Assembly: GCA_016937975.1 (NCBI GenBank)
Contig: JAFGVN010000113.1
Coordinates: forward strand, 1-64,000
Reading direction: 5' to 3'
Origin: Clostridia bacterium
GTDB lineage: Bacteria > Bacillota > Clostridia > Peptostreptococcales > Acidaminobacteraceae
Length of the DNA: 64,000 nt
In this document: piece by piece, positions 1-64,000 of the stretch
Numbering within the stretch: position 1 is the first letter of the stretch
Layout of the letters: each line of letters opens with the position of its first letter
Position numbers and translations under genes: made by a program
Notes under the pieces: model-generated
The model's input: only the letters and a program-made list of their open reading frames with translations
What the model was told of the DNA's origin: nothing
Databases searched by the model: none

Positions 1-47
1 AACATATTTCCTATTTTTATGTGAATATTTCAATAAACGTTTACGCA

Positions 48-76
48 TTTACTATCGCGCAGCGATTTTGTACAAT
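48..76 (+). promoter_or_regulatory. SigA-type promoter with a palindrome in the spacer
   Basis: TTTACT (48-53) and TACAAT (71-76) are 17 bp apart, upstream of the small membrane protein gene. The spacer holds the perfect inverted repeat ATCGC-GCA-GCGAT (54-66), placed where a repressor would block RNA polymerase. No regulator gene is adjacent. Confidence 0.5.
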
Positions 77-93
77 GAAGAAGGGGGAGCTAT

Positions 94-375
94 ATGAAGT
101 TTAAAGGAGTGGATACAAAATCAGCTTTGGCAGTGATCTTCTTATATATTATTTCTGCCATTATTTTAAGGTTTGTTTTTGATACAACCATCAGTATGAT
201 GTTTTTAGGTTTAGGGATGATTATTGCTGGGATTATTGGTATTCTTAATAAATCCTACGCTATTTTGCATCCGGAAATTATTAAAATGACGGGAGGATTC
301 CTACAGGGATTTATGATGTACATGAATTACTTGATTTTGTTTTTAGGGATTTTCTTGATTTTGAATCAGTTTTAA
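94..375 (+). CDS. Small integral membrane protein, function unknown
   Basis: This 93-residue protein is almost entirely hydrophobic. Three membrane segments can be seen, at about residues 10-28, 32-50 and 68-91, with a short polar stretch (NKSYAILHPEIIK) between the second and third. I recognise no family. The start is supported by a GGGGGAG ribosome binding site just upstream, and a promoter lies at 48-76. The gene appears to be transcribed alone because a hairpin terminator follows it. It may be a small accessory or stress membrane protein, but the sequence does not say which. Confidence 0.7.
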   Translation: MKFKGVDTKSALAVIFLYIISAIILRFVFDTTISMMFLGLGMIIAGIIGILNKSYAILHPEIIKMTGGFLQGFMMYMNYLILFLGIFLILNQF

Positions 376-405
376 TACGTTCAAATGAAATACTATGAAA
401 GTAAA

Positions 406-438
406 AAGTAGACAGCGATTGACTGTCTACTTGTGTTT
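406..438 (+). terminator. Terminator, probably bidirectional
   Basis: AAGTAGACAG (406-415) pairs perfectly with CTGTCTACTT (423-432) across a 7-nt loop, and a T-rich tract follows. It separates the converging membrane-protein and anti-sigma genes. An A-rich stretch on the other side could serve minus-strand transcripts. Confidence 0.75.
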
Positions 439-448
439 TTTGATCAAA

Positions 449-1255
449 TTATTTTATAATCATTTCAATTGGTCCCATTGCACCAGGCGCTATTTCATAT
501 TTTTCAAAGACCACTACTGTTTCACCTTGATCATTCAAGTAGAAGTTCATATCAGGTCTAATTGACCAATCTTCACTTTGCTCAAAGTAGTTTTCAGAAT
601 CAACTGTCATCATTTCCTTCGCTTTAGTTGAGATGATTTCGATATAATTTGGACCGATTAAATCCTCCAAAGTTAATAGTTGTTGATTCTTTAAGTCTAA
701 TGTGAAGAACAGATTTGTTGCATAAACTGCGGCAAGACTTTCATGGGTATAGACTCTAAAAGAAAGGAAATCTTCATTTTCAAGATAAACTTCATAATCA
801 GCTGTCACAGTCATGTTTTTTTCTGCCCATTGTTCTTCAGTGCCTCCTGTTTCAATAAATGCTTCTTTGTACTCCATGATACGCTCTTCAGCTTCTTTCA
901 GTACATTATCCACTTTTTCATTGATTGTATCGTTAATGAATTTCTTTAAAGTCTCATCAGAGATTGTAACGTTGGGGACATTCACAGTACCAGAAAGATC
1001 TTCCTTTTCAAAATCATAGGAACGGACGATTAAAAGATTAGCTATTTGTCCTATAACAGGGATGTTTGTAACGGTTTCTGCAAAGGTTTCAGATACGTTG
1101 AGTGATGTTACTAGAATGCAAACACTCGCTGCTAAGGATAACCATCCTATGTTTTTTCTTTTTTTCTTTTTATTGTTTTTTATTCTTTCATTGACCATCA
1201 TATTTAACTCCTTTGGAATTTCAATTCCATTATATTTATCTTTATAAGCTTGCAT
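449..1255 (-). CDS. RsiV-like anti-sigma factor (DUF3298 family)
   Basis: The protein has 268 residues. A lysine-rich cytoplasmic segment (about 1-36) is followed by one membrane segment (about 37-55). After it comes the motif FAETVTNIPVIGQI and an extracellular domain of the DUF4163/DUF3298 type (about 85-268). This is the architecture of RsiV, which holds an ECF sigma factor inactive until regulated proteolysis; in Bacillus subtilis RsiV is the lysozyme receptor. The start codon overlaps the end of the sigma-factor gene by 14 bp, so the two are translationally coupled. An envelope-stress role is inferred from the family. No oatA or other obvious target follows. Confidence 0.8.
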   Translation of the reverse strand: MQAYKDKYNGIEIPKELNMMVNERIKNNKKKKRKNIGWLSLAASVCILVTSLNVSETFAETVTNIPVIGQIANLLIVRSYDFEKEDLSGTVNVPNVTISDETLKKFINDTINEKVDNVLKEAEERIMEYKEAFIETGGTEEQWAEKNMTVTADYEVYLENEDFLSFRVYTHESLAAVYATNLFFTLDLKNQQLLTLEDLIGPNYIEIISTKAKEMMTVDSENYFEQSEDWSIRPDMNFYLNDQGETVVVFEKYEIAPGAMGPIEMIIK

Positions 1256-1721
1256 GGTCGCCTCCTTCGTCCAGTTGAATCTTCAAGTGACTCAAAATAT
1301 TCTTATGTCTTGTTTTTAGAGTATTAATGTTTAAAGACATGATTTCTGCTATATCATAAAATTTCAAATCTTCAAAATATCTTAAAATGATGAGAGTCTT
1401 ATCCTCTGGATTGAGCAAATCCAAAACATCATATAGATCCATGTGGTTTTGATCTATATAGCTGCTTTCCTTTGAAGTGTCTAGAAATACAACATTCTTT
1501 TTGCTTTTTAAGTGGTTCATCGCTGTATTGACTAAGACCCTATAAATCCAAGTTGAAAGGTATTCTGGCTGTTTGATTTTATGATAGGATTTGAGTGCTT
1601 TTTCTATGGTATCTTGAACTATGTCTAAAGCGTCTTCTCTGGATTTAACATAGCTGTATGCAATTTTATAAAATTTCTCTTGTTCTCTTAATATGTGGTC
1701 GACCAATTGTTGATATAACAT
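1242..1721 (-). CDS. ECF sigma-70 factor (SigV-like)
   Basis: The product has 159 residues, the usual size for an ECF sigma factor. It contains region 2 (SREDALDIVQDTIEKALKSY, then WIYRVLVNTAMNHLKSKK) at about 25-80 and region 4 (PEDKTLIILRYFEDLKFYDIAEIM) at about 103-150. The ATG at 1721 is chosen over a GTG at 1739 because AGGAG stands 8 nt upstream of the ATG and lies inside the longer reading. The gene overlaps the downstream anti-sigma gene, as in sigV-rsiV. A weak ECF-type promoter lies just upstream, which suggests autoregulation. Genes controlled elsewhere cannot be deduced. Confidence 0.85.
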   Translation of the reverse strand: MLYQQLVDHILREQEKFYKIAYSYVKSREDALDIVQDTIEKALKSYHKIKQPEYLSTWIYRVLVNTAMNHLKSKKNVVFLDTSKESSYIDQNHMDLYDVLDLLNPEDKTLIILRYFEDLKFYDIAEIMSLNINTLKTRHKNILSHLKIQLDEGGDHASL

Positions 1722-1742
1722 GTTATTTGCTCCTTTCACTTA

Positions 1743-1770
1743 TTAGACAACTGAAATGATAAAAAAGTTG
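1743..1770 (-). promoter_or_regulatory. Possible ECF-type autoregulatory promoter
   Basis: On the minus strand, CAACTT (1765-1770) and TGTCTAA (1743-1749) are 15 nt apart. This resembles ECF promoters with an AAC-containing -35 and a GTC-containing -10. The implied start site lies just ahead of the sigma-gene ribosome binding site. The match is short and could be chance. Confidence 0.35.
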
Positions 1771-1833
1771 GTCTGAAATGAAAATAAATTATTTTTTACA
1801 TTTTGTCAAATATTAAGAAATGCTTTATAAGGT

Positions 1834-1861
1834 TTGAAAAAAACGTTTTCTACGGTATAAT
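1834..1861 (+). promoter_or_regulatory. SigA-type promoter of the M42 peptidase gene
   Basis: TTGAAA (1834-1839) and TATAAT (1856-1861) are separated by 16 bp, 44 bp upstream of the start codon. Confidence 0.65.
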
Positions 1862-1904
1862 ATAAAAGAATATTTCTAGTACCGAAACATCGAAAGGAGA
1901 AACA

Positions 1905-2897
1905 ATGAATATCGAAAACTTAAAAAAATTAACGAGTATTTATGGTCCATCAGGACATGAAGAGCAAGTGGCAAAATATATTATTTCAGAAATCGAATCT
2001 TTAGTGGATGAAATCCATGTGGATAAATTAGGTAACGTCATTGCAAGAAAAAAAGGCGATGGTCCTAAATTAATGGTGGCAGGTCACATGGATCAAATCG
2101 GTATGATGGTTACAGATGTGGATGATAAAGGTTTTGTTCGTTTAACCAATATCGGTGGTATCAACCCTCATGTAAGCCATGGTCAAAGAGTAGTTTTTAA
2201 AGATGGCACAGTGGGAATCGTATTTGCTGAAGGTTCTGCAGACATGGCTAAACTCGCTCTTGATAAATTATATGTAGATATTGGCTGCAAGAATAAAGAA
2301 GAAGCCAATAAAAAAGTAAACATTGGTGATGTTTGCGTTTATCTGCATGATTTCTTGGAAACTGAGGAAACGGTTTCAGTAGGTGCATTAGATGACCGTA
2401 TTGGTTGTTTTGTCATGATGGAAGCTTTAAAACAAATTGAGAAAGTGGAAAATGATTGTTATTTTGTATTTACTGTACAAGAAGAAGTCGGTATCCGTGG
2501 AGGAAAAACTTCTGCTTATAGAATTAATCCTGATGTAGGTTTGGCTGTAGATATTACTTCATCAGGAGATACGCCTGGTGCAAAACGATTTAAGATTTCA
2601 TTACATGAAGGTGTAGCGATTAAAGTAAGAGATAATTCTTTATTGTCACATCCAAAAGTAAATGAGCAATTGGTTGAGCTTTGTAAATCAAACGAATTGA
2701 AATATCAAATGGAAGTTTTAGAATTTGGTGGTACAGATGCAGGTGGCATCAGCTTAACAAGAGAAGGTATTCCAGCGAGTTGTATTTCTATTCCTACCCG
2801 TTATGCCCATTCAGCTCATGAAACCGTATCAAAAGCTGATGTGAATGCAGCCATTACTTTACTTGCTAAAACAGTTGAAAAGAAATTTGAGATTTAA
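1905..2897 (+). CDS. M42 family metallo-aminopeptidase
   Basis: The protein has 330 residues and is M42-like over its whole length. Family metal and catalytic motifs are all present: AGHMDQIG (about 64-71), ALDDRIGC near 160, the catalytic EE in VQEEVGIRGG, DITSSGDTPG, and the C-terminal HSAHE. M42 enzymes are large cytoplasmic oligomers with two metal ions that remove N-terminal residues from short peptides. The exact specificity (glutamyl, leucyl or other) cannot be read from the sequence. An AAAGGAG ribosome binding site precedes the ATG. The gene has its own promoter and terminator, so it is probably monocistronic. Confidence 0.92.
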   Translation: MNIENLKKLTSIYGPSGHEEQVAKYIISEIESLVDEIHVDKLGNVIARKKGDGPKLMVAGHMDQIGMMVTDVDDKGFVRLTNIGGINPHVSHGQRVVFKDGTVGIVFAEGSADMAKLALDKLYVDIGCKNKEEANKKVNIGDVCVYLHDFLETEETVSVGALDDRIGCFVMMEALKQIEKVENDCYFVFTVQEEVGIRGGKTSAYRINPDVGLAVDITSSGDTPGAKRFKISLHEGVAIKVRDNSLLSHPKVNEQLVELCKSNELKYQMEVLEFGGTDAGGISLTREGIPASCISIPTRYAHSAHETVSKADVNAAITLLAKTVEKKFEI

Positions 2898-2900
2898 TGA

Positions 2901-2928
2901 AAGGTGCAGAAATGCATCTTTTTTTTTA
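2901..2928 (+). terminator. Terminator of the M42 peptidase gene
   Basis: AAGGTGCA (2901-2908) pairs with TGCATCTT (2913-2920), with one G-T pair, and a run of T residues follows. Confidence 0.8.
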
Positions 2929-3028
2929 CCCGTTTATATGATCTTAAATTCTTCTGAAGTTGTAGTGTAATGATTTTGTAACGTCTAAGTGTATATTTTA
3001 TGGGTATGCTTAAAGAGGAGGTGATTTT

Positions 3029-3556
3029 ATGAAATCTGCAAGAGAGACCTTGAAAGCTTTCTATGAGGGGTATCAAACAAGGAAATTAGAAGAAATAGAT
3101 GCATTTATGACGTTGTTTTCTCAATCAGAGGATGTCGAGATGATGGGTATTGGCGCTACTGAACCTGGTGCTTATGAATGGTTTAAAGGTTTTGAAGCAA
3201 TAAAAGAGATTATTATTTCTGATTGGACTTATTGGGGCAATGTCACTTTTGAAGTTGATAACGCACATATATATGAGAATGGTGATATGGCCTTCTTTAC
3301 AACGTATGGTACTTTAACTCAAAATACTGATAACTCTGCTTCAATGCCGTTTTTTAAAAATCAAATGAAAGAACTCCTAGAGAAAGAAGAGGATGCCAGT
3401 GATCAAATGTTTGAGGCTGTTCATTTTGGCATTAGAAGGTTATTAGAGCAAAGAAGAGGTATCGGTGCTGAATATAAACTAGTGATCTCTGGTGCTTTAG
3501 TAAAGGAGGAAATTTGGCGATTTATCATGTTACATTGGTCAATGCCAGTAGATTAA
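3029..3556 (+). CDS. SnoaL/NTF2-like fold protein
   Basis: The protein has 175 residues. Its start (ARETLKAFYEGYQTRKLEEIDAFMTLFSQSEDVEMMGIGATEPG) is typical of SnoaL/DUF4440 proteins of the NTF2-like superfamily. A central FEGFEAIKEII-like segment (GFEAIKEIIISDW) and a strand-rich half ending WRFIMLHWSMP agree with a cone-shaped NTF2 fold. Such proteins include small isomerases, hydrolases and ligand-binding proteins, and the substrate cannot be predicted here. GGAGGTG precedes the ATG. The remains of a GNAT gene begin one base after the stop codon, so the two were probably once co-transcribed. Confidence 0.7.
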   Translation: MKSARETLKAFYEGYQTRKLEEIDAFMTLFSQSEDVEMMGIGATEPGAYEWFKGFEAIKEIIISDWTYWGNVTFEVDNAHIYENGDMAFFTTYGTLTQNTDNSASMPFFKNQMKELLEKEEDASDQMFEAVHFGIRRLLEQRRGIGAEYKLVISGALVKEEIWRFIMLHWSMPVD

Positions 3557-3557
3557 A

Positions 3558-3965
3558 ATGGAAATCAAATATATAAAAGCGATAGAAAAACAGGAAGTCT
3601 TCAATCTGTATGAAGATGCATAGTAGTATTTGTACACGAAAAGACATGCCAAGTCTGATGAAAGGCATACAAAACGCATTGGATGTGATCAGTCTATGGG
3701 AAGACAATCATTTGATTGGTTTGATTAGAACTGTAGGTGACAAAGAAACCCTCATTTTTATTCAGGATATTATAATCTTAGAAACACATAAAAGAAAAGG
3801 TTATGGGGGAAAATTACTTGAGAGGGTTCTAAATACCTATAAGCATGGGAGAATAAAAGTTCTATTAACGGATCAAAGGAGAAAACCAAATTATTTTATG
3901 AAAGCATGGGATTTTTAAAAAACGAAGATCTGAAAACACAGTGTTTCTTAAGAAACGATTTTTAA
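3558..3965 (+). pseudogene. GNAT N-acetyltransferase broken by two frameshifts
   Basis: Translation from the ATG at 3558 gives MEIKYIKAIEKQEVFNLYED and then hits TAG TAG near 3614. A second frame continues with KDMPSLMKGIQNALDVISLW and EDNHLIGLIRTVGD, then the acetyl-CoA loop RKGYGGKLLERVL, as in small GNAT enzymes. Around 3880-3900 the frame changes again. The reading FYESMGFLKNEDLKTQC then completes the usual C-terminus and stops at 3965. The three pieces together make one roughly 135-residue acetyltransferase. At least two indels separate them, and the first break also altered the region that normally reads AGW. A fragment of 102 residues starting at 3610 could still be translated but lacks the N-terminal strand. 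Confidence 0.8.
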
Positions 3966-3993
3966 AAAAAGAACTTGGGGAAATCCCAAGTTC
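3964..3993 (-). terminator. Terminator of the xpt-nucleoside transporter operon
   Basis: GAACTTGGG (3971-3979) and CCCAAGTTC (3985-3993) form a perfect 9-bp stem. In the minus direction a run of T (A residues 3964-3970) follows, immediately after the stop codon of the last permease gene. Confidence 0.85.
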
Positions 3994-3994
3994 T

Positions 3995-4915
3995 CTAACG
4001 TTCTTCTCTAAAATAGGGTACACTCAAACCCTTTGGTGGCGCATTTTCTTGTGATTTTTTCATGGAACTGATTACCAAGACCACAATGGTAAAGAGATAT
4101 GGTAGCGCATCCAGTAAGCTCTGAGGAATAGACAAATGTTGTAATCTAAATCCAGCAATGCTTAAGCCACCGAAGAAATATGCTGCAAAAATAGCTTTGT
4201 AAGGATTCCATTTACTAAAAATTACGAGAGCTATGGCAATCCAACCTCTACCTGCAGTAATATTGTCCTGCCAAGCGGGCACTTCAACGACAGAAAGATA
4301 TGCACCACCTAAACCACACAAAGCACCGCCTATAAGAATATGAACATATTTGTACCATGAAACGCGAATGCCAGCACCGTCAGCTGCCGATGGATTTTCA
4401 CCAATAGCTCTCAAGTTCATACCGATGTTTGTCTTATACAGATATATGCCTAAAGCGATGACTGTCAAATAGCCGAGATAAACAAAAATATCTTGATTAA
4501 AGAAAATTTGACCAATAAAAGGAATTTTTGAAAGCAATGGAATTTCAATGGGTTTATAAAACTCGATAATGTTATCAGGCATTTTTTTACCGATGAAATT
4601 CGTTCCAATATAACTGGAAAATCCAGTGCCAAAAATAGTCAATGCAAGACCTGAAACCACTTGATTTGCTCTAAGGGTAATGGTTAGAAAACCATAGATT
4701 AAAGCAGTCAAAGCACCAGCTACCATTGCACCTAAGATGGCAACAATCGGATTGCCTGTGATGATACCAAAGCCAAAGCCTGCAACAGCACCAACGAGCA
4801 TCATCCCTTCAACACCTAAATTAAGATGACCAGATTTTTCTGTGATGATTTCGCCTAATGTAGCAAATAAAAGCGGGGTGCCTGCAATAACAACGGATAT
4901 TAAAAAGGATGTCAT
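3995..4915 (-). CDS. nupQ: Nucleoside ABC transporter permease, NupQ/YufQ type
   Basis: The protein has 306 residues and about eight to nine hydrophobic segments. It starts with the family motif TPLLFATLGEIITEKSGHLNLGVEGMML and contains GENPSAADGAGI, the cytoplasmic loop thought to contact the ATPase. It belongs to the BPD_transp_2 family and is the second permease of BMP-type nucleoside importers. AAAGGAG precedes the ATG, and the start overlaps the stop of the upstream permease by 4 bp. It is the last gene of the riboswitch-controlled operon, which ends at a strong terminator. Nucleoside specificity is inferred from the family and from the purine-linked context. Confidence 0.88.
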   Translation of the reverse strand: MTSFLISVVIAGTPLLFATLGEIITEKSGHLNLGVEGMMLVGAVAGFGFGIITGNPIVAILGAMVAGALTALIYGFLTITLRANQVVSGLALTIFGTGFSSYIGTNFIGKKMPDNIIEFYKPIEIPLLSKIPFIGQIFFNQDIFVYLGYLTVIALGIYLYKTNIGMNLRAIGENPSAADGAGIRVSWYKYVHILIGGALCGLGGAYLSVVEVPAWQDNITAGRGWIAIALVIFSKWNPYKAIFAAYFFGGLSIAGFRLQHLSIPQSLLDALPYLFTIVVLVISSMKKSQENAPPKGLSVPYFREER

Positions 4916-5976
4916 TTTATGCTCCTTTCTTTTTTATGCCATGCCAATGTATATTTTGCGAAAAATTCACTGCCAATAACAAAAAATAAAATCATACTTT
5001 GTAATACTTCTGCTGCAGAATTGGGAATTTGGAAAGCCGTTTGAATGAAGCTACCACCCTTAACCAATGCTGCAAATAAAATTGAAGCAGGAATGATAAT
5101 CATTGGAATTAATGCTGAAAGCCATGTCGTAATAATGGCTGTAAAACCATAACCTGCGGATAAGCCAACAGATAAGGTTTGTTCTACAGCTGAAGCTTGT
5201 ATGAAACCTACAAGACCACAAATACCGCCTGAGATGAATACTGCTGAAATAACAGTTTTCTTAATGTTAATACCGGAATATCTCGCTGTATCTCTACTTT
5301 CACCAATGACAGTAATATAATAACCCCATTTGGAATACTTCATCATGGCAGAAATTATAATGACGATGGCTAATGTTATGATCCAACCGATATGCAAGTC
5401 AAAGAGTTTCGGTAAAATGGCTTGATCAGAAAAATTTGCTATTTTAGGAAAGCCTTTTGCTGCAGGATCTTTCCATGGTCCATATTGCAAGTAAGTAATC
5501 CATTTTAAAGCGATATAGTTAAGCATTAAAGTAATAATCGTTTCATTTGTATCGTACTTTTCTTTAAAATAAGCTGGAATAAGTGCCCATAAACCACCCC
5601 CTACAAAACCACCTATAAACATGAAAAACAATAAAAGTGGTTTTGGCAAATGATCAAATTGAAGAGCAAAAAATGTCGCCATAAAAGCACCCATTAAGAT
5701 TTGTCCTTCACCACCAATGTTCCAAAATTTCATTTTAAAGGCAATCATAATACCAATAGAAGCCAATATGATTGGTATTGCAACTTTTAACGTTTCTATA
5801 ATCCTATAATGGGTACCAAAGGCACCATCAAACATAGAAGAATAAACTGATAAAGGGTTATGTCCCATTAATGCAATGAATAATGATGATGTAATAAAAG
5901 CTAGAATAACCGCTGTGACACGGATTAAAATGGATTGAGAAGGTTTGATGGCAGTTCTTTTTTTCATATTAATCAT
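4912..5976 (-). CDS. nupP: Nucleoside ABC transporter permease, NupP/YufP type
   Basis: The protein has 354 residues. It has a long N-terminal hydrophobic segment, the motif ALMGHNPLSVYSSMFDGAFG, and the loop GESRDTARYSGI equivalent to the GEN(P)xAA loop of the partner permease. It pairs with the following permease gene to form the membrane channel of a BMP-family nucleoside importer. GGAGG lies 6 nt before the ATG. A second ATG three codons later is possible. The gene overlaps both neighbours by a few bases (8 bp with the ATPase gene, 4 bp with the second permease), which indicates tight translational coupling. Confidence 0.88.
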   Translation of the reverse strand: MINMKKRTAIKPSQSILIRVTAVILAFITSSLFIALMGHNPLSVYSSMFDGAFGTHYRIIETLKVAIPIILASIGIMIAFKMKFWNIGGEGQILMGAFMATFFALQFDHLPKPLLLFFMFIGGFVGGGLWALIPAYFKEKYDTNETIITLMLNYIALKWITYLQYGPWKDPAAKGFPKIANFSDQAILPKLFDLHIGWIITLAIVIIISAMMKYSKWGYYITVIGESRDTARYSGINIKKTVISAVFISGGICGLVGFIQASAVEQTLSVGLSAGYGFTAIITTWLSALIPMIIIPASILFAALVKGGSFIQTAFQIPNSAAEVLQSMILFFVIGSEFFAKYTLAWHKKERSIK

Positions 5977-7489
5977 GGAGTACCTCCATTTTCTGTCCAG
6001 CCATCATAAAACCTAAAGCTTCTTTAGAAGTTTGAGCTGCATCAACTATGCCCATCACTTTGCCATCACAAACTACCATGATTCTATCGCATAGTTCGAG
6101 AAGTACATCTAAATCTTCACCGATAAATAAAACAGCAACACCTTTTTTCTTTTGTTCGTTAACTAAATCATAGATTGTATGAGAAGCATTGATATCTAAG
6201 CCACGAACTGCATAAGCAGTAATGAGAATATGAGGATTTGTTTCAATTTCTCTCCCAATCAGGACCTTCTGAATATTACCACCAGATAATTGTTTTACTG
6301 GATGGAAGACAGAAGGCGTTTTAATATCTAGTTTATGAATCATTTCATTACAAAGATTTTCAATCGGTTTTCTCTTTAAAAATAGACCTTTTTGATTATG
6401 ATGATCTTTAATCAAGTAATTGTCGATCATATCCATAGACGCTACAAGACCCATGCCTAATCGATCTTCAGGAATGAAACTCATGGTAATACCCTTTTTT
6501 ATAATTTCTGCGGGGCTATGACCTACCAAATTTTCATTGTCATAAATGACTTCACCAGATGTGATAGGGTATAAACCAGCAATAGCCTCACAGAGTTCCT
6601 TTTGTCCACTGCCTGCAACACCTGCTACACCTAAAATCTCACCACTATACATTGAAAATGATATGTCATCAAGAACATGTACTTTATTTTCATCATATGC
6701 ATTAAGCTTATTGACTTTTAGGCTTTCAAGACCTCTTTTTACTTGAGGACGATCAATGGACAGATCCACTTGTGCACCTACCATTAAATCCGTCAACTCT
6801 TTTGGTGAAGAGCTTTTGGTATCAACTGTTGTTACGGTTTCGCCTTTTCTTAAAATGGTAACACGATCCGATACTGCCATAACTTCATGGAGCTTATGGG
6901 TAATGATAATAATGGCACATCCCATTTCAGCCATTTTTCTCATGATAACAAAAAGCTTTTCGGTTTCTTGAGGTGTTAATACTGCAGTAGGCTCATCCAT
7001 AATGAGAATGTTTGCACCTGCATACAAAACCTTAAGAATCTCCACGGATTGCTTTTCTCCAATAGACATGTCATATATTTTCTTATCTGGATCGATAGGC
7101 AAACCATATTTTTCAGCAACTGCTTTAATTTCTTGAGTGATTTTCTTTGGGTTTATAAGGAAAGAACCCTTTTGACCTAATGTGATATTCTCTTTAGCTG
7201 ACATAACTTCAACGAGTTTATAATGTTGATGAATCATGCCAACACCGTATTTAATTGCATCCTTTGGACTATGTAGTACAATCGGTTGATCTCCGATAAA
7301 AATAGAACCGCTGTCAGGCTTATAAAAACCTGACAGCATGTTCATTAATGTGCTTTTTCCAGCGCCATTCTCACCGAGAAGGGCATGGATCTCACCTTGA
7401 TTGACTTGAAAATTAACATTGTGATTCGCACGAACCGTACCAAAGGATTTGCAAATGTTCTCCATTTTAACAAATACTTGATTACTCAT
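5969..7489 (-). CDS. nupO: Nucleoside ABC transporter ATPase, NupO/YufO type
   Basis: This 506-residue protein has two ABC domains in tandem. The N-terminal domain has a Walker A GENGAGKST (about 40-48), a signature YDMSIGEKQ and a Walker B ILIMDEPTAVLTP. The C-terminal domain has a degenerate Walker A (GVAGSGQKE), a signature LSGGNIQKV and the segment AVRGLDI in place of a normal Walker B. This asymmetry is normal for the sugar/nucleoside (RbsA-like) family. It energises the two permeases encoded downstream. AAGGAG lies 4 nt ahead of the ATG, 8 bp after the binding-protein gene. Confidence 0.92.
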   Translation of the reverse strand: MSNQVFVKMENICKSFGTVRANHNVNFQVNQGEIHALLGENGAGKSTLMNMLSGFYKPDSGSIFIGDQPIVLHSPKDAIKYGVGMIHQHYKLVEVMSAKENITLGQKGSFLINPKKITQEIKAVAEKYGLPIDPDKKIYDMSIGEKQSVEILKVLYAGANILIMDEPTAVLTPQETEKLFVIMRKMAEMGCAIIIITHKLHEVMAVSDRVTILRKGETVTTVDTKSSSPKELTDLMVGAQVDLSIDRPQVKRGLESLKVNKLNAYDENKVHVLDDISFSMYSGEILGVAGVAGSGQKELCEAIAGLYPITSGEVIYDNENLVGHSPAEIIKKGITMSFIPEDRLGMGLVASMDMIDNYLIKDHHNQKGLFLKRKPIENLCNEMIHKLDIKTPSVFHPVKQLSGGNIQKVLIGREIETNPHILITAYAVRGLDINASHTIYDLVNEQKKKGVAVLFIGEDLDVLLELCDRIMVVCDGKVMGIVDAAQTSKEALGFMMAGQKMEVLHD

Positions 7490-7497
7490 AATGCTCC

Positions 7498-8577
7498 TTA
7501 TTCAATGTTACCAACAACACCTTGTACAAACCAGTTTAATTCTAACATTTCACCATCAGTTAATGTTTCACCTTCTGCAACAACTAGTTCACCAGCTTGA
7601 TTGTAAAGTGGACCTTGGAACACGTGGAAACTGCCATCTAAGATAGAAGCTTTTGCAGCATCTATAGCAGCTTGTGCGCCTTCTGGAGCTAAGTCTGTTA
7701 ATGCAGCTAATTGAACTGTATTTTCGTTCATACCACCCCAGTATGCATGACTTTCGAATTCGCCATTCATTACCTTTTGAACTTGTTCTACGTAATATGG
7801 ACCCCAGTTCCAAATTGGAGCTGTCATATATGCTTTTGGCGCCATATCCTTCATATCCGTATTATATCCAATTGAGAAAGCACCTTTTTCTTCAGCAGCT
7901 TGTTGTGGTCCAGCTGTATCTTGATGTTGAGCAATAACATCTGCACCACCATCTAATAAAGCAACTGCTGCTTCCTTTTCAGAAGCTGGATCATACCAAG
8001 TGTAAGTCCAAACCACTTCTACCTCTACATCTGGATTAACGGACTGAGCACCTAATGTAAAAGCATCGATACCACGAATAACTTCTGGAATAGGGAATGC
8101 AGCAACATAGCCGATTTTGTTTGATTCGGTTTTCAAACCTGCAACAATACCTGATAAATATCTTGCTTCATAGATTCTACCAAAGTAGTTTGCCATATTG
8201 TCAGTTGTTTTGTAACCTGAACAGTGGAAGAACGTAACTTCTGGGAAATCTTTTGAAACTTTTTCAACGAAATCCATATAACCAAAACTTGTTGCAAAGA
8301 TTACTTTTGCACCTTGATCAATTAAGTTTCTAATTTCAGTTTCCACTTCCTGTGTTTCAGGAACAGACTCTTTATATAATGTTTTAACGCCTAATTGTTC
8401 TTCTAAGTAAAGACGACCTTCGTTGTGTGCATAAGTCCAGCCACCATCGCCAATTGGTCCTACATAAATAAAACCAACTGTCATATCTTCAGTTTTTTCT
8501 TCTTCTTTCTTTTCGCAGCCTGCAAACATTGTTAACACTAATGTTGCAATAAGTAACATAGCTAATACTTTCTTCAT
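7498..8577 (-). CDS. nupN: BMP-family nucleoside-binding lipoprotein
   Basis: The 359-residue protein starts with a lipoprotein signal (MKKVLAMLLIATLVLTMFAGC). The lipobox FAGC makes Cys20 the likely lipidated residue, so it is anchored on the outer face of the membrane. The rest is a basic membrane protein (BMP/PnrA) domain, with VGFIYVGPIGDGGWTYAHNEG at the N-terminal lobe and GADVIAQHQDTAGPQ in the middle. BMP proteins in this setting bind purine nucleosides and feed an ABC importer. It follows xpt by 17 bp with an AGGAGGG ribosome binding site, so the purine riboswitch should control it too. Confidence 0.9.
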   Translation of the reverse strand: MKKVLAMLLIATLVLTMFAGCEKKEEEKTEDMTVGFIYVGPIGDGGWTYAHNEGRLYLEEQLGVKTLYKESVPETQEVETEIRNLIDQGAKVIFATSFGYMDFVEKVSKDFPEVTFFHCSGYKTTDNMANYFGRIYEARYLSGIVAGLKTESNKIGYVAAFPIPEVIRGIDAFTLGAQSVNPDVEVEVVWTYTWYDPASEKEAAVALLDGGADVIAQHQDTAGPQQAAEEKGAFSIGYNTDMKDMAPKAYMTAPIWNWGPYYVEQVQKVMNGEFESHAYWGGMNENTVQLAALTDLAPEGAQAAIDAAKASILDGSFHVFQGPLYNQAGELVVAEGETLTDGEMLELNWFVQGVVGNIE

Positions 8578-8594
8578 TTTGCCCTCCTAAAATT

Positions 8595-9167
8595 TTAACC
8601 TAAAAAAGTTACCTGTCCATTTACAAATCGATTGACAACTGCCAAGGATTCCAAATGGATGTTTTTCTCTCTGAGTAATTGACCGCCTTCTTGAAAAGAT
8701 TTTTCAATAACAATACCTACACCAGCTACTGATGCACCAGCTTGCTCAACTAAATCAATTAAGCCTAAAGCTGCCCGTCCATTGGCTAAGAAGTCATCTA
8801 AAATCAAAATTTGATCTGAAGAATTCATATAGCGTTTTGAAACTTGCACATCGTAATTGGTTTGTTTTGTAAAAGAATATACTTGTGTCTTGAACGTTTC
8901 CTTATCTAAATTTCTAGATTGAACTTTCTTAGCAAAGACAACGGGTACCTTGAAATATGTTGCAGCAATGGCAGCAATACCAATTCCTGAAGCTTCAATG
9001 GTTAAGATTTTGGTGATTTTTTTGTGACCAAATCTTCGATGAAACTCTTGTCCAATTGCCTGTAAAAGTTCCACATCTAGTTGGTGATTCAGAAAAGAAT
9101 CTACTTTAAGTATTTCCTCTCCAACGACACGGCCTTCACTGAGTATTTTTTCTTTTAACAACTGCAT
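8595..9167 (-). CDS. xpt: Xanthine phosphoribosyltransferase
   Basis: The enzyme converts xanthine and PRPP to XMP in purine salvage. The 190-residue product matches the usual length, with the family start KEKILSEGRVVGEEILKVD, the segment TIEASGIGIAA and the PRPP-binding motif ILILDDFLANGRAA (about 125-138). The ATG at 9167 is chosen because AAGGAG stands 6 nt upstream. A longer reading to 9317 would run through the riboswitch and cannot be the real start. It is the first gene of the operon that continues with the BMP-type nucleoside importer, which links base salvage to nucleoside uptake. Confidence 0.93.
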   Translation of the reverse strand: MQLLKEKILSEGRVVGEEILKVDSFLNHQLDVELLQAIGQEFHRRFGHKKITKILTIEASGIGIAAIAATYFKVPVVFAKKVQSRNLDKETFKTQVYSFTKQTNYDVQVSKRYMNSSDQILILDDFLANGRAALGLIDLVEQAGASVAGVGIVIEKSFQEGGQLLREKNIHLESLAVVNRFVNGQVTFLG

Positions 9168-9200
9168 TAAAATCTCCTTCTGTATTCCTATTTTTTCAAT

Positions 9201-9225
9201 AAAAAAGACTCTGCAAGCAGAGTCC
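9201..9225 (-). terminator. Riboswitch expression platform: intrinsic terminator
   Basis: On the minus strand GACTCTGC (9207-9214 complement) and GCAGAGTC (9217-9224 complement) form an 8-bp stem followed by six T residues (9201-9206). The terminator 5' arm GGACTC (9220-9225) is also complementary to GAGTTC at the 3' side of aptamer P1 (9266-9271). This gives a simple antiterminator, so ligand binding should switch the operon off. Confidence 0.85.
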
Positions 9226-9267
9226 AACAAATATACCAAAAAAACAGGTATACCCTTAGTCGATTGA

Positions 9268-9337
9268 ACTCGTAGCCTATAACTATTTACGGTAGTTTGT
9301 AGAAACGGATGGCCCATATTGCCAAACTTATACGAAT
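9268..9337 (-). ncRNA. Purine riboswitch aptamer (guanine-class, unusual J3/1)
   Basis: Read on the minus strand, P1 is AUUCGUA/UACGAGU and P2 is capped by AAUAUGG. J2/3 reads GUUUCUAC. P3 is AACUA/UAGUU, capped by CCGUAAA. The GG of loop 2 and CC of loop 3 can make the loop-loop contact. The nucleotide just before the P1 3' strand is C, which signals guanine/hypoxanthine-type recognition rather than adenine. J3/1 is AUAGGC, about three nucleotides longer than in the classic xpt aptamer, and P2 has only four firm pairs beside the loop. It lies directly upstream of xpt, as expected. Confidence 0.9.
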
Positions 9338-9354
9338 TTTGTTTAATTTACTTC

Positions 9355-9383
9355 ATTATAGTGTACTTTATTTAAAAAAACAA
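9355..9383 (-). promoter_or_regulatory. Promoter of the riboswitch-xpt operon
   Basis: On the minus strand TTGTTT (9378-9383) and TATAAT (9355-9360) are separated by 17 bp. Transcription would begin about ten bases before the aptamer. Confidence 0.75.
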
Positions 9384-9440
9384 GAATAATATCCGACTTA
9401 AATCGAACTTTTTTTTACATTTTCTTTAAAAATCAAAAAA

Positions 9441-9463
9441 AAACGTTAAAAAACCGAACGTTT
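9441..9463. repeat. AACGTT inverted repeat between divergent genes
   Basis: AAACGTT (9441-9447) and AACGTTT (9457-9463) form a 7-bp inverted repeat with 9 nt between arms. It sits upstream of the phosphoesterase gene and of the divergent xpt promoter. It could be an operator. No regulator is adjacent. Confidence 0.35.
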
Positions 9464-9537
9464 AATGTAAAAAAATATATTATGTCAACAGTAGCCGAAG
9501 AGATATTATTTTGATAAACTATAGATGGAGGTGTTTT

Positions 9538-10086
9538 ATGAAACTATTTTTTGTATCAGATATACACGGTTCAAGTTATTATGCAAAAGAAGCCATTAGA
9601 TTGTTTGAAGAGGAAAAAGCGGACCAAATGGTGATCTTAGGGGATGTTCTTTACCATGGGCCTAGAAATCCTCTACCAAAAGATTATGCACCAGCTGAGG
9701 TTGTTGATTTGTTAAATCCATATAAAAGTAAAATTATAGCAGTAAGGGGTAATTGTGATAGTGAAGTGGATCAAATGGTGCTTAATTTCCCTATTTTAGG
9801 AGATTATCATCTTTTACTCATGGATGGCTATAAAATCTTCATGACTCATGGACATTTGTATAATAGAAATCAAATGCCAGACTTAAATCCTGGTGATGTA
9901 TTTATACATGGTCATTTTCACTTGCCCATGGCAGAAAAATTAGAACAGGTGTATTACTTAAATCCAGGTTCAATTACTTTACCAAAGGAAAACAATCCAA
10001 ACAGTTATGGCATTTTAGAAGATGGCGTTTTCATGATTAAAGACTTAAATAAAAATGTGATGAAAAGCATCAAAATCAAATCTTAA
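9538..10086 (+). CDS. YfcE-family metallophosphodiesterase
   Basis: The protein has 182 residues, the length of Escherichia coli YfcE. The calcineurin-like metal motifs are all present: SDIHG (about 7-11), GDVLYHGPRNP (about 35-45), RGNCDSEVD (about 71-79), and the paired histidines MTHGHLY and IHGHFHLP. These coordinate two metal ions in cytoplasmic phosphodiesterases. The physiological substrate of the family is not settled. The ATG at 9538 is chosen because GGAGGTG stands about 6 nt upstream. A start at 9511 would have no ribosome binding site. The gene ends at its own terminator. Confidence 0.9.
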   Translation: MKLFFVSDIHGSSYYAKEAIRLFEEEKADQMVILGDVLYHGPRNPLPKDYAPAEVVDLLNPYKSKIIAVRGNCDSEVDQMVLNFPILGDYHLLLMDGYKIFMTHGHLYNRNQMPDLNPGDVFIHGHFHLPMAEKLEQVYYLNPGSITLPKENNPNSYGILEDGVFMIKDLNKNVMKSIKIKS

Positions 10087-10087
10087 G

Positions 10088-10113
10088 AGAGCAGTTTAGC
10101 TGTTCTTTTTTTT
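10088..10113 (+). terminator. Terminator of the phosphodiesterase gene
   Basis: AGAGCAG (10088-10094) pairs with CTGTTCT (10100-10106), with one G-T pair, followed by eight T residues. Confidence 0.8.
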
Positions 10114-10189
10114 CTTACAATGTTAAGTTTTTCTCATTTCGTTTTTAAAATTTACATTATATGTCATAATGAGTAAAAAGGGGGTAATT

Positions 10190-10873
10190 ATGATTTATTT
10201 TATTTTGATACCGTTATTTTTTGTTTTAATGATTGGAGATTGTGTAGGTAGAATAAAGAACAAAGATAAATGGGTTACCATTTGTCAACCTGGCACCACC
10301 GTTGTTGTACTGTTCATTGCTTTAACCGGTTTGTGGGCAGAAGATCACCAAACACAGTATGTCATTTGGATTGCAGTAGCTTTACTCATTTCAGCTGTAG
10401 CAGATGGACTTTTAGTTGATCGTTCTGATCCAAAAGGCTTTATTAAAGGAATGATTTTATTTCTCTTTGCCATCTCTACTTATGGTATCACTTGGGCAAG
10501 GCTGGGAGGTATACATAAAAGCGATTGGAAAGTAACAATTATTATGCTTTTTATCTATTTGATTTTGATGTTTGTCTTTAATAAGTATAAATATAAAGAT
10601 TCAAGGAAACCTACTACAGTTGAAATGATAGGGATTACCATTTACTTATTTGTATTCACCATGGTTATTGGAAGAGCAATATTAACCTTTGGTACAGATT
10701 ATTTCAATGTATGGCAAAGTGCATTGATCACCATAGGCTCCATATCTTTCTTCGCTGGAGATTGCCAGTTAGGAATCTATCATTTTATCGATGTGAATTT
10801 CCCTATGGGACAAGCACCACCATTTTATTTTATGGGACAATTCATGATTGCATTAAGTTGCATCCTTTGGTAA
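10190..10873 (+). CDS. YhhN/TMEM86-family membrane protein
   Basis: The protein has 227 residues and about eight hydrophobic segments. The segments LLISAVADGLLVD, YLFVFTMVIGRAI and ISFFAGDCQLGIYHF match the YhhN family, whose animal member TMEM86 is a lysoplasmalogenase. Acidic residues in the first and third of these motifs (VADG, AGDC) are the conserved family positions. Lipid hydrolysis is therefore possible but unproven for this protein. The ATG at 10190 follows AAGGGGG. An upstream ATG at 10169 overlaps a CATAAT element and is less likely to be used. The terminator overlaps the stop codon. Confidence 0.75.
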   Translation: MIYFILIPLFFVLMIGDCVGRIKNKDKWVTICQPGTTVVVLFIALTGLWAEDHQTQYVIWIAVALLISAVADGLLVDRSDPKGFIKGMILFLFAISTYGITWARLGGIHKSDWKVTIIMLFIYLILMFVFNKYKYKDSRKPTTVEMIGITIYLFVFTMVIGRAILTFGTDYFNVWQSALITIGSISFFAGDCQLGIYHFIDVNFPMGQAPPFYFMGQFMIALSCILW

Positions 10874-10891
10874 AAAGGATGCATTCTTTTT
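10859..10891 (+). terminator. Terminator overlapping the YhhN-family stop codon
   Basis: TGCATCC (10859-10865) pairs with GGATGCA (10877-10883), followed by a T-rich tract. The stop codon lies in the loop. Confidence 0.75.
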
Positions 10892-10892
10892 G

Positions 10893-10922
10893 TTGACAAA
10901 GTGGACTGAAATAGTATATTAT
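10893..10922 (+). promoter_or_regulatory. Promoter of the suf operon
   Basis: A consensus TTGACA (10893-10898) is followed by overlapping -10 candidates: TATATT at 10915-10920 (16-bp spacer) and TATTAT at 10917-10922 (18-bp spacer). No obvious regulator palindrome overlaps it. Confidence 0.7.
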
Positions 10923-10969
10923 TATGTTGAAAAGAATTCTCAGTAAAATAGTAGGAATTAGGAGGCAAT

Positions 10970-11704
10970 ATGAAAACCATACTTAATATAAAAGGATTAA
11001 AAGCAGAAGCTGATGGCAAAGATATTTTAAAAGGATTGGATTTAACCATAAACGAAGGTGAGATTCATTTGATTATGGGACCTAATGGTGCTGGTAAGTC
11101 TACTTTGGCCAATGTTCTAATGGGACACCCAAATTATGAAGTCACTGATGGTGAAGCTTTATTTTTTGAAGAAAACTTATTGGAAATGAAAGTGGATGAA
11201 AGAGCAAAAAAGGGTTTGTTTTTATCTTTCCAATATCCAGAGGAAGTGCCTGGCATTACCGTTGAAAGCTTCTTAAAAACAAGTATAAAAGAAAAAACAG
11301 GATTTTTACCTATGACTTCAAGATTCAGAAAAGAAGCGCATGGGATTATGGATAAATTGGAAATGAAACATGAATATTTGGAACGCTATTTGAATCAAGG
11401 TTTTTCTGGCGGAGAAAAAAAGAAAAATGAGATTCTACAAATGGCAATGTTAAAGCCTAAATTAGCCATCTTAGATGAAACCGATTCTGGTCTTGATATC
11501 GATGCCATACGATCAGTTTATGAAAACTTGACTTCTTTCATCAGAGAAGACAATAGTTTACTGATTATTACTCATTATAATAAGATTTTGGAATATATTA
11601 AACCCGATTTTGTTCATGTTTTGGTTGATGGCAAGATTGTAAAGAGTGGTACAATCGAAATCGCTAAAGAAATTGATCTAAAAGGGTTTGAAAGCTATAG
11701 ATAG
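10970..11704 (+). CDS. sufC: Fe-S cluster assembly ATPase SufC
   Basis: The protein has 244 residues and is a single ABC ATPase domain. It has a Walker A GPNGAGKST (about 36-44), the SufC-specific segment FLSFQYPEEVPGITVESFL, the signature FSGGEKKKNEI and a Walker B LAILDETDSGLD. SufC drives conformational change of the cytoplasmic SufBCD scaffold on which Fe-S clusters are built. An AGGAGG ribosome binding site precedes the ATG. It is the first gene of a five-gene operon, with sufB starting 9 bp after its stop. Confidence 0.97.
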   Translation: MKTILNIKGLKAEADGKDILKGLDLTINEGEIHLIMGPNGAGKSTLANVLMGHPNYEVTDGEALFFEENLLEMKVDERAKKGLFLSFQYPEEVPGITVESFLKTSIKEKTGFLPMTSRFRKEAHGIMDKLEMKHEYLERYLNQGFSGGEKKKNEILQMAMLKPKLAILDETDSGLDIDAIRSVYENLTSFIREDNSLLIITHYNKILEYIKPDFVHVLVDGKIVKSGTIEIAKEIDLKGFESYR

Positions 11705-11713
11705 GAGTAAATT

Positions 11714-13117
11714 ATGGCAAAAAAGACACAAGTAGCAGACATTGATCGTGGCATATATGATGTTGTTAATGAAGAACGCCATGTATTTAGAACCGATAAA
11801 GGATTAAATGAAGACATTATTACAAGCATTTCAAAAGAAAAAAAAGAACCGGATTGGATGCTTGAAAAGAGATTGAAAGCCCTAGAAATTTATAAATCAA
11901 AACCAGTTCCAATGTGGGGAGCGGATCTATCAGATTTAGATGTTGAAAATATTATTCATTATGTGAAACCCGATATAGAACAGCAGCATTCATGGGATGA
12001 CGTTCCTGATGATATTAAAGAAACCTTTGAAAGACTTGGTATACCAGAAGCTGAAAGAAAGTCATTATCTGGTGTTGGTGCTCAATATGATTCTGAAGTG
12101 GTTTATCATTCCATAAAACAAGAATTAATCGATCAAGGTGTAGTCTATACGGATATGGAATCTGCAGTGAAAGAGCATCCAGATATCGTAAAAGAATATT
12201 TTATGACCCTTATTAGACCACAGGATCACAAGTTTGCAGCCTTACATGGTGCAGTTTGGTCAGGAGGTTCATTTGTTTATGTCCCTGAAGGAGTGCATGT
12301 TGAGTTTCCATTGCAATCATATTTCAGACTAAATGCGAAAGGTGCAGGTCAATTTGAACATACAATGATTGTTGTTGAAAAAAATGCGAAACTTCATTTT
12401 ATTGAAGGTTGTTCAGCACCGAAATATTCTGTACAAAACCTTCATGCAGGAGCTGTTGAGTTGTTTGTTAAAGAAGGAGCAGAATTAAGATATTCTACCA
12501 TTGAGAATTGGTCAAGAAATATGTATAACTTGAATACAAAAAGAGCAGTTGTGGATGCACGAGGTAAAATTGAATGGGTATCGGGCTCTTTTGGTTCAAA
12601 AATTTCCATGCTTTACCCAATGAGTATTTTAAGAGGTGAGTATGCAAAATCTGAGTTTACAGGTATAACCTTTGCTGCAGAAGGGCAGTACTTGGATACT
12701 GGTACAAAAGTTGTTCATGCAGCACCTCATACCACATCAATTGTAAACTCAAAATCCATTTCAAAAGGTGGTGGTCATGCCTTTTATAGAGGCTTGTTGA
12801 GAGCAGCGAAGAATGCTCATCACGTGAAAGCAAGTGTGAATTGTGAATCTTTAATTCTTGATCATGGATCCTTATCAGATACTTTACCAATTATTGAAGT
12901 CGATAATAGTAAAATAGATATTGGACATGAAGCAAAAATTGGTAGAATTTCTGATGATACTATATTTTACTTGATGTCACGTGGTATTCCTGAAAGTGAA
13001 GCAAAAGCTATGATAGTCAGAGGTTTTGTAGAACCCATAACAAAAGAACTGCCATTGGAATATGCAGTTGAATTAAATAACTTAATTACATTGGAATTAG
13101 AAGGCGTTGTAGGTTAG
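11714..13117 (+). CDS. sufB: Fe-S cluster assembly scaffold SufB
   Basis: The protein has 467 residues, the normal SufB length. It contains family segments GVWSGGSFVYVPEGVHVE-like (AVWSGGSFVYVPEGVHVEFP), CSAPKYSVQNLHAGAVELFV, and the C-terminal core NCESLILDHGSLSDTLP and IGHEAKIGRISDDTIFYLMSRG. SufB forms the beta-helix scaffold with SufD and SufC and receives sulfur from SufS/SufU. The gene is in the operon order CBDSU, common in Clostridia, rather than the Bacillus order CDSUB. Confidence 0.97.
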   Translation: MAKKTQVADIDRGIYDVVNEERHVFRTDKGLNEDIITSISKEKKEPDWMLEKRLKALEIYKSKPVPMWGADLSDLDVENIIHYVKPDIEQQHSWDDVPDDIKETFERLGIPEAERKSLSGVGAQYDSEVVYHSIKQELIDQGVVYTDMESAVKEHPDIVKEYFMTLIRPQDHKFAALHGAVWSGGSFVYVPEGVHVEFPLQSYFRLNAKGAGQFEHTMIVVEKNAKLHFIEGCSAPKYSVQNLHAGAVELFVKEGAELRYSTIENWSRNMYNLNTKRAVVDARGKIEWVSGSFGSKISMLYPMSILRGEYAKSEFTGITFAAEGQYLDTGTKVVHAAPHTTSIVNSKSISKGGGHAFYRGLLRAAKNAHHVKASVNCESLILDHGSLSDTLPIIEVDNSKIDIGHEAKIGRISDDTIFYLMSRGIPESEAKAMIVRGFVEPITKELPLEYAVELNNLITLELEGVVG

Positions 13118-13125
13118 GAGGTATC

Positions 13126-14163
13126 ATGACAGCATTTACATTAGAACAAGCCGGACTTAATTTTAAAAGGATACCTTTACCTGAAGAAGCAATGATTCAC
13201 CCAACCAAACACATTATTCCTAAAGTCAAATTGGGAGATCTTAACGCTTTAGTTCATGATGTTTTAGTTCATCCCCTTAAAAAACACTTTGATCGAAGTT
13301 TAGGGATTGGGTATGATACTTATATTAAGACCCATAAGAATTCAGGTTACCAGTTGTGGTTGAAAAAGGAATCTTCAAAACAGTTTTGCCTACATTTCGA
13401 CCAAACTGAAATTATTGAAAATAATACGATTATTATAGAACCCTATGTGACAAAAACCGTTATTCTTATTTATGATCATGAAATGATTCACCATGGCATG
13501 ACAAAAATCGTGGTTAAAGAAGGAGCATCTTTAAAACTGGTTAAGTTACAAAATACATCAAGAAATAGTATTTTCGTGGATGAGAATTTAATAGAAGTTG
13601 AAGAGAATGGAAAAATAGAGATTATTGATTTCCAAATAGGTGGTAAAAGAAATATTGTTAACTATGAAGTCAATCTTTTAGGTTACCAGGCTAAAGCAGA
13701 AATGCAATCGGCTTATTTGGGATCCAATGAAGATGGAATTGATATTTCTATGACCGTGAATCATTTTGGTAAAAAATCAGAATCTAGAATTCTAGGTAAA
13801 GGTGTTTTATCAGGCCATGCAAAAAAAGTTTTTAGAGGAACTTTGGAATTTCATGATGGGTCTGCACAAAGCGTTGGAAAAGAAGAAGAAGTAGTTTTAC
13901 TTTTAAGTGATGATGTGAATGCGGACTCCATTCCAGCCTTAATGTGTTCTGAAGACGATGTTATTGGAGAACACGGTGCAAGTATTGGACAAGTAGATGA
14001 GGAACAACTATTCTATTTGATGAGTCGTGGATTGTCTGAGAATCAATCAAAATTGTTGATTATAGAATCTGCTTTTTCAGAAATTGTACAAGCCGTTGAA
14101 GTGGACACCGTAAAAGAGACACTTCACAAATGGATAGAAGAAGGAATAGATTATGTTGTATAG
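13126..14163 (+). CDS. sufD: Fe-S cluster assembly protein SufD
   Basis: The protein has 345 residues. It is a SufB paralogue, with the C-terminal core GSAQSVGKEEEVVLLLSDD, then ADSIPALMCSEDDVIGEHGASIGQ and QLFYLMSRGLSENQSK. It is shorter than SufB and has the SufD-type start. It pairs with SufB in the SufBC2D scaffold. It starts 8 bp after sufB with a GGAGG site, and its 3' end overlaps sufS by 11 bp. Confidence 0.93.
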   Translation: MTAFTLEQAGLNFKRIPLPEEAMIHPTKHIIPKVKLGDLNALVHDVLVHPLKKHFDRSLGIGYDTYIKTHKNSGYQLWLKKESSKQFCLHFDQTEIIENNTIIIEPYVTKTVILIYDHEMIHHGMTKIVVKEGASLKLVKLQNTSRNSIFVDENLIEVEENGKIEIIDFQIGGKRNIVNYEVNLLGYQAKAEMQSAYLGSNEDGIDISMTVNHFGKKSESRILGKGVLSGHAKKVFRGTLEFHDGSAQSVGKEEEVVLLLSDDVNADSIPALMCSEDDVIGEHGASIGQVDEEQLFYLMSRGLSENQSKLLIIESAFSEIVQAVEVDTVKETLHKWIEEGIDYVV

Positions 14164-15352
14164 AGATTATTTTCCACTTTTGAAGCATCATCCTGAAATC
14201 ATATATTTAGATAATGCAGCAACTTCCCAAAAGCCTGAAAGTGTTATTAATGAAATTGTACACTATTATGAAGAACATAACGGAAGCCCTCATAGAGGTG
14301 CGCATATTTTATCTGTACGTTCTACAGAAATTTACGAAAGGGGAAGAGATGCTGTAAGAGATTTTATACATGCTAATCGCAGTGAAGAAATTATCTTTAC
14401 GAGAAATGCCACTGAGAGTTTAAACTTGATTGCATATGGATACGTGATGCATGAAATTAAAAGTCATCAAAATATTGTCCTTTCCATTACCAATCATCAC
14501 AGTAATATCTTACCTTTCCAACAATTAAAGCACTTGGGCTTTGAATTAAGATATTTATATTGTGATGAAACAGGTCAATTTCTTGATTCAGAGCTTGATA
14601 AAATTGATGAAAATACATTTTTAGTTAGTTTGCCTATTATTTCAAATGGCATTGGTGTGATACATGATGTAAAATCTGTATTTGATAAAGCAGATGCTGT
14701 TGGTGCAATTAAGCTTTTAGATGCAGCTCAAGGTGTTGGGCATATGGAAGTGGATGTACAAGCTTTAAATGCAGATTTGTTGGTTTTTTCAGGTCATAAG
14801 ATGTTTGGACCTCAGGGTATTGGGGTTCTTTATGGCAGATATGAATTACTTGATACCTTCCATCCATTTTTGACGGGTGGTGACATGATCGAGTATGTTA
14901 CTGAGCAAACTAGTTCCTTTGCGCCTCTTCCCGAAAGATTGGAAGCTGGTACTCAAAATGTTGAAGGGGTACTTGGGCTAACAAAAGCGATAGAGTTTAT
15001 AGAAGAAATCGGTCTGAAAAATATTCATGCAGTGGAAGCTGAATTAACAACCTATGCTTATGAAAAAATGAAATCAGATGATGCCATTGAAATCTATGGA
15101 CCTACTGAATTAAATCATAGAGGTGCTCTGATTACTTTTAATCTTAAAGAGGTTCATCCCCATGATGTGGCAAGCATTCTTGATAGTCATCACATTGCCA
15201 TAAGAGCTGGACATCATTGTTGTCAGCCACTGATGCATCATTTAAACTTACAAAGTACATGTAGGGTTTCTTTCAGTGTCTTTAATACAAGAGACGATAT
15301 AGATAAATTGTACAACGCAATCAATGAAGTAAAGAAGGTGTTTTATGAATAG
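14153..15352 (+). CDS. sufS: Cysteine desulfurase SufS
   Basis: The protein has 399 residues and belongs to the PLP-dependent class V aminotransferase family. It starts with YLDNAATSQKP and has RNATESLNLIAYG. The PLP lysine is in VFSGHKMFGPQGIGVLYG (near residue 222). The active-site cysteine is in IRAGHHCCQPLMHHL near the C-terminus, in the SufS-type arrangement. It releases sulfur from cysteine and hands the persulfide to SufU. The start overlaps the end of sufD, and its end overlaps the start of sufU by 8 bp. Confidence 0.96.
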   Translation: MLYRDYFPLLKHHPEIIYLDNAATSQKPESVINEIVHYYEEHNGSPHRGAHILSVRSTEIYERGRDAVRDFIHANRSEEIIFTRNATESLNLIAYGYVMHEIKSHQNIVLSITNHHSNILPFQQLKHLGFELRYLYCDETGQFLDSELDKIDENTFLVSLPIISNGIGVIHDVKSVFDKADAVGAIKLLDAAQGVGHMEVDVQALNADLLVFSGHKMFGPQGIGVLYGRYELLDTFHPFLTGGDMIEYVTEQTSSFAPLPERLEAGTQNVEGVLGLTKAIEFIEEIGLKNIHAVEAELTTYAYEKMKSDDAIEIYGPTELNHRGALITFNLKEVHPHDVASILDSHHIAIRAGHHCCQPLMHHLNLQSTCRVSFSVFNTRDDIDKLYNAINEVKKVFYE

Positions 15353-15761
15353 TATTTATAGTGAATTGATTTTGGAACACAACAAAAGCAAGCACAATAA
15401 AAGAGAACTGGATCACCCTGATCATGTAGAGAGAGGACACAATCCAAATTGTGGAGATGATTTAACCTTGCAACTGATTGTAAAAGATAACATCATAGTA
15501 GATGCAGGGTATATAGGATCAGGCTGTGCCATTAGCCAGGCTTCCATGTCAATTATGATTGATATGGTAAAGGGTGAGACCGTGGCATTTGCCAAAGAAA
15601 AAGCAGATATCTTTTTTAGAATGATACGTGGTGAAAGTCTCACTGAAGAAGAATTGGAATCTCTTGAAGATGCCATTGCTTTTGAGAGTTTAAATAGAAT
15701 GCCTGCAAGAGCTAAGTGTGGTACTTTAGGATGGCATTGTCTTGAAGAAAGTTTAAAATAG
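15345..15761 (+). CDS. sufU: Sulfur-transfer protein SufU
   Basis: The protein has 138 residues. It has the IscU-like fold of Firmicute SufU, with zinc-binding cysteines in HNPNCGDD, GSGCAISQASMSIM and CGTLGWHC. It carries the roughly 18-residue insertion between the second and third cysteines that marks SufU rather than IscU. SufU is a zinc-dependent sulfurtransferase that accepts persulfide from SufS. It closes the suf operon. Confidence 0.95.
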   Translation: MNSIYSELILEHNKSKHNKRELDHPDHVERGHNPNCGDDLTLQLIVKDNIIVDAGYIGSGCAISQASMSIMIDMVKGETVAFAKEKADIFFRMIRGESLTEEELESLEDAIAFESLNRMPARAKCGTLGWHCLEESLK

Positions 15762-15781
15762 CTGAATGAAAATCTTATTTG

Positions 15782-15794
15782 TGGATATAATCCA
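15782..15794 (+). promoter_or_regulatory. Palindrome overlapping a -10 box before the DUF302 gene
   Basis: TGGAT-ATA-ATCCA (15782-15794) is a perfect 5-3-5 inverted repeat. A TATAAT (15786-15791) lies inside it, 17 bp before the start codon. It may be an operator of a separate DUF302 promoter. Confidence 0.35.
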
Positions 15795-15808
15795 AATAGG
15801 AGGTGTTT

Positions 15809-16204
15809 ATGGAATTTGTTTATGAAATCGCAACAGAGAGAAGTCTTGAGGATACTTTTAAGGCTTTACAAGTTGCTTTGAAGGAAAATGGATTTGGTAC
15901 ATTGTTCAGTTTGAATTTTAAAGACAAATTTAAAGAGCATGATTTGCCTTATGAAAAAGATTTTTATGTTTTAGAAGTTTGTAATCCTATCTATGCGCAT
16001 CAAATCTTAGGAATTTCAGAAAATATTGGATATTTTTTACCTTGCAAAGTTGTACTGCATAAAGTCAATGAAATTACTCGAATTGGAATGCTCAAACCGA
16101 CTGCCTTGATTCATATGGTCAGTGATAATATGGAAGCTTTTGATTTAGCAAAAGCGGTTGAAGAAAGAATAATTTTAAGTATACAAAGTTTAGATGCTTA
16201 TTAA
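15809..16204 (+). CDS. DUF302 family protein
   Basis: The protein has 131 residues. The start FVYEIATERSLEDTFKALQVALKENGFGTL and the segment YVLEVCNPIYAHQIL are typical of DUF302, a small alpha-beta domain of unknown role that is widespread and often linked to redox or metal genes. The ATG at 15809 is preferred over a GTG at 15803 because AGGAGG would overlap the GTG. It follows sufU by about 47 bp and may be co-transcribed, though a TATAAT is present in the gap. Confidence 0.8.
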   Translation: MEFVYEIATERSLEDTFKALQVALKENGFGTLFSLNFKDKFKEHDLPYEKDFYVLEVCNPIYAHQILGISENIGYFLPCKVVLHKVNEITRIGMLKPTALIHMVSDNMEAFDLAKAVEERIILSIQSLDAY

Positions 16205-16208
16205 AGAA

Positions 16209-16238
16209 ATGCTTCCAAAGTGAGTCCTTTGGAAGCAT
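16209..16238. terminator. Bidirectional terminator hairpin
   Basis: ATGCTTCCAAAG (16209-16220) pairs perfectly with CTTTGGAAGCAT (16227-16238) over a 6-nt loop. It lies between convergent genes, with T-rich flanks on both strands. Confidence 0.8.
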
Positions 16239-16242
16239 CTCC

Positions 16243-17097
16243 TTATTTTTGAATGAAATTAAGAATTTCATTTTTTAATGATGTTGCTGTTTTATACCCT
16301 TGATTATAAACCTCTTGAATCTTGTTAAGATTCTTTTCCGTACGACCAACTTGCAATGGTTTGTTTGGTCTAATCATCAAAAGCTTTCCTGTCCTTTCCA
16401 GTTCCAATAATTTCTTTTGAGTTTGATTATAAATAACTGGGCGATGATTTAATGCATAAGTCACTTCTGGATAATCCTTATAAAAATATTTGCTGAACAA
16501 GTCGCCTTTAAATGAGGCTTTCTCATAATGCGCATCTCTCGTTGAAATCACAATGACTTTTGTACAACCATCGTTAAAAGCTTTTTCCACAGGTATGGGA
16601 TCTGTTAACCCACCATCTAAATGGGGGATATTGTTGTGATAGACCATTTTTGAAACAAAAGGTAGACTAATAGAAGCTCTTAAAGCAAGAAGCATTTCAT
16701 CCATCTGACATTTTGATTTAAAGAAATAAGAAGTTTGTCCGGTGATACAGTTCATTGCACCAATGACTAATTCTTGGTCAGAAGAGTTGTAGGTCTCAAA
16801 ATCGTATTTAATATGCTCATATGTAATATCATTAAAGATAAAATCCATACCAAACAAACTACCTTCTTTAAAGAGATTTCTTTTACTGAGATAACGTGGA
16901 TCATGAATAAAGGTCTTAATAATTTCTAAATTTCTGCCTTTTTGTTGACTGATATAATTAAAACCATTGGTAGCACCCATGGAAACACCAATGACATAAG
17001 GAAGAAAAATCTTCTCTTCCAGTAGAAATTGAGTAACACCTTCTACAAATAAGCCTCTGAAACCGCCACCTTCTAACACTAAACCGATTTTTTCCAT
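16243..17097 (-). CDS. Patatin-like phospholipase family protein
   Basis: The protein has 284 residues. It has the patatin oxyanion motif GLVLEGGGFRGLF, the nucleophile elbow GVSMG and the catalytic-dyad motif LDGGLTDPIP. It resembles the RssA/YlbK group of cytoplasmic serine hydrolases acting on lipids. The ATG at 17097 is preferred over a GTG at 17106, because GAGGTG stands about 6 nt before the ATG. It has no signal peptide. It is convergent with the DUF302 gene, and the substrate is unknown. Confidence 0.85.
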   Translation of the reverse strand: MEKIGLVLEGGGFRGLFVEGVTQFLLEEKIFLPYVIGVSMGATNGFNYISQQKGRNLEIIKTFIHDPRYLSKRNLFKEGSLFGMDFIFNDITYEHIKYDFETYNSSDQELVIGAMNCITGQTSYFFKSKCQMDEMLLALRASISLPFVSKMVYHNNIPHLDGGLTDPIPVEKAFNDGCTKVIVISTRDAHYEKASFKGDLFSKYFYKDYPEVTYALNHRPVIYNQTQKKLLELERTGKLLMIRPNKPLQVGRTEKNLNKIQEVYNQGYKTATSLKNEILNFIQK

Positions 17098-17182
17098 CTT
17101 TTTCACCTCTTTTCTATTATAGAGAGGTCTGTTTGAAATACCAATAGAACTTGTGAAGCTTAATAGAAAAATAATGTTTGAG

Positions 17183-17210
17183 TTGTATTTGATGGTTATC
17201 GTGATATAAT
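17183..17210 (+). promoter_or_regulatory. Promoter of the MFS gene
   Basis: TTGTAT (17183-17188) and TATAAT (17205-17210) are separated by 16 bp, with an extended -10 TG at 17202-17203. Confidence 0.65.
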
Positions 17211-17242
17211 TATTTAGGATACAGAAATATTATGAGGTGCAT

Positions 17243-18481
17243 ATGAAAGAAAAATGGAATAGTCTTTCACCGAGTCTAAAAATTTATTTTATTTTGTTAT
17301 CGGTGTCAGCATTAGGTTTAGGTTTAAGTAATGGTGTTATTTCAAATTACTTTAAAGATGTTTATGATGTTACAGCATTTCAAAGAGGATTAATAGAATT
17401 CCCAAGGGAATTGCCTGGAGTAATTACTGTTGTGGTAATTGGTTTTTTAGCAGGTTTTTCAGATATTAGAATAGCAGTTTTTGCTCAATCTCTTACTATT
17501 ATTGGCATTCTAATACTAGGGGTAATGACACCTCCATTTGAAATTATGTTAATTTTCCTTTTTATAAACTCTATGGGTATGCATATGGGAATGCCTTTAA
17601 GAGACAGTATTGGGATGGATTTAATAGAAGACAAAAAAGTCGGGAAACGTATGGGACAATTTAAAGGCGTTTTCACTGGATTTACCATGTTGTCAGCTGT
17701 GATTGTCTTTATCGGTTTTAGAACAGAGCTATTCAGTTTCAAAACAGATATTAAATGGATTTTTATTGTTTCTGGCTTTTTATTAATTGGTGTTCTTATT
17801 TTATATGGTTTCTTAGCTAAATCCTTAAGACATAAAATCGTTCATGAAAAGAAAGTAAAATTTATTGTCAGAAAGGAATACAAATATTATTATGTACTAA
17901 CAGTTATGTTAGGGGTTCAAAAACAAATTATGCTTGTATATGGTCCTTGGGTGCTTATAGAAACTCTAAGTAAAGGACCGGACACTATAGCCGTATTATC
18001 CATCGTTGGTTCTTTTATAGGGATATTTTTTATTCCAGCATTAGGCCGATGGACTGACAAGTTTGGTATTAAAACCATGTTATATGCTGATGCCTTATCA
18101 TTTATTGGGGTATATGTCCTATATGGATTTTTAGCAGCAGGTTTTACAAATGGGAATTTGGCATTAGTAGGTGTTCCTGTATTCTTGGCATATTTAATTT
18201 TTATTATTGATAGAATGTCCACTCAAATGGGTTTAATTAGAACGATTTATTTGAAACAAATTTTAGTGGATCCACAAGACTTCACACCTTCTTTATCTTT
18301 AGGACTTAGTCTGGATCATATTGTTTCTATTTTTAGTGCCTTTTTAGGTGGTATTGTCTGGGGCAAATTTGGTCCTCAATATATATTCTTTATGGCTGCT
18401 TCATTATCTTTAGTAAATTTATATGTCGCTATAAAGGTTAAAGTAGACAATTCGGATGAGCTAGAAGAACAAACCGTATAA
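17243..18481 (+). CDS. Major facilitator superfamily transporter
   Basis: The protein has 412 residues and about 12 membrane segments. A conserved loop, GRWTDKFGIKTML, falls between two segments in the second half. The first half has NSMGMHMGMPLRDSIGMDLI followed by GKRMGQFKGVFTGF. A resident family without assigned substrate is likely, and drug or sugar transport cannot be distinguished. The ATG at 17243 follows GAGG; a GTG two codons earlier is less likely. The PfkB kinase gene follows 52 bp downstream but has its own promoter-like element. Confidence 0.8.
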   Translation: MKEKWNSLSPSLKIYFILLSVSALGLGLSNGVISNYFKDVYDVTAFQRGLIEFPRELPGVITVVVIGFLAGFSDIRIAVFAQSLTIIGILILGVMTPPFEIMLIFLFINSMGMHMGMPLRDSIGMDLIEDKKVGKRMGQFKGVFTGFTMLSAVIVFIGFRTELFSFKTDIKWIFIVSGFLLIGVLILYGFLAKSLRHKIVHEKKVKFIVRKEYKYYYVLTVMLGVQKQIMLVYGPWVLIETLSKGPDTIAVLSIVGSFIGIFFIPALGRWTDKFGIKTMLYADALSFIGVYVLYGFLAAGFTNGNLALVGVPVFLAYLIFIIDRMSTQMGLIRTIYLKQILVDPQDFTPSLSLGLSLDHIVSIFSAFLGGIVWGKFGPQYIFFMAASLSLVNLYVAIKVKVDNSDELEEQTV

Positions 18482-18483
18482 GC

Positions 18484-18511
18484 TTGTTATTTTCCTAATC
18501 TGTGATACAAT
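18484..18511 (+). promoter_or_regulatory. Promoter of the PfkB kinase gene
   Basis: TTGTTA (18484-18489) and TACAAT (18506-18511) are 16 bp apart, with TGA directly before the -10. Confidence 0.6.
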
Positions 18512-18533
18512 AGAAAACTGTGAGGAGGAAAAT

Positions 18534-19484
18534 ATGGATCATACACCTTATGTAGTCGTATTTGGAGCGTCAGTAGTTGATATTTTTGGCTTCAGTACAT
18601 CAAAATATAGACCTTATAATTCTACACCTGGTCGCGTGAAAATGTCTTTTGGAGGCGTTTGTAGAAATATCGCTGAAAACTTAGCAAGAGTACATGTAAA
18701 TACAAGATTTATTTCTGTTATTGGTGATGATGAAAAAGGTCGTTCAATGATTGAACATTCTTTATTGCATGGTTATGATATGTCAGATTCATTGATCATA
18801 AAAGGATCAGGGACACCAACCTATTTAGCGATACTCAATGAAATGGGTGAAATGGTTTCTGCAATAGCTGATATGAAAGCTCTTAATGAAATGACTACGG
18901 ATTTTATAGATTCAAAAGCAGATATTATAAAACAGGCTGAGTATTTGTTTTTAGATGCTGACAGTCCTGAAATGCTTGAATATATTTTGAAATCCTTCCA
19001 AGGAAAGACGAAATTTATTTTAGATCCTGTTTCAGCAGAAAAGGCTATAAGTATTAAGCATTTGATTCCATATTTTCACACGATTAAGCCTAATCGTTAT
19101 GAAGCAGAAGTTATGTCTGGCATTGAAATTAATAGTGATGAGGACTTGTTAAAAGCAGGGCAATACTTCTTAGATTTAGGCGTTGATCATGTTTTTATCA
19201 GTTTAGATTGTGAAGGTATTTTCTATACAGATCAAAGAGAAGCGTATAAAATCACTGCAATAAATGTAAATGTATGTAATGTAACAGGTGCAGGAGATTC
19301 TTTTGTTGCTGGTTTAGGGTATGGTTATATGCATAATTTGGATATTGTTTCAACCATAAAAACAGCTATGAGCATGTCGAATATTGCCATTGCCAGTGAA
19401 GAAACAATCAATCCTGAATTATCACCTGAACTTATAGCGAAATGTATTGAATCGACTCAGTGGGTAGTGAAACAGCTTAAATAG
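18534..19484 (+). CDS. PfkB-family carbohydrate/nucleoside kinase
   Basis: The protein has 316 residues and is a PfkB (ribokinase-like) fold. The N-terminal part (VFGASVVDIFGF, then MSFGGVCRNIAENLARV) carries the substrate-binding GG motif. The C-terminal motif NVTGAGDSFVAGLGYG contains the catalytic aspartate and anion hole. The N-terminal sequence is most like the pseudouridine kinase (PsuK) group, but no pseudouridine glycosidase is nearby, so the substrate is open. GAGGAGG precedes the ATG. A palindromic terminator follows. Confidence 0.85.
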   Translation: MDHTPYVVVFGASVVDIFGFSTSKYRPYNSTPGRVKMSFGGVCRNIAENLARVHVNTRFISVIGDDEKGRSMIEHSLLHGYDMSDSLIIKGSGTPTYLAILNEMGEMVSAIADMKALNEMTTDFIDSKADIIKQAEYLFLDADSPEMLEYILKSFQGKTKFILDPVSAEKAISIKHLIPYFHTIKPNRYEAEVMSGIEINSDEDLLKAGQYFLDLGVDHVFISLDCEGIFYTDQREAYKITAINVNVCNVTGAGDSFVAGLGYGYMHNLDIVSTIKTAMSMSNIAIASEETINPELSPELIAKCIESTQWVVKQLK

Positions 19485-19529
19485 TGGTTTAGAAGTTTGC
19501 TATCTTATTTTTAAAACTTTTGGAATGAA

Positions 19530-19549
19530 AAGCCTGCATATGCAGGCTT
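19530..19549. terminator. Bidirectional terminator (20-bp perfect palindrome)
   Basis: AAGCCTGCATATGCAGGCTT is a perfect palindrome between convergent genes. T-rich DNA follows on both strands. Confidence 0.75.
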
Positions 19550-19552
19550 ATT

Positions 19553-21415
19553 TTAATGTTCTTGAATCCATAAAAATGGTGTGGTATCTGGTGTCCAGTG
19601 GCTATAAGATAAATGAGAAAAGACACATTTGTATAGTTGTCCTTTGAATTCCACTAAATCATTGATTTCGTAACGAATTTGAGGATACCATGTTGTAACG
19701 ATTTGATCTGTCATTTTTCTCTCCCATAAGGCAGTCACCATAGAAGGAATCCAATAGAACCTGCTTTCATGGCTTTGAACACAAATATAATGAACACCTT
19801 TATAGATCACTTCATCCTCTAAATTGTAATGCTGGTCTTTCATCCAAGTATCGTCATCTTTATGAATGATTGGTGTAGTCCAAATGCCACTTACCGTCAA
19901 TAAACCTAAGAGGTTCCAAGTATCTCCAAAATAGCCACTGTGATAAGGATCAACACCCAAACCGTTTTCTGACCAATCATCATATCGACTAGTAAAGTTA
20001 TAAGCCATATCATCCCAGCCCCAATTCAAGAAGTCTTGATAACTCTCTGTTGCATAGGCAGTCACATACAAACTATCATTAAGAGGTTGATTTTTCCACA
20101 TGGTATCTTCATGGGGGATACCATCAAGAGAATATCCTGCATAGGGATAATTCCAAAAGTCTTCTTCTTCATCAAAACCATAGGTTTCATAAAAATATTC
20201 TAAAATTGGCAAAGAAAGTTCTAAGCCCCTTTGATCGCCATAATGTAAAGTATCCATGGTTTGTCTAAAAGGGTAGCGTGCAGAGTTCATATAAAAGTAA
20301 TCTGTAAGCCATTCGTTGGCTACTTCATCTTCAGCTGGCACTAAAATATCTTGATCGCCATTGGGTACCCATTTATAGAAGTCAGCCATAAATCCTGTTG
20401 TTTCATTTTTAATGAGAAAGGCTTCCTTGTATGTGTCCTCAATAAGTTTTAAAGCCGGTTCATAACCGGTGTCATTATAGTAAGTTCTAATGTGGCTCAT
20501 CATCCAATCACATGGTCTTGTTAAGGCTGCTGTAATTTCGACACCATCAACTTCGTATGATGAAAAATAATCCCCAGTAGGCAACAACAAAGTTTCTGTG
20601 CCATCTGGATGAATATGTGTACCGTATGGGATAATAATGCCTTCAAATAAGGCTTTAAAGCGATTTCTTGCAGCATCTAAATAAAAGGTTGTATCGGCAG
20701 TTTCGAATCGATCATGGGCAAGATATAGAGCATAAGCAATGTCTAATTCTCCGTCCATTGCTGATCCAGAACAGTTTTCCTCGTTTTTAGGTTCTCCCAC
20801 AATTACAGACTCTTTAATTGTTGTACCTTCTAGATATAAAGGATCATATTGTACACCATCATTCATCCATTCCTCTTTTGCTTCATCAGTCAAAGCCTTG
20901 AAATAGTCAGTTTCAAACCAGTTTTTTCCAGGTTTTGCAGGAATAGCCCATGAAGTAAGATTTTCTTCCCATAAAGGTTGATCCTCATTTTCTCCAACCC
21001 ATTTGAAGTTGTCATAATAAGATACAACGCGGTATAAATCGTCAAAAAGCTCTTGATCCTCCATGAGTGCAGCGATAATCATACCATATCCCATGGCTTC
21101 ATCAGTAGAAACACAATAGTCACCTGGTAATTCCTCTGGGGTGCCGTTTGGCACCATGACCACAACAGCACCTAAATTAGAGCCTTCAAGCTCGCCTGGT
21201 AAACGGTGACTTTCGGGCAATAAAAAGCTTTGGACATATCCTGGTGCTTCACGTAATTCTCCATTCACATCATAGTGATTTCCGTTTTTCCACTGTTCAT
21301 AATAATCCAGAATTTGCTCTTCAGGATTATAATCTTCTGAATCTGGGGTTGCAGCAAAAGTTGCCATTTGAAAACAGAGTGTACAAACTAATAACCATGC
21401 TATTATTTTCTTCAT
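19553..21415 (-). CDS. Secreted GH8-like glycoside hydrolase with two chitin-type binding modules
   Basis: The protein has 620 residues with a signal peptide (MKKIIAWLLVCTLCFQMATFA, cleavage before ATPD). The catalytic domain spans about 30-500. STDEAMGYGMIIAALM holds the general-acid Glu106 of GH8. SGSAMDGELDIAYALYLAH matches the second GH8 signature, with Glu where Asp is usual at one position. Two C-terminal ChiC/CBM5-12-like modules (about 524-566 and 576-617) have the pattern W...Y...D.V.(Y/F)KG..Y.C...H....W.P.....W. Chitosanase or endo-beta-glucanase activity fits best. The ATG at 21415 follows GGAGGAG. Two AAAGCGCTTT operators flank the promoter. Confidence 0.85.
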   Translation of the reverse strand: MKKIIAWLLVCTLCFQMATFAATPDSEDYNPEEQILDYYEQWKNGNHYDVNGELREAPGYVQSFLLPESHRLPGELEGSNLGAVVVMVPNGTPEELPGDYCVSTDEAMGYGMIIAALMEDQELFDDLYRVVSYYDNFKWVGENEDQPLWEENLTSWAIPAKPGKNWFETDYFKALTDEAKEEWMNDGVQYDPLYLEGTTIKESVIVGEPKNEENCSGSAMDGELDIAYALYLAHDRFETADTTFYLDAARNRFKALFEGIIIPYGTHIHPDGTETLLLPTGDYFSSYEVDGVEITAALTRPCDWMMSHIRTYYNDTGYEPALKLIEDTYKEAFLIKNETTGFMADFYKWVPNGDQDILVPAEDEVANEWLTDYFYMNSARYPFRQTMDTLHYGDQRGLELSLPILEYFYETYGFDEEEDFWNYPYAGYSLDGIPHEDTMWKNQPLNDSLYVTAYATESYQDFLNWGWDDMAYNFTSRYDDWSENGLGVDPYHSGYFGDTWNLLGLLTVSGIWTTPIIHKDDDTWMKDQHYNLEDEVIYKGVHYICVQSHESRFYWIPSMVTALWERKMTDQIVTTWYPQIRYEINDLVEFKGQLYKCVFSHLSYSHWTPDTTPFLWIQEH

Positions 21416-21428
21416 TTCTCCTCCTAAA

Positions 21429-21442
21429 TTAAAGCGCTTTAA
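21429..21442. promoter_or_regulatory. LacI/CcpA-type operator, proximal
   Basis: TTAAAGCGCTTTAA is a perfect palindrome with the central CG of LacI-family operators. It lies in the leader between the putative start site and the ribosome binding site of the GH8 gene. Confidence 0.6.
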
Positions 21443-21482
21443 CTTTTGGGCCAAAAAAAATATGCGCAAGTTTGAAAGAAAC

Positions 21483-21510
21483 TTTATGATTGTTTACGGG
21501 TGGACGTCAA
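21483..21510 (-). promoter_or_regulatory. Putative promoter of the GH8 gene
   Basis: On the minus strand TTGACG (21505-21510) and CATAAA (21483-21488) are 16 bp apart. The -10 is weak. It lies between the two operators. Confidence 0.4.
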
Positions 21511-21518
21511 CAAGTCGA

Positions 21519-21532
21519 TGAAAGCGCTTTCA
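21519..21532. promoter_or_regulatory. cre-like operator, distal
   Basis: TGAAAGCGCTTTCA matches the CcpA cre consensus at every fixed position and is a perfect palindrome. Its centre is 90 bp from the centre of the second AAAGCGCTTT site. It lies just upstream of the putative -35 of the GH8 gene. Confidence 0.7.
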
Positions 21533-21578
21533 ACTTTATAGTAACAAAAAGAATTTTTAGATGCAAGTTAAAAAAATC

Positions 21579-21609
21579 TTGACCTTAAGTTAACTTAAGG
21601 ATATATAAT
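21579..21609 (+). promoter_or_regulatory. MerR-type promoter with 19-bp spacer and operator
   Basis: TTGACC (21579-21584) and TATAAT (21604-21609) are 19 bp apart, the long spacer typical of MerR-activated promoters. The spacer region holds CCTTAAGTTAACTTAAGG (21583-21600), a perfect 18-bp palindrome. The regulator gene begins 16 bp downstream, so this is an autoregulated promoter. Confidence 0.85.
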
Positions 21610-21625
21610 GTTTAAGGGAGGACAT

Positions 21626-22021
21626 ATGAAAATAGGTGATTTTTCAAAAAAAACTCAAGTCAGTATAGATACATTAAGATATTATGACCGCTTGGGACTA
21701 TTGGTTCCAAAACGTATCAACGCGCAAAGAATTTATAATGATACGGATTTAGAAAAAATGCAACTTATAGAAACCTTAAAATCCGCGACTTTTAAAATAG
21801 AAGAAATTAAAAGTATATTTGAAATGGAAAAACGAATTGAAAGTGGGAATTTAAAGGACTTGACGCCTTTTAAGATCTTATTTTCAGAGAAGCTGGAATC
21901 TGTAAATCAAAAAATTGATCAGTTAAAAAAAGCGCAATGTATAATGAAAAGTAGTTTAATTAAACTCAATGAACTTGATGATGAAACATTAAAAGAAATA
22001 ATGGAGGAAACATGTTTTTAG
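21626..22021 (+). CDS. MerR-family transcriptional regulator
   Basis: The protein has 131 residues. The N-terminal winged helix reads KIGDFSKKTQVSIDTLRYYDRLGLL, followed by a coiled-coil dimer helix (about 75-120) and a short tail ending EETCF. Only one cysteine is present, so mercury-type metal sensing is unlikely, and a drug or small-molecule signal is more probable. The ATG at 21626 is chosen over an ATG at 21608, because the latter lies in the -10 box and GGGAGG precedes the former. It heads a three-gene unit with overlapping stops and starts. Confidence 0.88.
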   Translation: MKIGDFSKKTQVSIDTLRYYDRLGLLVPKRINAQRIYNDTDLEKMQLIETLKSATFKIEEIKSIFEMEKRIESGNLKDLTPFKILFSEKLESVNQKIDQLKKAQCIMKSSLIKLNELDDETLKEIMEETCF

Positions 22022-22326
22022 ATTTAGTAATTGGTGTATATGGTGGTTTAAATTTAACAGCAGCTATGTTGCAAGGTAAATACAAAAATATTACAAAAAA
22101 ATCAGCTTTAGTCCTGGGTATAGGTGGCTTGTTGATGGTCATTTCTGTATTTTTAGAGGGGTATTTAAGTATTGGAATTTTGACGGCAGGATTGCTTTTG
22201 GCACATTTATCAGCAATATTAAATGGTATTTATTTGTATGGCAAAATCAATAAAACGCATCACTTTGCAAGATTTTTGATCTCTGTATTAATCATTGCGG
22301 GTCAAGTGATGGCGGTTCTTGAATAA
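22012..22326 (+). CDS. Small membrane protein in the MerR operon
   Basis: The protein has 104 residues and four hydrophobic segments (about 3-18, 28-47, 50-72 and 84-103), separated by short charged loops such as QGKYKNITKKS. I recognise no characterised family. It starts 10 bp inside the end of the MerR gene, after the GGAGGAAAC-like site in that gene, and its stop overlaps the next start. Its position suggests it is the main target of the MerR regulator, perhaps in resistance or uptake, but this is only inference. Confidence 0.7.
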   Translation: MFLDLVIGVYGGLNLTAAMLQGKYKNITKKSALVLGIGGLLMVISVFLEGYLSIGILTAGLLLAHLSAILNGIYLYGKINKTHHFARFLISVLIIAGQVMAVLE

Positions 22327-22736
22327 TGATCATAGTCATTGATTATAAAGAAGCATTGCCTATTAGGCAAGCGGTAATGTGGCCAGAATATCCTCTTTCT
22401 TTTTCTGAAATAAAAAATGATCCAGAGGGCTATCATTTTGGATATCTTGTAGAAGATAAACTGGTTTCTGTTATTTCGTTATTTATTGAAAATGATGAAG
22501 CTCAATTTAGGAAATTCGCAACACTGGAAAGTCATCAGGGAAATGGGATTGGTACACAATTGCTATCATACATAATCTCATTTGCCAAGGAAAAGGGTAT
22601 TCATAGAATTTGGTGCAATGCAAGAATCGACAAATCCGGTTTCTATGAAAAATTTGGCTTAGAAAAAACTCAGGAAACCTTTGAAAAAGAAGGTCAATAC
22701 TATGTTGTTATGGAAAAGTATCTATATTCAAAATAG
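22326..22736 (+). CDS. GNAT-family N-acetyltransferase
   Basis: The protein has 136 residues. It has the GNAT acetyl-CoA motif FRKFATLESHQGNGIGTQLLSYI (Q-x-x-G-x-G type, about 68-90) and a C-terminal GFYEKFGLEKTQETF. The substrate is not identifiable. The ATG overlaps the stop of the preceding membrane-protein gene, so it is translated as part of the MerR-regulated unit. A strong terminator follows. Confidence 0.85.
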   Translation: MIIVIDYKEALPIRQAVMWPEYPLSFSEIKNDPEGYHFGYLVEDKLVSVISLFIENDEAQFRKFATLESHQGNGIGTQLLSYIISFAKEKGIHRIWCNARIDKSGFYEKFGLEKTQETFEKEGQYYVVMEKYLYSK

Positions 22737-22757
22737 GAGAAATAATGATATGTATGA

Positions 22758-22789
22758 AAAAAGCTAATCCAATAAGATTAGCTTTTTTT
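22758..22789. terminator. Bidirectional terminator
   Basis: AAAAAGCTAATC (22758-22769) pairs perfectly with GATTAGCTTTTT (22776-22787), with T runs on both strands. It lies between convergent genes. Confidence 0.9.
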
Positions 22790-22790
22790 G

Positions 22791-23411
22791 TTATTTAAGA
22801 TTTTTAACGTAGAATTCATCTTTTTTGTTAAATCCCATTTTAATTAAATAAGACTCATGTTGTTTACTGTTCGCTTTTGCTTGTAATGTTGTAAAACCAT
22901 GATTAATGAAGAACTCTGAATGTTTTTCATAAATGTATTTACCAATTTTAAAATCACGATAAGCTGGTGTAGCAAAATCAAGTTGAACCATTAATGTGTG
23001 TTCATCTACTGGTTGTCCTACGAATAAACTTGCTGGCACCATATTTCTCAGTACATAAAAACCTATAGTGTTTTCATGAATTTCAAAAGACTTAGCGCCG
23101 AAAAATTGTTCGATTTCATCGTGATAAAATTTGATGAAGTTGGTAAAATAATTTGAGTGAGTTGATAATTCAAGCATTTGAAAGTACTCTTTTGATGAGT
23201 AAATTTTAATTAAATAATAAATATCAATGACTACAATACCTGCATTCATTGCTGCAGTTGGTAAACTGTGAATCAACATACCATATGTAGAAAACATTGC
23301 TGCGCCAAATAAATTAATCCATCTTAATTTGATAATTGAACTGGTTAATAATGATATCAAAACCACTAAAGATGCAAAGTAACCAAACCAATCTAATAAA
23401 GTAAAACCCAT
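22791..23411 (-). CDS. YgjV-like membrane protein with GNAT-like C-terminal half
   Basis: The protein has 206 residues. The N-terminal 75 residues hold three membrane segments with the YgjV-type pattern (LLDWFGYFASLVVLISLL, WINLFGAAMFSTYGMLI, AGIVVIDIYYLIKIY). The C-terminal half is soluble, and its end (PAYRDFKIGKYIYEKHSEFF, then YLIKMGF) resembles the acetyl-CoA-binding and final segments of GNAT enzymes. Whether that half is catalytic is unclear. Its function is unknown. The ATG follows AAAGGAG. It is convergent with the MerR operon and has no partner gene. Confidence 0.65.
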   Translation of the reverse strand: MGFTLLDWFGYFASLVVLISLLTSSIIKLRWINLFGAAMFSTYGMLIHSLPTAAMNAGIVVIDIYYLIKIYSSKEYFQMLELSTHSNYFTNFIKFYHDEIEQFFGAKSFEIHENTIGFYVLRNMVPASLFVGQPVDEHTLMVQLDFATPAYRDFKIGKYIYEKHSEFFINHGFTTLQAKANSKQHESYLIKMGFNKKDEFYVKNLK

Positions 23412-23547
23412 ATATAATCTCCTTTATAATTTAGTACTTTGTTATTCTACAGGAATAAATCCTTTTTTTAAGGTTTCATGTTGATTTTCCATTAAGGATT
23501 GTAGAAATATAACAAAGGCATTCCATTGATACCCTTAGTTTCATGTT

Positions 23548-24216
23548 TTAATAGTTTTTTTCTTTTGTTTTGTAGGTTTGTGGTGACATCCCAGTTAGAT
23601 TCTTAAAGGTTCTTGAAAAATGAGACTGATCATAGAATCCAAGCTTTTCACCGATATTGGTAATGGATTCACTGGTTTTCAATAATGCTTTTGCCCGTTC
23701 AATTTTCAAATATTTACTGTATTTGATAATTGAAGTATCCATGACTTCATGAAAGATTCTTGAGGCATAACTTTGAGAAATGTTCAAGGCCTTTGTAAGT
23801 TTTATGAGTGAAACGTCATCTTCAATATGCAAATACAAATAGTGCAGTATTTTATTCACCAAAAGATGATCCGTAAATTCTTGTTGGTGAATGATAATGT
23901 CAATGTATTTTGAAAACATTGAAATCTCAAGACTTTGTAAGCCTTCCAAATCCTTAGACAGTTTGATTTTCTCATAGAAGGAATTGTAATGATTGGCTAG
24001 ATGCTCAAAAGTATATCCTATATGGACAATTTCTTTAACCAATATCCCATTCCAGATAAACATGAGATTTCTTTTATCATCAAGTGAAATTTCATTTTTA
24101 ATTTCATGATGATGCTTTTCGTTTAAGTAATTTTGTATTTCTGGTTTATATTTGTTTCTAAAGTAAAAAAATAATTGTGGATCAAAAAGAGTCAAATCTT
24201 GTGATAAATAATCCAT
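23548..24216 (-). CDS. AraC-family transcriptional regulator
   Basis: The protein has 222 residues. The C-terminal 100 residues are a double helix-turn-helix AraC domain, with LTKALNISQSYASRIFHEVM and the signature IGEKLGFYDQSHFSRTFKNLTGMSPQTYK. The N-terminal 115 residues are helical and do not match a standard cupin sensor. The ATG at 24216 is chosen because AGGAG stands 6 nt upstream; the reading that begins at 24258 has no ribosome binding site. It is divergent from a GH13 glucanase gene and probably controls it. Confidence 0.88.
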   Translation of the reverse strand: MDYLSQDLTLFDPQLFFYFRNKYKPEIQNYLNEKHHHEIKNEISLDDKRNLMFIWNGILVKEIVHIGYTFEHLANHYNSFYEKIKLSKDLEGLQSLEISMFSKYIDIIIHQQEFTDHLLVNKILHYLYLHIEDDVSLIKLTKALNISQSYASRIFHEVMDTSIIKYSKYLKIERAKALLKTSESITNIGEKLGFYDQSHFSRTFKNLTGMSPQTYKTKEKNY

Positions 24217-24226
24217 ATGTGCTCCT

Positions 24227-24255
24227 ATATACATATAATGACTTAAATATACATA
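24227..24255. promoter_or_regulatory. Direct repeats, possible AraC-family half-sites
   Basis: ATATACATA occurs at 24227-24235 and 24247-24255, exactly 20 bp apart, close to two helical turns. AraC-type regulators commonly bind such spaced direct repeats. The repeats lie between the regulator and the GH13 gene. Confidence 0.5.
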
Positions 24256-24256
24256 C

Positions 24257-24286
24257 ATAATAAAGTGTCTTATGCTATGATGTCAA
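24257..24286 (-). promoter_or_regulatory. Promoter of the AraC regulator gene
   Basis: On the minus strand a consensus TTGACA (24281-24286) is 18 bp from TATTAT (24257-24262). The possible AraC half-sites lie downstream of it. Confidence 0.65.
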
Positions 24287-24299
24287 GTAGGAGGATACT

Positions 24300-26093
24300 A
24301 TGATTACAAGAGAAAGTTTACTACATATTCCAAAATCCAACATGTCTTATGGATACGATGCTGAAACCCTTCATATTCGTTTAAGAACCAAAAAAGATGA
24401 TGTTGATTCAGTTATATTAAGAATTGGAGATCCATATATTTGGTCTCACGGCGGTGCAGATGGTGGTAATCTAAGTGCTTCGAACGCATCTGGATGGAGT
24501 GGTGGAGAAAATGTATCCATGGTGAAAGAAGCGACGACTGCATATTATGATTACTGGTCAACTTTTTATAAACCAAAAAAGAAAAGATCAAGATATGCCT
24601 TTATCTTATCGGATCCTGATGAAAGCATCTTATTTGGTGAGAGAAAAATAGTGATACTAGACAAAAAAAATGATTATGCACTGAATGAAATGTCAAATTT
24701 CTACTGTTTCCCGTATTTAAATGAGGGAGATGTGCATAAAATTCCGAAATGGGTTAAAGATGTGGTGTGGTATCAAATATTTCCAGATCGTTTCGCCAAT
24801 GGAGATTCTTCCATTAATCCTAAGAATGTTATGCCTTGGATGACAAGACCTAACAACGATAATTTTATGGGGGGTGATCTTCAAGGGATAATGGATCACT
24901 TGGATTATTTAAAAGATCTAGGTATTACTGGTATTTACTTGTGTCCAATCTTTGAAGCCAATACGAACCACAGATATGATACCATTGATTATATGAAAAT
25001 TGATCCCAGCTTGGGAGATGAAGAAACCTTTGAAAGATTCGTCAATGAGGCCCATGAACGTGGCATAAAAATTATGTTGGATGCAGTGTTTAACCATATG
25101 GGACATTTGTCGCCAATGTGGCAGGATGTGGTCAAGCATAATGAAAATAGTATTTATAAGGACTGGTTTCATATTCATAGGTTTCCTGTTTATGATAAAC
25201 CCTTTCATTTACTTAATGGCAATCATTTGAATTATGAAACATTTGGAAGAAGTAAAGCCATGCCAAAAGTAAACACAGAAAATCCTGAAGTTATTGAATA
25301 TTTTCTAAAAGTAGGGCAATATTGGATTGAAAGATTTAACGTGGACGCATGGCGTATTGATGTAGCCAATGAAGTGGACCATCAATTTTGGCGATTGTTT
25401 AGAAAGGCAGTTCATCAAGTAAATCCAGAGGTTTTCCTCTTGGGTGAAATATGGCATGATGCTCAGCCTTGGTTACAGGGAGATCAATTTGATGTGGCTA
25501 TGAACTATCCCTTAACAGAAGCTATTCTACAGTATTTTTGCACCGAAGAGATTACAAAAAATGAATTTACTTCTCGGGTAGATCAAGTGAAAATTAGCTA
25601 TAGCTTACAAGTAACAGAGAATAATTTTAACTTATTGGATTCACACGATACAAGTCGTATATTGTCAATTGCTAATAACAATCAGAGCAAAGTTGCCTTA
25701 GCATATTTGTTTATGATGTCACAATCAGGTTCGCCTTGTATCTACTATGGTTCTGAAATTCCTATGCCAGGTGAAAAAGGGCATAACTGTGAAGATCATC
25801 GTTCATGTATGACCTTTAATCATCTAGAGGCACCTTTTTATCTGTTTATGAAACATTTAATTCATTTAAGAAATGAAAAACCTGATTTTAAAACCACAAC
25901 AATGGAATGGTTTCATTTACATGATCAATTGTTATCATATAGAAAAAATAAAACCACATTTATTTTGAATCCTACAAATAAAACCCATATCGTCTCTAAT
26001 TTGAATTATGGCAATATTCTAATGCTAAACGAAGTGATCAAATCAAAACATTTAGAGTTTAAACCCTACAGTTACATTGTCTTTGAAGAATAA
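24300..26093 (+). CDS. GH13 neopullulanase/cyclomaltodextrinase-type enzyme
   Basis: The protein has 597 residues. An N-terminal N-type beta domain (about 1-140) precedes an alpha-amylase barrel that begins WYQIFPDRFANGD. The four GH13 conserved regions are visible: I DAVFNH, II WRIDVANEVD (nucleophile Asp), III GEIWHD (acid Glu) and IV LLDSHDT. The N-domain and the segment MPWMTRPNNDNFMGGDLQG put it in the cyclomaltodextrinase/neopullulanase group that degrades maltodextrins inside the cell. No signal peptide is present. It is divergent from an AraC regulator, with the possible operator repeats between them. Confidence 0.93.
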   Translation: MITRESLLHIPKSNMSYGYDAETLHIRLRTKKDDVDSVILRIGDPYIWSHGGADGGNLSASNASGWSGGENVSMVKEATTAYYDYWSTFYKPKKKRSRYAFILSDPDESILFGERKIVILDKKNDYALNEMSNFYCFPYLNEGDVHKIPKWVKDVVWYQIFPDRFANGDSSINPKNVMPWMTRPNNDNFMGGDLQGIMDHLDYLKDLGITGIYLCPIFEANTNHRYDTIDYMKIDPSLGDEETFERFVNEAHERGIKIMLDAVFNHMGHLSPMWQDVVKHNENSIYKDWFHIHRFPVYDKPFHLLNGNHLNYETFGRSKAMPKVNTENPEVIEYFLKVGQYWIERFNVDAWRIDVANEVDHQFWRLFRKAVHQVNPEVFLLGEIWHDAQPWLQGDQFDVAMNYPLTEAILQYFCTEEITKNEFTSRVDQVKISYSLQVTENNFNLLDSHDTSRILSIANNNQSKVALAYLFMMSQSGSPCIYYGSEIPMPGEKGHNCEDHRSCMTFNHLEAPFYLFMKHLIHLRNEKPDFKTTTMEWFHLHDQLLSYRKNKTTFILNPTNKTHIVSNLNYGNILMLNEVIKSKHLEFKPYSYIVFEE

Positions 26094-26128
26094 AAATAGA
26101 GCGCAAATGTAGTTTATCATCAAATGAG

Positions 26129-26160
26129 AACAACCTCCCAAAATAGTGAGGTTGTTTTTT
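26129..26160 (+). terminator. Terminator of the GH13 gene
   Basis: AACAACCTC (26129-26137) pairs with GAGGTTGTT (26147-26155 region) and is followed by a T run. Confidence 0.85.
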
Positions 26161-27625
26161 AGTCTAAGTAATGACACAAGGTATCATCATTTTCATTTTC
26201 CATAAGCAATTGTTTCAAATACTCCTGAACATAAGTTAAAATCATTGGGGCATCTGAGACCACAAAGTTAGAGCCTTCTATCATATTAATAGTGTATAGT
26301 CTTTTGTCTTCAAAAACCCATAAAGCAATATTTTGAACCAATCGAGCTTGAGAAAAAGGCATGATCGTAATATGTAGACGAGGATATTTGCTTTGTACAA
26401 TACAAACATGTTTGATAATATCTCTAAATAAGTCTTGTGAAATTGTTACTTTTGTTCTGCAAATAGAACTGATTTCCTGTAACGTCACCAACGGACTTTC
26501 AAACATAAACTCAAGTTCTTCTTGATCAATAATCAAATCCACATCATGAGAGTCTATTGCATTAAAAAATAGATTTTGATTTTGTCTAAAAGTGGTTAAG
26601 AGTAATTGCTGAGAGGATTCTTTTATATTATTCTCTTTGAAAATGCGTTGTAATAAATCTTCTGAGAAAACAGGCAATGGCAATTGAGGTACTGAATAAT
26701 ACATGTTACTTTTCATGCCAATTGAATGCCATTCGTCTTTGAATCCACTTAAGTTATTGGCATGTAAAGAAAAGGATGAAACTAAAAGTTTTGCATGTTG
26801 TAGTCTACCGACAAAGGTCTTTACATAATGTGATATTGAAAAAGGATCTCTTAACATGGTTATATAACGATGATCTTCTATTAAATCGGAACATATTGAA
26901 GTCATTGCCATCTGTCTATGTATAATATAGATACTTGGTTCTTGTGTAACATCCTTATAGGTGTCATTGTAATAGGAAGTGACATTACCAGAATAATAGA
27001 TGTTAAACTTTCTAAGACCAATGGTTTTTGGTTGGTTATCAATGGACGACATATGATGAATAATTGTAAGTCTATGGCCGATTTTGATCAATTGTTGAAT
27101 TTTATCTTGATAAAGACTGTAATAAGATTCATCTTCAAAAAGCCAATTTTGGGTTTCATAATCAGAAATAAATATTTCCTGACCTGCTGGCATATCTAGC
27201 GCATAATTAAAAAAGTCAATAATGGCATCACGTTTGCCTTGATTGCCTTGATAAATTTCTACATTGGTTGCATATAATGCATGTTTTGAAGTACGCCAAT
27301 CATTGACATTATTGAAGTTGCCTAATTCATGTCCGTCTAACCATAAATGAAGACAGACCTCAAGATAATCCGGTTCGTTACGATCTTCTTTTGGATAAAC
27401 CTTATGAAAGAATCGGTCTAGTATACTATCTTTTCTTTCATGGTTAAAATCAATAAGTGCTTGAATGACATTATTAAAATGTACATTGTTAGGCTTGATT
27501 TGCCTTGCGTTGTTTTTCCACTTACTCACCAATGTACGATCAACATTGATTTTATGTGCCAAATCTTTACCTGTGATTTCAAGCAAGTCCATAATGTAAC
27601 CTAATTGAGACTTATAGTTCATCAT
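26159..27625 (-). CDS. Unclassified HTH DNA-binding protein
   Basis: The protein has 488 residues. The first 60 (YIMDLLEITGKDLAHKINVDRTLVSKWKNNARQI) form a helix-turn-helix of the XRE/lambda-repressor type. The remaining 420 residues, rich in aromatic and hydrophobic segments, match no domain I know. One segment (ALDMPAGQEIFISDYETQNWLFEDESYY) could be a sensor region. The length and lack of neighbouring partners suggest a one-component regulator whose large C-terminal part senses a signal. The gene is convergent with GH13 and divergent from PatB, with its own promoter. The start uses one of two adjacent ATG codons after GAGGTGAT. Confidence 0.7.
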   Translation of the reverse strand: MMNYKSQLGYIMDLLEITGKDLAHKINVDRTLVSKWKNNARQIKPNNVHFNNVIQALIDFNHERKDSILDRFFHKVYPKEDRNEPDYLEVCLHLWLDGHELGNFNNVNDWRTSKHALYATNVEIYQGNQGKRDAIIDFFNYALDMPAGQEIFISDYETQNWLFEDESYYSLYQDKIQQLIKIGHRLTIIHHMSSIDNQPKTIGLRKFNIYYSGNVTSYYNDTYKDVTQEPSIYIIHRQMAMTSICSDLIEDHRYITMLRDPFSISHYVKTFVGRLQHAKLLVSSFSLHANNLSGFKDEWHSIGMKSNMYYSVPQLPLPVFSEDLLQRIFKENNIKESSQQLLLTTFRQNQNLFFNAIDSHDVDLIIDQEELEFMFESPLVTLQEISSICRTKVTISQDLFRDIIKHVCIVQSKYPRLHITIMPFSQARLVQNIALWVFEDKRLYTINMIEGSNFVVSDAPMILTYVQEYLKQLLMENENDDTLCHYLD

Positions 27626-27640
27626 ATCACCTCTAACCTT

Positions 27641-27670
27641 ATTTTACTGAATATGTCACACTACTGTCAA
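27641..27670 (-). promoter_or_regulatory. Promoter of the HTH protein gene
   Basis: On the minus strand TTGACA (27665-27670) is 18 bp from TAAAAT (27641-27646). It ends 15 bp before the start codon. Confidence 0.65.
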
Positions 27671-27767
27671 TGCTCTTGAAGGTATTGGTAATAATGTTTT
27701 AATGTGAGCCAATAAGGGTATGAAAAGAGAAGTGTAAAAAGAGAATTCAGTTTTAGGGGGGGAAGAC

Positions 27768-28943
27768 ATGGTCTATAATTTTGACGAAGTACAATCAAGA
27801 AAAAATAATGAATCCATTAAATGGGATGCTTTAAAAGAAAGATATGGTAAAGAGGATTTAATACCTCTTTGGGTAGCAGATATGGAATTTCAGGCACCCC
27901 TTGAAGTTCGTGAAGCTTTGCTGGAAAGGTTAAACCAAGGAATCTTTGGTTATACAGCATTAGGAGATGATTTTTATCAAGCCTTCATAAATTGGGTATA
28001 TAAAAGACATCAATGGATTGTGGAGAAAAAAGAGTTGTTATTTAGCCCTGGAGTTGTACCTTCTATTGTAATGAGTATCTTAACCTTCACAAAAGAAAAA
28101 GACACCATTATTATACAACCACCTGTTTATGGTCCTTTTGAAGCCTCTATAAAAGACCATAATCGCCAAGTGATTAAGAATCCACTGAAAGAAATTAATG
28201 GCAATTATGAAATGGATTTGGATCATTTGGAATCTTTGTTTCAAGCTGGACATAAAGTGATGATTTTATGCAATCCTCACAATCCTGTTGGGAGAGTCTG
28301 GGATGATGAAACCTTAAGCAAATTATCAAGACTAGTGGTTCAATATGATGCTATGGTTATTTCAGATGAAATACATAGTGATTTAGTATTCTACGGCCAT
28401 CAACACAGACTGCTTGTGAATTATGAAGGTATGGCTGAAAGAACTATAACTTTTATGGCGCCAACTAAAACCTTTAATCTTGCTGGGTTACAGACTTCGA
28501 TAATTATCTGCAAAAATGAGAAATGGCTTGCAAAGCTAAAGGATACTTTCTATAAAATGGATTTAAAGATTAATAATTACTTTGGTCAAACAGCTTTTAA
28601 AGCTTCTTATGATAAAGGTGAACTTTGGTTGGAGGAACTGATTAAATATCTTGAAGGGAATATGAGTTTCGCTTTGGAGTTTTTTAAAAAGCACCTTTAT
28701 GAACTCAAAATCAATAAGCCTGAAGGTACATACTTAATGTGGGTTGATTTTAGAAACTTGCATATGTCTCAAGATCAAATTAACCATTTCTTAGTGAATA
28801 AGGCTGGACTGGCTTTTTCGGATGGTCTTTTCTTTGGCGAAGAAGGTAGAGGATTTATGCGTATGAACATTGCTTGTCCAAGAACGATGCTTGAAAAAGC
28901 TTTGATTCAATTAGAGAAAGCGATGAGAACCTTAAGATTATAG
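27768..28943 (+). CDS. PatB/MalY-type PLP-dependent C-S lyase or aminotransferase
   Basis: The protein has 391 residues and is a fold-type I aminotransferase. Its start (YNFDEVQSRKNNESIKWDALKERYG and PLWVADMEFQAP) is typical of PatB/MalY enzymes. The motif CNPHNPVGRVW, the PLP aspartate in ISDEIHSDLVF and the PLP lysine in APTKTFNLAGLQTS are all present. PatB enzymes act as cystathionine beta-lyases and can release H2S from cysteine derivatives. A GGGGGG stretch lies before the ATG. The HD-GYP gene follows 12 bp later, with a peroxiredoxin-like gene after it, so these three form one unit. Confidence 0.88.
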   Translation: MVYNFDEVQSRKNNESIKWDALKERYGKEDLIPLWVADMEFQAPLEVREALLERLNQGIFGYTALGDDFYQAFINWVYKRHQWIVEKKELLFSPGVVPSIVMSILTFTKEKDTIIIQPPVYGPFEASIKDHNRQVIKNPLKEINGNYEMDLDHLESLFQAGHKVMILCNPHNPVGRVWDDETLSKLSRLVVQYDAMVISDEIHSDLVFYGHQHRLLVNYEGMAERTITFMAPTKTFNLAGLQTSIIICKNEKWLAKLKDTFYKMDLKINNYFGQTAFKASYDKGELWLEELIKYLEGNMSFALEFFKKHLYELKINKPEGTYLMWVDFRNLHMSQDQINHFLVNKAGLAFSDGLFFGEEGRGFMRMNIACPRTMLEKALIQLEKAMRTLRL

Positions 28944-28955
28944 AGAGGAAATCAG

Positions 28956-30740
28956 ATGAAATCTATAAAAGGTAAATTATTCTTCATTTACATCTTAATC
29001 GCTGCACTACTTATAGGGACAGCCTTTTACAGTTATTCAGTAATCCAAGTATCCAATCAACATGTGATTTTGTCAGATTTATTATCTATGGAGAGAGAGT
29101 ACGTTGAAAAGGTTATTTTGTTAACCAATGAGTTGTCTTATATCAAAGCGTCTGATAAAACAATTTTTGAAGAGCGTTTAAATCATACAGGACCAATTAT
29201 TGAGGCATCAATTGCAATGGTGGATGATATTTTAGAGACTTTCGTCAAGAAAGAAGTCCTCATAGATGGTGAAATAATACCTTTGAAGTACTCAAAAGAT
29301 TTTGAAGAAAAGTTTTTAGCTGCAGTGGCTACTGTACAGGAAAATTGGAGTCATGCCAATGATTCTATTAAAATGATTTTATATGACCCATATGAAGAAA
29401 ATTATATGGCTGAAATGCTAGTTTTTGATGCTATGGAACCTATATTAGTCAGTGATGTTTCCTATATAAATGACTTATGTCAAAATGAAACAGACAAGCA
29501 AAAGGATTTTGCGAGATTCTTTCAAATGAGTTTGTTAATTGTGATGGTGTTTATCTTGCTATGGTTAATCACATTCATTAAAAAGGACATTGAAGGACCA
29601 CTCATTAAAATCAAATCTGTCTTTCAAAAAATGGGACAAGGAAACTTTGATGTAAAATTGGAGCATCAATCGAATGATGAGTTTCAAAGCCTTTTTGAAT
29701 CCTTTAATCAGTTTGTTGATAATACCAATATTATAAGACATATTGAAGATCATATTTTAAGTGAAAATAACCTGCGAACTGTTTTAAATGAAATGCTGGA
29801 AGATTTTAGAGTATTCGTACCGATTGATACCATTTCCATATTTTACAGGGATTCTTTCATGAGTTGTCACAAGGTATCTACGGATATGGATATTCCTGAA
29901 CCTGTTGAAAATATTGAAACATATGATTCCATAGGCTGTTTGGATGACAATAACATGGTGATTCCAATTATGGTTAACAATATTTATTTTGGTTATAGTG
30001 TTTTTTACAAATCAGAAGTCTTTACAGAAAGAGATATCAAATTTGTTTCTGGTTTAGAACAAAAGATATCCTTTGCCTTCCAGAAAACATTGATTTTTAA
30101 GGATTTACTAAAAATCGTTACCAATGGTTTGGCTGATTTGACTGAATCTAGGGACCCTGAGACTAGGCGACATCTTACAAGAATGAGCCTTTATTCAAGA
30201 ATCATTGCTGAGAAGCTGTATGAAAAAGAAAGTTATAAACATCTCATCGATGGAGAATACATTGAAAATATACAATTGGCAGCACCGATGCATGATATTG
30301 GGAAAGTCTCTGTACCGGATCATATTTTACTAAAGCCTGGTAAGCTGACTGAGGAAGAATTTGAAATTATGAAGGGACATACTTCCGCTGGAGAGAAGGT
30401 TATGGCTGTCATAAATGAAAAGTTCTCAACTTATAATTTGAGCTATTTTAAAATGGCCCAAGATATTGCCCATTGTCATCAAGAGAAATACGATGGATCT
30501 GGTTATCCAAAAGGAATTGTTGGGCATGAAATTCCTCTTTCTGCCCGGATATCCGCTGTCGCAGATGTGTTTGATGCTTTGACTTCGAAACGACCCTACA
30601 AAGAAGCTTTTAGTTTGGAGAAAAGCTATAGCATTATAAAGGAATCGTCTGGAAATCATTTTGATCCTGTATTGGTAGAAGCTTTTTTTGAAAGTCAAGA
30701 AAAAATAGAAGCGGTCTACTATGAATATCGTGAAATATAA
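28956..30740 (+). CDS. Membrane HD-GYP phosphodiesterase with HAMP and GAF-like domains
   Basis: The protein has 594 residues. A membrane segment (about 7-27), an extracellular four-helix-like sensor (about 28-185) and a second membrane segment (about 190-208) come first. They are followed by HAMP (about 210-265), a GAF-like region (about 270-385) and an HD-GYP domain (about 390-590). The HD-GYP domain has the HD pair in PMHDIGKVSVPDHIL and the GYP loop in HCHQEKYDGSGYPKG. It likely degrades cyclic di-GMP in response to an external signal. It is 12 bp downstream of patB with GAGAGGAA as its ribosome binding site. Confidence 0.9.
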   Translation: MKSIKGKLFFIYILIAALLIGTAFYSYSVIQVSNQHVILSDLLSMEREYVEKVILLTNELSYIKASDKTIFEERLNHTGPIIEASIAMVDDILETFVKKEVLIDGEIIPLKYSKDFEEKFLAAVATVQENWSHANDSIKMILYDPYEENYMAEMLVFDAMEPILVSDVSYINDLCQNETDKQKDFARFFQMSLLIVMVFILLWLITFIKKDIEGPLIKIKSVFQKMGQGNFDVKLEHQSNDEFQSLFESFNQFVDNTNIIRHIEDHILSENNLRTVLNEMLEDFRVFVPIDTISIFYRDSFMSCHKVSTDMDIPEPVENIETYDSIGCLDDNNMVIPIMVNNIYFGYSVFYKSEVFTERDIKFVSGLEQKISFAFQKTLIFKDLLKIVTNGLADLTESRDPETRRHLTRMSLYSRIIAEKLYEKESYKHLIDGEYIENIQLAAPMHDIGKVSVPDHILLKPGKLTEEEFEIMKGHTSAGEKVMAVINEKFSTYNLSYFKMAQDIAHCHQEKYDGSGYPKGIVGHEIPLSARISAVADVFDALTSKRPYKEAFSLEKSYSIIKESSGNHFDPVLVEAFFESQEKIEAVYYEYREI

Positions 30741-30750
30741 GAGGTAAGTT

Positions 30751-31287
30751 ATGAGATTAGAACCAGGGCAAACCATACCGAGTTTTGTTTTAAAAGATTT
30801 GAGTGGTGAGGTACATTCAGATAAATCTATGTTAGGCAAAATATATATGCTATCCTTTTACAGATATGCTTCATGTCCATTTTGTAATTTGAGAGTGAAT
30901 GATTTAATAGCACTACATCAACATTTAAACCTGAAAGATCATTTTATTGGAGTATTTCATTCGGATGAGAAAGATCTTATAAAATACATGGAGAAACAAA
31001 ATCTTGCGTTTCCAATTTGTTCAGATTCATCCATGAAGTATTACGAGAAATTTGGTGTTGAAAACAGTAAAAAGGCTTATTTAAAAGGTGCCATTCAAAT
31101 TGTTAAGCTCTTCAAAGCCTTTTCAAAGGGGTATTACATTTCAAAAGCCCAAGGACCTAAGGCTACAGTTCCAGCTGACTTTATTATAAGTGAAGAAGGT
31201 AAAATTCTTGAAGCTTATTATGGTAAAGATATTTCGGATCATATGCCATTGCATCTTGTGGAGTCTTATTTTAGAAAATATCCATAA
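30751..31287 (+). CDS. AhpC/TSA-type peroxiredoxin-like protein
   Basis: The protein has 178 residues and a thioredoxin fold. GQTIPSFVLKDLSGEVHSDKS begins the domain and the redox motif ASCPFCNLRVNDL has the C-x-x-C pair in the place of the peroxidatic cysteine. This is the peroxiredoxin-like (rather than classic AhpC) subgroup. No second resolving cysteine is evident later in the protein. It probably acts as a thiol peroxidase or a disulfide reductase in the cytoplasm. It starts 10 bp after the HD-GYP gene with an AGAGGT site. Confidence 0.8.
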   Translation: MRLEPGQTIPSFVLKDLSGEVHSDKSMLGKIYMLSFYRYASCPFCNLRVNDLIALHQHLNLKDHFIGVFHSDEKDLIKYMEKQNLAFPICSDSSMKYYEKFGVENSKKAYLKGAIQIVKLFKAFSKGYYISKAQGPKATVPADFIISEEGKILEAYYGKDISDHMPLHLVESYFRKYP

Positions 31288-31367
31288 ATTTTAATTTCAA
31301 TGCCCATTCCTGTAAAATAATGTATTATAATTAAGATGTTTATATGACAATAGAATTGGGGGTTATT

Positions 31368-32156
31368 ATGAAGTTATATATCAGTGCAGACATTGAGGGG
31401 ATTACAGGAGTCAGTCATTGGGATGAAGCAATGGGAAAATCGGGGAGTGATTTTACAGAGCAAATGACGAAGGAGGTCAGTGCAGCTTGCTATGGTGCAA
31501 CAGAAGCAGGAGCAAAAGAAATTTTAGTGAAAGATGCCCATGGCTCCGGTAGAAATATTAGAATAGATGGCATGCCTATTACAACAAAAGTCCTAAAAGG
31601 TTGGTCTGGTGGGCCACTTCGTATGATGGAAGGTTTAGATGCATCCTTTGATGGTGTTTTGTTTGTTGGTTATCACAGTGGTGCCAATATGGGAGGAAAT
31701 CCTCTTTCACACACCTTTTCGAGTGGACGTTTTCAATGGATAAAACTTAATGGGCAGTATATCTCAGAATTTGATATAAATACCATGATTGCTCACTATT
31801 ACAAGGTGCCAGTACTATTTTTATCAGGAGATCAAGGATTATGTGATGATGTAAAATCAAAATTGCCATCTGTAATGACGGTGTCAACGATGAAAAGTAT
31901 TGGAGACAGTATGGTTTGTCAGCATCCGGAATTGATTATTGACGAAATTAATCGTACAGTGGAGCAAGCGATTTTATCCTACAAGAAATATGAAATTACT
32001 TTACCAGAGGTAATGGTATTTGATATTTCATTTAAAGAGGAGAAGCATGCCTATAAAGCTCAATTTTATCCAGGTGTTCAACTTTTAGAGCCAAAAGTTG
32101 TTCGCTTTGAAACGAAGGATTATATGGCATTTTTGAAAATGTTCTTATTTATTTAA
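31368..32156 (+). CDS. M55 family D-aminopeptidase (DppA-like)
   Basis: The protein has 262 residues. The M55 metal-ligand motifs are visible: MKLYISADIEGITGVSHWDE (Asp8, Glu10), KDAHGSGRNI and GYHSGANMGGNPLSHTFSSGR. Bacillus DppA is a zinc-dependent D-aminopeptidase that processes D-Ala peptides. Peptidoglycan peptide recycling is therefore possible. The ATG at 31368 follows TTGGGGG; an ATG at 31344 gives eight extra residues outside the family and is not chosen. It is followed by a stable hairpin. Confidence 0.88.
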   Translation: MKLYISADIEGITGVSHWDEAMGKSGSDFTEQMTKEVSAACYGATEAGAKEILVKDAHGSGRNIRIDGMPITTKVLKGWSGGPLRMMEGLDASFDGVLFVGYHSGANMGGNPLSHTFSSGRFQWIKLNGQYISEFDINTMIAHYYKVPVLFLSGDQGLCDDVKSKLPSVMTVSTMKSIGDSMVCQHPELIIDEINRTVEQAILSYKKYEITLPEVMVFDISFKEEKHAYKAQFYPGVQLLEPKVVRFETKDYMAFLKMFLFI

Positions 32157-32170
32157 GATATAGTGAACTG

Positions 32171-32202
32171 AGAGAAGCTTATGAGAATCCATAAGCTTCT
32201 CT
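32171..32202 (+). terminator. Stem-loop after the M55 peptidase gene
   Basis: AGAGAAGCTTATG (32171-32183) pairs perfectly with CATAAGCTTCTCT (32190-32202). The T run after it is poor, so it may be a weak terminator or a 3' stabilising hairpin. Confidence 0.6.
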
Positions 32203-32244
32203 TATTATAAAAATAGAATTTTGGAATGGATTATTATTTTTTGT

Positions 32245-32292
32245 TTTAGAACGAAATAAATAGTGGTATAATAAATGCAAACGAGTTGCATT
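32245..32292 (+). promoter_or_regulatory. znuA promoter with an overlapping inverted repeat (Zur-type operator)
   Basis: TTTAGA (32245-32250) and TATAAT (32267-32272) are 16 bp apart, with an extended TGG before the -10. Directly downstream lies AATGCAA-ACGAG-TTGCATT (32274-32292), a perfect 7-bp inverted repeat with 5-nt spacer covering the start site. A Fur-family gene lies next to the operon. The sequence differs from the classic Bacillus Zur box. Confidence 0.6.
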
Positions 32293-32311
32293 ATCGTAGA
32301 AAGGAAAAAAT

Positions 32312-33193
32312 ATGAAAAAAATTCTAGTCATTATATTCACGTTACTGCTTGTCAGTTGTAGTGATGCATCCAATAATAAATTGAAAGTAGCTGTATCCAT
32401 TGTACCAGAAGAAGCTTTTGTAAAAGCTGTAGCCGGTGATCTGGTCGATGTTGTTGTAATGATTCCACCAGGTTATTCTCCAGCAAATTATCAACCTAGT
32501 CCTAAAGAAATGGCAGATTTAGATGAATCTATACTTTATTTTCACATTGATGTTGCTGCAGAGCAAAATATTCTTGAGGGCATTCAAAATAATGATGTAG
32601 AGCTCATAGACTTGGCAGATGCAGTAGATGATGTTTATCCACCACGATACTTTGAAGAAAATGTCGTTGAAGAAAGTCATGATGGAGAAGATGATCACGA
32701 TCATACAGGAAGAGATCCTCATATATGGTTGTCGCCAAAACGGGTAATTGTCATGGTAGAAAAGATTGAAGAAGAACTGATTAAAATCGATCCTGACAAT
32801 AAAGCAGTATATGAGAAAAATGCTAAGGATTACATTGACACCATTAAAGCATTAGATCAAGAGATTAAAGAAACACTTTCAGATACTAAAACAGACACTT
32901 TCTTGATTTACCATCCATCATATGGGTATTTTGCAGATGATTATGGGTTAAAGATGATCGCCATTGAAGATGAAGGTAAAGATGCAACTATTCAGGGGAT
33001 GGAAAGCATCATAGAGTTTGCACTTCAAAATGAGATTCATGTGATTTTTTATCAAGAGGAATTTGATAATCAGCAAGCTGAAATCATTGCAAAGGAAATT
33101 GACGGTGTCACCGTTCAAGTTTCTCCTTTATCAGGTGACTACATTGAAAGCTTAAAACATGTTGTAGAAGAATTAAAAAACATCCTTAAATAG
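32312..33193 (+). CDS. znuA: Zinc ABC transporter substrate-binding lipoprotein
   Basis: The protein has 293 residues. The lipoprotein signal ends at LLLVSC (Cys16 lipidated). The domain is a cluster A-I solute-binding protein (ZinT/ZnuA type). It has a His/Asp-rich loop HDGEDDHDHTGRDPH (about 125-139), the ligand histidine in HPSYGYFADDYG and a C-terminal acidic ligand region. This loop is typical of zinc rather than manganese carriers. Its 3' end overlaps the opposite-strand Fur-family gene by 8 bp. The matching ATPase and permease genes lie downstream, beyond that regulator. Confidence 0.88.
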   Translation: MKKILVIIFTLLLVSCSDASNNKLKVAVSIVPEEAFVKAVAGDLVDVVVMIPPGYSPANYQPSPKEMADLDESILYFHIDVAAEQNILEGIQNNDVELIDLADAVDDVYPPRYFEENVVEESHDGEDDHDHTGRDPHIWLSPKRVIVMVEKIEEELIKIDPDNKAVYEKNAKDYIDTIKALDQEIKETLSDTKTDTFLIYHPSYGYFADDYGLKMIAIEDEGKDATIQGMESIIEFALQNEIHVIFYQEEFDNQQAEIIAKEIDGVTVQVSPLSGDYIESLKHVVEELKNILK

Positions 33194-33620
33194 GATGTCT
33201 AAGTTGACAATTTGAACATATACCATGTAATTCCAAGGTGTGACCTGTTAAGATGAAACCGTGGGATTGAGCAAACTGTGTATAAATAGAATTTTCACAT
33301 TGATTGTAAATAATAATTTTACCACAGAGATCGCAAATTAAATGATGGTGATGTTCTTCTGTACAAATGAGTTTAAATTTTGCAGAACCATCATCATTCA
33401 CATGCTTATAAAGCAAATTAAGTTGTCCAAGAATTTCAATATTTCTATAAACTGTAGAACGGTTGATTGCAGTATCTTCTTTTTTACATAAAAAGTAAAG
33501 CTCTTCAACGCTAAGAAGATTTTCTATATTGGACATCAAAAGGGTAACAATACATTTTCTATGTTTTGTTAATTTGTAACCATGAGCTTTCAGAAGCTCA
33601 AGAATTTTAGATAGTGTCAT
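33186..33620 (-). CDS. zur: Fur-family regulator, probably Zur
   Basis: The protein has 144 residues. A winged helix with INRSTVYRNIEILGQLNLL (about 52-70) precedes the dimer and metal domain, with EEHHHHLICDLCGKII and a second C-x-x-C (CSNCQ) near the end. The four cysteines form the structural zinc site. Its position between znuA and znuCB on the opposite strand suggests it is the zinc sensor of this locus. The 3' end overlaps znuA. Fur or PerR identity cannot be excluded from the sequence alone. Confidence 0.82.
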   Translation of the reverse strand: MTLSKILELLKAHGYKLTKHRKCIVTLLMSNIENLLSVEELYFLCKKEDTAINRSTVYRNIEILGQLNLLYKHVNDDGSAKFKLICTEEHHHHLICDLCGKIIIYNQCENSIYTQFAQSHGFILTGHTLELHGICSNCQLRHPI

Positions 33621-33681
33621 AATTACCTCGCTTTCTATTATGATACCATTGATTTTGAATTATTGAAATAAGGAGTCTATT

Positions 33682-34461
33682 ATGGACAGTCAATATGACT
33701 TGAGATTAGAAAATGTTAGTGTTTATTATGGTTCAGTAAAGGCCTTAGAGGATATTACCTTTGAAGTTAAAAATAATGATTTCATAGGCATTATTGGTCC
33801 TAATGGTGGAGGTAAGAGTACTTTAATCAAAGCGCTTTTAGGTCAAGTACCCTTAAATAGTGGAAAGATTTCCATTAATCCAGAAAAAACCATTGGATAT
33901 GTGCCACAGTTTGCTGAGTTTGACCAGAGCTTTCCAATATGTGTGGAAGAAGTTGTACTGTCAGGTTTGATTGGTCAGAAAAAAGTATTTTTCAAAAAAT
34001 ACAACAAGGAAGATATTGATACAGCATACTGCCTAATGAAAAAACTTGGAATCTTAGAGTTGAAAGAGAAACAGATTGGTGAGTTGTCTGGCGGCCAATT
34101 ACAGAAGGTTTTGGTTGCAAGGGCATTAATCTCAAATCCAGGGATTTTGCTTTTGGATGAACCAACTGCTAGTCTGGATGTACAAGTTAAGAAAGAAATT
34201 TATGAGATTTTAAAAAATGTAAGTAATGAAGTCACTGTATTAATCATAACCCATGATATTGCCGAAATTTTTTCATATGTGAAAAGTGTTGCTTATATAA
34301 ACAAAAATTTGCATTATCATGGCAGTGATTCAAAAATGAGAAAAAATGTTTTGGAATTGACAACAGGGTGTCCAATAGAAGATTTAGTTAGAAAAGAAGA
34401 AGAGTTAATGGAAGATTTCATTAAAACGGGAGACAAATATCATGATCAATGCCATTTTTAA
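33682..34461 (+). CDS. znuC: Zinc ABC transporter ATP-binding protein
   Basis: The protein has 259 residues. It is a single ABC ATPase domain, with Walker A GPNGGGKST (about 41-49), signature LSGGQLQKVLVAR and Walker B ILLLDEPTASLD. The segment GYVPQFAEFDQSFPICVEEVV is the metal-transporter Q-loop type. It energises the permease encoded by the next gene, which it overlaps by 20 bp. It is separated from znuA only by the opposite-strand regulator gene. The start has an AAGGAG ribosome binding site. Confidence 0.9.
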   Translation: MDSQYDLRLENVSVYYGSVKALEDITFEVKNNDFIGIIGPNGGGKSTLIKALLGQVPLNSGKISINPEKTIGYVPQFAEFDQSFPICVEEVVLSGLIGQKKVFFKKYNKEDIDTAYCLMKKLGILELKEKQIGELSGGQLQKVLVARALISNPGILLLDEPTASLDVQVKKEIYEILKNVSNEVTVLIITHDIAEIFSYVKSVAYINKNLHYHGSDSKMRKNVLELTTGCPIEDLVRKEEELMEDFIKTGDKYHDQCHF

Positions 34462-35251
34462 GTATTCATTTATGCAAAATGCCGTATTAGCAGCTGTTAT
34501 GGCAAGTGTTATTTGTGGCATTATTGGAACCATAATTGTTGAGAAAAAGCTGGTGAGTATGTCCGGTGGTATTGCCCATTCCTCTTTTGGTGGCATTGGT
34601 CTAGGCTATTTGCTTAATGTACCACCGATTTTAACTGGTATGCTCTTTGCTATTTTGGCTTCAATTAGTCTACCGATGATCAAGAGAAAGACAGATACCA
34701 ATGCAGATACTTTAATTGGTGTGTTTTGGGCAACTGGTATGGCTCTTGGTATTTTATTTATAGGTTTAACACCGGGATATCCGCCAGATATGACATCATA
34801 TTTGTTTGGTGATATATTAACAGTCTCAAGCTTATATTTGGTGCTCATGGGCATTTTAGGCGTTATTTTGGTGGTTTTATTAACAAGTATGTTTAAGTAT
34901 TGGAGAATTTACTTGTTTGATGAAGCTTATATGAAGGTTTTAAAGATCAATGTCAATTGGTTCGAAAAGATTTTGTATATCATGATTGCCATGAGTATTG
35001 TCTTGTTAATAAAGGTAGTCGGTATGATTTTGGCCATAGCTTTATTGACGATACCACCTGCCATTGCAAAGTTATATTCAAAGAATTTAGGCCGTCTCAT
35101 GATTACTTCTACAGTTATCAGCTTAGGGATCAGTTTGTTGGGATTGACACTCTCATACTATTTTAATATTCCTTCAGGTGCCACAATTATCTTGTTGGCG
35201 GCAGTACTTTATATGATAAGTTATTACATTAAAAAAATTCTGTTTAAGTAA
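34442..35251 (+). CDS. znuB: Zinc ABC transporter permease
   Basis: The protein has 269 residues and eight to nine membrane segments of the ABC-3 (ZnuB/MntB) family. The motif SMSGGIAHSSFGGIGLGYLL and the later segment RTDTNADTLIGVFWATGMALGILF-like (KTDTNADTLIGVFWATGMALG) are characteristic. It forms the membrane channel for the ZnuA-ZnuC importer. The start lies 20 bp inside the end of znuC. A stem-loop with T-rich tail follows. Confidence 0.88.
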   Translation: MINAIFKYSFMQNAVLAAVMASVICGIIGTIIVEKKLVSMSGGIAHSSFGGIGLGYLLNVPPILTGMLFAILASISLPMIKRKTDTNADTLIGVFWATGMALGILFIGLTPGYPPDMTSYLFGDILTVSSLYLVLMGILGVILVVLLTSMFKYWRIYLFDEAYMKVLKINVNWFEKILYIMIAMSIVLLIKVVGMILAIALLTIPPAIAKLYSKNLGRLMITSTVISLGISLLGLTLSYYFNIPSGATIILLAAVLYMISYYIKKILFK

Positions 35252-35258
35252 AAAAGTG

Positions 35259-35289
35259 AAGAACCTTGCACTGCAAGGTTCTTTGATTT
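35259..35289 (+). terminator. Terminator of the zinc uptake genes
   Basis: AAGAACCTTGCA (35259-35270) pairs with TGCAAGGTTCTT (35272-35283), followed by T-rich sequence. It lies between convergent genes. Confidence 0.8.
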
Positions 35290-35292
35290 TAA

Positions 35293-35589
35293 TTATTTTT
35301 GTCCAAATTGACTCATAAACATAAGAGCCATTTCGATTGCTTTTGCGATTTCATTTTCTATAATAGTCTTTGAAGCTTCAGAAGTACCTGGTTGTACTGT
35401 AACTCTAAAAGTTGTTTTAGAGACTTCCAGTTGTACAAAGTTTTCATTTAAAGCGTTCATTGCTGTTTCTCTCAACATCTTCTTCGCTTGCTCGTCCTGT
35501 AAGTAATTTTGAAAATTTTCTTGAATTGCAACAACAATTCGTTCTTGTTCATCGATGGTAATCGATTTAATAAACATAGATTGTTCCAT
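35293..35589 (-). CDS. Small hypothetical protein downstream of 5-FCL
   Basis: The protein has 98 residues: strands near the N-terminus (FIKSITIDEQERIVVAI) and centre, an amphipathic helix at about 20-45, and a C-terminal helix (SKTIIENEIAKAIEMALMFMSQ). No family is recognised. It shares its first base with the last base of the 5-FCL stop codon, so the two are co-translated. Its position is the only hint of role. Confidence 0.6.
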   Translation of the reverse strand: MEQSMFIKSITIDEQERIVVAIQENFQNYLQDEQAKKMLRETAMNALNENFVQLEVSKTTFRVTVQPGTSEASKTIIENEIAKAIEMALMFMSQFGQK

Positions 35590-36167
35590 TATATCACTCC
35601 TTGTAACTGATTGTTAAATATCATGACTTTAGACTCTGTGATAATAGCATCCATTTTAAAATCATGATCCTCCTTAGGGACATATTCTGCAACTTGGCAA
35701 TCAAATGCCAAGGCGATTACCATTGTACACCTATTTTTCTTTTCAAGCAAGCGATCATAAAAGCCACCACCATATCCCAAACGATATCCCTCTTTATCAA
35801 AGGCAACACCAGGTGCCAAAATAAGATCTAATTTATCTGGTTGAATTTGGTACTCATCTGTTGGTTCTAGAATACCAAACTTCGATTTTACCAGTTGTGA
35901 AATATCTTTGATCCAATGTAAGGTCATAGTCTTTGTTTTCATATCAACTTTAGGTAAAATAAGATGATGATGTTTTAAGACATATTCAATTAATGCACTG
36001 GTTTTGACTTCATTTCTAAAATCCATATAAAGCATGATATTTGATTTCTCATGAAATAGGTGAGACTCTAAAAGGGTTTCAGTAATAACTTTGCTTTTTT
36101 CTCTGACTTGTTCCTCATTGAGTTCAGATCTGATTTGAAGCATTTTCTTTCTAAAATCTTTTTTCAT
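35589..36167 (-). CDS. 5-formyltetrahydrofolate cyclo-ligase
   Basis: The protein has 192 residues and is of the MTHFS/YgfA family. It uses ATP to convert 5-formyl-THF to 5,10-methenyl-THF and so restores the folate pool. The start KDFRKKMLQIRSELNEEQV, the segment MYMDFRNEVKTSALI and the C-terminal signature PGVAFDKEGYRLGYGGGFYDRLL fit. The reading frame remains open to 36284. The family start suggests the ATG at 36167, with the ATG at 36179 also possible; neither has a strong ribosome binding site. A clear promoter lies about 65 bp upstream. Confidence 0.85.
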   Translation of the reverse strand: MKKDFRKKMLQIRSELNEEQVREKSKVITETLLESHLFHEKSNIMLYMDFRNEVKTSALIEYVLKHHHLILPKVDMKTKTMTLHWIKDISQLVKSKFGILEPTDEYQIQPDKLDLILAPGVAFDKEGYRLGYGGGFYDRLLEKKNRCTMVIALAFDCQVAEYVPKEDHDFKMDAIITESKVMIFNNQLQGVI

Positions 36168-36231
36168 TTTTTCATCCATTCTTATATTGTCTCTAGCCAT
36201 AAGTGGGTTTTTATAACTACAATTTGAGAGA

Positions 36232-36260
36232 AGTATATCATGGAACAACTCTTGATTCAA
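36232..36260 (-). promoter_or_regulatory. Promoter of the 5-FCL gene
   Basis: On the minus strand TTGAAT (36255-36260) and TATACT (36232-36237) are 17 bp apart, with TGA just before the -10. This rules out translation of 5-FCL from starts upstream of about 36225. Confidence 0.65.
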
Positions 36261-36318
36261 TGATCCAAGGAAAACCCTATTCAATATTTGGCTATAGAAT
36301 TTATGGACTAAAAGAGAA

Positions 36319-36346
36319 CAACCGTGACTTAAGTCGTGGGAGGTTT
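36319..36346. repeat. Stem-loop resembling an IS200/IS605 right end
   Basis: CCGTGACTTAAGTCGTGG (36322-36339) folds into a GACTTAAGTC hairpin extended by G-T and C-G pairs, followed by GAGGTTTAAAG. Right ends of IS200/IS605 (TnpB/omega-RNA) elements carry similar hairpins followed by GGGAGG. No tnpA or tnpB is present, so at most it is a remnant. Confidence 0.35.
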
Positions 36347-36397
36347 AAAGTAATAAAAAAATTCTTATAAATACGTTATAATGTAAGTGGAGGCATT

Positions 36398-37204
36398 ATG
36401 AAAATAAATCAAAAAAATGAAGTGGTCTTTTTAACCTTTGACCAATGGGAAGATAGAGCAAAGTTAGTTGCTGTACACAGTACAAGAATCGGAGGGGTCA
36501 GTGAAAATGGATTTACATCGATGAATCTTGGATTTGCAAGAGGCGATAACCAGGATAGGGTCCATGAGAATTATAGAAGATTTTCAGAGGGAATTGAGGT
36601 TCCTTTAGAAAAACTGGTTTTATCGGATCAATGGCATCACAATGAAATTTTGGAAGTTGAAGCATCACATGAGGGAATGGGTATTTTCAAGACTAGAAAT
36701 TATCATGATGTAGATGGACTTTTCACGACCTTGAAGGAACTACCTTTGGTTACTTTCTATGCAGATTGTGTACCTATTTATTTCTATGATCCTGTTTTAG
36801 AGGCCATTGGCATGGCCCATGCAGGTTGGAGAGGAACAGCTTCTCAAATTGTATTGGATATGTTAAGGTTATTCCAAAAAAAGGGTAGTCAGATTGAAAA
36901 CATTGAAGTCAGTATAGGTCCGGCTGTTTGTCAAAAATGCTATCAAGTTGATCAAAAGGTTATAGATGCAATGGATTTTAACTTTGCTATAGATCATATT
37001 ATAACATACAGTGAAGAAGAGGACCGTTATTATATTGATTTAAAAAATATAAACAAAGAAATTTTAGTACATGCAGGTGTTTTAAAAGATAAAATTGAAG
37101 TGACGCATCATTGTACTGCCTGTGAAGAAGAATTGTTCTTTTCCCATAGAAGGCAAGGAAACCATAGAGGCACCCAAATAGGTGTCATGATGATAAGGGA
37201 ATAA
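36398..37204 (+). CDS. pgeF: PgeF/YlmD family (laccase-domain) protein
   Basis: The protein has 268 residues. The Cys-His metal site of this family is visible in VTFYADCVPIYFYDP and AIGMAHAGWRGTASQIV, with further histidines in the C-terminal HHCTACEEELFFSHRRQGNHRGTQIGV. Members have been called polyphenol oxidases. The E. coli homologue is a peptidoglycan-editing factor, and others are purine nucleoside phosphorylases. A TATAAT at about 36380 and GTGGAGGC ahead of the ATG are visible. It heads a run of closely spaced genes. Confidence 0.9.
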   Translation: MKINQKNEVVFLTFDQWEDRAKLVAVHSTRIGGVSENGFTSMNLGFARGDNQDRVHENYRRFSEGIEVPLEKLVLSDQWHHNEILEVEASHEGMGIFKTRNYHDVDGLFTTLKELPLVTFYADCVPIYFYDPVLEAIGMAHAGWRGTASQIVLDMLRLFQKKGSQIENIEVSIGPAVCQKCYQVDQKVIDAMDFNFAIDHIITYSEEEDRYYIDLKNINKEILVHAGVLKDKIEVTHHCTACEEELFFSHRRQGNHRGTQIGVMMIRE

Positions 37205-37206
37205 TT

Positions 37207-37791
37207 ATGAGAATTTACAATTACGAAATCTTAAACGAAATACAAAAAAGATGGTCGCCACGCGCATTTAGTGAAGAGAGCGTATCCAATGAGGATTTAG
37301 AAGCCATCATGGAAGCAGCAAGGTACGCCCCATCATGTTTTAATGAACAGCCTTGGTTGTATCTAGTTGCTGATGATGAACCTTCTTTAAATGTAATGCG
37401 TGAGTTGTTGATGGAAAAAAATTGGCTGTGGGCGAAAAAAGCCCCTGTTTTAATCATGGTGTTATGTAAAAATAAATTTGAACATAATGATAAGGACAAT
37501 GCTTATTGTTCCTTTGATACAGGAACTTCATGGGGCTACTTAAGTTTGGAGGCTACAAAAAGAGGGTATCAAACCCATGCCATGGCAGGTTTTAGAAAGA
37601 AAACTGCAAGAGAAGTTTTAAATATTCCTGAAGTTTATACTCCCCTTGCCATGATCGCTCTTGGACGACCAGGTTTAATAGAAGACTTGCCAGAGGCATT
37701 CAGAGAAAAGGAAAGTCCAAATACGAGAAAGCCTTTAAACGAAGTGATGGTAAAAATAGATTATTTTGGAGGATTAAATGAAGAAAACTAA
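37207..37791 (+). CDS. Nitroreductase family protein
   Basis: The protein has 194 residues and the FMN-dependent nitroreductase fold. The N-terminal part has RWSPRAFSEESVSNEDLEAI and the FMN-binding segment AARYAPSCFNEQPWLYLV. The central GTSWGYLSLEATKRGYQTHAMAGF and the late ALGRPG complete the fold. The physiological substrate is unknown. It starts 3 bp after pgeF and overlaps the next gene by 14 bp, so the three are likely co-translated. Confidence 0.88.
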   Translation: MRIYNYEILNEIQKRWSPRAFSEESVSNEDLEAIMEAARYAPSCFNEQPWLYLVADDEPSLNVMRELLMEKNWLWAKKAPVLIMVLCKNKFEHNDKDNAYCSFDTGTSWGYLSLEATKRGYQTHAMAGFRKKTAREVLNIPEVYTPLAMIALGRPGLIEDLPEAFREKESPNTRKPLNEVMVKIDYFGGLNEEN

Positions 37792-38251
37792 TGCCATGCG
37801 TTTGTTGGATCAAGGGGAAATCTCCTATGACATTTTAGCCTATGAAGCAGAAGATGGAGCCATTGATGGTTTGGCAGTTGCAGAAAAAGTAAATCGATCG
37901 AAAGAAGAAGTTTTCAAAACCCTAATTGTACAAGGTGCGAGTAAGCAATATTATGTATGCATGATTCCTGTAGAGGCACACTTAAGTTTAAAAAAGGTTG
38001 CAAAAGCATCAAAAGAAAAGAAAGTTGAAATGATAGCAGTTAAAGATCTTTTATCAGTTTCTGGATATGTAAGAGGTGGATGTTCACCGATAGGGATGAA
38101 AAAGGATTTTCCTACATTCATTCACGAGGATATTGAAATTCTTGATCGCGTTGTGTTTTCAGGGGGAAAAATTGGTTTGCAAATTGAAATGCAACCGAAG
38201 GATCTCTTGAAGATGACGAATGCATCTGTTGTTGATATAACAGAAGTATAA
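37778..38251 (+). CDS. YbaK/EbsC-type aminoacyl-tRNA deacylase
   Basis: The protein has 157 residues and the YbaK domain fold. The segments TLIVQGASKQYYVCMIPVEAHLSLKKVAKA and VSGYVRGGCSPIGMKK are the family signatures. The conserved lysine lies in EVFKTLIV. YbaK hydrolyses Cys-tRNA(Pro) mischarged by prolyl-tRNA synthetase. It overlaps the nitroreductase gene by 14 bp, in a different frame. Confidence 0.9.
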   Translation: MKKTNAMRLLDQGEISYDILAYEAEDGAIDGLAVAEKVNRSKEEVFKTLIVQGASKQYYVCMIPVEAHLSLKKVAKASKEKKVEMIAVKDLLSVSGYVRGGCSPIGMKKDFPTFIHEDIEILDRVVFSGGKIGLQIEMQPKDLLKMTNASVVDITEV

Positions 38252-38264
38252 AGAATTTATAAAA

Positions 38265-38292
38265 TACCATATTAATCTGTACTAATATGGTA
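38265..38292. promoter_or_regulatory. 10-bp inverted repeat over the adenosyltransferase promoter
   Basis: TACCATATTA (38265-38274) and TAATATGGTA (38283-38292) form a perfect inverted repeat with an 8-nt spacer. A TACAAT at 38291-38296 serves as a possible -10 and overlaps the right arm. No T run follows, so an operator is more likely than a terminator. Confidence 0.55.
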
Positions 38293-38327
38293 CAATATAG
38301 TCAAAATCATACGGAAAGGGAGTAACT

Positions 38328-38870
38328 ATGAAAGTATATACTAAGACTGGTGATAAAGGTACAACGAGTTTATATGATGGCACACGTGTACCAAAGGATT
38401 ATATTAGAGTAGAAAGTTATGGCACCATTGATGAATTGAATTCAAGTTTGGGACTAGCTAAGAATTACATTGATGAACCTGAAATTAAAGAACTGGTTTC
38501 TAAGCTTCAAAGATCATTGTTTGATGTAGCAGGAGAGCTTGCAACATCGGATTATAATAAGTTTAAAACACGTGTAACGGATAAGGACATTGAATATCTT
38601 GAAAAGCAAATTGATCACTTCACACAAATCATGGATCAGGAAAATTGCTTTATTCTTCCTGGAAGTAATTTAAGCAGTGGGCATCTTCATGTGGCAAGAA
38701 CCATATGTAGAAGAGCTGAAAGAAGAATGATTACTTTAAGGGAGAGTGAACCTATCAGTGATACGGTACTAAAATATGTCAACAGACTATCAGATACAAT
38801 ATATGCCATCGCACGGTTTTTAGAATCTGAATTGACATACATTGAATTTGGCAAAGAACATAATTATTAA
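38328..38870 (+). CDS. PduO-type ATP:cob(I)alamin adenosyltransferase
   Basis: The protein has 180 residues. The N-terminal ATP motif KVYTKTGDKGTTSLYDGTRVPKD and the segment VESYGTIDELNSSLGLAK identify the PduO family. The C-terminal helix LHVARTICRRAERRM carries the catalytic arginine and the RRAE motif. It adds the upper adenosyl ligand to cobalamin for B12 enzymes. None of those enzymes are in the window. GGAAAGGGAG precedes the ATG, and an inverted repeat covers the promoter. Confidence 0.95.
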   Translation: MKVYTKTGDKGTTSLYDGTRVPKDYIRVESYGTIDELNSSLGLAKNYIDEPEIKELVSKLQRSLFDVAGELATSDYNKFKTRVTDKDIEYLEKQIDHFTQIMDQENCFILPGSNLSSGHLHVARTICRRAERRMITLRESEPISDTVLKYVNRLSDTIYAIARFLESELTYIEFGKEHNY

Positions 38871-38890
38871 GAGTGAAATGGTATTGTAAC

Positions 38891-38932
38891 ATCCCTCCAC
38901 ATCTAAATTTGTTAAAATTAGATAGGAGGGAT
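38891..38932 (+). promoter_or_regulatory. Stem-loop that masks the ribosome binding site of the next gene
   Basis: ATCCCTCC (38891-38898) pairs with GGAGGGAT (38925-38932), and ATCTAA (38901-38906) pairs with TTAGAT (38918-38923). Together they form a 14-bp hairpin broken only by a small internal loop. GGAGGG is the ribosome binding site for the ATG at 38939. If transcribed, it should hide the site. Confidence 0.6.
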
Positions 38933-38938
38933 ATTATT

Positions 38939-39931
38939 ATGAAAACAATGGAAGAATTAACAAGACTAGGTCGTATTAGACGATGTAGGTCTTATATGAT
39001 AGAGGCTTTAGAATCTTATGCTATTGAAGTGAAAAAGATCAGTTTCTTAACTGAGGCCACAAATGTCTTTTATAAAGTTGTGGACCAAAATGATGAAGTT
39101 TATGTCATGAAACTTTATGAGGAATTATCTTCAAATCTTGAAGATAGTCTAGTTGAAATAAATTTTTTGGAACTGGTTAAGGAAAAGACTGACATACATG
39201 TACCAGAAGTTGTTAAGAATAGATACCATGAAAAAATAACGATTTTGGAGAAAGCGCATGAGAAGTATCCTAAAAGAGTGGTGGTTTATAAGTGGTTGCC
39301 TGGAAAGGACTATGAAGGCAATGAGTCTTTAGATTATTTTAAGCAAATTGGCAAAGTAATGGGAACATTGCATGAACTAACGGAACACTATGTGGTACCA
39401 GACCATTTACATCCAAAAAAAATAAATCAAGTGTTTTATTATGCTGGTGATGCACCTTTTTACTTAAAGGAAAAACATAAATCTTTTGTTACACCACGGT
39501 ATAAACAAGTCATGGAGACCTTAAAGCCCATTTTAGATCATGGGTTAAATCAAATGTATGAAAATAAGACGCCAATCATGATCCATGGTGATTTTAACCC
39601 CTATAATATTAGAGTAAAAGAGAATCAAGTATATTTACTGGATTTTGAAGATGCATCTTTGGCTTTTCCAGTTCATGATATTGCTATTTTATTTTACTAT
39701 TATCGTTTTGATGAAAAATACCTGGACTATCAAAAGGCTTTTTATGAAGGTTATAAAAGTATTAAACCTGATTACATCGTTCAAGAGGAAACCATTGAAA
39801 TGATTATGGCTGCCCGAGATCTGAATTTCTTGAACTATATTTTGGAAATCTCAGATGATCCAATGGATTATATCGAAAGAAATTTAAATAGACTAGAAGC
39901 ATATATGCAGAAAAGAAAAATTGGTTATTGA
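38939..39931 (+). CDS. APH-fold phosphotransferase
   Basis: The protein has 330 residues and the aminoglycoside-phosphotransferase/choline-kinase fold. The catalytic loop PIMIHGDFNPYNIRV and the metal motif VYLLDFEDASLAFPVHDIA are intact. An N-terminal segment (FLTEATNVFYKVVDQNDEVYVMKLY) carries the ATP-binding lysine. The family includes homoserine, choline, spore-coat CotS-like and drug kinases, and the substrate here is unknown. The ATG at 38939 is preceded by GGAGGG inside a hairpin. The upstream reading from 38873 has no binding site. Confidence 0.85.
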   Translation: MKTMEELTRLGRIRRCRSYMIEALESYAIEVKKISFLTEATNVFYKVVDQNDEVYVMKLYEELSSNLEDSLVEINFLELVKEKTDIHVPEVVKNRYHEKITILEKAHEKYPKRVVVYKWLPGKDYEGNESLDYFKQIGKVMGTLHELTEHYVVPDHLHPKKINQVFYYAGDAPFYLKEKHKSFVTPRYKQVMETLKPILDHGLNQMYENKTPIMIHGDFNPYNIRVKENQVYLLDFEDASLAFPVHDIAILFYYYRFDEKYLDYQKAFYEGYKSIKPDYIVQEETIEMIMAARDLNFLNYILEISDDPMDYIERNLNRLEAYMQKRKIGY

Positions 39932-39938
39932 TACAATA

Positions 39939-39968
39939 GAAAGAAGGAAGCTCGCGCTTCCTTCTTTC
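39939..39968. terminator. Stem-loop between convergent genes
   Basis: GAAAGAAGGAAGC (39939-39951) pairs perfectly with GCTTCCTTCTTTC (39956-39968). T runs are absent on both sides, so termination may be inefficient. Confidence 0.6.
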
Positions 39969-40019
39969 CTGTGAGAGTAAATATTTAAGAAAAGATGTGT
40001 ATCTTTTGGAGATCAAAAA

Positions 40020-41726
40020 TTATTTGTTGTTTTTCCAAATGTCCTTTAATTCTTTTTCTAGTGCTTTAAGATCATTATTTGGATCATTAAGGAGTGCTTC
40101 GATTTCAATTATACGATTAAGAATGGTTTCATCTTGAATATCAAGATCATTTATTTTATCGATAAACACTAGAATTGAGGACTTTAAAGAACTGATCTCA
40201 TCAGAATCATTATTTTCATCTGTTGAATCATCGTTGTCTTCTACATCGCCGTCTGTTGGATCATTTTCTTCTGTATCTTCTTGATTGATTGAGTCATTAT
40301 AATCTTTCCGATAAGTTTGCCATAAGTCCAAGGCCTCTTTTTTCAGAGTAACAGCGGTGCTCACCGTTAGTGTTTCTAAATCCATTGCATCAAAGGCTTT
40401 TAAGAATTCATCAACATCAGGGATATCACCAACTGGGATTATTCTTAAATCTTTTATTACCACCAACAAACTGTTGAGTAATTCTTCATCAACAGCTGAG
40501 GTGTTTTTATTACCAGATTGATCAGGTTTTTCATTATCATTTTTATCAGTACCTGGGTTTTCATTATCAGGTTTTTTATCTTCTGATTGACCAGGAACCC
40601 AAAGTTCTTTATAATCTTGTTTGATCTTATTCCAGAAGGTCGTAATTTCCTGCTTGAATTTAGCCAATTCTTGTTGAGAAAGTAAACTTAAATCACCAAT
40701 CTCTGCCAAATATGCATCTACTTCAGGAACAGTACCAGGTTGAATTTCTTCCAGATATCCAATAATTTCGTTGATACTTGAGATTAAACCATTTGTTTCT
40801 TGCTGAACGAGAAGGTCATATGCCTTAAGGAATTCATCTGCAGTTTTTGTTAATTCCTTATATGCGTCTGGAATTGTACCTTCTGCTATATAAAGTTGAA
40901 TAGCATCTTGAGATAAGAATTCAAGTAAAGCTTCATCTGGAGAAGGTATACTCAATAATGCTGTCATTGAAGCTTCAAACTTCTGGTAACCTTTCATATC
41001 TTTAACAACTGAAGCTACACTTTCTTTTACCACTTCACTGTTCATTAAAGTTTCACGCACTGGATTAGATTTAACTTCAGGATCATGGGTGATATTGGAT
41101 AATTCCATTTTACCTAAACTAACACCATTGGATTGTGCCTGTTTAGCAGTTTTCATATCACTTACAACATAATAAATTGTAACATTTCCCTCTAAATCCA
41201 ATGCTTCATTCAAGTAAGCTTCTATTTCTTCACTTAAGTTAATTTCATTTCTTTCTGCTGTAGATATTAAAACATAATTATCTTCTTGACTTAAATAATC
41301 ACGATGTTCTGCCAAGTGTAAAATATCACTGATTACAATGAGAATATCTTCATTAATCATATCCTCTGAAATAATGTCTTTTGCTTCTTCATTTAATGGA
41401 ATAACATCTTTTACAATATTATCATCATTAACGTGAATTTCGATACTTGGATTTATATCGATGGATACCACATTATAATCAAAATCATTACCTATGTTTG
41501 GTAGTATAAAGATTAAAGCAAATAAAGCTGCAAGGGTTGCTAGGGTGGCAGACATAGTTTTAATGGAAATCACTTTTGCTTTTTCCTCAAGGATGTCTTC
41601 TTCTAAAAACCATACCTTTTGTCCAACCGCTAGATTTCCTTTTATCTGAATTTTGTAATAAAGGTGGTTATCCGCAAGTACAATGGCGTACTCCTTCTTA
41701 ACCTTAAAGATTATTCCCTTATACAT
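40020..41726 (-). CDS. rsgI: RsgI-type anti-sigma factor with a repeat ectodomain
   Basis: The protein has 568 residues. An N-terminal cytoplasmic RsgI domain (about 1-54; YKGIIFKVKKEYAIVLADNH) precedes one membrane segment (about 57-76). The conserved SIDINPSIEI motif (about 88-97) is where RsgI proteins are cut between Asn and Pro. The extracellular part is not a carbohydrate-binding module. It contains three related repeats of about 55-60 residues (about 314-374, 416-477 and 512-565), joined by acidic linkers rich in Asp, Glu, Asn and Pro. The ATG at 41726 has AAGGAG 8 nt upstream. The partner sigma gene is 44 bp upstream. Confidence 0.85.
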   Translation of the reverse strand: MYKGIIFKVKKEYAIVLADNHLYYKIQIKGNLAVGQKVWFLEEDILEEKAKVISIKTMSATLATLAALFALIFILPNIGNDFDYNVVSIDINPSIEIHVNDDNIVKDVIPLNEEAKDIISEDMINEDILIVISDILHLAEHRDYLSQEDNYVLISTAERNEINLSEEIEAYLNEALDLEGNVTIYYVVSDMKTAKQAQSNGVSLGKMELSNITHDPEVKSNPVRETLMNSEVVKESVASVVKDMKGYQKFEASMTALLSIPSPDEALLEFLSQDAIQLYIAEGTIPDAYKELTKTADEFLKAYDLLVQQETNGLISSINEIIGYLEEIQPGTVPEVDAYLAEIGDLSLLSQQELAKFKQEITTFWNKIKQDYKELWVPGQSEDKKPDNENPGTDKNDNEKPDQSGNKNTSAVDEELLNSLLVVIKDLRIIPVGDIPDVDEFLKAFDAMDLETLTVSTAVTLKKEALDLWQTYRKDYNDSINQEDTEENDPTDGDVEDNDDSTDENNDSDEISSLKSSILVFIDKINDLDIQDETILNRIIEIEALLNDPNNDLKALEKELKDIWKNNK

Positions 41727-41770
41727 AAAGCATTCTCCTTCACTCATATGTAATACATTACATTACACAC

Positions 41771-42436
41771 TTAAAATTTTGGTCCTTTTTTTTGTAACCA
41801 TTCACCGATCATTGTAAATTTATTGTAGACGACCAAAGCTGTACCAATTATAAAGGTTTTACTGCGCTTTATAATTTTAACACTGACTTTGAATTTGTTG
41901 GAAATTTGGGTGATTGGCAGACGTTTTTTACTGTAAAGGTGTTGCATCAGATTATCATCAGAGCCTGTAGCTCTACCAATATGGATCGCACGTTCACGCG
42001 TATCCAGATGCAATGGAGATTGCTGTATTAAATCATCAAAAGTGATGTTGAATTTCAAGAGCTCTTTTTCAAAACTATGAATTTCCGATTGTAGTTCATA
42101 TTGTTCTTCTTGAACGCTTATTTCTAATGCGTTATCAATGTCATCATGGGAAAAACGGTTTTCTGATTTCCAATAGTTTTTTAATCGATTGGAGATAATT
42201 AATCGCGCAAAAGAAAGAAAGCTACCTTTTTCATAATCGTATTTTTCCATTGATTCATGAAAAGCCATTAAAGCAATACTTAACTCTTCATCATTATGGG
42301 CATCGATGTAACCATTTTTTATTTCAGATGCAACCTTAATAATGAAAGGCTGGTAATCCCTTATGAAATTGTTAACCTTATCAGGATTGTTTTCTAATAT
42401 GATATTATAAACAATCATATCGATATTGTGGTCCAT
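41771..42436 (-). CDS. sigI: SigI-family RNA polymerase sigma factor
   Basis: The protein has 221 residues. It has the SigI arrangement: a region 2 with NNFIRDYQPFIIKVASEI and SIALMAFHESMEKYDYEKGSFLSFARLIISNRL, and a C-terminal helix-turn-helix (LPITQISNKFKVSVKIIKRSKTFIIGTALV). The gene pairs with the RsgI anti-sigma gene that follows. In B. subtilis SigI responds to heat and envelope stress, and in cellulolytic clostridia to polysaccharides. The trigger here is unknown. GGAGGT precedes the ATG, and an ATTCAAA-T-TTTGAAT palindrome lies upstream. Confidence 0.92.
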   Translation of the reverse strand: MDHNIDMIVYNIILENNPDKVNNFIRDYQPFIIKVASEIKNGYIDAHNDEELSIALMAFHESMEKYDYEKGSFLSFARLIISNRLKNYWKSENRFSHDDIDNALEISVQEEQYELQSEIHSFEKELLKFNITFDDLIQQSPLHLDTRERAIHIGRATGSDDNLMQHLYSKKRLPITQISNKFKVSVKIIKRSKTFIIGTALVVYNKFTMIGEWLQKKGPKF

Positions 42437-42457
42437 TCCATAACCTCCATATAATAC

Positions 42458-42474
42458 AATTCAAATTTTGAATT
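42458..42474. promoter_or_regulatory. 8-1-8 palindrome upstream of sigI
   Basis: AATTCAAA-T-TTTGAATT is a perfect inverted repeat with a single central base, the geometry of Fur-family operators, although the sequence differs from Fur, Zur and PerR boxes. It is 22 bp upstream of the sigI start, between sigI and the preceding ferredoxin gene. Confidence 0.45.
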
Positions 42475-42487
42475 TGAGTACTTTTTT

Positions 42488-43954
42488 TTATTTTTTTGCT
42501 TTATTTAAACAAGCTTGTACACCGTTCTTTATACCTTGACTGGTTCTTGTGGCACGAGAAACTACATCAACATTGATGCTATTGGTTTCTAAAATTCTGC
42601 TAATCATCTTAGGTGCTGCAAAATTGAAGTAACTTTTAGTCTCATGATGTTCCAAAACTTCTATAGATTGTATGACATCATTTTTTATTTCTATTTGTAC
42701 CACTAAACCTGAACGATACCCTGTTACTGTTGCTTTATAAATTCCGTCGCTATAAAGGGTGTTGGAAGAGGCTTCTTGAGCTGCGGTTTCTTCTGCCTGT
42801 TTGTCTTCTTCTTCCTGTTTTTTTCTAGCTTCTTCCTGTGCGATTTTTTCTGCTTCCAAACGTTCTTTTTCAGCTTGTAATCTTGCGGCTTCTAATCGTG
42901 CTTGTTCTTCTAAATAGATAGTTAGCGCTTCTGCATCTTTCTGGGTATAATAGTTATCCCAGTTGTTAGAGGTAGTTTCTTGAATAAGTGAAGTATCAGT
43001 GTTTTTATAAACTTTTGTATCAACTGATTTTTCTTCTTCAATAGCCTCGTTGAACTCATCCTTAAGGGTATTTAGATCTGCTTCATCAACAATAACAGTT
43101 GTAGGGTCATCAAAAAAATTATCTTTTTCCTCGGAAGGTTTTATAAAATAAAAATAACCAAGAAGCAAAACCGCAATAAAGAAAACAAGAAGATAATGAT
43201 GGTATTTTTTATGCTTTAAAGCACCATCAACAGGACAATTGGATATACAGGCATTGCAGGAAATACAATTGATATTTTTTACAGCATCATTATGACTGAT
43301 GTCAATTTGAACCGGACATACGCGATTACATTGATTACAGTGAATACATTGATCAGTACGAGTGATTTTTAATACTCGGAAGTGACCGATTAAATTTAAT
43401 CCAGCACCATAGGGACAGAGATAATTGCAAAAAGGTCTCTCTATAAATAAGGATAGGATGGTTACAATTGATAATGTCACCATAGCTGTAAGTGTGATTC
43501 CTCCATAAAAAAGACGGATAAACCCATGATAAGGATCTACGGCAATATAGGACATCACTTCATTCTTGATGACAGTATAGATAAAAAGCATAAGAATACC
43601 ATATTTGAGTGTTGATATGATGGTATGAACGCGATGTGGTATTTTAATTCTGATTTTAAAGGACTTTCCGATCAATCTAATGATACGCTGATACGTACCA
43701 AAAGGACATAAGTAACCACAGAAAAAAGGTCCGAGAAGAATAGTCAGTAAAATCATCATTAAACTAACAATAAAAACTGGAGTACTTGTGAAAGTAAAAT
43801 GATTGGAAACATCCAAAGTACCATTAATACCACACAAGTTATGTATGATGTTGAAATCTATTTGCCAGGCCAAGAGCTGTCCTGTTCTTAATAATATGAC
43901 ACTTACTATGAATAGTGGCAACATGACAAAGGGGATTATTCTAAAGTTTTTCAT
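42488..43954 (-). CDS. Membrane polyferredoxin fused to an FMN-binding domain
   Basis: The protein has 488 residues. An N-terminal NapH-like membrane domain (about 1-200) carries FCGYLCPFG and FCNYLCPYG. Two 4Fe-4S ferredoxin motifs follow, CIHCNQCNRVCPV and CISCNACISNCPV (about 208-240), then a last membrane segment (about 248-266). A long charged coiled coil (about 342-392) links to a C-terminal FMN-binding domain (about 400-488). The FMN-attachment motif reads DVVSRATRTSQG, where the usual sequence is DxxSGATxTS. The domain is probably extracytoplasmic and flavinylated by ApbE. Electron transfer across the membrane is the expected role. Confidence 0.88.
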   Translation of the reverse strand: MKNFRIIPFVMLPLFIVSVILLRTGQLLAWQIDFNIIHNLCGINGTLDVSNHFTFTSTPVFIVSLMMILLTILLGPFFCGYLCPFGTYQRIIRLIGKSFKIRIKIPHRVHTIISTLKYGILMLFIYTVIKNEVMSYIAVDPYHGFIRLFYGGITLTAMVTLSIVTILSLFIERPFCNYLCPYGAGLNLIGHFRVLKITRTDQCIHCNQCNRVCPVQIDISHNDAVKNINCISCNACISNCPVDGALKHKKYHHYLLVFFIAVLLLGYFYFIKPSEEKDNFFDDPTTVIVDEADLNTLKDEFNEAIEEEKSVDTKVYKNTDTSLIQETTSNNWDNYYTQKDAEALTIYLEEQARLEAARLQAEKERLEAEKIAQEEARKKQEEEDKQAEETAAQEASSNTLYSDGIYKATVTGYRSGLVVQIEIKNDVIQSIEVLEHHETKSYFNFAAPKMISRILETNSINVDVVSRATRTSQGIKNGVQACLNKAKK

Positions 43955-44667
43955 TGGGGTCCTTTTTTACAACTGAAAATGAGTGGAATACTGTTAATGT
44001 TAAGAGGGTCACCACTTAAGGTGCCGTAAAAAGCAATTTCTTTAAATCCGATCTGGTTCAGTAAATAGTGTAGTGTATCTTTTCTTAAGGGCAACAGTAA
44101 AATTGAGTTTTCGATTTCTAATTGCTCAGCTTTAATCACCAATTTTGTATCAAATTGGATATGATCCCTTTTAAGGCTGTATAACCTTTCGAAGCGAATA
44201 TTATCATTATCTAGGGTAGGTAGTCTATCGATGTTTTGGTCTAAGATACGATCATAATTAATCATCTGTACAATAAACAAACCATCGGTCTTTAAAACTT
44301 GATAAACACTTCTGAAAAATTTTTCCACCTCGAAAACAGAATCTAAATGAACCAAAGTATTGCCAAATGAAACAATACGATCGTAGGGTTGTGTACAAAT
44401 TTCTGTGATGTTTAACATGTTTTCTTCAATAAATTCAAGATTAGGATATTTTATTCTTGCATAATCCAAAAGGACCCTGTCCAAGTCCAATCCAATAGCG
44501 TGATTGGTTTTTGATGACAAAAGTTCTGTTAAATTACCAGTTGCGCAACCAATATCCAAAATTTTCTCGCTTGCCTCAATGGGTTTAATACTTTCAATGA
44601 AATTCAATTGATTCACATTTTGTGGAAAGATATAATCATAAACCCTTGCAATACTCTCGTAAAACAT
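43951..44667 (-). CDS. Class I SAM-dependent methyltransferase
   Basis: The protein has 238 residues. The Rossmann motif I (ILDIGCATGNLTELLSSK) and acidic end of strand two (IGLDLDRVLLDYA) are clear, followed by RIVSFGNTLVHL and the long C-terminal substrate part. The substrate is unknown. The stop codon overlaps the start of the polyferredoxin gene by 4 bp, and the start lies 8 bp after the Crp/Fnr gene. The three form one operon. Confidence 0.85.
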   Translation of the reverse strand: MFYESIARVYDYIFPQNVNQLNFIESIKPIEASEKILDIGCATGNLTELLSSKTNHAIGLDLDRVLLDYARIKYPNLEFIEENMLNITEICTQPYDRIVSFGNTLVHLDSVFEVEKFFRSVYQVLKTDGLFIVQMINYDRILDQNIDRLPTLDNDNIRFERLYSLKRDHIQFDTKLVIKAEQLEIENSILLLPLRKDTLHYLLNQIGFKEIAFYGTLSGDPLNINSIPLIFSCKKGPQ

Positions 44668-44675
44668 AAGATCTC

Positions 44676-45356
44676 CTAGAAAAGTTCAGCACTTAAAGTA
44701 TCATAATCTAAAATTGTTATGATTGATTTGTCAAAGTCAATTAGACCTTCAGATTTCATTTTCCCTAACTCTCTAGAAAGAGATGGTCTTCTAGTACATA
44801 TATGTAAAGCCATTTTTTCCTTTGAGAAAGGAAGTTTAACGGTCATTGACTTTTGTTCTTTTGAAAGTTTTATTAATACATGAGCGATTTTTCCACGTAT
44901 TGTACTTAAGGATAAAAGTTTAAATTTATCATTTAAAAAGAGTAATTTTTTAGATAACAAGGCTAAATAATTTTCTAGAATCTGAGGGTACTCTTCCATA
45001 AGGTTGAGAATGTCTTTCTTTGATAATCTTAATATTTCAGTATCTGTTATGGATAAAGCCGAAATAGGATATTCCTCTACAGGTGAAAAAATCACAGCCT
45101 CACCAAATATATCTCCAGGAGAGAGGGTAATTAAACTGGCAATATCACCAGAAATAAAGAAGGTATGTAACTCCACTGTCCCATTAAGCAAGATGGATAT
45201 ACTGTCACAATGATCTCCTTCATCCACGATTATTTCACCTTTTTGAAATGTAAATTTTCTACCTTTGTACTGATCACAAAGTCTTTCAATCTCTTCCGCG
45301 TGCATTTCCTTAAATAATTGACATTTTAATAGTGTAGGTAAATAATTGGAATTCAT
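44676..45356 (-). CDS. Crp/Fnr-family transcriptional regulator
   Basis: The protein has 226 residues. The N-terminal cyclic-nucleotide-binding-like beta barrel contains GDIFGEAVIF and FQKGEIIVDEGDHCDSISILLNGTVEL. A dimer helix and a C-terminal winged helix with ALHICTRRPSLSRELGKMKSEGLI follow. There is no Fnr-type cluster of N-terminal cysteines (only Cys12 and Cys27), so oxygen sensing through an Fe-S cluster is unlikely. It is the first gene of a three-gene minus-strand operon. A 9-5-9 palindrome lies in the divergent intergenic region. Confidence 0.88.
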   Translation of the reverse strand: MNSNYLPTLLKCQLFKEMHAEEIERLCDQYKGRKFTFQKGEIIVDEGDHCDSISILLNGTVELHTFFISGDIASLITLSPGDIFGEAVIFSPVEEYPISALSITDTEILRLSKKDILNLMEEYPQILENYLALLSKKLLFLNDKFKLLSLSTIRGKIAHVLIKLSKEQKSMTVKLPFSKEKMALHICTRRPSLSRELGKMKSEGLIDFDKSIITILDYDTLSAELF

Positions 45357-45420
45357 AAATATCTCCTTGTATTAGTTCTATTTTACCATATCTATAGATA
45401 AGACTCCACAATCCACTAAA

Positions 45421-45443
45421 TATGAAAACACAAAGTTTTCATA
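45421..45443. promoter_or_regulatory. 9-5-9 palindrome between the Crp/Fnr and VOC genes
   Basis: TATGAAAAC (45421-45429) and GTTTTCATA (45435-45443) form a perfect inverted repeat with a 5-nt spacer. The 23-bp length suits a Crp/Fnr-family dimer. The Crp/Fnr gene starts at 45356 on the opposite strand. Confidence 0.55.
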
Positions 45444-45542
45444 ACATGAATGTTGATAATGAGCAAAAAGAAAAGCTTATCCCCTTAATAGATGATTGTT
45501 CAGTTTATCTCAGGGTATCTTTAAAATAAGAGGTGAGTATTT

Positions 45543-45902
45543 ATGAAACTAAGTGGTGTGACAATAGGCACAAAGCATTTGGAAGCTACCATAGAATTCT
45601 ATGTGAAGATCTTAAAATTTAAGTTAGTAAAAAGGTATCAAAATGGTCCTGATTTAAGTGGTGCAATATTGAAACATAATAATTGCTCCATAGAATTTAT
45701 AACGGGAGATGCCGTTGATCCTTATGACAGTAAAGGCATTGTATTCACCTTTGAAGTTGAAGATTTAGAATATTTTTTTAATGCATTGATAAAGCATCAA
45801 GTAGAAGTCATAGATGCTCCCCATTTTAAAAATGGTGTTCGTATAATGCATATAAGAGATTGCAATGGCTTGTTGTTAGGTTTTACTCAACTCCCATCAT
45901 GA
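45543..45902 (+). CDS. VOC (glyoxalase/dioxygenase fold) protein
   Basis: The protein has 119 residues and one vicinal-oxygen-chelate domain. KHLEATIEFYVKILKFKLVKRYQ opens it, and VIDAPHFKNGVRIMHIRDCNGLLLGF closes it. Few metal-ligand residues can be assigned with certainty, and the substrate is unknown. AGAGGTG precedes the ATG. The response-regulator gene follows 8 bp later, so they are probably co-transcribed. Confidence 0.8.
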   Translation: MKLSGVTIGTKHLEATIEFYVKILKFKLVKRYQNGPDLSGAILKHNNCSIEFITGDAVDPYDSKGIVFTFEVEDLEYFFNALIKHQVEVIDAPHFKNGVRIMHIRDCNGLLLGFTQLPS

Positions 45903-45910
45903 GGTGAATT

Positions 45911-47446
45911 ATGGATTTTATAAAATTTGCGGAAGAAACAGAAGAAGAACTAAAAATCACAGATTCATACAAAATTATTATTGCTGATGATGACGATGAG
46001 ATTCATCGGGTCACCAAAGTTATTTTAAAATACTTTGATTTTGACAATAAAAGTTTAACTTTTGTTGATACTTATTCAGGTGCAGAAACGAAAAGAGCCT
46101 TGGCAGAGCATAATGATGTTGCAGTATTGTTTTTAGATGTCGTTATGGAAACGGACCATGCAGGTTTGGGTGTAGTTAAATACTTACGTGAAGAACTTGG
46201 AAATCATATGACTAGGATTATACTTAGGACGGGTCAACCAGGTGAAGCACCAGAAGAAGAAGTTATTAAAAAGTATGATATTAATGATTATCGCTTGAAA
46301 ACTGAGTTAACTGTTAAGAGACTGCATACAACTTTGTACGCAGCCCTTAGAAATTATCGTGATTTGACTTTATTGGAATCCAATAAAAAAGGTCTTGAAA
46401 AAATAATCAAAGCCAGTTCAAAATTATTTGAGCACAATACTTTGAATGAATTTTTAGAAACCATTTTAATAGAGTTAAGTACCTTCAACAAAGAATCAAA
46501 AGACATGTTATATATTCGAGATGGAGAAAAGCAGCTTGAAAATGGCTTGGTAGTTTTGGAACAAACGGGGCACCATAAGATTATTGCCGCGACAGGAAAA
46601 TTTGAATATGTGGTTCAAAATGAACTTGAGTACGTTGAAGAATTGAAACATGTTCTAGATTGGATTAAAGAGCAGGAAGAAAGTGATGAACTTTGTCATA
46701 AAATTGAGAATGGTTTTGTCATTAAGAGTCGTGGGAAAAGTAATATAAATAATTATATCTACATTGAAACCGATGATAAAAAACTTGATTATGAGTTAAT
46801 TGATTTGTTCTTAAACAATTTTTCAATTGCCTTGGATAATTATATTCTCAATAACATGTTATTAAATACACAAAAGGAAATTGTTTTTGCCTTGGCAGAA
46901 ACCGTTGAGAGTCATTTTCAAGAAACTGGAAGTCATATAAAAAGAATATCAGAAATGATGTATCAATTTGCACTTTGTAAAAGATATTCCTATACTGAAA
47001 GTGAGATGATAAAGCTTGCTAGTTCCATGCATGATTTAGGAAAAGTAGGTATTCCAGATAAGATATTGAAGAAACCGGATAAGCTTACTGCTGATGAATT
47101 CGAAATTATGAAAGAACACTCTGTGTTTGGTTATAACATTTTAAAGAAACCTGATTTGCCGATCATTAAAATTGCTGCAGACATCGCTTTGAATCACCAT
47201 GAAAGATATGATGGTTCTGGTTATCCAAGGGGTCTTAAAGGTCTTGAAATTCCCCTCTATGCAAGGATGATGTCTATTGTTGATGTTTATGATGCCATGA
47301 CCCATAACAGGGTTTATAAAGTAGGTATTTCTAGGGAAGAAACCATAATTTATATACTGGATCAAAAGGGTAAACAGTTTGACCCGGAACTAGTAGATAT
47401 CTTTATTAAGAATTTAGATCAAATTTTAATTGATACGATTGAATGA
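45911..47446 (+). CDS. Response regulator with DUF3369 and HD-GYP output
   Basis: The protein has 511 residues. The receiver domain (about 19-145) has the acidic pocket IADDDDEI, the phosphoacceptor Asp in VLFLDVVMETD and the later RTGQPGEAPEE. A DUF3369 region (about 165-315) follows. The HD-GYP domain (about 325-505) has MHDLGKVGIPDKIL and HHERYDGSGYPRG. It should hydrolyse cyclic di-GMP when phosphorylated. No histidine kinase is adjacent. GAGGTG precedes the ATG. Confidence 0.93.
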   Translation: MDFIKFAEETEEELKITDSYKIIIADDDDEIHRVTKVILKYFDFDNKSLTFVDTYSGAETKRALAEHNDVAVLFLDVVMETDHAGLGVVKYLREELGNHMTRIILRTGQPGEAPEEEVIKKYDINDYRLKTELTVKRLHTTLYAALRNYRDLTLLESNKKGLEKIIKASSKLFEHNTLNEFLETILIELSTFNKESKDMLYIRDGEKQLENGLVVLEQTGHHKIIAATGKFEYVVQNELEYVEELKHVLDWIKEQEESDELCHKIENGFVIKSRGKSNINNYIYIETDDKKLDYELIDLFLNNFSIALDNYILNNMLLNTQKEIVFALAETVESHFQETGSHIKRISEMMYQFALCKRYSYTESEMIKLASSMHDLGKVGIPDKILKKPDKLTADEFEIMKEHSVFGYNILKKPDLPIIKIAADIALNHHERYDGSGYPRGLKGLEIPLYARMMSIVDVYDAMTHNRVYKVGISREETIIYILDQKGKQFDPELVDIFIKNLDQILIDTIE

Positions 47447-47453
47447 TATGAAG

Positions 47454-47477
47454 AAAGCAACCCGAGCGGGTTGCTTT
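47454..47477. terminator. Bidirectional terminator
   Basis: AAAGCAACCC (47454-47463) pairs perfectly with GGGTTGCTTT (47468-47477). It separates the convergent HD-GYP and LysO genes and ends at the stop codon of the latter. Confidence 0.8.
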
Positions 47478-48073
47478 TAAAGTGCGTATAAAAATGGTAC
47501 TAAGATGGGTACTAAAGCGCTAAGTATAGCACCGTTAATAAAGGAAACGACTACGATTTCAGGTTTTGTTGCTCTTGAAATTAAAGGTAGTGTTGTATCC
47601 ATAGATGTTGCACCCGCTGGTGCTATTGCAGTATAGTCATTTAGGTATTTTGCCAAGACAGGAATCATAACGACTGCAATCAATTCCCTAAAAACGTTGG
47701 TTAAAAAGGCGACTGCTCCCAATTCCGCAGAATGTAGCTTGGATAATAAAATACCAGATAGACTATACCATCCAAAACCGGCTCCCACAGATAGACTTAA
47801 ATTATAATCATAGTGATAAATGAAGCCTGCGACTAAACCACCAATGAGACTGCCAGCAATAATGGCTGTTGGAATCATAAGAATAATATATCCGTGATGT
47901 TTTAAATCTTTAAAGATGGATTTGTTCATACCTAAATCTATTCCAACAAAAAGGATGAGTATGTTTAAAGCGATCGTTGTGATTAAATCCATATGTGCTG
48001 CCCAAGAAGGTGGCAGAATCAGCATACCTGAAAATATGCCAACTATGATTGCTATGATAATTGATAAACTCAT
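47477..48073 (-). CDS. LysO-family lysine exporter, C-terminal subunit
   Basis: The protein has 198 residues and about six membrane segments. FVGIDLGMNKSIFKDLKHHGY, SVGAGFGWYSLSGILLSKLHS, NVFRELIAV and TSMDTTLPLI are signatures of the LysO (YbjE) family. In E. coli LysO is one protein of about 300 residues; here its two halves are separate genes with a 4-bp overlap. Lysine export is inferred from the family. No lysine riboswitch is visible upstream. Confidence 0.85.
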   Translation of the reverse strand: MSLSIIIAIIVGIFSGMLILPPSWAAHMDLITTIALNILILFVGIDLGMNKSIFKDLKHHGYIILMIPTAIIAGSLIGGLVAGFIYHYDYNLSLSVGAGFGWYSLSGILLSKLHSAELGAVAFLTNVFRELIAVVMIPVLAKYLNDYTAIAPAGATSMDTTLPLISRATKPEIVVVSFINGAILSALVPILVPFLYAL

Positions 48074-48345
48074 GAACGCTCCTTCACAATAAATTTACTT
48101 GCCATGTAAACAAAAAATATACTCAATGCTGAAGTAAGAACAGCAAAAGTAAAAGCTTCAAGACCCATGCTTTTTAAGTTTTTCAGTAAGTCTTCATTTA
48201 ATCCAAGTCCTGCACCCATTGCAAATAGTAAAATCATAACGCCTATGAATTGTAGCTTGGAGATTGCTTTTTTTACTGAATCCTTAGGTTTAAGGTTTGC
48301 ACCTATAACCATTCCTACGATTAGAACAATAATAATTGACCACAT
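48070..48345 (-). CDS. LysO-family lysine exporter, N-terminal subunit
   Basis: The protein has 91 residues and three membrane segments (MWSIIIVLIVGMVIGANL, FIGVMILLFAMGAGLGLNEDLL, TFAVLTSALSIFFVYMASK). The GxGLGLNEDLLKNLKSMG region is the N-terminal signature of LysO. It must act with the downstream C-terminal subunit. The ATG at 48345 is chosen because AAGGAGG stands upstream. The reading from 48387 would cover that site. Confidence 0.82.
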   Translation of the reverse strand: MWSIIIVLIVGMVIGANLKPKDSVKKAISKLQFIGVMILLFAMGAGLGLNEDLLKNLKSMGLEAFTFAVLTSALSIFFVYMASKFIVKERS

Positions 48346-48396
48346 ATAAAAATCCTCCTTCTCATATGATAGAAGGATATCTAACAATAATCAATC

Positions 48397-48450
48397 TTGA
48401 ATTGTAAAAAAATCTGTGTTAAAGTGGTAAAGACCCCCTCGATACGGGGT
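48397..48450 (+). promoter_or_regulatory. Rhodanese promoter with a GC-tract palindrome at the start site
   Basis: TTGAAT (48397-48402) and TAAAGT (48420-48425) are 17 bp apart, with TGT directly before the -10. At the expected start site lies ACCCC-CTCGATAC-GGGGT (48433-48450). Paired C and G tracts of this kind are typical of CsoR/CstR-family operators. Confidence 0.5.
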
Positions 48451-48462
48451 GTGGAGGTGTAT

Positions 48463-48804
48463 ATGATTTATGTGATAGGATTAATTGTTTTATGGATTGT
48501 TTATAAGAAAATTACTGCACCACCTGTAGAACATATCAGCGTGGCAGAAGTAAAGGATATGATTGCAAACAAATCTGTAAAACAATGTGTGGATGTTAGA
48601 ACAGCGGGGGAATTTAATAGTCACAAAATTAAAGGTTTTAAAAATGTTCCTCTGCAAAGCCTACAAAACAAGTTGGATCAATTTAAAAAAGATGAACCCA
48701 TTGTTGTCATTTGTGCTTCAGGGAGCCGCAGTATGGCTGCCGCAAAAGTATTGCATAAGGCTGGATTTGAACGTATCTTAAACGTTAAGGGTGGTATTCG
48801 CTAA
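48463..48804 (+). CDS. Membrane-anchored rhodanese-domain protein
   Basis: The protein has 113 residues. One N-terminal membrane segment (about 1-16) is followed by a single rhodanese domain, with CVDVRTAGEFNSHKIKGFKNVPL and an active-site cysteine in VVICASGSRSMAAAKVL. It should transfer sulfane sulfur, probably from the outer or inner face of the membrane. The ATG at 48463 follows GGAGGTG; the reading from 48397 would begin upstream of its own promoter. A palindrome like CstR operators lies at the start site. Confidence 0.85.
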   Translation: MIYVIGLIVLWIVYKKITAPPVEHISVAEVKDMIANKSVKQCVDVRTAGEFNSHKIKGFKNVPLQSLQNKLDQFKKDEPIVVICASGSRSMAAAKVLHKAGFERILNVKGGIR

Positions 48805-48823
48805 ATACGAATAGGGTGAGAGG

Positions 48824-48850
48824 AATGTAGGTGAAATACCTACATTTTTT
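48824..48850 (+). terminator. Terminator of the rhodanese gene
   Basis: AATGTAGGT (48824-48832) pairs perfectly with ACCTACATT (48838-48846), followed by six T residues. Confidence 0.85.
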
Positions 48851-48853
48851 CAT

Positions 48854-48883
48854 AAAAAAAAAAAAGCTATCATGAAGATAGCT
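48854..48883 (-). terminator. Terminator of the cold-shock gene
   Basis: On the minus strand a stem of AGCTATC/GATAGCT (48865-48871 and 48877-48883) is followed by a run of T residues (A run at 48854-48865). Confidence 0.85.
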
Positions 48884-48896
48884 TCTCTTTGCTTAA

Positions 48897-49097
48897 TTAG
48901 CCAACAACAGTGATGTTTTCAGCTTGAGGGCCTTTTTGACCTTGAGTCACGTCAAAAGTAACACTTTGACCTTCTTCTAAAGTTTTGAAACCATCTACGT
49001 TGATTTGTGAGAAGTGTGCGAATACATCTTGTCCGTCTTCACCAGTAATAAAACCAAAACCCTTCTCTGCGTTGAACCACTTAACTGTACCTTTCAT
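48897..49097 (-). CDS. Cold-shock protein (CspA/CspB family)
   Basis: The protein has 66 residues and forms one cold-shock domain. [18 protein letters not shown] contains RNP1 (KGFGFI), and DVFAHFSQI contains RNP2. It is a single-stranded nucleic-acid-binding RNA chaperone. The ATG follows AGGAGG. The promoter lies about 130 bp upstream, so the mRNA has a long leader, as is common in cold-shock genes. Confidence 0.96.
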
Positions 49098-49345
49098 TTG
49101 TACCTCCTAATTAAATACATGTAAAACACTTAAATAACATATTTCTCAATTAGGTAAAACAAATGTACAGCTAATTTGAATATATGGTGTTCAAGATTTT
49201 TACATCAAAATATACTTCAATGCTACATTATCATTACTGGCTATGTTTGTCAAGACATCTCTAAATAATTAATCATTGAAATATATAAATTTTTAACCGG
49301 ATCTATTAATGTTCTTGATGGACGAATTAGAAAGAAAATTTAAAT
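49098..49345. other. Intergenic region with the cold-shock leader and promoter
   Basis: The 349 bp between the cold-shock and TetR genes (49098-49446) contain no gene that I can support. From left to right they hold the roughly 120-nt leader of the cold-shock mRNA, its promoter at 49225-49253, AT-rich DNA, and the TetR operator array (described separately). Confidence 0.6.
49225..49253 (-). promoter_or_regulatory. Promoter of the cold-shock gene
   Basis: On the minus strand TTGACA (49248-49253) and TAATGT (49225-49230) are 17 bp apart. Confidence 0.7.
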
Positions 49346-49366
49346 AATTGACCATTTTGGTCAATT
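49346..49366. promoter_or_regulatory. TetR operator 1
   Basis: AATTGACCA-TTT-TGGTCAATT is a near-perfect palindrome. It is the first of three sites at exact 34-bp intervals and lies upstream of the putative TetR promoter. Confidence 0.8.
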
Positions 49367-49381
49367 GTTTTTGAATTGGTA

Positions 49382-49398
49382 TTGACCAAAGTGGTCGG
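49382..49398. promoter_or_regulatory. TetR operator 2, overlapping the -35
   Basis: TTGACCAAAGTGGTCGG is identical to operator 3. Its TTGACC is also the likely -35, with TTAAGA (49405-49410) 17 bp downstream as the -10. Confidence 0.8.
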
Positions 49399-49415
49399 TA
49401 GGTGTTAAGATGAAA

Positions 49416-49432
49416 TTGACCAAAGTGGTCGG
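49416..49432. promoter_or_regulatory. TetR operator 3, next to the ribosome binding site
   Basis: TTGACCAAAGTGGTCGG is repeated exactly, 34 bp after operator 2. It lies at the expected transcription start, directly before GGAGGTG. Confidence 0.8.
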
Positions 49433-49446
49433 TTGGAGGTGTAGAC

Positions 49447-50046
49447 TTGACAGAATTAAGGAAAATGGATGATTTTGACAAAAGAGATCAAATAGTCAAT
49501 GCAGCACTTGATGAATTTAGTGAAAATGATTTTGAAAAAGCATCCACAAATAATATTGTTAAAAAGGCAAAAGTTTCTAAGGGACTTCTGTACCATTACT
49601 TTAAAAGTAAACAAGAATTATATGATTATTTAATTGATTTTGTGTTCAGAACCATTGGTGATGGTATTATGAATGAATTTGATTTTACTGAATCGGATTT
49701 TTTTAAACGTATCGAAGAAATTGCTCGTATCAAAATTAATATTACAAAAAAATATCCCAAATTATATGATTTTGGTATTCGAATGCTTAAAAGTTACTCC
49801 TTTGAGGCAATTATGGAGATGAGTAAAAAATACAATTTAGATCTGTTGCAAAGAATATATCATGAGAATATTGATTTTTCACTTTTTAGAGAAGATGTAG
49901 ATATTTCAAAAGCAATAACCATTATTCAATGGACCATTGAAAAATATGGTGAGCAACTCACCGTAAAGGAACATATGTCCATTGATGACATGATGGTGGA
50001 GCTCAATGGTTATTTGGCATTGTTAAAACAAGTGTTTTATAAATAA
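49447..50046 (+). CDS. TetR/AcrR-family repressor of the ABC exporter
   Basis: The protein has 199 residues. An N-terminal helix-turn-helix (KRDQIVNAALDEFSENDFEKASTNNIVKKAKVSKGLLYHYFKSKQELYDYL) precedes an all-helical ligand domain. The TTG at 49447 is used because GGAGGTG lies 6 nt upstream. An ATG at 49465 has only an AAGG behind it and would trim six residues. It is the first gene of the operon and should repress itself and the exporter through the three operators upstream. Confidence 0.88.
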   Translation: MTELRKMDDFDKRDQIVNAALDEFSENDFEKASTNNIVKKAKVSKGLLYHYFKSKQELYDYLIDFVFRTIGDGIMNEFDFTESDFFKRIEEIARIKINITKKYPKLYDFGIRMLKSYSFEAIMEMSKKYNLDLLQRIYHENIDFSLFREDVDISKAITIIQWTIEKYGEQLTVKEHMSIDDMMVELNGYLALLKQVFYK

Positions 50047-50056
50047 GGAGGGTCAC

Positions 50057-50911
50057 ATGATTAAAGTTAAAAATTTAAAGCATTCTTATAATAAGGATGG
50101 CAAGTATGCAGTCAATGACATCAGTTTTGAAGTCAAAGAAGGTGAGATTTTTGGTTTTTTAGGACCTTCTGGTGCTGGAAAGTCCACGACTCAAGGGATT
50201 TTAACGGGTCTACTTCAAATCCAGGAAGGGGAAGTTGAAGTGACAGGTTATAATGTCAGAAAAATTGATAATAAAATGTTCAACAAAATTGGTATGTCTT
50301 TTGAGCAATCCAATGTTTACTCTAAAATGAGTGCTCTAGAAAACTTAGAGTTCTACAGAAAACTCTTTGATGTTAAAACACGTGAGCCTCAAGATTTAAT
50401 TAACCTTGTTGGTCTTGATGGTAAAGAAAATAAAAAAGCCGGTGAGTTCTCTAAAGGCATGAAGCATCGATTAACCTTTGCTCGTTCAATGATTAATTAT
50501 CCAGAGTTGTGGTTCCTAGACGAGCCAACAACAGGTCTTGATCCAGCAATTGCATCAAAAATAAAAAACATAATCAAGGAAGAAAATGAGAAAGGAACCA
50601 CAATTTTCTTAACAACACATAATATGCATATCGCAGATGAACTTTGTGATCGTGTGGCATTTATTGTAGATGGAGAAATTAAGTTAATTGATTCACCTAG
50701 AAACCTTAAACTTCAATATGGTGACAAACTCGTTGAAGTTGAGTATGTAATGGATGGTAAAACCATTAAAGAAAAACTTTCAACAGTTATGGATGATGAT
50801 AAGAAAAAATTAACATACATTATCGAGCATTATTCTATAGAAACCATGCATACAAAAGAAGCTACATTAGAAGAAATTTTCATTAAAGTCACAGGAAGGG
50901 AGCTTGTTTAA
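50057..50911 (+). CDS. ABC exporter ATP-binding protein
   Basis: The protein has 284 residues and is a DrrA/CcmA-type ABC ATPase. It has a Walker A GPSGAGKST, a signature FSKGMKHRL (an unusual variant of LSGGQ, common in this subgroup) and a Walker B LWFLDEPTTGLDP. A C-terminal accessory region (about 220-284) follows. It should power the two ABC-2 permeases encoded downstream. AAGGAGG precedes the ATG. The next gene begins directly at its stop codon. Confidence 0.9.
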   Translation: MIKVKNLKHSYNKDGKYAVNDISFEVKEGEIFGFLGPSGAGKSTTQGILTGLLQIQEGEVEVTGYNVRKIDNKMFNKIGMSFEQSNVYSKMSALENLEFYRKLFDVKTREPQDLINLVGLDGKENKKAGEFSKGMKHRLTFARSMINYPELWFLDEPTTGLDPAIASKIKNIIKEENEKGTTIFLTTHNMHIADELCDRVAFIVDGEIKLIDSPRNLKLQYGDKLVEVEYVMDGKTIKEKLSTVMDDDKKKLTYIIEHYSIETMHTKEATLEEIFIKVTGRELV

Positions 50912-52024
50912 ATGAAATTATGGTATAGTTTTTTAAAAGAATTGAAACTATCATCAAAAAGCTTTTATTTTTACATTGAGATCGGTATGGCACTTTTTTT
51001 ACTAGCTTTACTGCTTCTTGTCATTCCAAATGAGTTTAATACGAAAACCACTCAGTATTTGTTCTTAGATTTAGATGAATCTCTTTCAACTCAAATGATT
51101 GAAAGTTATAAGTCTGCAGATCTAGATGGCAATATAGAGGATGTAAATGTAAAAGCTAACGGTGTAAAGCATGATACAAAGTTATATGTAACAGAAACTG
51201 AGAAAGTTTATATTGTATCCTCTAAAGAAGCCTTATTAGATATTTCGAAATCAGAGAAGAAACTAGGTGTTATAGTTACCCTTAAAGATAATCTTCTTAA
51301 ATATGATTATTATCTCCAAGGTTATGAAACTGAGAAATATGAGAATTTCTTTAAAATACTGCATAATAATAGCGGGCAAATAGATAAATCTACATTGGAA
51401 ACACAAAGGGTTATGAAATTGTCAGAGGATTTGAATATACTTTCAGACAGGGAAAACGTCATACCTTCTTTGTTGACATTTAATGGTTCGCTTATGGGTT
51501 TATTTATTATCGCAGCTTATGTGTTTTTAGATAAAAAGGAAGGTATTGTTACAGCATACGCTGTAACGGCTTCAAAAGTATGGGTTTATTTAATGAGTAA
51601 GGTAGGCGTATTAATGCTTACAAGTGTTTTTACGAGCTTGTTGTTGATTATACCTGTTATGGGATTTGGACCAAACTATGCTTTAATTCTAATATTCTTG
51701 TTGGCATCAGGATTTTTCTCATCAGCACTCGGTTTAGTAGTCACTAGTTTTTATGAAAATATTATGCAGGCCTTTGGTGTAATATATTTGATTATGGTTG
51801 CCATGTTGTTACCGAATATCGCGTATTTTATTCCGAGCTGGAGTCCGCTATGGATCAAATTTATTCCATCTTATTATTTCTTGTACGCTTTCAAGGAAGG
51901 CCTTGTTAGCCACGGTAATACCGGATTCGTTTTAATGAGTGCTGGAGGTTTATTATTGTTAGGTTGTGTCTTGTTTGTATTTGCAAATTATAGATTTAAA
52001 AAGACATTAACTGTATCTGCATAG
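50912..52024 (+). CDS. ABC-2 type exporter permease, large
   Basis: The protein has 370 residues. One N-terminal membrane segment (about 20-40), a large extracellular domain (about 45-180) and a C-terminal set of about six membrane segments make the usual ABC-2 layout. It starts right after the ATPase stop codon, with AGGGAGC in the end of the ATPase gene as its binding site. It forms the channel with the next permease. The substrate is unknown. Confidence 0.82.
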   Translation: MKLWYSFLKELKLSSKSFYFYIEIGMALFLLALLLLVIPNEFNTKTTQYLFLDLDESLSTQMIESYKSADLDGNIEDVNVKANGVKHDTKLYVTETEKVYIVSSKEALLDISKSEKKLGVIVTLKDNLLKYDYYLQGYETEKYENFFKILHNNSGQIDKSTLETQRVMKLSEDLNILSDRENVIPSLLTFNGSLMGLFIIAAYVFLDKKEGIVTAYAVTASKVWVYLMSKVGVLMLTSVFTSLLLIIPVMGFGPNYALILIFLLASGFFSSALGLVVTSFYENIMQAFGVIYLIMVAMLLPNIAYFIPSWSPLWIKFIPSYYFLYAFKEGLVSHGNTGFVLMSAGGLLLLGCVLFVFANYRFKKTLTVSA

Positions 52025-52037
52025 AAAGGAGAAACAA

Positions 52038-53039
52038 ATGATTAAAAAGATTTGGATAATCTTTATTCGTGATTTGAAAGTGAATACAAGAGAGTTCTTA
52101 ACCTTATATTTGCTGGTTTTTCCAATTCTATTTGGAATCGGTGTAAATCTTTTGACACCAGGTATTACAGATACCAGCATTTCAATTGCCTTTATTGAAA
52201 AGGAAAATGTAGAAATGGCAAGTTATTTCAAGGATTTTGCCAACCTTGAAAGTTTTCCAGATGAAGAAGCTTTAAAGAAGCGTATTGAAGGTAGAGACGA
52301 TATCATTGGTATTTTAAAGGATCAAGAGGGCTCATATATTTTAGCTCAAGGGAACGAACCGACTTATGTGATTGACTTAGTAAAATTAATTAAGACCCTT
52401 TATGAATCAGATGCAGATTTAAATGAAACTTCTGCAGTAATCCATGATTTTGGGCAGGATGTACCTCCGTTAAAAACAATGCTTGTCAATATTATGTTGT
52501 TGATGACATCTGTTTTAGCAGGAATGCTTATTTCAATTAATATTATAGAAGAGAAAAGTGACAATACTATTAGTGCAATGCATTTAAGTCCTGTTTCAAG
52601 ATTAGGTTTTATATTTGGGAAATCCTTGATTGGTGTTTTCTTAGCCATTTATGGTTCAGTTGTTTTACTTTGGACAACTGGGTATACAGATGTTAACATT
52701 CTTCAAGCAATATTAGCAATATTCAGTGTTTCATTGTTGAGTATCGTCGTTGGCTTCATTCAAGGTTTGAATGCTGAAGATATAATGGGTGCAGCAGCAG
52801 GTGTGAAAATGATGTTTTTACCAGTAGCTGCAGCTGTAGCTTCTGTGGAATTGTTGTCTGATAAGTGGCAAATGCTCTTCTATTGGGTGCCATATTATTG
52901 GACTTATAAAGGCAATGTAGCCATTTTAACGAAGAATGCAACTTGGCCACAAATATTACTTTATTCTGGTATTGTGTTGATTTTGTGTGCAGCAGTCTTT
53001 GCACTGTTAATACCTAGAATAAAAAAAGGATTGGAATAG
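52038..53039 (+). CDS. ABC-2 type exporter permease, small
   Basis: The protein has 333 residues and the same topology: one membrane segment, an extracellular part (about 40-140) and six segments at the C-terminal half. The motif MHLSPVSRLGFIFGKSLIG is typical of ABC-2 (NodJ/YhgE-like) permeases. Together with the preceding permease it makes a heterodimeric drug or antibiotic exporter. AAGGAG precedes the ATG. Confidence 0.82.
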   Translation: MIKKIWIIFIRDLKVNTREFLTLYLLVFPILFGIGVNLLTPGITDTSISIAFIEKENVEMASYFKDFANLESFPDEEALKKRIEGRDDIIGILKDQEGSYILAQGNEPTYVIDLVKLIKTLYESDADLNETSAVIHDFGQDVPPLKTMLVNIMLLMTSVLAGMLISINIIEEKSDNTISAMHLSPVSRLGFIFGKSLIGVFLAIYGSVVLLWTTGYTDVNILQAILAIFSVSLLSIVVGFIQGLNAEDIMGAAAGVKMMFLPVAAAVASVELLSDKWQMLFYWVPYYWTYKGNVAILTKNATWPQILLYSGIVLILCAAVFALLIPRIKKGLE

Positions 53040-53048
53040 GAGGTTCTT

Positions 53049-53249
53049 ATGTATCGTTTTTTAGGTTTATTATTTTGGATTTACGCCATTGCTGTATTTT
53101 ACATTGCAATTGCGAAACCAACAAAAATTTGGGAGATGAAAAAAATTCAGATTTTCAGAAAACTTTTCAAAGAAAAAGGTACTGTAATCTTCTTCATCAT
53201 TTGGGCTCTGGTTTTTGTTGGATTAGGTATATGGTTATTTACACTATAG
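53049..53249 (+). CDS. Small membrane protein at the end of the exporter operon
   Basis: The protein has 66 residues, with two membrane segments (about 4-22 and 46-65) and a positively charged loop (KIWEMKKIQIFRKLFKEKG) between them. I recognise no family. It starts 9 bp after the second permease with AGGAGG, and a strong terminator follows. It may be an accessory subunit of the exporter. Confidence 0.7.
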   Translation: MYRFLGLLFWIYAIAVFYIAIAKPTKIWEMKKIQIFRKLFKEKGTVIFFIIWALVFVGLGIWLFTL

Positions 53250-53250
53250 T

Positions 53251-53287
53251 AAAAAAGATGATGCTTGGTAAGCATCATCTTTTTTTG
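53251..53287 (+). terminator. Terminator of the ABC exporter operon
   Basis: AAAAAAGATGATGCT (53251-53265) pairs with AGCATCATCTTTTTT (53271-53285), followed by more T residues. Confidence 0.9.
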
Positions 53288-53480
53288 TCTTACTCTGTTA
53301 AGTGCTTTCTTTCAAAGTTGAGAATGAAAGTGTTTGATACAAGATGAAAAATAAATATATTTTAGTATAAGTATATTTTTTGACTGTATTTTATAAAATC
53401 TAACTTAAACTATTGTGCATACAAGAATAATATAGTAAATTATGAATATAGAATTATAGTATAACTAAAAAAGGAGAAAG

Positions 53481-54575
53481 ATGATGTTAAACAGAATTGA
53501 AACTCTATTTGATAAATGGTCCATACAAGATACTGAAGGTATTTTTGTTGTGAATGAATCTAACGTAACTTATATGTCAGGTTTTACAGGCGAAGCTGCC
53601 TATTTGATACTTTCGAAAAAGGGCAATGTGCTCATGACTGATGGACGTTATGAGGAACAAGGTAGAAGTGAATGTGGTGATCACTTTGAAGTAACAAAGT
53701 GGCATCAACAAAAGCGACCTGATCCAGCAACCATTCTACATTACCTGGAGAAGTTCTCTATAAAAACCCTTTATTTTAATGAGCATGCCTTAACTGTCTA
53801 TCATTTTCAAACATTAAAGAAATACTTTGAAGAACACCATTTCGAGATAGAAATGAAGGCTTTTAAGTCTCCTCTTTCAGAAATGCGGTCAGTAAAATCT
53901 AAGTCTGAGATTGCTTTATTGAGAAAAGCATGTCAAATTTCAGATTTAGCTTTAGAAAAAACCGTGCCTCATATCAAAGCAGGGATGACAGAGCTGGAAG
54001 TTGTTGCTTTGTTAGAATACAACTTAAAAATGGAAGGTGCTGAGAATCTTTCCTTTGATTCCATTGTTCTAAGTGGTAAGAAAACCTCATTACCTCACGG
54101 TAAACCAAGTGATAAGATTCTTGAACCAGGGGATTTCCTGCAATTGGATTTTGGGGCATTGTACAAAGGGTATCATGCTGACATGTCACGTACTTTTGTT
54201 ATTTCCGTAGCAAGTGAAGAACAGATCAAATTATATGAGAATATGTTAGAAGCGACTTTAAAAGGCACAGAATCCCTTCGTCCCAATATATTGGGATCAG
54301 TTCCAGATCAAGTGGTTAGAGAAACCATAAAAGCTGAATACCTTGAATATTATTACCCAGGACTAGGTCATGGTGTAGGTTTGGATGTTCATGAAGATCC
54401 AAATTTAAGTCAAACTTCTATCCATACGTTAAAAGCGAATCAAGTCGTGACTGTAGAACCTGGGGTATATATACCAAACTGGGGTGGTATGCGTATTGAA
54501 GATACTGTTTTGATTACAGAAACAGGTTATGAAGTCTTGACCCATTATCCAAGACATTTGCAGATTTTGAGGTAA
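53481..54575 (+). CDS. M24 family Xaa-Pro dipeptidase/aminopeptidase
   Basis: The protein has 364 residues. An N-terminal creatinase-like domain (about 1-135) precedes a pita-bread M24 catalytic domain. The five metal ligands are visible: Asp in QLDFGALYKGYHADMSRTF (two Asp), His in GLGHGVGLDVHEDP, Glu in TVEPGVYIP and Glu in MRIEDTV. Such enzymes release residues next to proline. It heads an operon with a GRE activase, a HypD-like enzyme and a regulator, which fits the breakdown of (hydroxy)proline-rich peptides. AAGGAG precedes two adjacent ATG codons. Confidence 0.92.
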   Translation: MMLNRIETLFDKWSIQDTEGIFVVNESNVTYMSGFTGEAAYLILSKKGNVLMTDGRYEEQGRSECGDHFEVTKWHQQKRPDPATILHYLEKFSIKTLYFNEHALTVYHFQTLKKYFEEHHFEIEMKAFKSPLSEMRSVKSKSEIALLRKACQISDLALEKTVPHIKAGMTELEVVALLEYNLKMEGAENLSFDSIVLSGKKTSLPHGKPSDKILEPGDFLQLDFGALYKGYHADMSRTFVISVASEEQIKLYENMLEATLKGTESLRPNILGSVPDQVVRETIKAEYLEYYYPGLGHGVGLDVHEDPNLSQTSIHTLKANQVVTVEPGVYIPNWGGMRIEDTVLITETGYEVLTHYPRHLQILR

Positions 54576-54578
54576 TGC

Positions 54579-55403
54579 ATGAAAGGTACAATATTTAATA
54601 TACAAAGGTATGCATTACATGATGGTCCAGGCATCCGCACCACTGTTTTTTTCAAGGGTTGTCCGTTAAGTTGTAAATGGTGTCATAATCCTGAGAGTAT
54701 ATTTTTTGACCAAGAGCTGATGTTTTACAAAGAACAGTGTATCAGATGCGAATGTTGTGAAGATTTCTCCTTGCCTGATCGTTGTCCAACCAAAGCCTTA
54801 GTTGAGGTAGGTCAAGATTTAACCGTTGATCAATTAATGGTTGAGATCTTAAAGGATAAGATATTCTATGAAACTTCAGGAGGTGGTGTTACATTTTCTG
54901 GAGGAGAACCTCTATTTCAAAGTCATTTTCTTCTGGCACTTTTAAAAGCGTCAAAAGAAGCAGGTCTACATACGGTAGTGGACACTTGCGGTTATGGTCA
55001 TATTCAGGATTATAATGACATAAATGCATATGTGGATCTGTACTATTTTGATGTGAAACATGTAAAAGAAGAGGCGCATATAGCAGGTACTGGTGTTTCC
55101 TTAACTTTGATTCAAGAAAATTTAAAACAGCTTTCAAAAATGAACAAAGTAATTATTAGAGTCCCGCTCATAAAAGAATATAACGATGATGAGGAAACGT
55201 TACTGTCAATTATGGATTTAGCTGAAAACTTAAAAATAGAGGAAATTCATTTTTTGCCATACCATGATTATGGGACACATAAATATGAAAGGTTACTCAA
55301 TAAAAGAGAGCTCCATTCGTATAAATCACCTGAACAAAGTAAATTAGATTGGATACTAGAACAGTTCAGTTCAAGAACGATTACTGGAAAAATAGGAGGC
55401 TAA
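54579..55403 (+). CDS. Glycyl radical enzyme activase (radical SAM)
   Basis: The protein has 274 residues. The radical-SAM motif CPLSCKWC (C28, C32, C35) is in the N-terminal part, with FNIQRYALHDGPGIRTTVFFKGC as the GRE-activase start. Most activases outside PFL carry two ferredoxin-like clusters between the radical-SAM motif and the rest. Here the insert holds only CIRCECC (C54, C57, C59, C60) and C69, enough for one cluster. FSGGEPLFQ binds SAM. It should install the glycyl radical on the enzyme encoded 1 bp downstream. Confidence 0.92.
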   Translation: MKGTIFNIQRYALHDGPGIRTTVFFKGCPLSCKWCHNPESIFFDQELMFYKEQCIRCECCEDFSLPDRCPTKALVEVGQDLTVDQLMVEILKDKIFYETSGGGVTFSGGEPLFQSHFLLALLKASKEAGLHTVVDTCGYGHIQDYNDINAYVDLYYFDVKHVKEEAHIAGTGVSLTLIQENLKQLSKMNKVIIRVPLIKEYNDDEETLLSIMDLAENLKIEEIHFLPYHDYGTHKYERLLNKRELHSYKSPEQSKLDWILEQFSSRTITGKIGG

Positions 55404-55404
55404 A

Positions 55405-57768
55405 ATGCTTACAGAACGTGTTAAGAAATTGAGAAAAGCAAGTAAAATGGCAAAACCTCATATATGGATTGAACGAGCAAAATACGTCACTGATGTATAT
55501 GAAGCTCATCAAGGAAAAGTTTCAACACCAGTTTTAAGAGCAATGGTATTCTATGAAATACTTAAAAACAAACCAATTTTTATCGGTGAAGGAGAACTGA
55601 TTGTTGGAGAAAAAGCAGCTGGTCCTGGTGGTGCACCGACTTATCCAGAACTTTGTTGCCATGAGTTGTCTGATTTTGATGTGATGCAATCGAGAAAACA
55701 AGTGAGTTTTCAAGTGGACAATGAAGCTTATGACATACAACAAAATAAAATCATTCCTTATTGGAAAGAAAGGTCTATTCGACATAAAATATTTGAGAAC
55801 ATGTCAAAGGAATGGAAAGATGCTTACCAAGCAGGAATCTTTACAGAGTTTTTAGAACAGAGAGCACCAGGACATACTGTTGCTGACAAGAAAATCTTTC
55901 AAAAGGGATTCATTGATTTTAAAGAAGAAATCCTTGAAAAAATTCAGTCCTTAAATCAAATAAATGATTTAAGAGATTATGATAAAAAAGAACAATTAAA
56001 AGCAATGGCTTTAAGTTGTGATGCTATAATGCTCTATGCAAAGCGTCATAGTGAGTATGCTTTGAGCTTAGCAAAAGAATGTTCCGACGAACTGAGAAAA
56101 AAAGAATTATTAAAAATTGCAGAGGTTTGTGAAAGAGTTCCTGCCCATGCACCGAGGACCTATTGGGAAGCGCTCCAAGCTTATTGGTTTATCCATTTAG
56201 GCATAACAACAGAACTGAATACTTGGGATGCCTTTAGCCCAGGGAGACTTGATCAACACCTCTTGCCTTTTTATTTGAAGGAGAAGGAAGCTGGTACATT
56301 AGACAAGGGATTTGCCTATGAACTTTTAAATCTATTTTGGATTAAGTTTAACAATCAACCAGCACCCCCTAAAGTTGGATTTACACTTCTTGAAAGTGCC
56401 ACATACACAGATTTTGCCAACATTGGTGTGGGAGGATTAACCGTTACGGGTGAGGATGCAGTTAATGAAATGTCCTATTTGATTTTAGACTGTATTGATG
56501 AGATGCGTCTTGTACAACCAAGTTCAAATGTGCAGTTGAGTCAAAAAAATCCAGATGCCTTTATTGCTCATGCCTTAAAAATCATAAGAAAGGGTGCAGG
56601 ACAACCTTCTATTTTCAATGCAGATGCTGTGATAAAGGAGATGCTCAATATGGGCAAAAGCCTTGAAGATGCCAGAGAAGGTGGCTGTAGTGGTTGCGTG
56701 GAAACTGGTGCATTTGGCAAGGAAGCGTATATTTTACAGGGATACTTTAATCTAACAAAAATTCTTGAAATCACTCTTAATAATGGATATGATAGGAATA
56801 CAGATAAATTAATTGGTCTAGAAACAGGAGATCCTAGAAACTTCAAAAACTATGAAGAACTTTTTGAAGCATATAAAAAACAATTGAAGTATTTTCTAGA
56901 TATCAAAATTCATGGTTCCAATTGGATTACGAGATTGTATGCGAAAGAAATGCCAGCACCATTCATGTCTGTGGTAATCGATGATTGCATTCAATCTGGA
57001 AAAGATTATAATAATGGTGGCGCAAGATATAATACTTCTTATATTCAAGGGGTTGGAATCGGAACAATAACTGACAGTTTGTCAGCTATAAAACAACATA
57101 TTTTTGATGATCAGAGATATTCGATGGATGAAATGCTTAAGGCGTTAGAGCATAATTTTGAAAATCATGAGTTGATGAGAAATGTTTTATTCCATAAAAC
57201 CAGAAAATATGGTAATGATGATGATTATCCAGATCAGCTGATGCAAGAGGTCTTTAATGCCTTTTATGAAAATGTAAATGGTCGTGAGAATCCAAATGGT
57301 GGCCATTACCGCATAAATATGCTGCCTACAACTTGTCATGTTTTCTTCGGATCTGTCATTGGCGCTACACCTGATGGGAGATTTAAAGGTTTGCCACTTT
57401 CAGAAGGTATTTCACCTACAAAAGGTGCAGATAAGCATGGACCGACAGCAGTTATAAAATCCGTATCAAAAATGGATCATCTTAAGACTGGCGGTACTTT
57501 GTTGAACCAAAAGTTCACACCAGAGTTATTGAATACAGACAATGCAATAGATGCTTTAACAGCTTTGATTAGAGCATACTTTAAAATGAATGGTCATCAT
57601 ATTCAATTTAATGTTGTTAGAGCTGAAACTTTAAAAATGGCTCAGATGCAACCTGAAGCATATGAGGATCTTATCGTAAGAGTAGCAGGTTACAGTGATT
57701 ATTTTAATCACTTAAGTCCTGCACTCCAAAATGAAATAATTAGTAGAACGGAACATATGGGTTTTTAG
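55405..57768 (+). CDS. hypD: Glycyl radical enzyme, likely trans-4-hydroxy-L-proline dehydratase
   Basis: The protein has 787 residues. The glycyl radical motif RVAGYSDYFNHLS puts the radical on Gly762. The active-site loop GCSGCVETGAFGKEAY provides Cys431 and Glu433. Residues that I recall from the published Clostridioides difficile HypD active site (H160, D278, S334, D339, F340, C434, E436, Y450, T645, G765) find counterparts here at a constant offset of three: H157, D275, S331, D336, F337, C431, E433, Y447, T642, G762. HypD dehydrates trans-4-hydroxy-L-proline to pyrroline-5-carboxylate. The activase and an Xaa-Pro peptidase are in the same operon. ProC is not nearby. Confidence 0.88.
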   Translation: MLTERVKKLRKASKMAKPHIWIERAKYVTDVYEAHQGKVSTPVLRAMVFYEILKNKPIFIGEGELIVGEKAAGPGGAPTYPELCCHELSDFDVMQSRKQVSFQVDNEAYDIQQNKIIPYWKERSIRHKIFENMSKEWKDAYQAGIFTEFLEQRAPGHTVADKKIFQKGFIDFKEEILEKIQSLNQINDLRDYDKKEQLKAMALSCDAIMLYAKRHSEYALSLAKECSDELRKKELLKIAEVCERVPAHAPRTYWEALQAYWFIHLGITTELNTWDAFSPGRLDQHLLPFYLKEKEAGTLDKGFAYELLNLFWIKFNNQPAPPKVGFTLLESATYTDFANIGVGGLTVTGEDAVNEMSYLILDCIDEMRLVQPSSNVQLSQKNPDAFIAHALKIIRKGAGQPSIFNADAVIKEMLNMGKSLEDAREGGCSGCVETGAFGKEAYILQGYFNLTKILEITLNNGYDRNTDKLIGLETGDPRNFKNYEELFEAYKKQLKYFLDIKIHGSNWITRLYAKEMPAPFMSVVIDDCIQSGKDYNNGGARYNTSYIQGVGIGTITDSLSAIKQHIFDDQRYSMDEMLKALEHNFENHELMRNVLFHKTRKYGNDDDYPDQLMQEVFNAFYENVNGRENPNGGHYRINMLPTTCHVFFGSVIGATPDGRFKGLPLSEGISPTKGADKHGPTAVIKSVSKMDHLKTGGTLLNQKFTPELLNTDNAIDALTALIRAYFKMNGHHIQFNVVRAETLKMAQMQPEAYEDLIVRVAGYSDYFNHLSPALQNEIISRTEHMGF

Positions 57769-57777
57769 GAGGAAAAA

Positions 57778-58338
57778 ATGGTTAATGATATAGGTAGTAA
57801 ACTGAAGCAGTTGAGAACAATGAAGGAATTGACACTTAAAGATTTAAGCGCAAAAACAAATCTTTCTATTGGTTTTTTATCTCAAATTGAGAGAGGGGTA
57901 ACCTCTGTAGCAATTTCATCGTTGGATGTGATTGCCAAAGCATTAGATACGGATTTATCTTATTTCTTTACGATGCCTAAGAAAAGAGAGAGACAAGTAT
58001 TAAGATCTTTTGAACAAGAAGTTTTCACAATTAAAAACTCTCAGTTTATAGATTATCATTTAACCTTAAATCCTGAAGAAATGGAAATACTACCAAGGTT
58101 GCAAATCATTTTACCTCAAGGTGATGATGATGGCAATGAGCCTTATGGACATGAAGGTGAAGAATTTATATATGTGCTGGAAGGTATTTTAACGGTGAAT
58201 TTAGACAATCAAATCTATCAATTGTATCCTGGGGATTCAATGCACTACAATTCTTCTACACCACACAATTGGAACAATAATACATCTAAGAATGTAAAAA
58301 TTCTGATTATCAGTACACCAAATCGTTTTAAAAAGTAG
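57778..58338 (+). CDS. XRE-cupin transcriptional regulator of the GRE operon
   Basis: The protein has 186 residues. An N-terminal XRE helix-turn-helix (LKDLSAKTNLSIGFLSQIERGVTSVAISSLDVIAKAL) is followed by a C-terminal cupin barrel (about 105-180) with GHEGEEFIYVLEGILTV and YPGDSMHYNSSTPHNW. The cupin probably senses a small metabolite, such as the substrate or product of the upstream enzyme. It starts 9 bp after the glycyl radical enzyme gene with AGGAGG. Confidence 0.9.
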   Translation: MVNDIGSKLKQLRTMKELTLKDLSAKTNLSIGFLSQIERGVTSVAISSLDVIAKALDTDLSYFFTMPKKRERQVLRSFEQEVFTIKNSQFIDYHLTLNPEEMEILPRLQIILPQGDDDGNEPYGHEGEEFIYVLEGILTVNLDNQIYQLYPGDSMHYNSSTPHNWNNNTSKNVKILIISTPNRFKK

Positions 58339-58343
58339 AATCT

Positions 58344-58374
58344 AAAAGAGATGTCTTAAGTGACATCTCTTTTT
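58344..58374. terminator. Bidirectional terminator
   Basis: AAAAGAGATGTC (58344-58355) pairs perfectly with GACATCTCTTTT (58362-58373), with T runs on both strands between convergent genes. Confidence 0.9.
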
Positions 58375-59173
58375 AAATGACTTCAGTACTGAGCATATTT
58401 GTAATATTTTTCAAGATGCAGATCTGTTCCAAATAATCCTCAAACTTTTGATACCAGTTGTCACCTTTTAAAAAGGGATACTGCACTTCAATGACAATGG
58501 AACCTTTATAGCCTATGTTAATCAAGTAGGCAAGAGATTTCAAATAATCCGTATTACCATAAATTAAAGGATGATGATCACTTTTGTTCACATCATGGAT
58601 GTGTACATTCGTCACATGTTTTTCATAGGTATCTTCTAGAACATATTCACATTGATTCATAGCAACTTCATGTCCAATATCCCAACAATAATTTATGAGG
58701 TTTTGATGGAGAAGGGTGCTTAGCTCAAAATTTTGCGAGTTAACATTTTCAATGGCAAAAGTTAAGTCATATTGATAGATATGGACTATGGCATTGAGTT
58801 TTGAAATCAACTTCAAGGTTCTATAGTAAGAGTGTTCCCCAATTGGATGATGAACAGGATGAATGGTAATTTTTATGGTTTCCTTCATAATATCAGAAAG
58901 CTTCTGATAAAAAGTCAGGTATTCAGTTAACTTCTTATAATCATCATAGTGATTCATTATTTGATCATGGGCATGAATTTGCAATTTAAGATTCAAACCT
59001 TTCAAATGAGTCGCATATTCTGATAATCGAACACATTCCATAGGATGATCCAAATCTGCTTTGATTTCAAAACCATCCAGTAAAGAAAAACTATCGAATT
59101 TTTTCAAGGTTTGCATAATAAAATAAGGTTCAGAGAGTTGATGTATATTATAAATACTCAGTAGAAATTTCAT
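58373..59173 (-). CDS. Xylose isomerase-like TIM-barrel protein
   Basis: The protein has 266 residues and the sugar isomerase/AP endonuclease 2 barrel fold. Typical metal-ligand segments are present: IHPVHHPIGEHSYY, FAIENVNSQ (a metal Glu), CWDIGHEVAMN, NVHIHDVNKSDHHPL and IVIEVQYP. It may be a sugar epimerase or isomerase, and the substrate cannot be named. The ATG at 59173 follows AGGAGG. The reading from 59224 is longer but has no site. It has no operon partners. Confidence 0.82.
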   Translation of the reverse strand: MKFLLSIYNIHQLSEPYFIMQTLKKFDSFSLLDGFEIKADLDHPMECVRLSEYATHLKGLNLKLQIHAHDQIMNHYDDYKKLTEYLTFYQKLSDIMKETIKITIHPVHHPIGEHSYYRTLKLISKLNAIVHIYQYDLTFAIENVNSQNFELSTLLHQNLINYCWDIGHEVAMNQCEYVLEDTYEKHVTNVHIHDVNKSDHHPLIYGNTDYLKSLAYLINIGYKGSIVIEVQYPFLKGDNWYQKFEDYLEQICILKNITNMLSTEVI

Positions 59174-59330
59174 AGGACCTCCTTGATTATGAGTTGATTG
59201 TATAACAGCAAAGTTAAGTTTCAAGGTAATTTTTTAAAATTTAACATAGACCTGTAACTCTTAATGAAGGTTTAATAGGAACTTTACATTGATATAATAA
59301 TTAAAGCATAAACTGTATTCTGGAAAGGAG

Positions 59331-59349
59331 ATATGATACGTTATCATAT
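59331..59349 (+). promoter_or_regulatory. Hairpin between Shine-Dalgarno and start codon
   Basis: ATATGATA (59331-59338), CGT and TATCATAT (59342-59349) form a perfect 8-bp hairpin. It lies between AAGGAG (59325-59330) and the ATG at 59358. With the hairpin folded, only 8 nt remain between the binding site and the ATG, the normal distance; unfolded they are 27 nt apart. Confidence 0.65.
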
Positions 59350-59374
59350 TTTAGTTTATGGAATTATTAGATAA
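59333..59374 (+). CDS. Possible 13-residue leader peptide
   Basis: An ATG at 59333, close to AAGGAG (only 2 nt away, which is short), opens a 13-codon frame ending at TAA 59372-59374. It overlaps the start of the EAL-GGDEF gene by 17 nt in another frame. The peptide (MIRYHILVYGIIR) could couple translation to the main gene, but the hairpin explanation is at least as good. Confidence 0.25.
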   Translation: MIRYHILVYGIIR

Positions 59375-61142
59375 GAATGAGATTAATCCTGGAATGGTTT
59401 TAGAGTTTCAAACCTTACTCCAAAAAGGACAAATAACAACCCTTTATCAACCCATAGTCGATATTGGAAATGGTAATATTCTAGGCTATGAAGCTTTAAG
59501 TAGAGGACCAGAAAATTCCTTGTTAAATTCACCTTTGGTATTGTTGTCCATTGCAGAACTTTTAAACAAAACATGGGAACTGGAAAGACTGCTTCGTATT
59601 AAAGCCTTAGAGAATGCCACTTTTACAGATCAATACTTGCTTTTCTTAAATGTAGATCCCAATGTCATTAAAGATCAAAAATTTAAATCGGGTTTCACGA
59701 AAGAGAACTTAAGAAAAATGAATATATCACCAGGTGCAATTGTTTTGGAACTTACGGAAAGGTCGGCTATTAATCATTATGAAGATTTCAAAAATGTGCT
59801 TAAACATTATACCAATCAGGGCTATAGCATCGCCATAGATGATGCAGGTTCAGGTTACTCTGGGTTAAAAACTTTATATGAAGTTTATCCCAAATATATG
59901 AAAATTGATATGGATTTCATTAGGAATATCAATAGTGATACCTTTAAGCAAGCCATTGTTAAAGCCTTAATTGAAACTGCAAAAATTGCTAATATCAAGA
60001 CCATAGCAGAAGGAATTGAAACCCCTGAGGAATTAAGAACCTTAATCCGTTTAGGTGTAGATTATGGACAAGGTTATTATATTCAAAGACCAAAACAAAG
60101 TATTGAATCCATTTCTGAAAACGTCTTGGATTTAATTTGGCAAGAAAATAATTTGATTAATCAAGTGAATACCTACAGTGAATCTTATCATTATATTCAT
60201 CATGTCATGGATGATGTAGTTTCCTTTGATAAAAGTGCTTCTTGTAAGGAAGTCTACGACTTTTTAAATGCACAAAATGGTACCAGTGTTTGTGTCACTT
60301 CAGGTGGTTTTCCTTTAGGAATCGTAACCTTAAATATGATTAATAAAGTATTTGGTAGACAATATGGCTATTCTGTTTACTCACACAGACCTATCGAGTT
60401 AATTATGAATACACAACCCTTAATGGTGGATTATTATTTGCCAGTGCATGCAGTGGCTAAAAAAGCATTAAATCGATCCAATGAGCATCTTTATGAGGAT
60501 ATCATCGTTCTTAAAGGGGCGCAATACGCCGGCATTGTCACCATGAAAAGAATTCTCGACTATGCCATTAACTATGAAAAAAACTATGCAAAAGAGCTGA
60601 ATCCCTTGACTTCGCTTCCGGGAAATGTCATCATAAATCGTGTTTTACAAGGTCTTGTGAAATCCAATCATAATGCCAGTATCATTTATGCAGACTTGGA
60701 CAACTTTAAAGCCTACAATGATGTGTATGGCTTTGAAAAAGGGGATCAGGTGATTAAATTAACAGCATCCATTTTAGAGCGATGTGTTAAAAAACATGCA
60801 CCTTATACAACCTTTGTAGGTCATATTGGTGGAGACGACTTTATTGTAGTTAACAATGGGGATTATGAAATGTCATCTCTTTTATGTTCTGAAATAGTCA
60901 GTGCCTTCGATGAGGAAATCATTAAATATTTCGATGAGAAAGATCTTAAAAATAATTATATTACTACTGTGGATCGGTTTAATACCATGAGAAAACATGG
61001 TATAACATCTATTTCCCTAGGTGGTATTATAGGGAGTGTGGGTAAGTTTCAAGACGTTCAAAGTGTTAGTGCAGAGTTGAGTCTTATGAAAAAGGAAGCC
61101 AAAAAAATTGAAAAAAGTCATTTTGTCTTAAATACTGTCTAA
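59358..61142 (+). CDS. EAL-CBS-GGDEF cyclic di-GMP protein
   Basis: The protein has 594 residues. The EAL domain (about 20-260) has YEALSR, LELTER, AIDDAGSGYS and QGYYIQRP. A CBS-pair region (about 290-415) has VTSGGFPLGIVTL and HLYEDIIVLKGAQYAGIVTM. The GGDEF domain (about 420-590) has YADLDNFKAYND and the active site GGDDF. An RxxD I-site is not evident before GGDDF. Either domain could be active, and the CBS pair may sense an adenine nucleotide. An in-frame stop lies directly upstream, so the start must be at or after 59358. Confidence 0.92.
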   Translation: MELLDKNEINPGMVLEFQTLLQKGQITTLYQPIVDIGNGNILGYEALSRGPENSLLNSPLVLLSIAELLNKTWELERLLRIKALENATFTDQYLLFLNVDPNVIKDQKFKSGFTKENLRKMNISPGAIVLELTERSAINHYEDFKNVLKHYTNQGYSIAIDDAGSGYSGLKTLYEVYPKYMKIDMDFIRNINSDTFKQAIVKALIETAKIANIKTIAEGIETPEELRTLIRLGVDYGQGYYIQRPKQSIESISENVLDLIWQENNLINQVNTYSESYHYIHHVMDDVVSFDKSASCKEVYDFLNAQNGTSVCVTSGGFPLGIVTLNMINKVFGRQYGYSVYSHRPIELIMNTQPLMVDYYLPVHAVAKKALNRSNEHLYEDIIVLKGAQYAGIVTMKRILDYAINYEKNYAKELNPLTSLPGNVIINRVLQGLVKSNHNASIIYADLDNFKAYNDVYGFEKGDQVIKLTASILERCVKKHAPYTTFVGHIGGDDFIVVNNGDYEMSSLLCSEIVSAFDEEIIKYFDEKDLKNNYITTVDRFNTMRKHGITSISLGGIIGSVGKFQDVQSVSAELSLMKKEAKKIEKSHFVLNTV

Positions 61143-61158
61143 CAGTATTTTTTTTTTC
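61130..61158 (+). terminator. Terminator overlapping the EAL-GGDEF stop codon
   Basis: AAATACTGT (61130-61138) pairs with ACAGTATTT (61142-61150), followed by a long T run. Confidence 0.88.
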
Positions 61159-61208
61159 ACATGCATTTCACATGCCTTTATTATTTTATAATTAAGGAGG
61201 CGGTAATT

Positions 61209-62651
61209 ATGAAAAAGATATTAGTATTTATATTAATTTTTAGTTTAGTAACAAGTGCAGTTGTGATTGCAGATCATGAAGAAGGAGATCCTGAATTCTG
61301 GTTCTTTAAATGGATCCATGATTATTTCATTCATGAAAACCAAAAGGAATTGTCAAACCAACCTATGAATCCATTATATCCAAGCAGTCCAATGATTCAG
61401 AATCCCCCTGAGAGAAAAGAGAACACAAAACAAGATAGCACAAGGGATCAAATGGGTATACATGAAGCAAATACAACTTTAACTGTAAAAACAGCCAATG
61501 AAATGGAAGAACTTTATTTGTCGACAATTAATAAGTCAGCATCAATTATGGGTTATCCTATTGTGGATACCAATCAAAATTCCTTCTATGACAATTATAA
61601 TGAAATCAAAGAGCCAAGTGAAACGAGTGCTTTTTATGGTCAAGACGCTACTTATAAAGGTTTTGAATTTAGTTACTCAGATAATTTAGATGGTACAGTT
61701 ACAGATTTGACTACGGGTTTGATGTGGCAACAAGATCCAGGTGAAAAAATGACTTGGCAAGAAGCTGTGGAAAGAGCAAATGATTTTAGCTTGGCAGGTT
61801 ATGATGACTGGAGACTTCCAACCATAAAGGAATTATATTCCTTGATTCAATTTAGCGGTGTGACTGGACAAAATGCAGAGAATTCCATTCCTTATATTGA
61901 TACCGATTATTTTGTGTTCTATTATGGAGATAAAACCGGTGAAAGGTTTATAGATGCACAGTTTGCTTCAAGCACCATCTATGATAGTGATACCATGAAC
62001 AATAATGCTACTGTATTTGGCGTCAATTTTGCAGATGGAAGAATTAAAGGTTATCCAGTGGAAAAAACCTTTTATGTTCTTTATGTGAGAGATAATCTGA
62101 ATTATGGAGAAAACTTATTCGTAGACAATGAAGACGGTACTATTTCAGATTTAGCAACAAACTTAATGTGGACCAAAGAGGACAGTGGTGCTTATTTAGA
62201 TTTTGGCGGCATGACATGGGAAAAAGCTTTGGCATTTGCAGAAGGATTTGAATATGCAGGTTATGAGGATTGGCGTCTTCCAAATGCCAAAGAATTACAA
62301 AGTATAGTGGATTACAATTATAGTCCTGATACAACAAATTCAGCTGCCATTGACCCACTGTTTTCTGCAACAGAAGTTGAGAATCTCATGGGTGCGGTGG
62401 ATTATCCCTATTACTGGACCAGTACAACACATCTCGATGGAAAAGTTCTTGGGTCTAGTGCAGTTTACATCTCTTTTGGAGAAAGTCTAGGTGTCATGAA
62501 GGATACCTTCATGGATGTTCATGGGGCAGGTGCTCAGAGAAGTGATCCTAAAACAGATGACAATAATCAATATCCATCTGGAGGTTATGGTCCTCAAGGG
62601 GATGTGAGAATTGTAGATAATTATGTCAGATTGGTACGTGATATAGAATAA
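61209..62651 (+). CDS. Secreted protein with two DUF1566 (Lcl C-terminal) domains
   Basis: The protein has 480 residues. A signal peptide (MKKILVFILIFSLVTSAVVIA) is followed by a low-complexity linker and two DUF1566 domains. The first (about 150-300) opens DNLDGTVTDLTTGLMW and contains GYDDWRLPTIKELYSL. The second (about 310-475) opens DNEDGTISDLATNLMW and contains GYEDWRLPNAKELQS, then YYWTSTT. The family includes the Legionella Lcl C-terminal part, which binds glycosaminoglycans. The role here is unknown. AGGAGGCGG precedes the ATG. The response-regulator gene follows 8 bp later. Confidence 0.85.
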   Translation: MKKILVFILIFSLVTSAVVIADHEEGDPEFWFFKWIHDYFIHENQKELSNQPMNPLYPSSPMIQNPPERKENTKQDSTRDQMGIHEANTTLTVKTANEMEELYLSTINKSASIMGYPIVDTNQNSFYDNYNEIKEPSETSAFYGQDATYKGFEFSYSDNLDGTVTDLTTGLMWQQDPGEKMTWQEAVERANDFSLAGYDDWRLPTIKELYSLIQFSGVTGQNAENSIPYIDTDYFVFYYGDKTGERFIDAQFASSTIYDSDTMNNNATVFGVNFADGRIKGYPVEKTFYVLYVRDNLNYGENLFVDNEDGTISDLATNLMWTKEDSGAYLDFGGMTWEKALAFAEGFEYAGYEDWRLPNAKELQSIVDYNYSPDTTNSAAIDPLFSATEVENLMGAVDYPYYWTSTTHLDGKVLGSSAVYISFGESLGVMKDTFMDVHGAGAQRSDPKTDDNNQYPSGGYGPQGDVRIVDNYVRLVRDIE

Positions 62652-62659
62652 GAGGTACT

Positions 62660-63328
62660 ATGATTAAAGTATTAATAGTAGATGATGAAATAGGTATTCG
62701 AATGCTCATTCAAGATTATTTGGAAAATGAAGGTTTTAGCACGGTTCTTGGTAAGAACGGTGCTGAAGCCATTTCTATACTTGAAAATAACAGTGATATC
62801 GACTTGATGATTCTGGATGTTAAAATGCCTGAAATGGACGGTTTTGAGACTTTAGAATACATAAGATCATTTTCTCAAATTCCTGTTTTGTTTTTAACTG
62901 CACTTGGAGAATCCTATCAAGAAGTCAAAGGTCTTAAATTAGGAGCCGATGATTATATTAAGAAGCCATTTACCTATGATGTTTTAATGGCAAGAATACA
63001 ATTGGTTCTTAGAAAAAATAATTTACTTCAAACCTACGTGTATGAGAATTTAAAAGTAGAAAATCATACCCCCGCTGTTTACATTCAAGATAACATGATC
63101 AAATTGAGAAAAATGGAATGGCGCTTGTTGATTTATTTAATGCAGCATATGGGCCAAACTTTAACGCGAGAACAACTGATTAATGAGGTTTGGGGATATG
63201 ATTTTGAAGGTGATCCAAGAACTTTGGATACTCATATTAAAACCTTAAGGCAAAAATTAGGTGAGTATAGTCAATGTATAGAAACGGAAAGGGGCATAGG
63301 TTACCGATTTGAAAAAAACTTTTCTTAA
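62660..63328 (+). CDS. OmpR-family response regulator
   Basis: The protein has 222 residues. The receiver domain (about 1-115) has VLIVDDEIGIR, the phosphoacceptor Asp53 in LMILDVKMPEMDGFETLEYI, FLTALGES and the switch lysine in DDYIKKPF. The C-terminal winged helix (about 125-220) ends LDTHIKTLRQKLGEYSQCIETERGIGYRFE. It is followed by, and overlaps, the histidine kinase gene. It may be co-transcribed with the secreted DUF1566 protein. Confidence 0.95.
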   Translation: MIKVLIVDDEIGIRMLIQDYLENEGFSTVLGKNGAEAISILENNSDIDLMILDVKMPEMDGFETLEYIRSFSQIPVLFLTALGESYQEVKGLKLGADDYIKKPFTYDVLMARIQLVLRKNNLLQTYVYENLKVENHTPAVYIQDNMIKLRKMEWRLLIYLMQHMGQTLTREQLINEVWGYDFEGDPRTLDTHIKTLRQKLGEYSQCIETERGIGYRFEKNFS

Positions 63329-64000
63329 AAAAATGATGTTTACTTTTTCTTTGACATTTCTTTTTTTGCTACTTCTCTTGCAAGGTGCGTTTTATCTCTT
63401 CGTTGATGATTTTTACGTTGCAATCAATCACAGAAAGATGATTGAATCTGCCAACGATTATCCAAGATTAGTTGAGGCGTATGGTCCTGCAATTGCAATT
63501 GAACGCCTTTCAAGTACAAGTGGTTTTCAAGTGAATATTATAAAGGATTTTGAATTAATGCAGCAACAATTCCTTAAAGGGATTGTTTTGAAGGATATGA
63601 AACCTATTCAGTTTTTTGAAACAGAAGAGCATTTGATTGTTATTAAGAAAATGACTGTCCATGATTTTTTAGTACTGATAAAACCCATGGGGTTAGCTCA
63701 AGAAGCTACTGGCATATTTCAAAGATTTATGGTGTATGCCTCCTTAGGACTATATTTGATTGGCAGTTTTTTTATATATCTTTTCAGTAAAAGAATAAGC
63801 CAACCACTGAAAAGAATGAATGAACATACAAAATCAATTGCTCAGTTATCCTTCCAAGAGGATTTGGAAATAAGATCAGAAGATGAACTGGGTGAGTTGG
63901 CAAATTCGATTAACATTATGTCTAATCGTTTGAATAAAGTTTATGGAGATTTAAAGGATACCCTAGAAGAAGAACGAGAAATGGAAAGGTTAAGAAGACA
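63309..64000 (+). CDS. Sensor histidine kinase, cut by the window end
   Basis: The visible 230 residues include a first membrane segment (FTFSLTFLFLLLLLQGAFYLFV), an extracellular sensor of about 110 residues, a second membrane segment (YASLGLYLIGSFFIYLF) and a HAMP domain (RISQPLKRMNEHTKSIAQ). The window ends in the coiled coil that precedes the histidine-phosphotransfer region, so no catalytic motif can be seen. A TTG at 63309 with AAAGGGG upstream, 20 bp inside the response-regulator gene, and an ATG at 63333 without a site are both possible starts. Confidence 0.85.
   Translation, partial: MKKTFLKKMMFTFSLTFLFLLLLLQGAFYLFVDDFYVAINHRKMIESANDYPRLVEAYGPAIAIERLSSTSGFQVNIIKDFELMQQQFLKGIVLKDMKPIQFFETEEHLIVIKKMTVHDFLVLIKPMGLAQEATGIFQRFMVYASLGLYLIGSFFIYLFSKRISQPLKRMNEHTKSIAQLSFQEDLEIRSEDELGELANSINIMSNRLNKVYGDLKDTLEEEREMERLRR

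Follow-up and report, generated by a model that had tools for sequence, protein, structure and literature searches.

The window analysed here is a whole stretch of 64,000 nts from a Clostridia bacterium of the Acidaminobacteraceae (assembly GCA_016937975.1, contig JAFGVN010000113.1). Near its end, a gene of 594 codons encodes an EAL-CBS-GGDEF protein, for which the initial annotation had recognized the EAL and GGDEF domains but not the CBS domain that is also present. Divergent from this gene, a xylose-isomerase-like TIM barrel protein, matching CbiR of cobamide remodelling below threshold, is encoded on the minus strand (58373-59173), an arrangement seemingly kept in G002, another genome of the genus. 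The region 55405-58338 contains genes for a trans-4-hydroxy-L-proline dehydratase (NF043068, above cut-off) and then an HTH-cupin regulator. Just 3′ of the EAL gene, the region 61161-63998 encodes a protein with two Lcl_C stretches, which is followed by a response-regulator-like and then a sensor-kinase-like ORF, both read by eye. The leader of the EAL gene contains the following features:

59290..59298, plus strand: extended -10 element TGATATAAT, read by eye, with a predicted transcript start near 59305
59307..59314, plus strand: 5′ arm of a possible outer stem, CATAAACT, pairing with 59353-59360 in the minimum-energy fold
59325..59330, plus strand: Shine-Dalgarno (SD) sequence AAGGAG, from the sequence
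59331..59338, plus strand: 5′ arm of the putative bridging hairpin, ATATGATA, from the sequence and a repeat finder
59339..59341, plus strand: loop CGT of this hairpin, from the sequence and a repeat finder
59342..59349, plus strand: 3′ arm of this hairpin, TATCATAT, from the sequence and a repeat finder
59350..59357, plus strand: remainder of 8 nts, TTTAGTTT, with the in-frame stop TAG at 59352-59354, from the sequence
59353..59360, plus strand: 3′ arm of the possible outer stem, AGTTTATG, start codon included, from the minimum-energy fold and shuffles
59358-59360, plus strand: ATG start codon of the EAL gene, from the sequence
59358..61142, plus strand: gene of the EAL-CBS-GGDEF protein, 594 aa
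59333..59374, plus strand: 13-codon ORF in another frame, overlapping the EAL start codon, from the sequence

The initial annotation had described an AAGGAG followed by a perfect hairpin that fills 19 of the 27 nts before the ATG and leaves 8 nts, and this description is correct base for base; the repeat finder gives a stem of 8 nts, 100% complementary, with 3 nts between the arms (59331-59349). A start earlier than 59358 is ruled out by the in-frame stop at 59352, which had also been noted directly upstream. The ATG at 59358 was further said to be the only possible one. A second in-frame ATG does exist at 59394 (codon 13) but it too is without an SD-like word, and no such word was found 4 to 13 nts before any start in the first 50 codons of the gene. 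If transcription starts near 59305, as predicted from the -10 element, the mRNA would hold the whole SD-hairpin element; a consensus promoter scan did not list the extended -10 at 59290-59298. Directly 5′ of the -10, TTTAACA/TTTACA-like repeats occur every ~10-11 bp (59240-59298), and such repeats are also found at the same-genus orthologue (L013 1396-1456) and seemingly at other orthologues. We take this array to resemble a PhoB/PhoP-type operator, and the cyclic-di-GMP gene may be part of a phosphate or similar regulon.

The layout is not confined to the EAL gene. In a first sample of the genome (845 kb; 637 ORFs with a minimum length of 150 aa, of which 636 entered the count), 131 genes have no 5-letter SD word at 4-13 nts from any early start. 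Only three of these have an SD word of at least 6 letters at 14-40 nts, a length rule set before any second case was known, and in two of the three the gap is filled by a perfect hairpin that leaves exactly 8 nts. These two genes encode the EAL-CBS-GGDEF protein and a HAD-type hydrolase, whose start is set by the position of the DxDGT motif close to the N-terminus. The motif TATGA..TCATA, present in the EAL and HAD stems and found after GGAG only there in this genome, was considered as a signal and rejected, as 31 of 41 family genomes have similarly low match numbers.

The larger sample covered 1.77 Mb, or 44% of the 4.03-Mb genome, with 1696 ORFs of at least 60 aa. A pair was defined as an SD word of at least 5 letters with the first possible start 16-40 nts further on (n = 110); counts were restricted to first possible starts because internal starts lying after the true one had raised the numbers when all starts were scanned. 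A hairpin was counted when its stem had at least 6 pairs with at most one G-U, its loop 3-8 nts, its arm began 0-3 nts after the SD and 4-11 nts were left. Such hairpins were found at five genes, with 1.0 expected from shuffled gaps: the EAL-CBS-GGDEF and HAD genes, an ABC-F ATPase gene (best NCBIfam match NF011646, below cut-off), a gene for an MsrA/MsrB protein (match above cut-off) and a gene whose product, matched by no NCBIfam model, was read as a putative helix-turn-helix regulator. The stems of the five are unrelated. Among the seven genes of this sample that have a strong SD at a distance and no near one, four carry the hairpin, where 0.2 are expected and none of 1000 shuffles yields as many; the rest comprises ORFs of 73 and 90 aa and one of 270 aa, whose shorter hairpin leaves 16 nts.

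A stricter control on real sequence, in which 30 permuted 9-mer motifs were substituted for the SD, limits this result to strong SDs. Permuted words of at least 6 letters lying 16-40 nts before the first start are followed by a hairpin in 18 of 707 cases, SD words of that length in 4 of 11 (Fisher p 0.0002; p 0.002 when the window gene is removed). For words of at least 5 letters the excess is not significant (5 genes in 110 pairs vs 94 in 3677, p 0.21), and a loose scan with 4-letter SD words gave no clear excess either, its 15 matches corresponding to 13.5 per 10,000 sites vs 6.2-15.1 for other motifs. The reversed SD alone is followed by a hairpin in 2 of 14 cases. Real sequence therefore has more hairpins close to starts than shuffled sequence does, and only the strong SDs stand out.

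The ABC-F gene allowed the layout to be followed across genera. The hairpin is present, with changed letters, in both other members of the genus. Among 27 orthologue loci of a family search, the SD lies 25-40 nts from the ATG in nine, from six genera, and all nine have a hairpin after the SD, with 6-13 bp and 7-11 nts left. The other 18 loci have a near SD word of at least 4 letters and no such hairpin. When the gap of each of the nine leaders was shuffled, such a hairpin arose in 0 to 7.5% of trials. These leaders are:

L093, 2280-2325: SD, hairpin and start of the ABC-F gene
L212, L213, L225, L227, L240, L242, L243 and L244: the same layout

The stems vary greatly from genus to genus. In genus g1, one pair is changed on both sides (U-A to C-G), one becomes a wobble (C-G to U-G) and none is broken; within genus g17, two pairs are changed on both sides and one innermost pair, next to the loop, is broken. 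In controls with slid positions, pairing falls from 100% and 93% to 10-57%. The initial annotation had recommended a search for compensatory changes: paired changes were indeed found at the ABC-F stems of these two genera, but 181 and 112 of 500 shuffles reach the same covariation counts, which are too small to beat shuffles alone. On a protein tree without the partial L247 (26 of 27 loci), the distribution of the hairpin needs 4 changes, where the shuffled mean is 7.7 and none of 500 shuffles is as low, which indicates that the hairpin is inherited. The four changes fit one gain and three losses, and other orders of events equally well. One clade, in which most starts are GTG or TTG and the SD is near, seems to have lost the hairpin. 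The comparison of these leaders indicates that the ABC-F architecture is conserved by structure and not by sequence.

The EAL gene presents a different history. In a family search of 41 genomes its nearest orthologues are 60-61% identical, and the syntenic orthologue of G002, in the same genus (60% identical), has its SD 8 nts from the ATG and no hairpin, with the start of the divergent neighbour conserved. The initial annotation had named homologues that keep the gene without the stem as evidence against its proposal, and this orthologue is one. It does not contradict bridging, because its SD is not distant. No other locus with the hairpin was found among 18 EAL loci including the own one (four further orthologue loci, L043-L046, were covered by a 129-locus scan), a scan of other genomes' contigs for the EAL gene of a closer relative gave one weak match, and neither of the two other members of the genus has a match to the EAL intergenic DNA. 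The bridged leader is likewise absent at 11 HAD and 9 MsrAB orthologue loci. Since these orthologue loci are without it, the hairpin appears to be young at the EAL, HAD and MsrAB genes, and at the EAL gene the comparison indicates that it is a lineage-specific trait. In 400 kb of G002, none of 22 pairs has a hairpin (0.33 expected), yet the ABC-F gene of G002 has one. Over all 129 loci (812 kb and 649 genes, including the 400 kb of G002), five genes score under the counting limits and all are ABC-F; outside this species, the bridged class was found at the ABC-F gene only.

The leader of the EAL gene probably represents a split ribosome-binding site, in which the folded hairpin brings the SD into working range. 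The SD AAGGAG (59325-59330) would pair with the 16S rRNA while the hairpin 59331-59349, still folded, sticks out from the mRNA path, which would place the start at 59358 about 8 nts from the SD instead of 27. The ribosome would accommodate the folded hairpin as at gene 25 of phage T4, and the EAL gene would be translated from 59358. Translation with the hairpin folded had been proposed in the initial annotation and is strengthened by the same layout at four other genes of this genome and by its retention, with altered stem sequences, at 9 of 27 ABC-F loci. The basis is thus the sequence, the geometry, the recurrence at strong distant SDs and the conservation at ABC-F with changed stems. Bridging would explain how the cyclic-di-GMP gene gets translated at all.

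The 27-nt gap folds at -4.1 kcal/mol, compared to a shuffle mean of -0.85, and 18 of 1000 shuffles do as well; taken alone, in an AT-rich genome (34% G+C), this significance is modest, and the weight of the case comes from the recurrence in the genome and from the ABC-F orthologues, not from the fold of a single gap. The stem by itself is AU-rich and weak (-4.0 kcal/mol), but its pairing is predicted to hold at 37°C (lowest pair probability 0.77). A prediction that counts against bridging is that wobble pairs prolong the stem into the SD, the last three bases of which would be unpaired with probabilities of 0.05-0.18 at 37°C. The initial annotation had also suggested a thermal or protein-controlled switch. 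This suggestion found no support: the lowest pair probability is predicted to go from 0.85 to 0.75 over 15 to 42°C, a small change, and the loops and stems of the bridged leaders have no sequence in common for a protein to recognize. The hairpin is more likely to act as a constitutive spacer than as a switch.

Three further explanations can be weighed against a bridging spacer. In a gated leader, the outer stem 59307-59314/59353-59360 would pair the 5′ end of the transcript with the region of the start codon and so hide the start, its opening would turn translation on and the inner hairpin would form part of a switch. The outer stem has 8 perfect pairs, a number reached by 43 of 20,000 shuffles, and the minimum-energy fold of 59305-59362 has -13.6 kcal/mol vs a shuffle mean of -7.1 (11 of 1000 shuffles). 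The predicted pairing of the outer stem, ~0.9 at 20°C, is down to 0.57 at 42°C, a gradual weakening, while the hairpin itself is not predicted to melt as an RNA thermometer would. However, the outer stem was chosen after the fact, it depends on a transcript start that is itself predicted, and freeing the SD and AUG would cost 4.0 kcal/mol at the EAL leader, a value inside the range seen for the other four (1.4-5.3). Such gating supplements bridging more than it replaces it; as a replacement it is unlikely, and the outer stem could be an addition to bridging at the EAL gene. Translational coupling, raised in the initial annotation, would start at the ATG 59333 in the 5′ arm, read 13 codons to the stop ending at 59374 and re-start at 59358. 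The ORF is real and overlaps the EAL start by 17 nts, the HAD gene of the same genome has an overlapping 13-codon ORF 3 nts after its SD (L052 19446-19487, minus strand), and the MsrAB gap holds a TTG 9 nts after the SD, with a short ORF whose stop overlaps the ATG. The leader ORF of the EAL gene does not start at a workable distance, however, as the ATG 59333 lies just 2 nts after AAGGAG, too near for normal initiation, and coupling does not explain the perfect hairpin. Furthermore, 12 of 13 bridged leaders have no start codon 4-12 nts after the SD, MsrAB being the sole exception, and 5 of the 13 have none in the gap. The ORF exists but the common feature of the 13 leaders is the hairpin, and coupling is a poor candidate.

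It is also conceivable that a transcription factor uses the palindrome as a DNA operator, or that the palindrome arose by chance, and that the gene starts without an SD. The palindrome is perfect over 19 bp, and 131 of 636 genes are without a 5-letter SD word at 4-13 nts. This explanation is nevertheless very improbable: the bridged leaders have their shape in common and not their sequence, and the gap holds nothing else seemingly able to recruit the ribosome. The 4.03-Mb genome contains no second exact copy, and 8 of the 9 other sites read, near copies with 1-2 mismatches, fall within ORFs; an operator regulon was rejected on these grounds. Neither the region 59000-59600 nor three ABC-F loci matched any Rfam family of relevance, a mir-4782 match in L225 being taken as spurious.

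A broader and more tentative proposal, rather doubtful at present, is that hairpin-bridged sites may be a standing architecture of chromosomal genes in this Clostridia family, with about 10 per genome in this species (an extrapolation from five genes in 44% of the genome), long kept at ABC-F while the stem sequence turns over, and perhaps making initiation dependent on the state of the ribosome or of a helicase. If so, such genes would escape gene finders built on a linear SD distance. Start-site predictors take the SD-to-start distance as linear. The use of folded spacers by bacteria would be demonstrated by a chromosomal set of which one member is conserved across genera in structure and not in sequence, and the bridged leaders supply about a dozen natural designs for reporter comparison. 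A literature search yielded only the T4 genes 25 and 38 and thrS, among open-access papers, so that the absence of others proves little.

In a review, structures between the SD and the AUG were reported to cut the distance from 22 to 5 nts in T4 gene 38 and from 27 to 11 nts in gene 25, destabilising mutations reduced initiation, and bridging was confirmed at gene 25 by lacZ fusions and DMS probing (PMC3014915). Applied to the T4 record, the same detector gives AAGGAG, 22 nts, a 6-bp hairpin and 6 nts left for gene 38, and GAGG, 27 nts, a 7-bp hairpin and 8 nts left for gene 25, which the 5-letter SD rule of our scans would have missed with its 4-letter SD. The EAL leader is like that of gene 38 in that AAGGAG is directly followed by a hairpin, a short remainder and the ATG, whereas gene 38 is a phage gene with a stable, GC-rich UUCG hairpin. 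With gene 25 it has in common the 27 nts of linear distance, the 8 nts after the hairpin and the absence of the structure in more distant relatives, there in phages; gene 25 differs by its position at the gene 26-25 junction, its SD of only GAGG and its reporter tests. In keeping with the T4 type, the EAL gene has a good SD at a distance (27 nts) with none nearer, and a gap-filling hairpin (8 bp) that restores a normal spacing (8 nts). The structure is kept in relatives at the ABC-F gene and not at the EAL gene, where the nearest orthologues are 60-61% identical.

The hairpin of E. coli thrS, a repressor site, is located 5′ of the SD. At the split ribosome-binding site of thrS, the ribosome accommodates a folded hairpin within the binding site (PMC3936740), as it would at the EAL leader. 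ROSE-type RNA thermometers also place structure in the translation initiation region, as described in PMC8346122. Thermometers hide the SD and open on warming, while the EAL hairpin is predicted to be folded from 15 to 42°C. The EAL leader would join the known T4 type, and the interest lies in finding this type used repeatedly, and conserved, in a bacterial chromosome.
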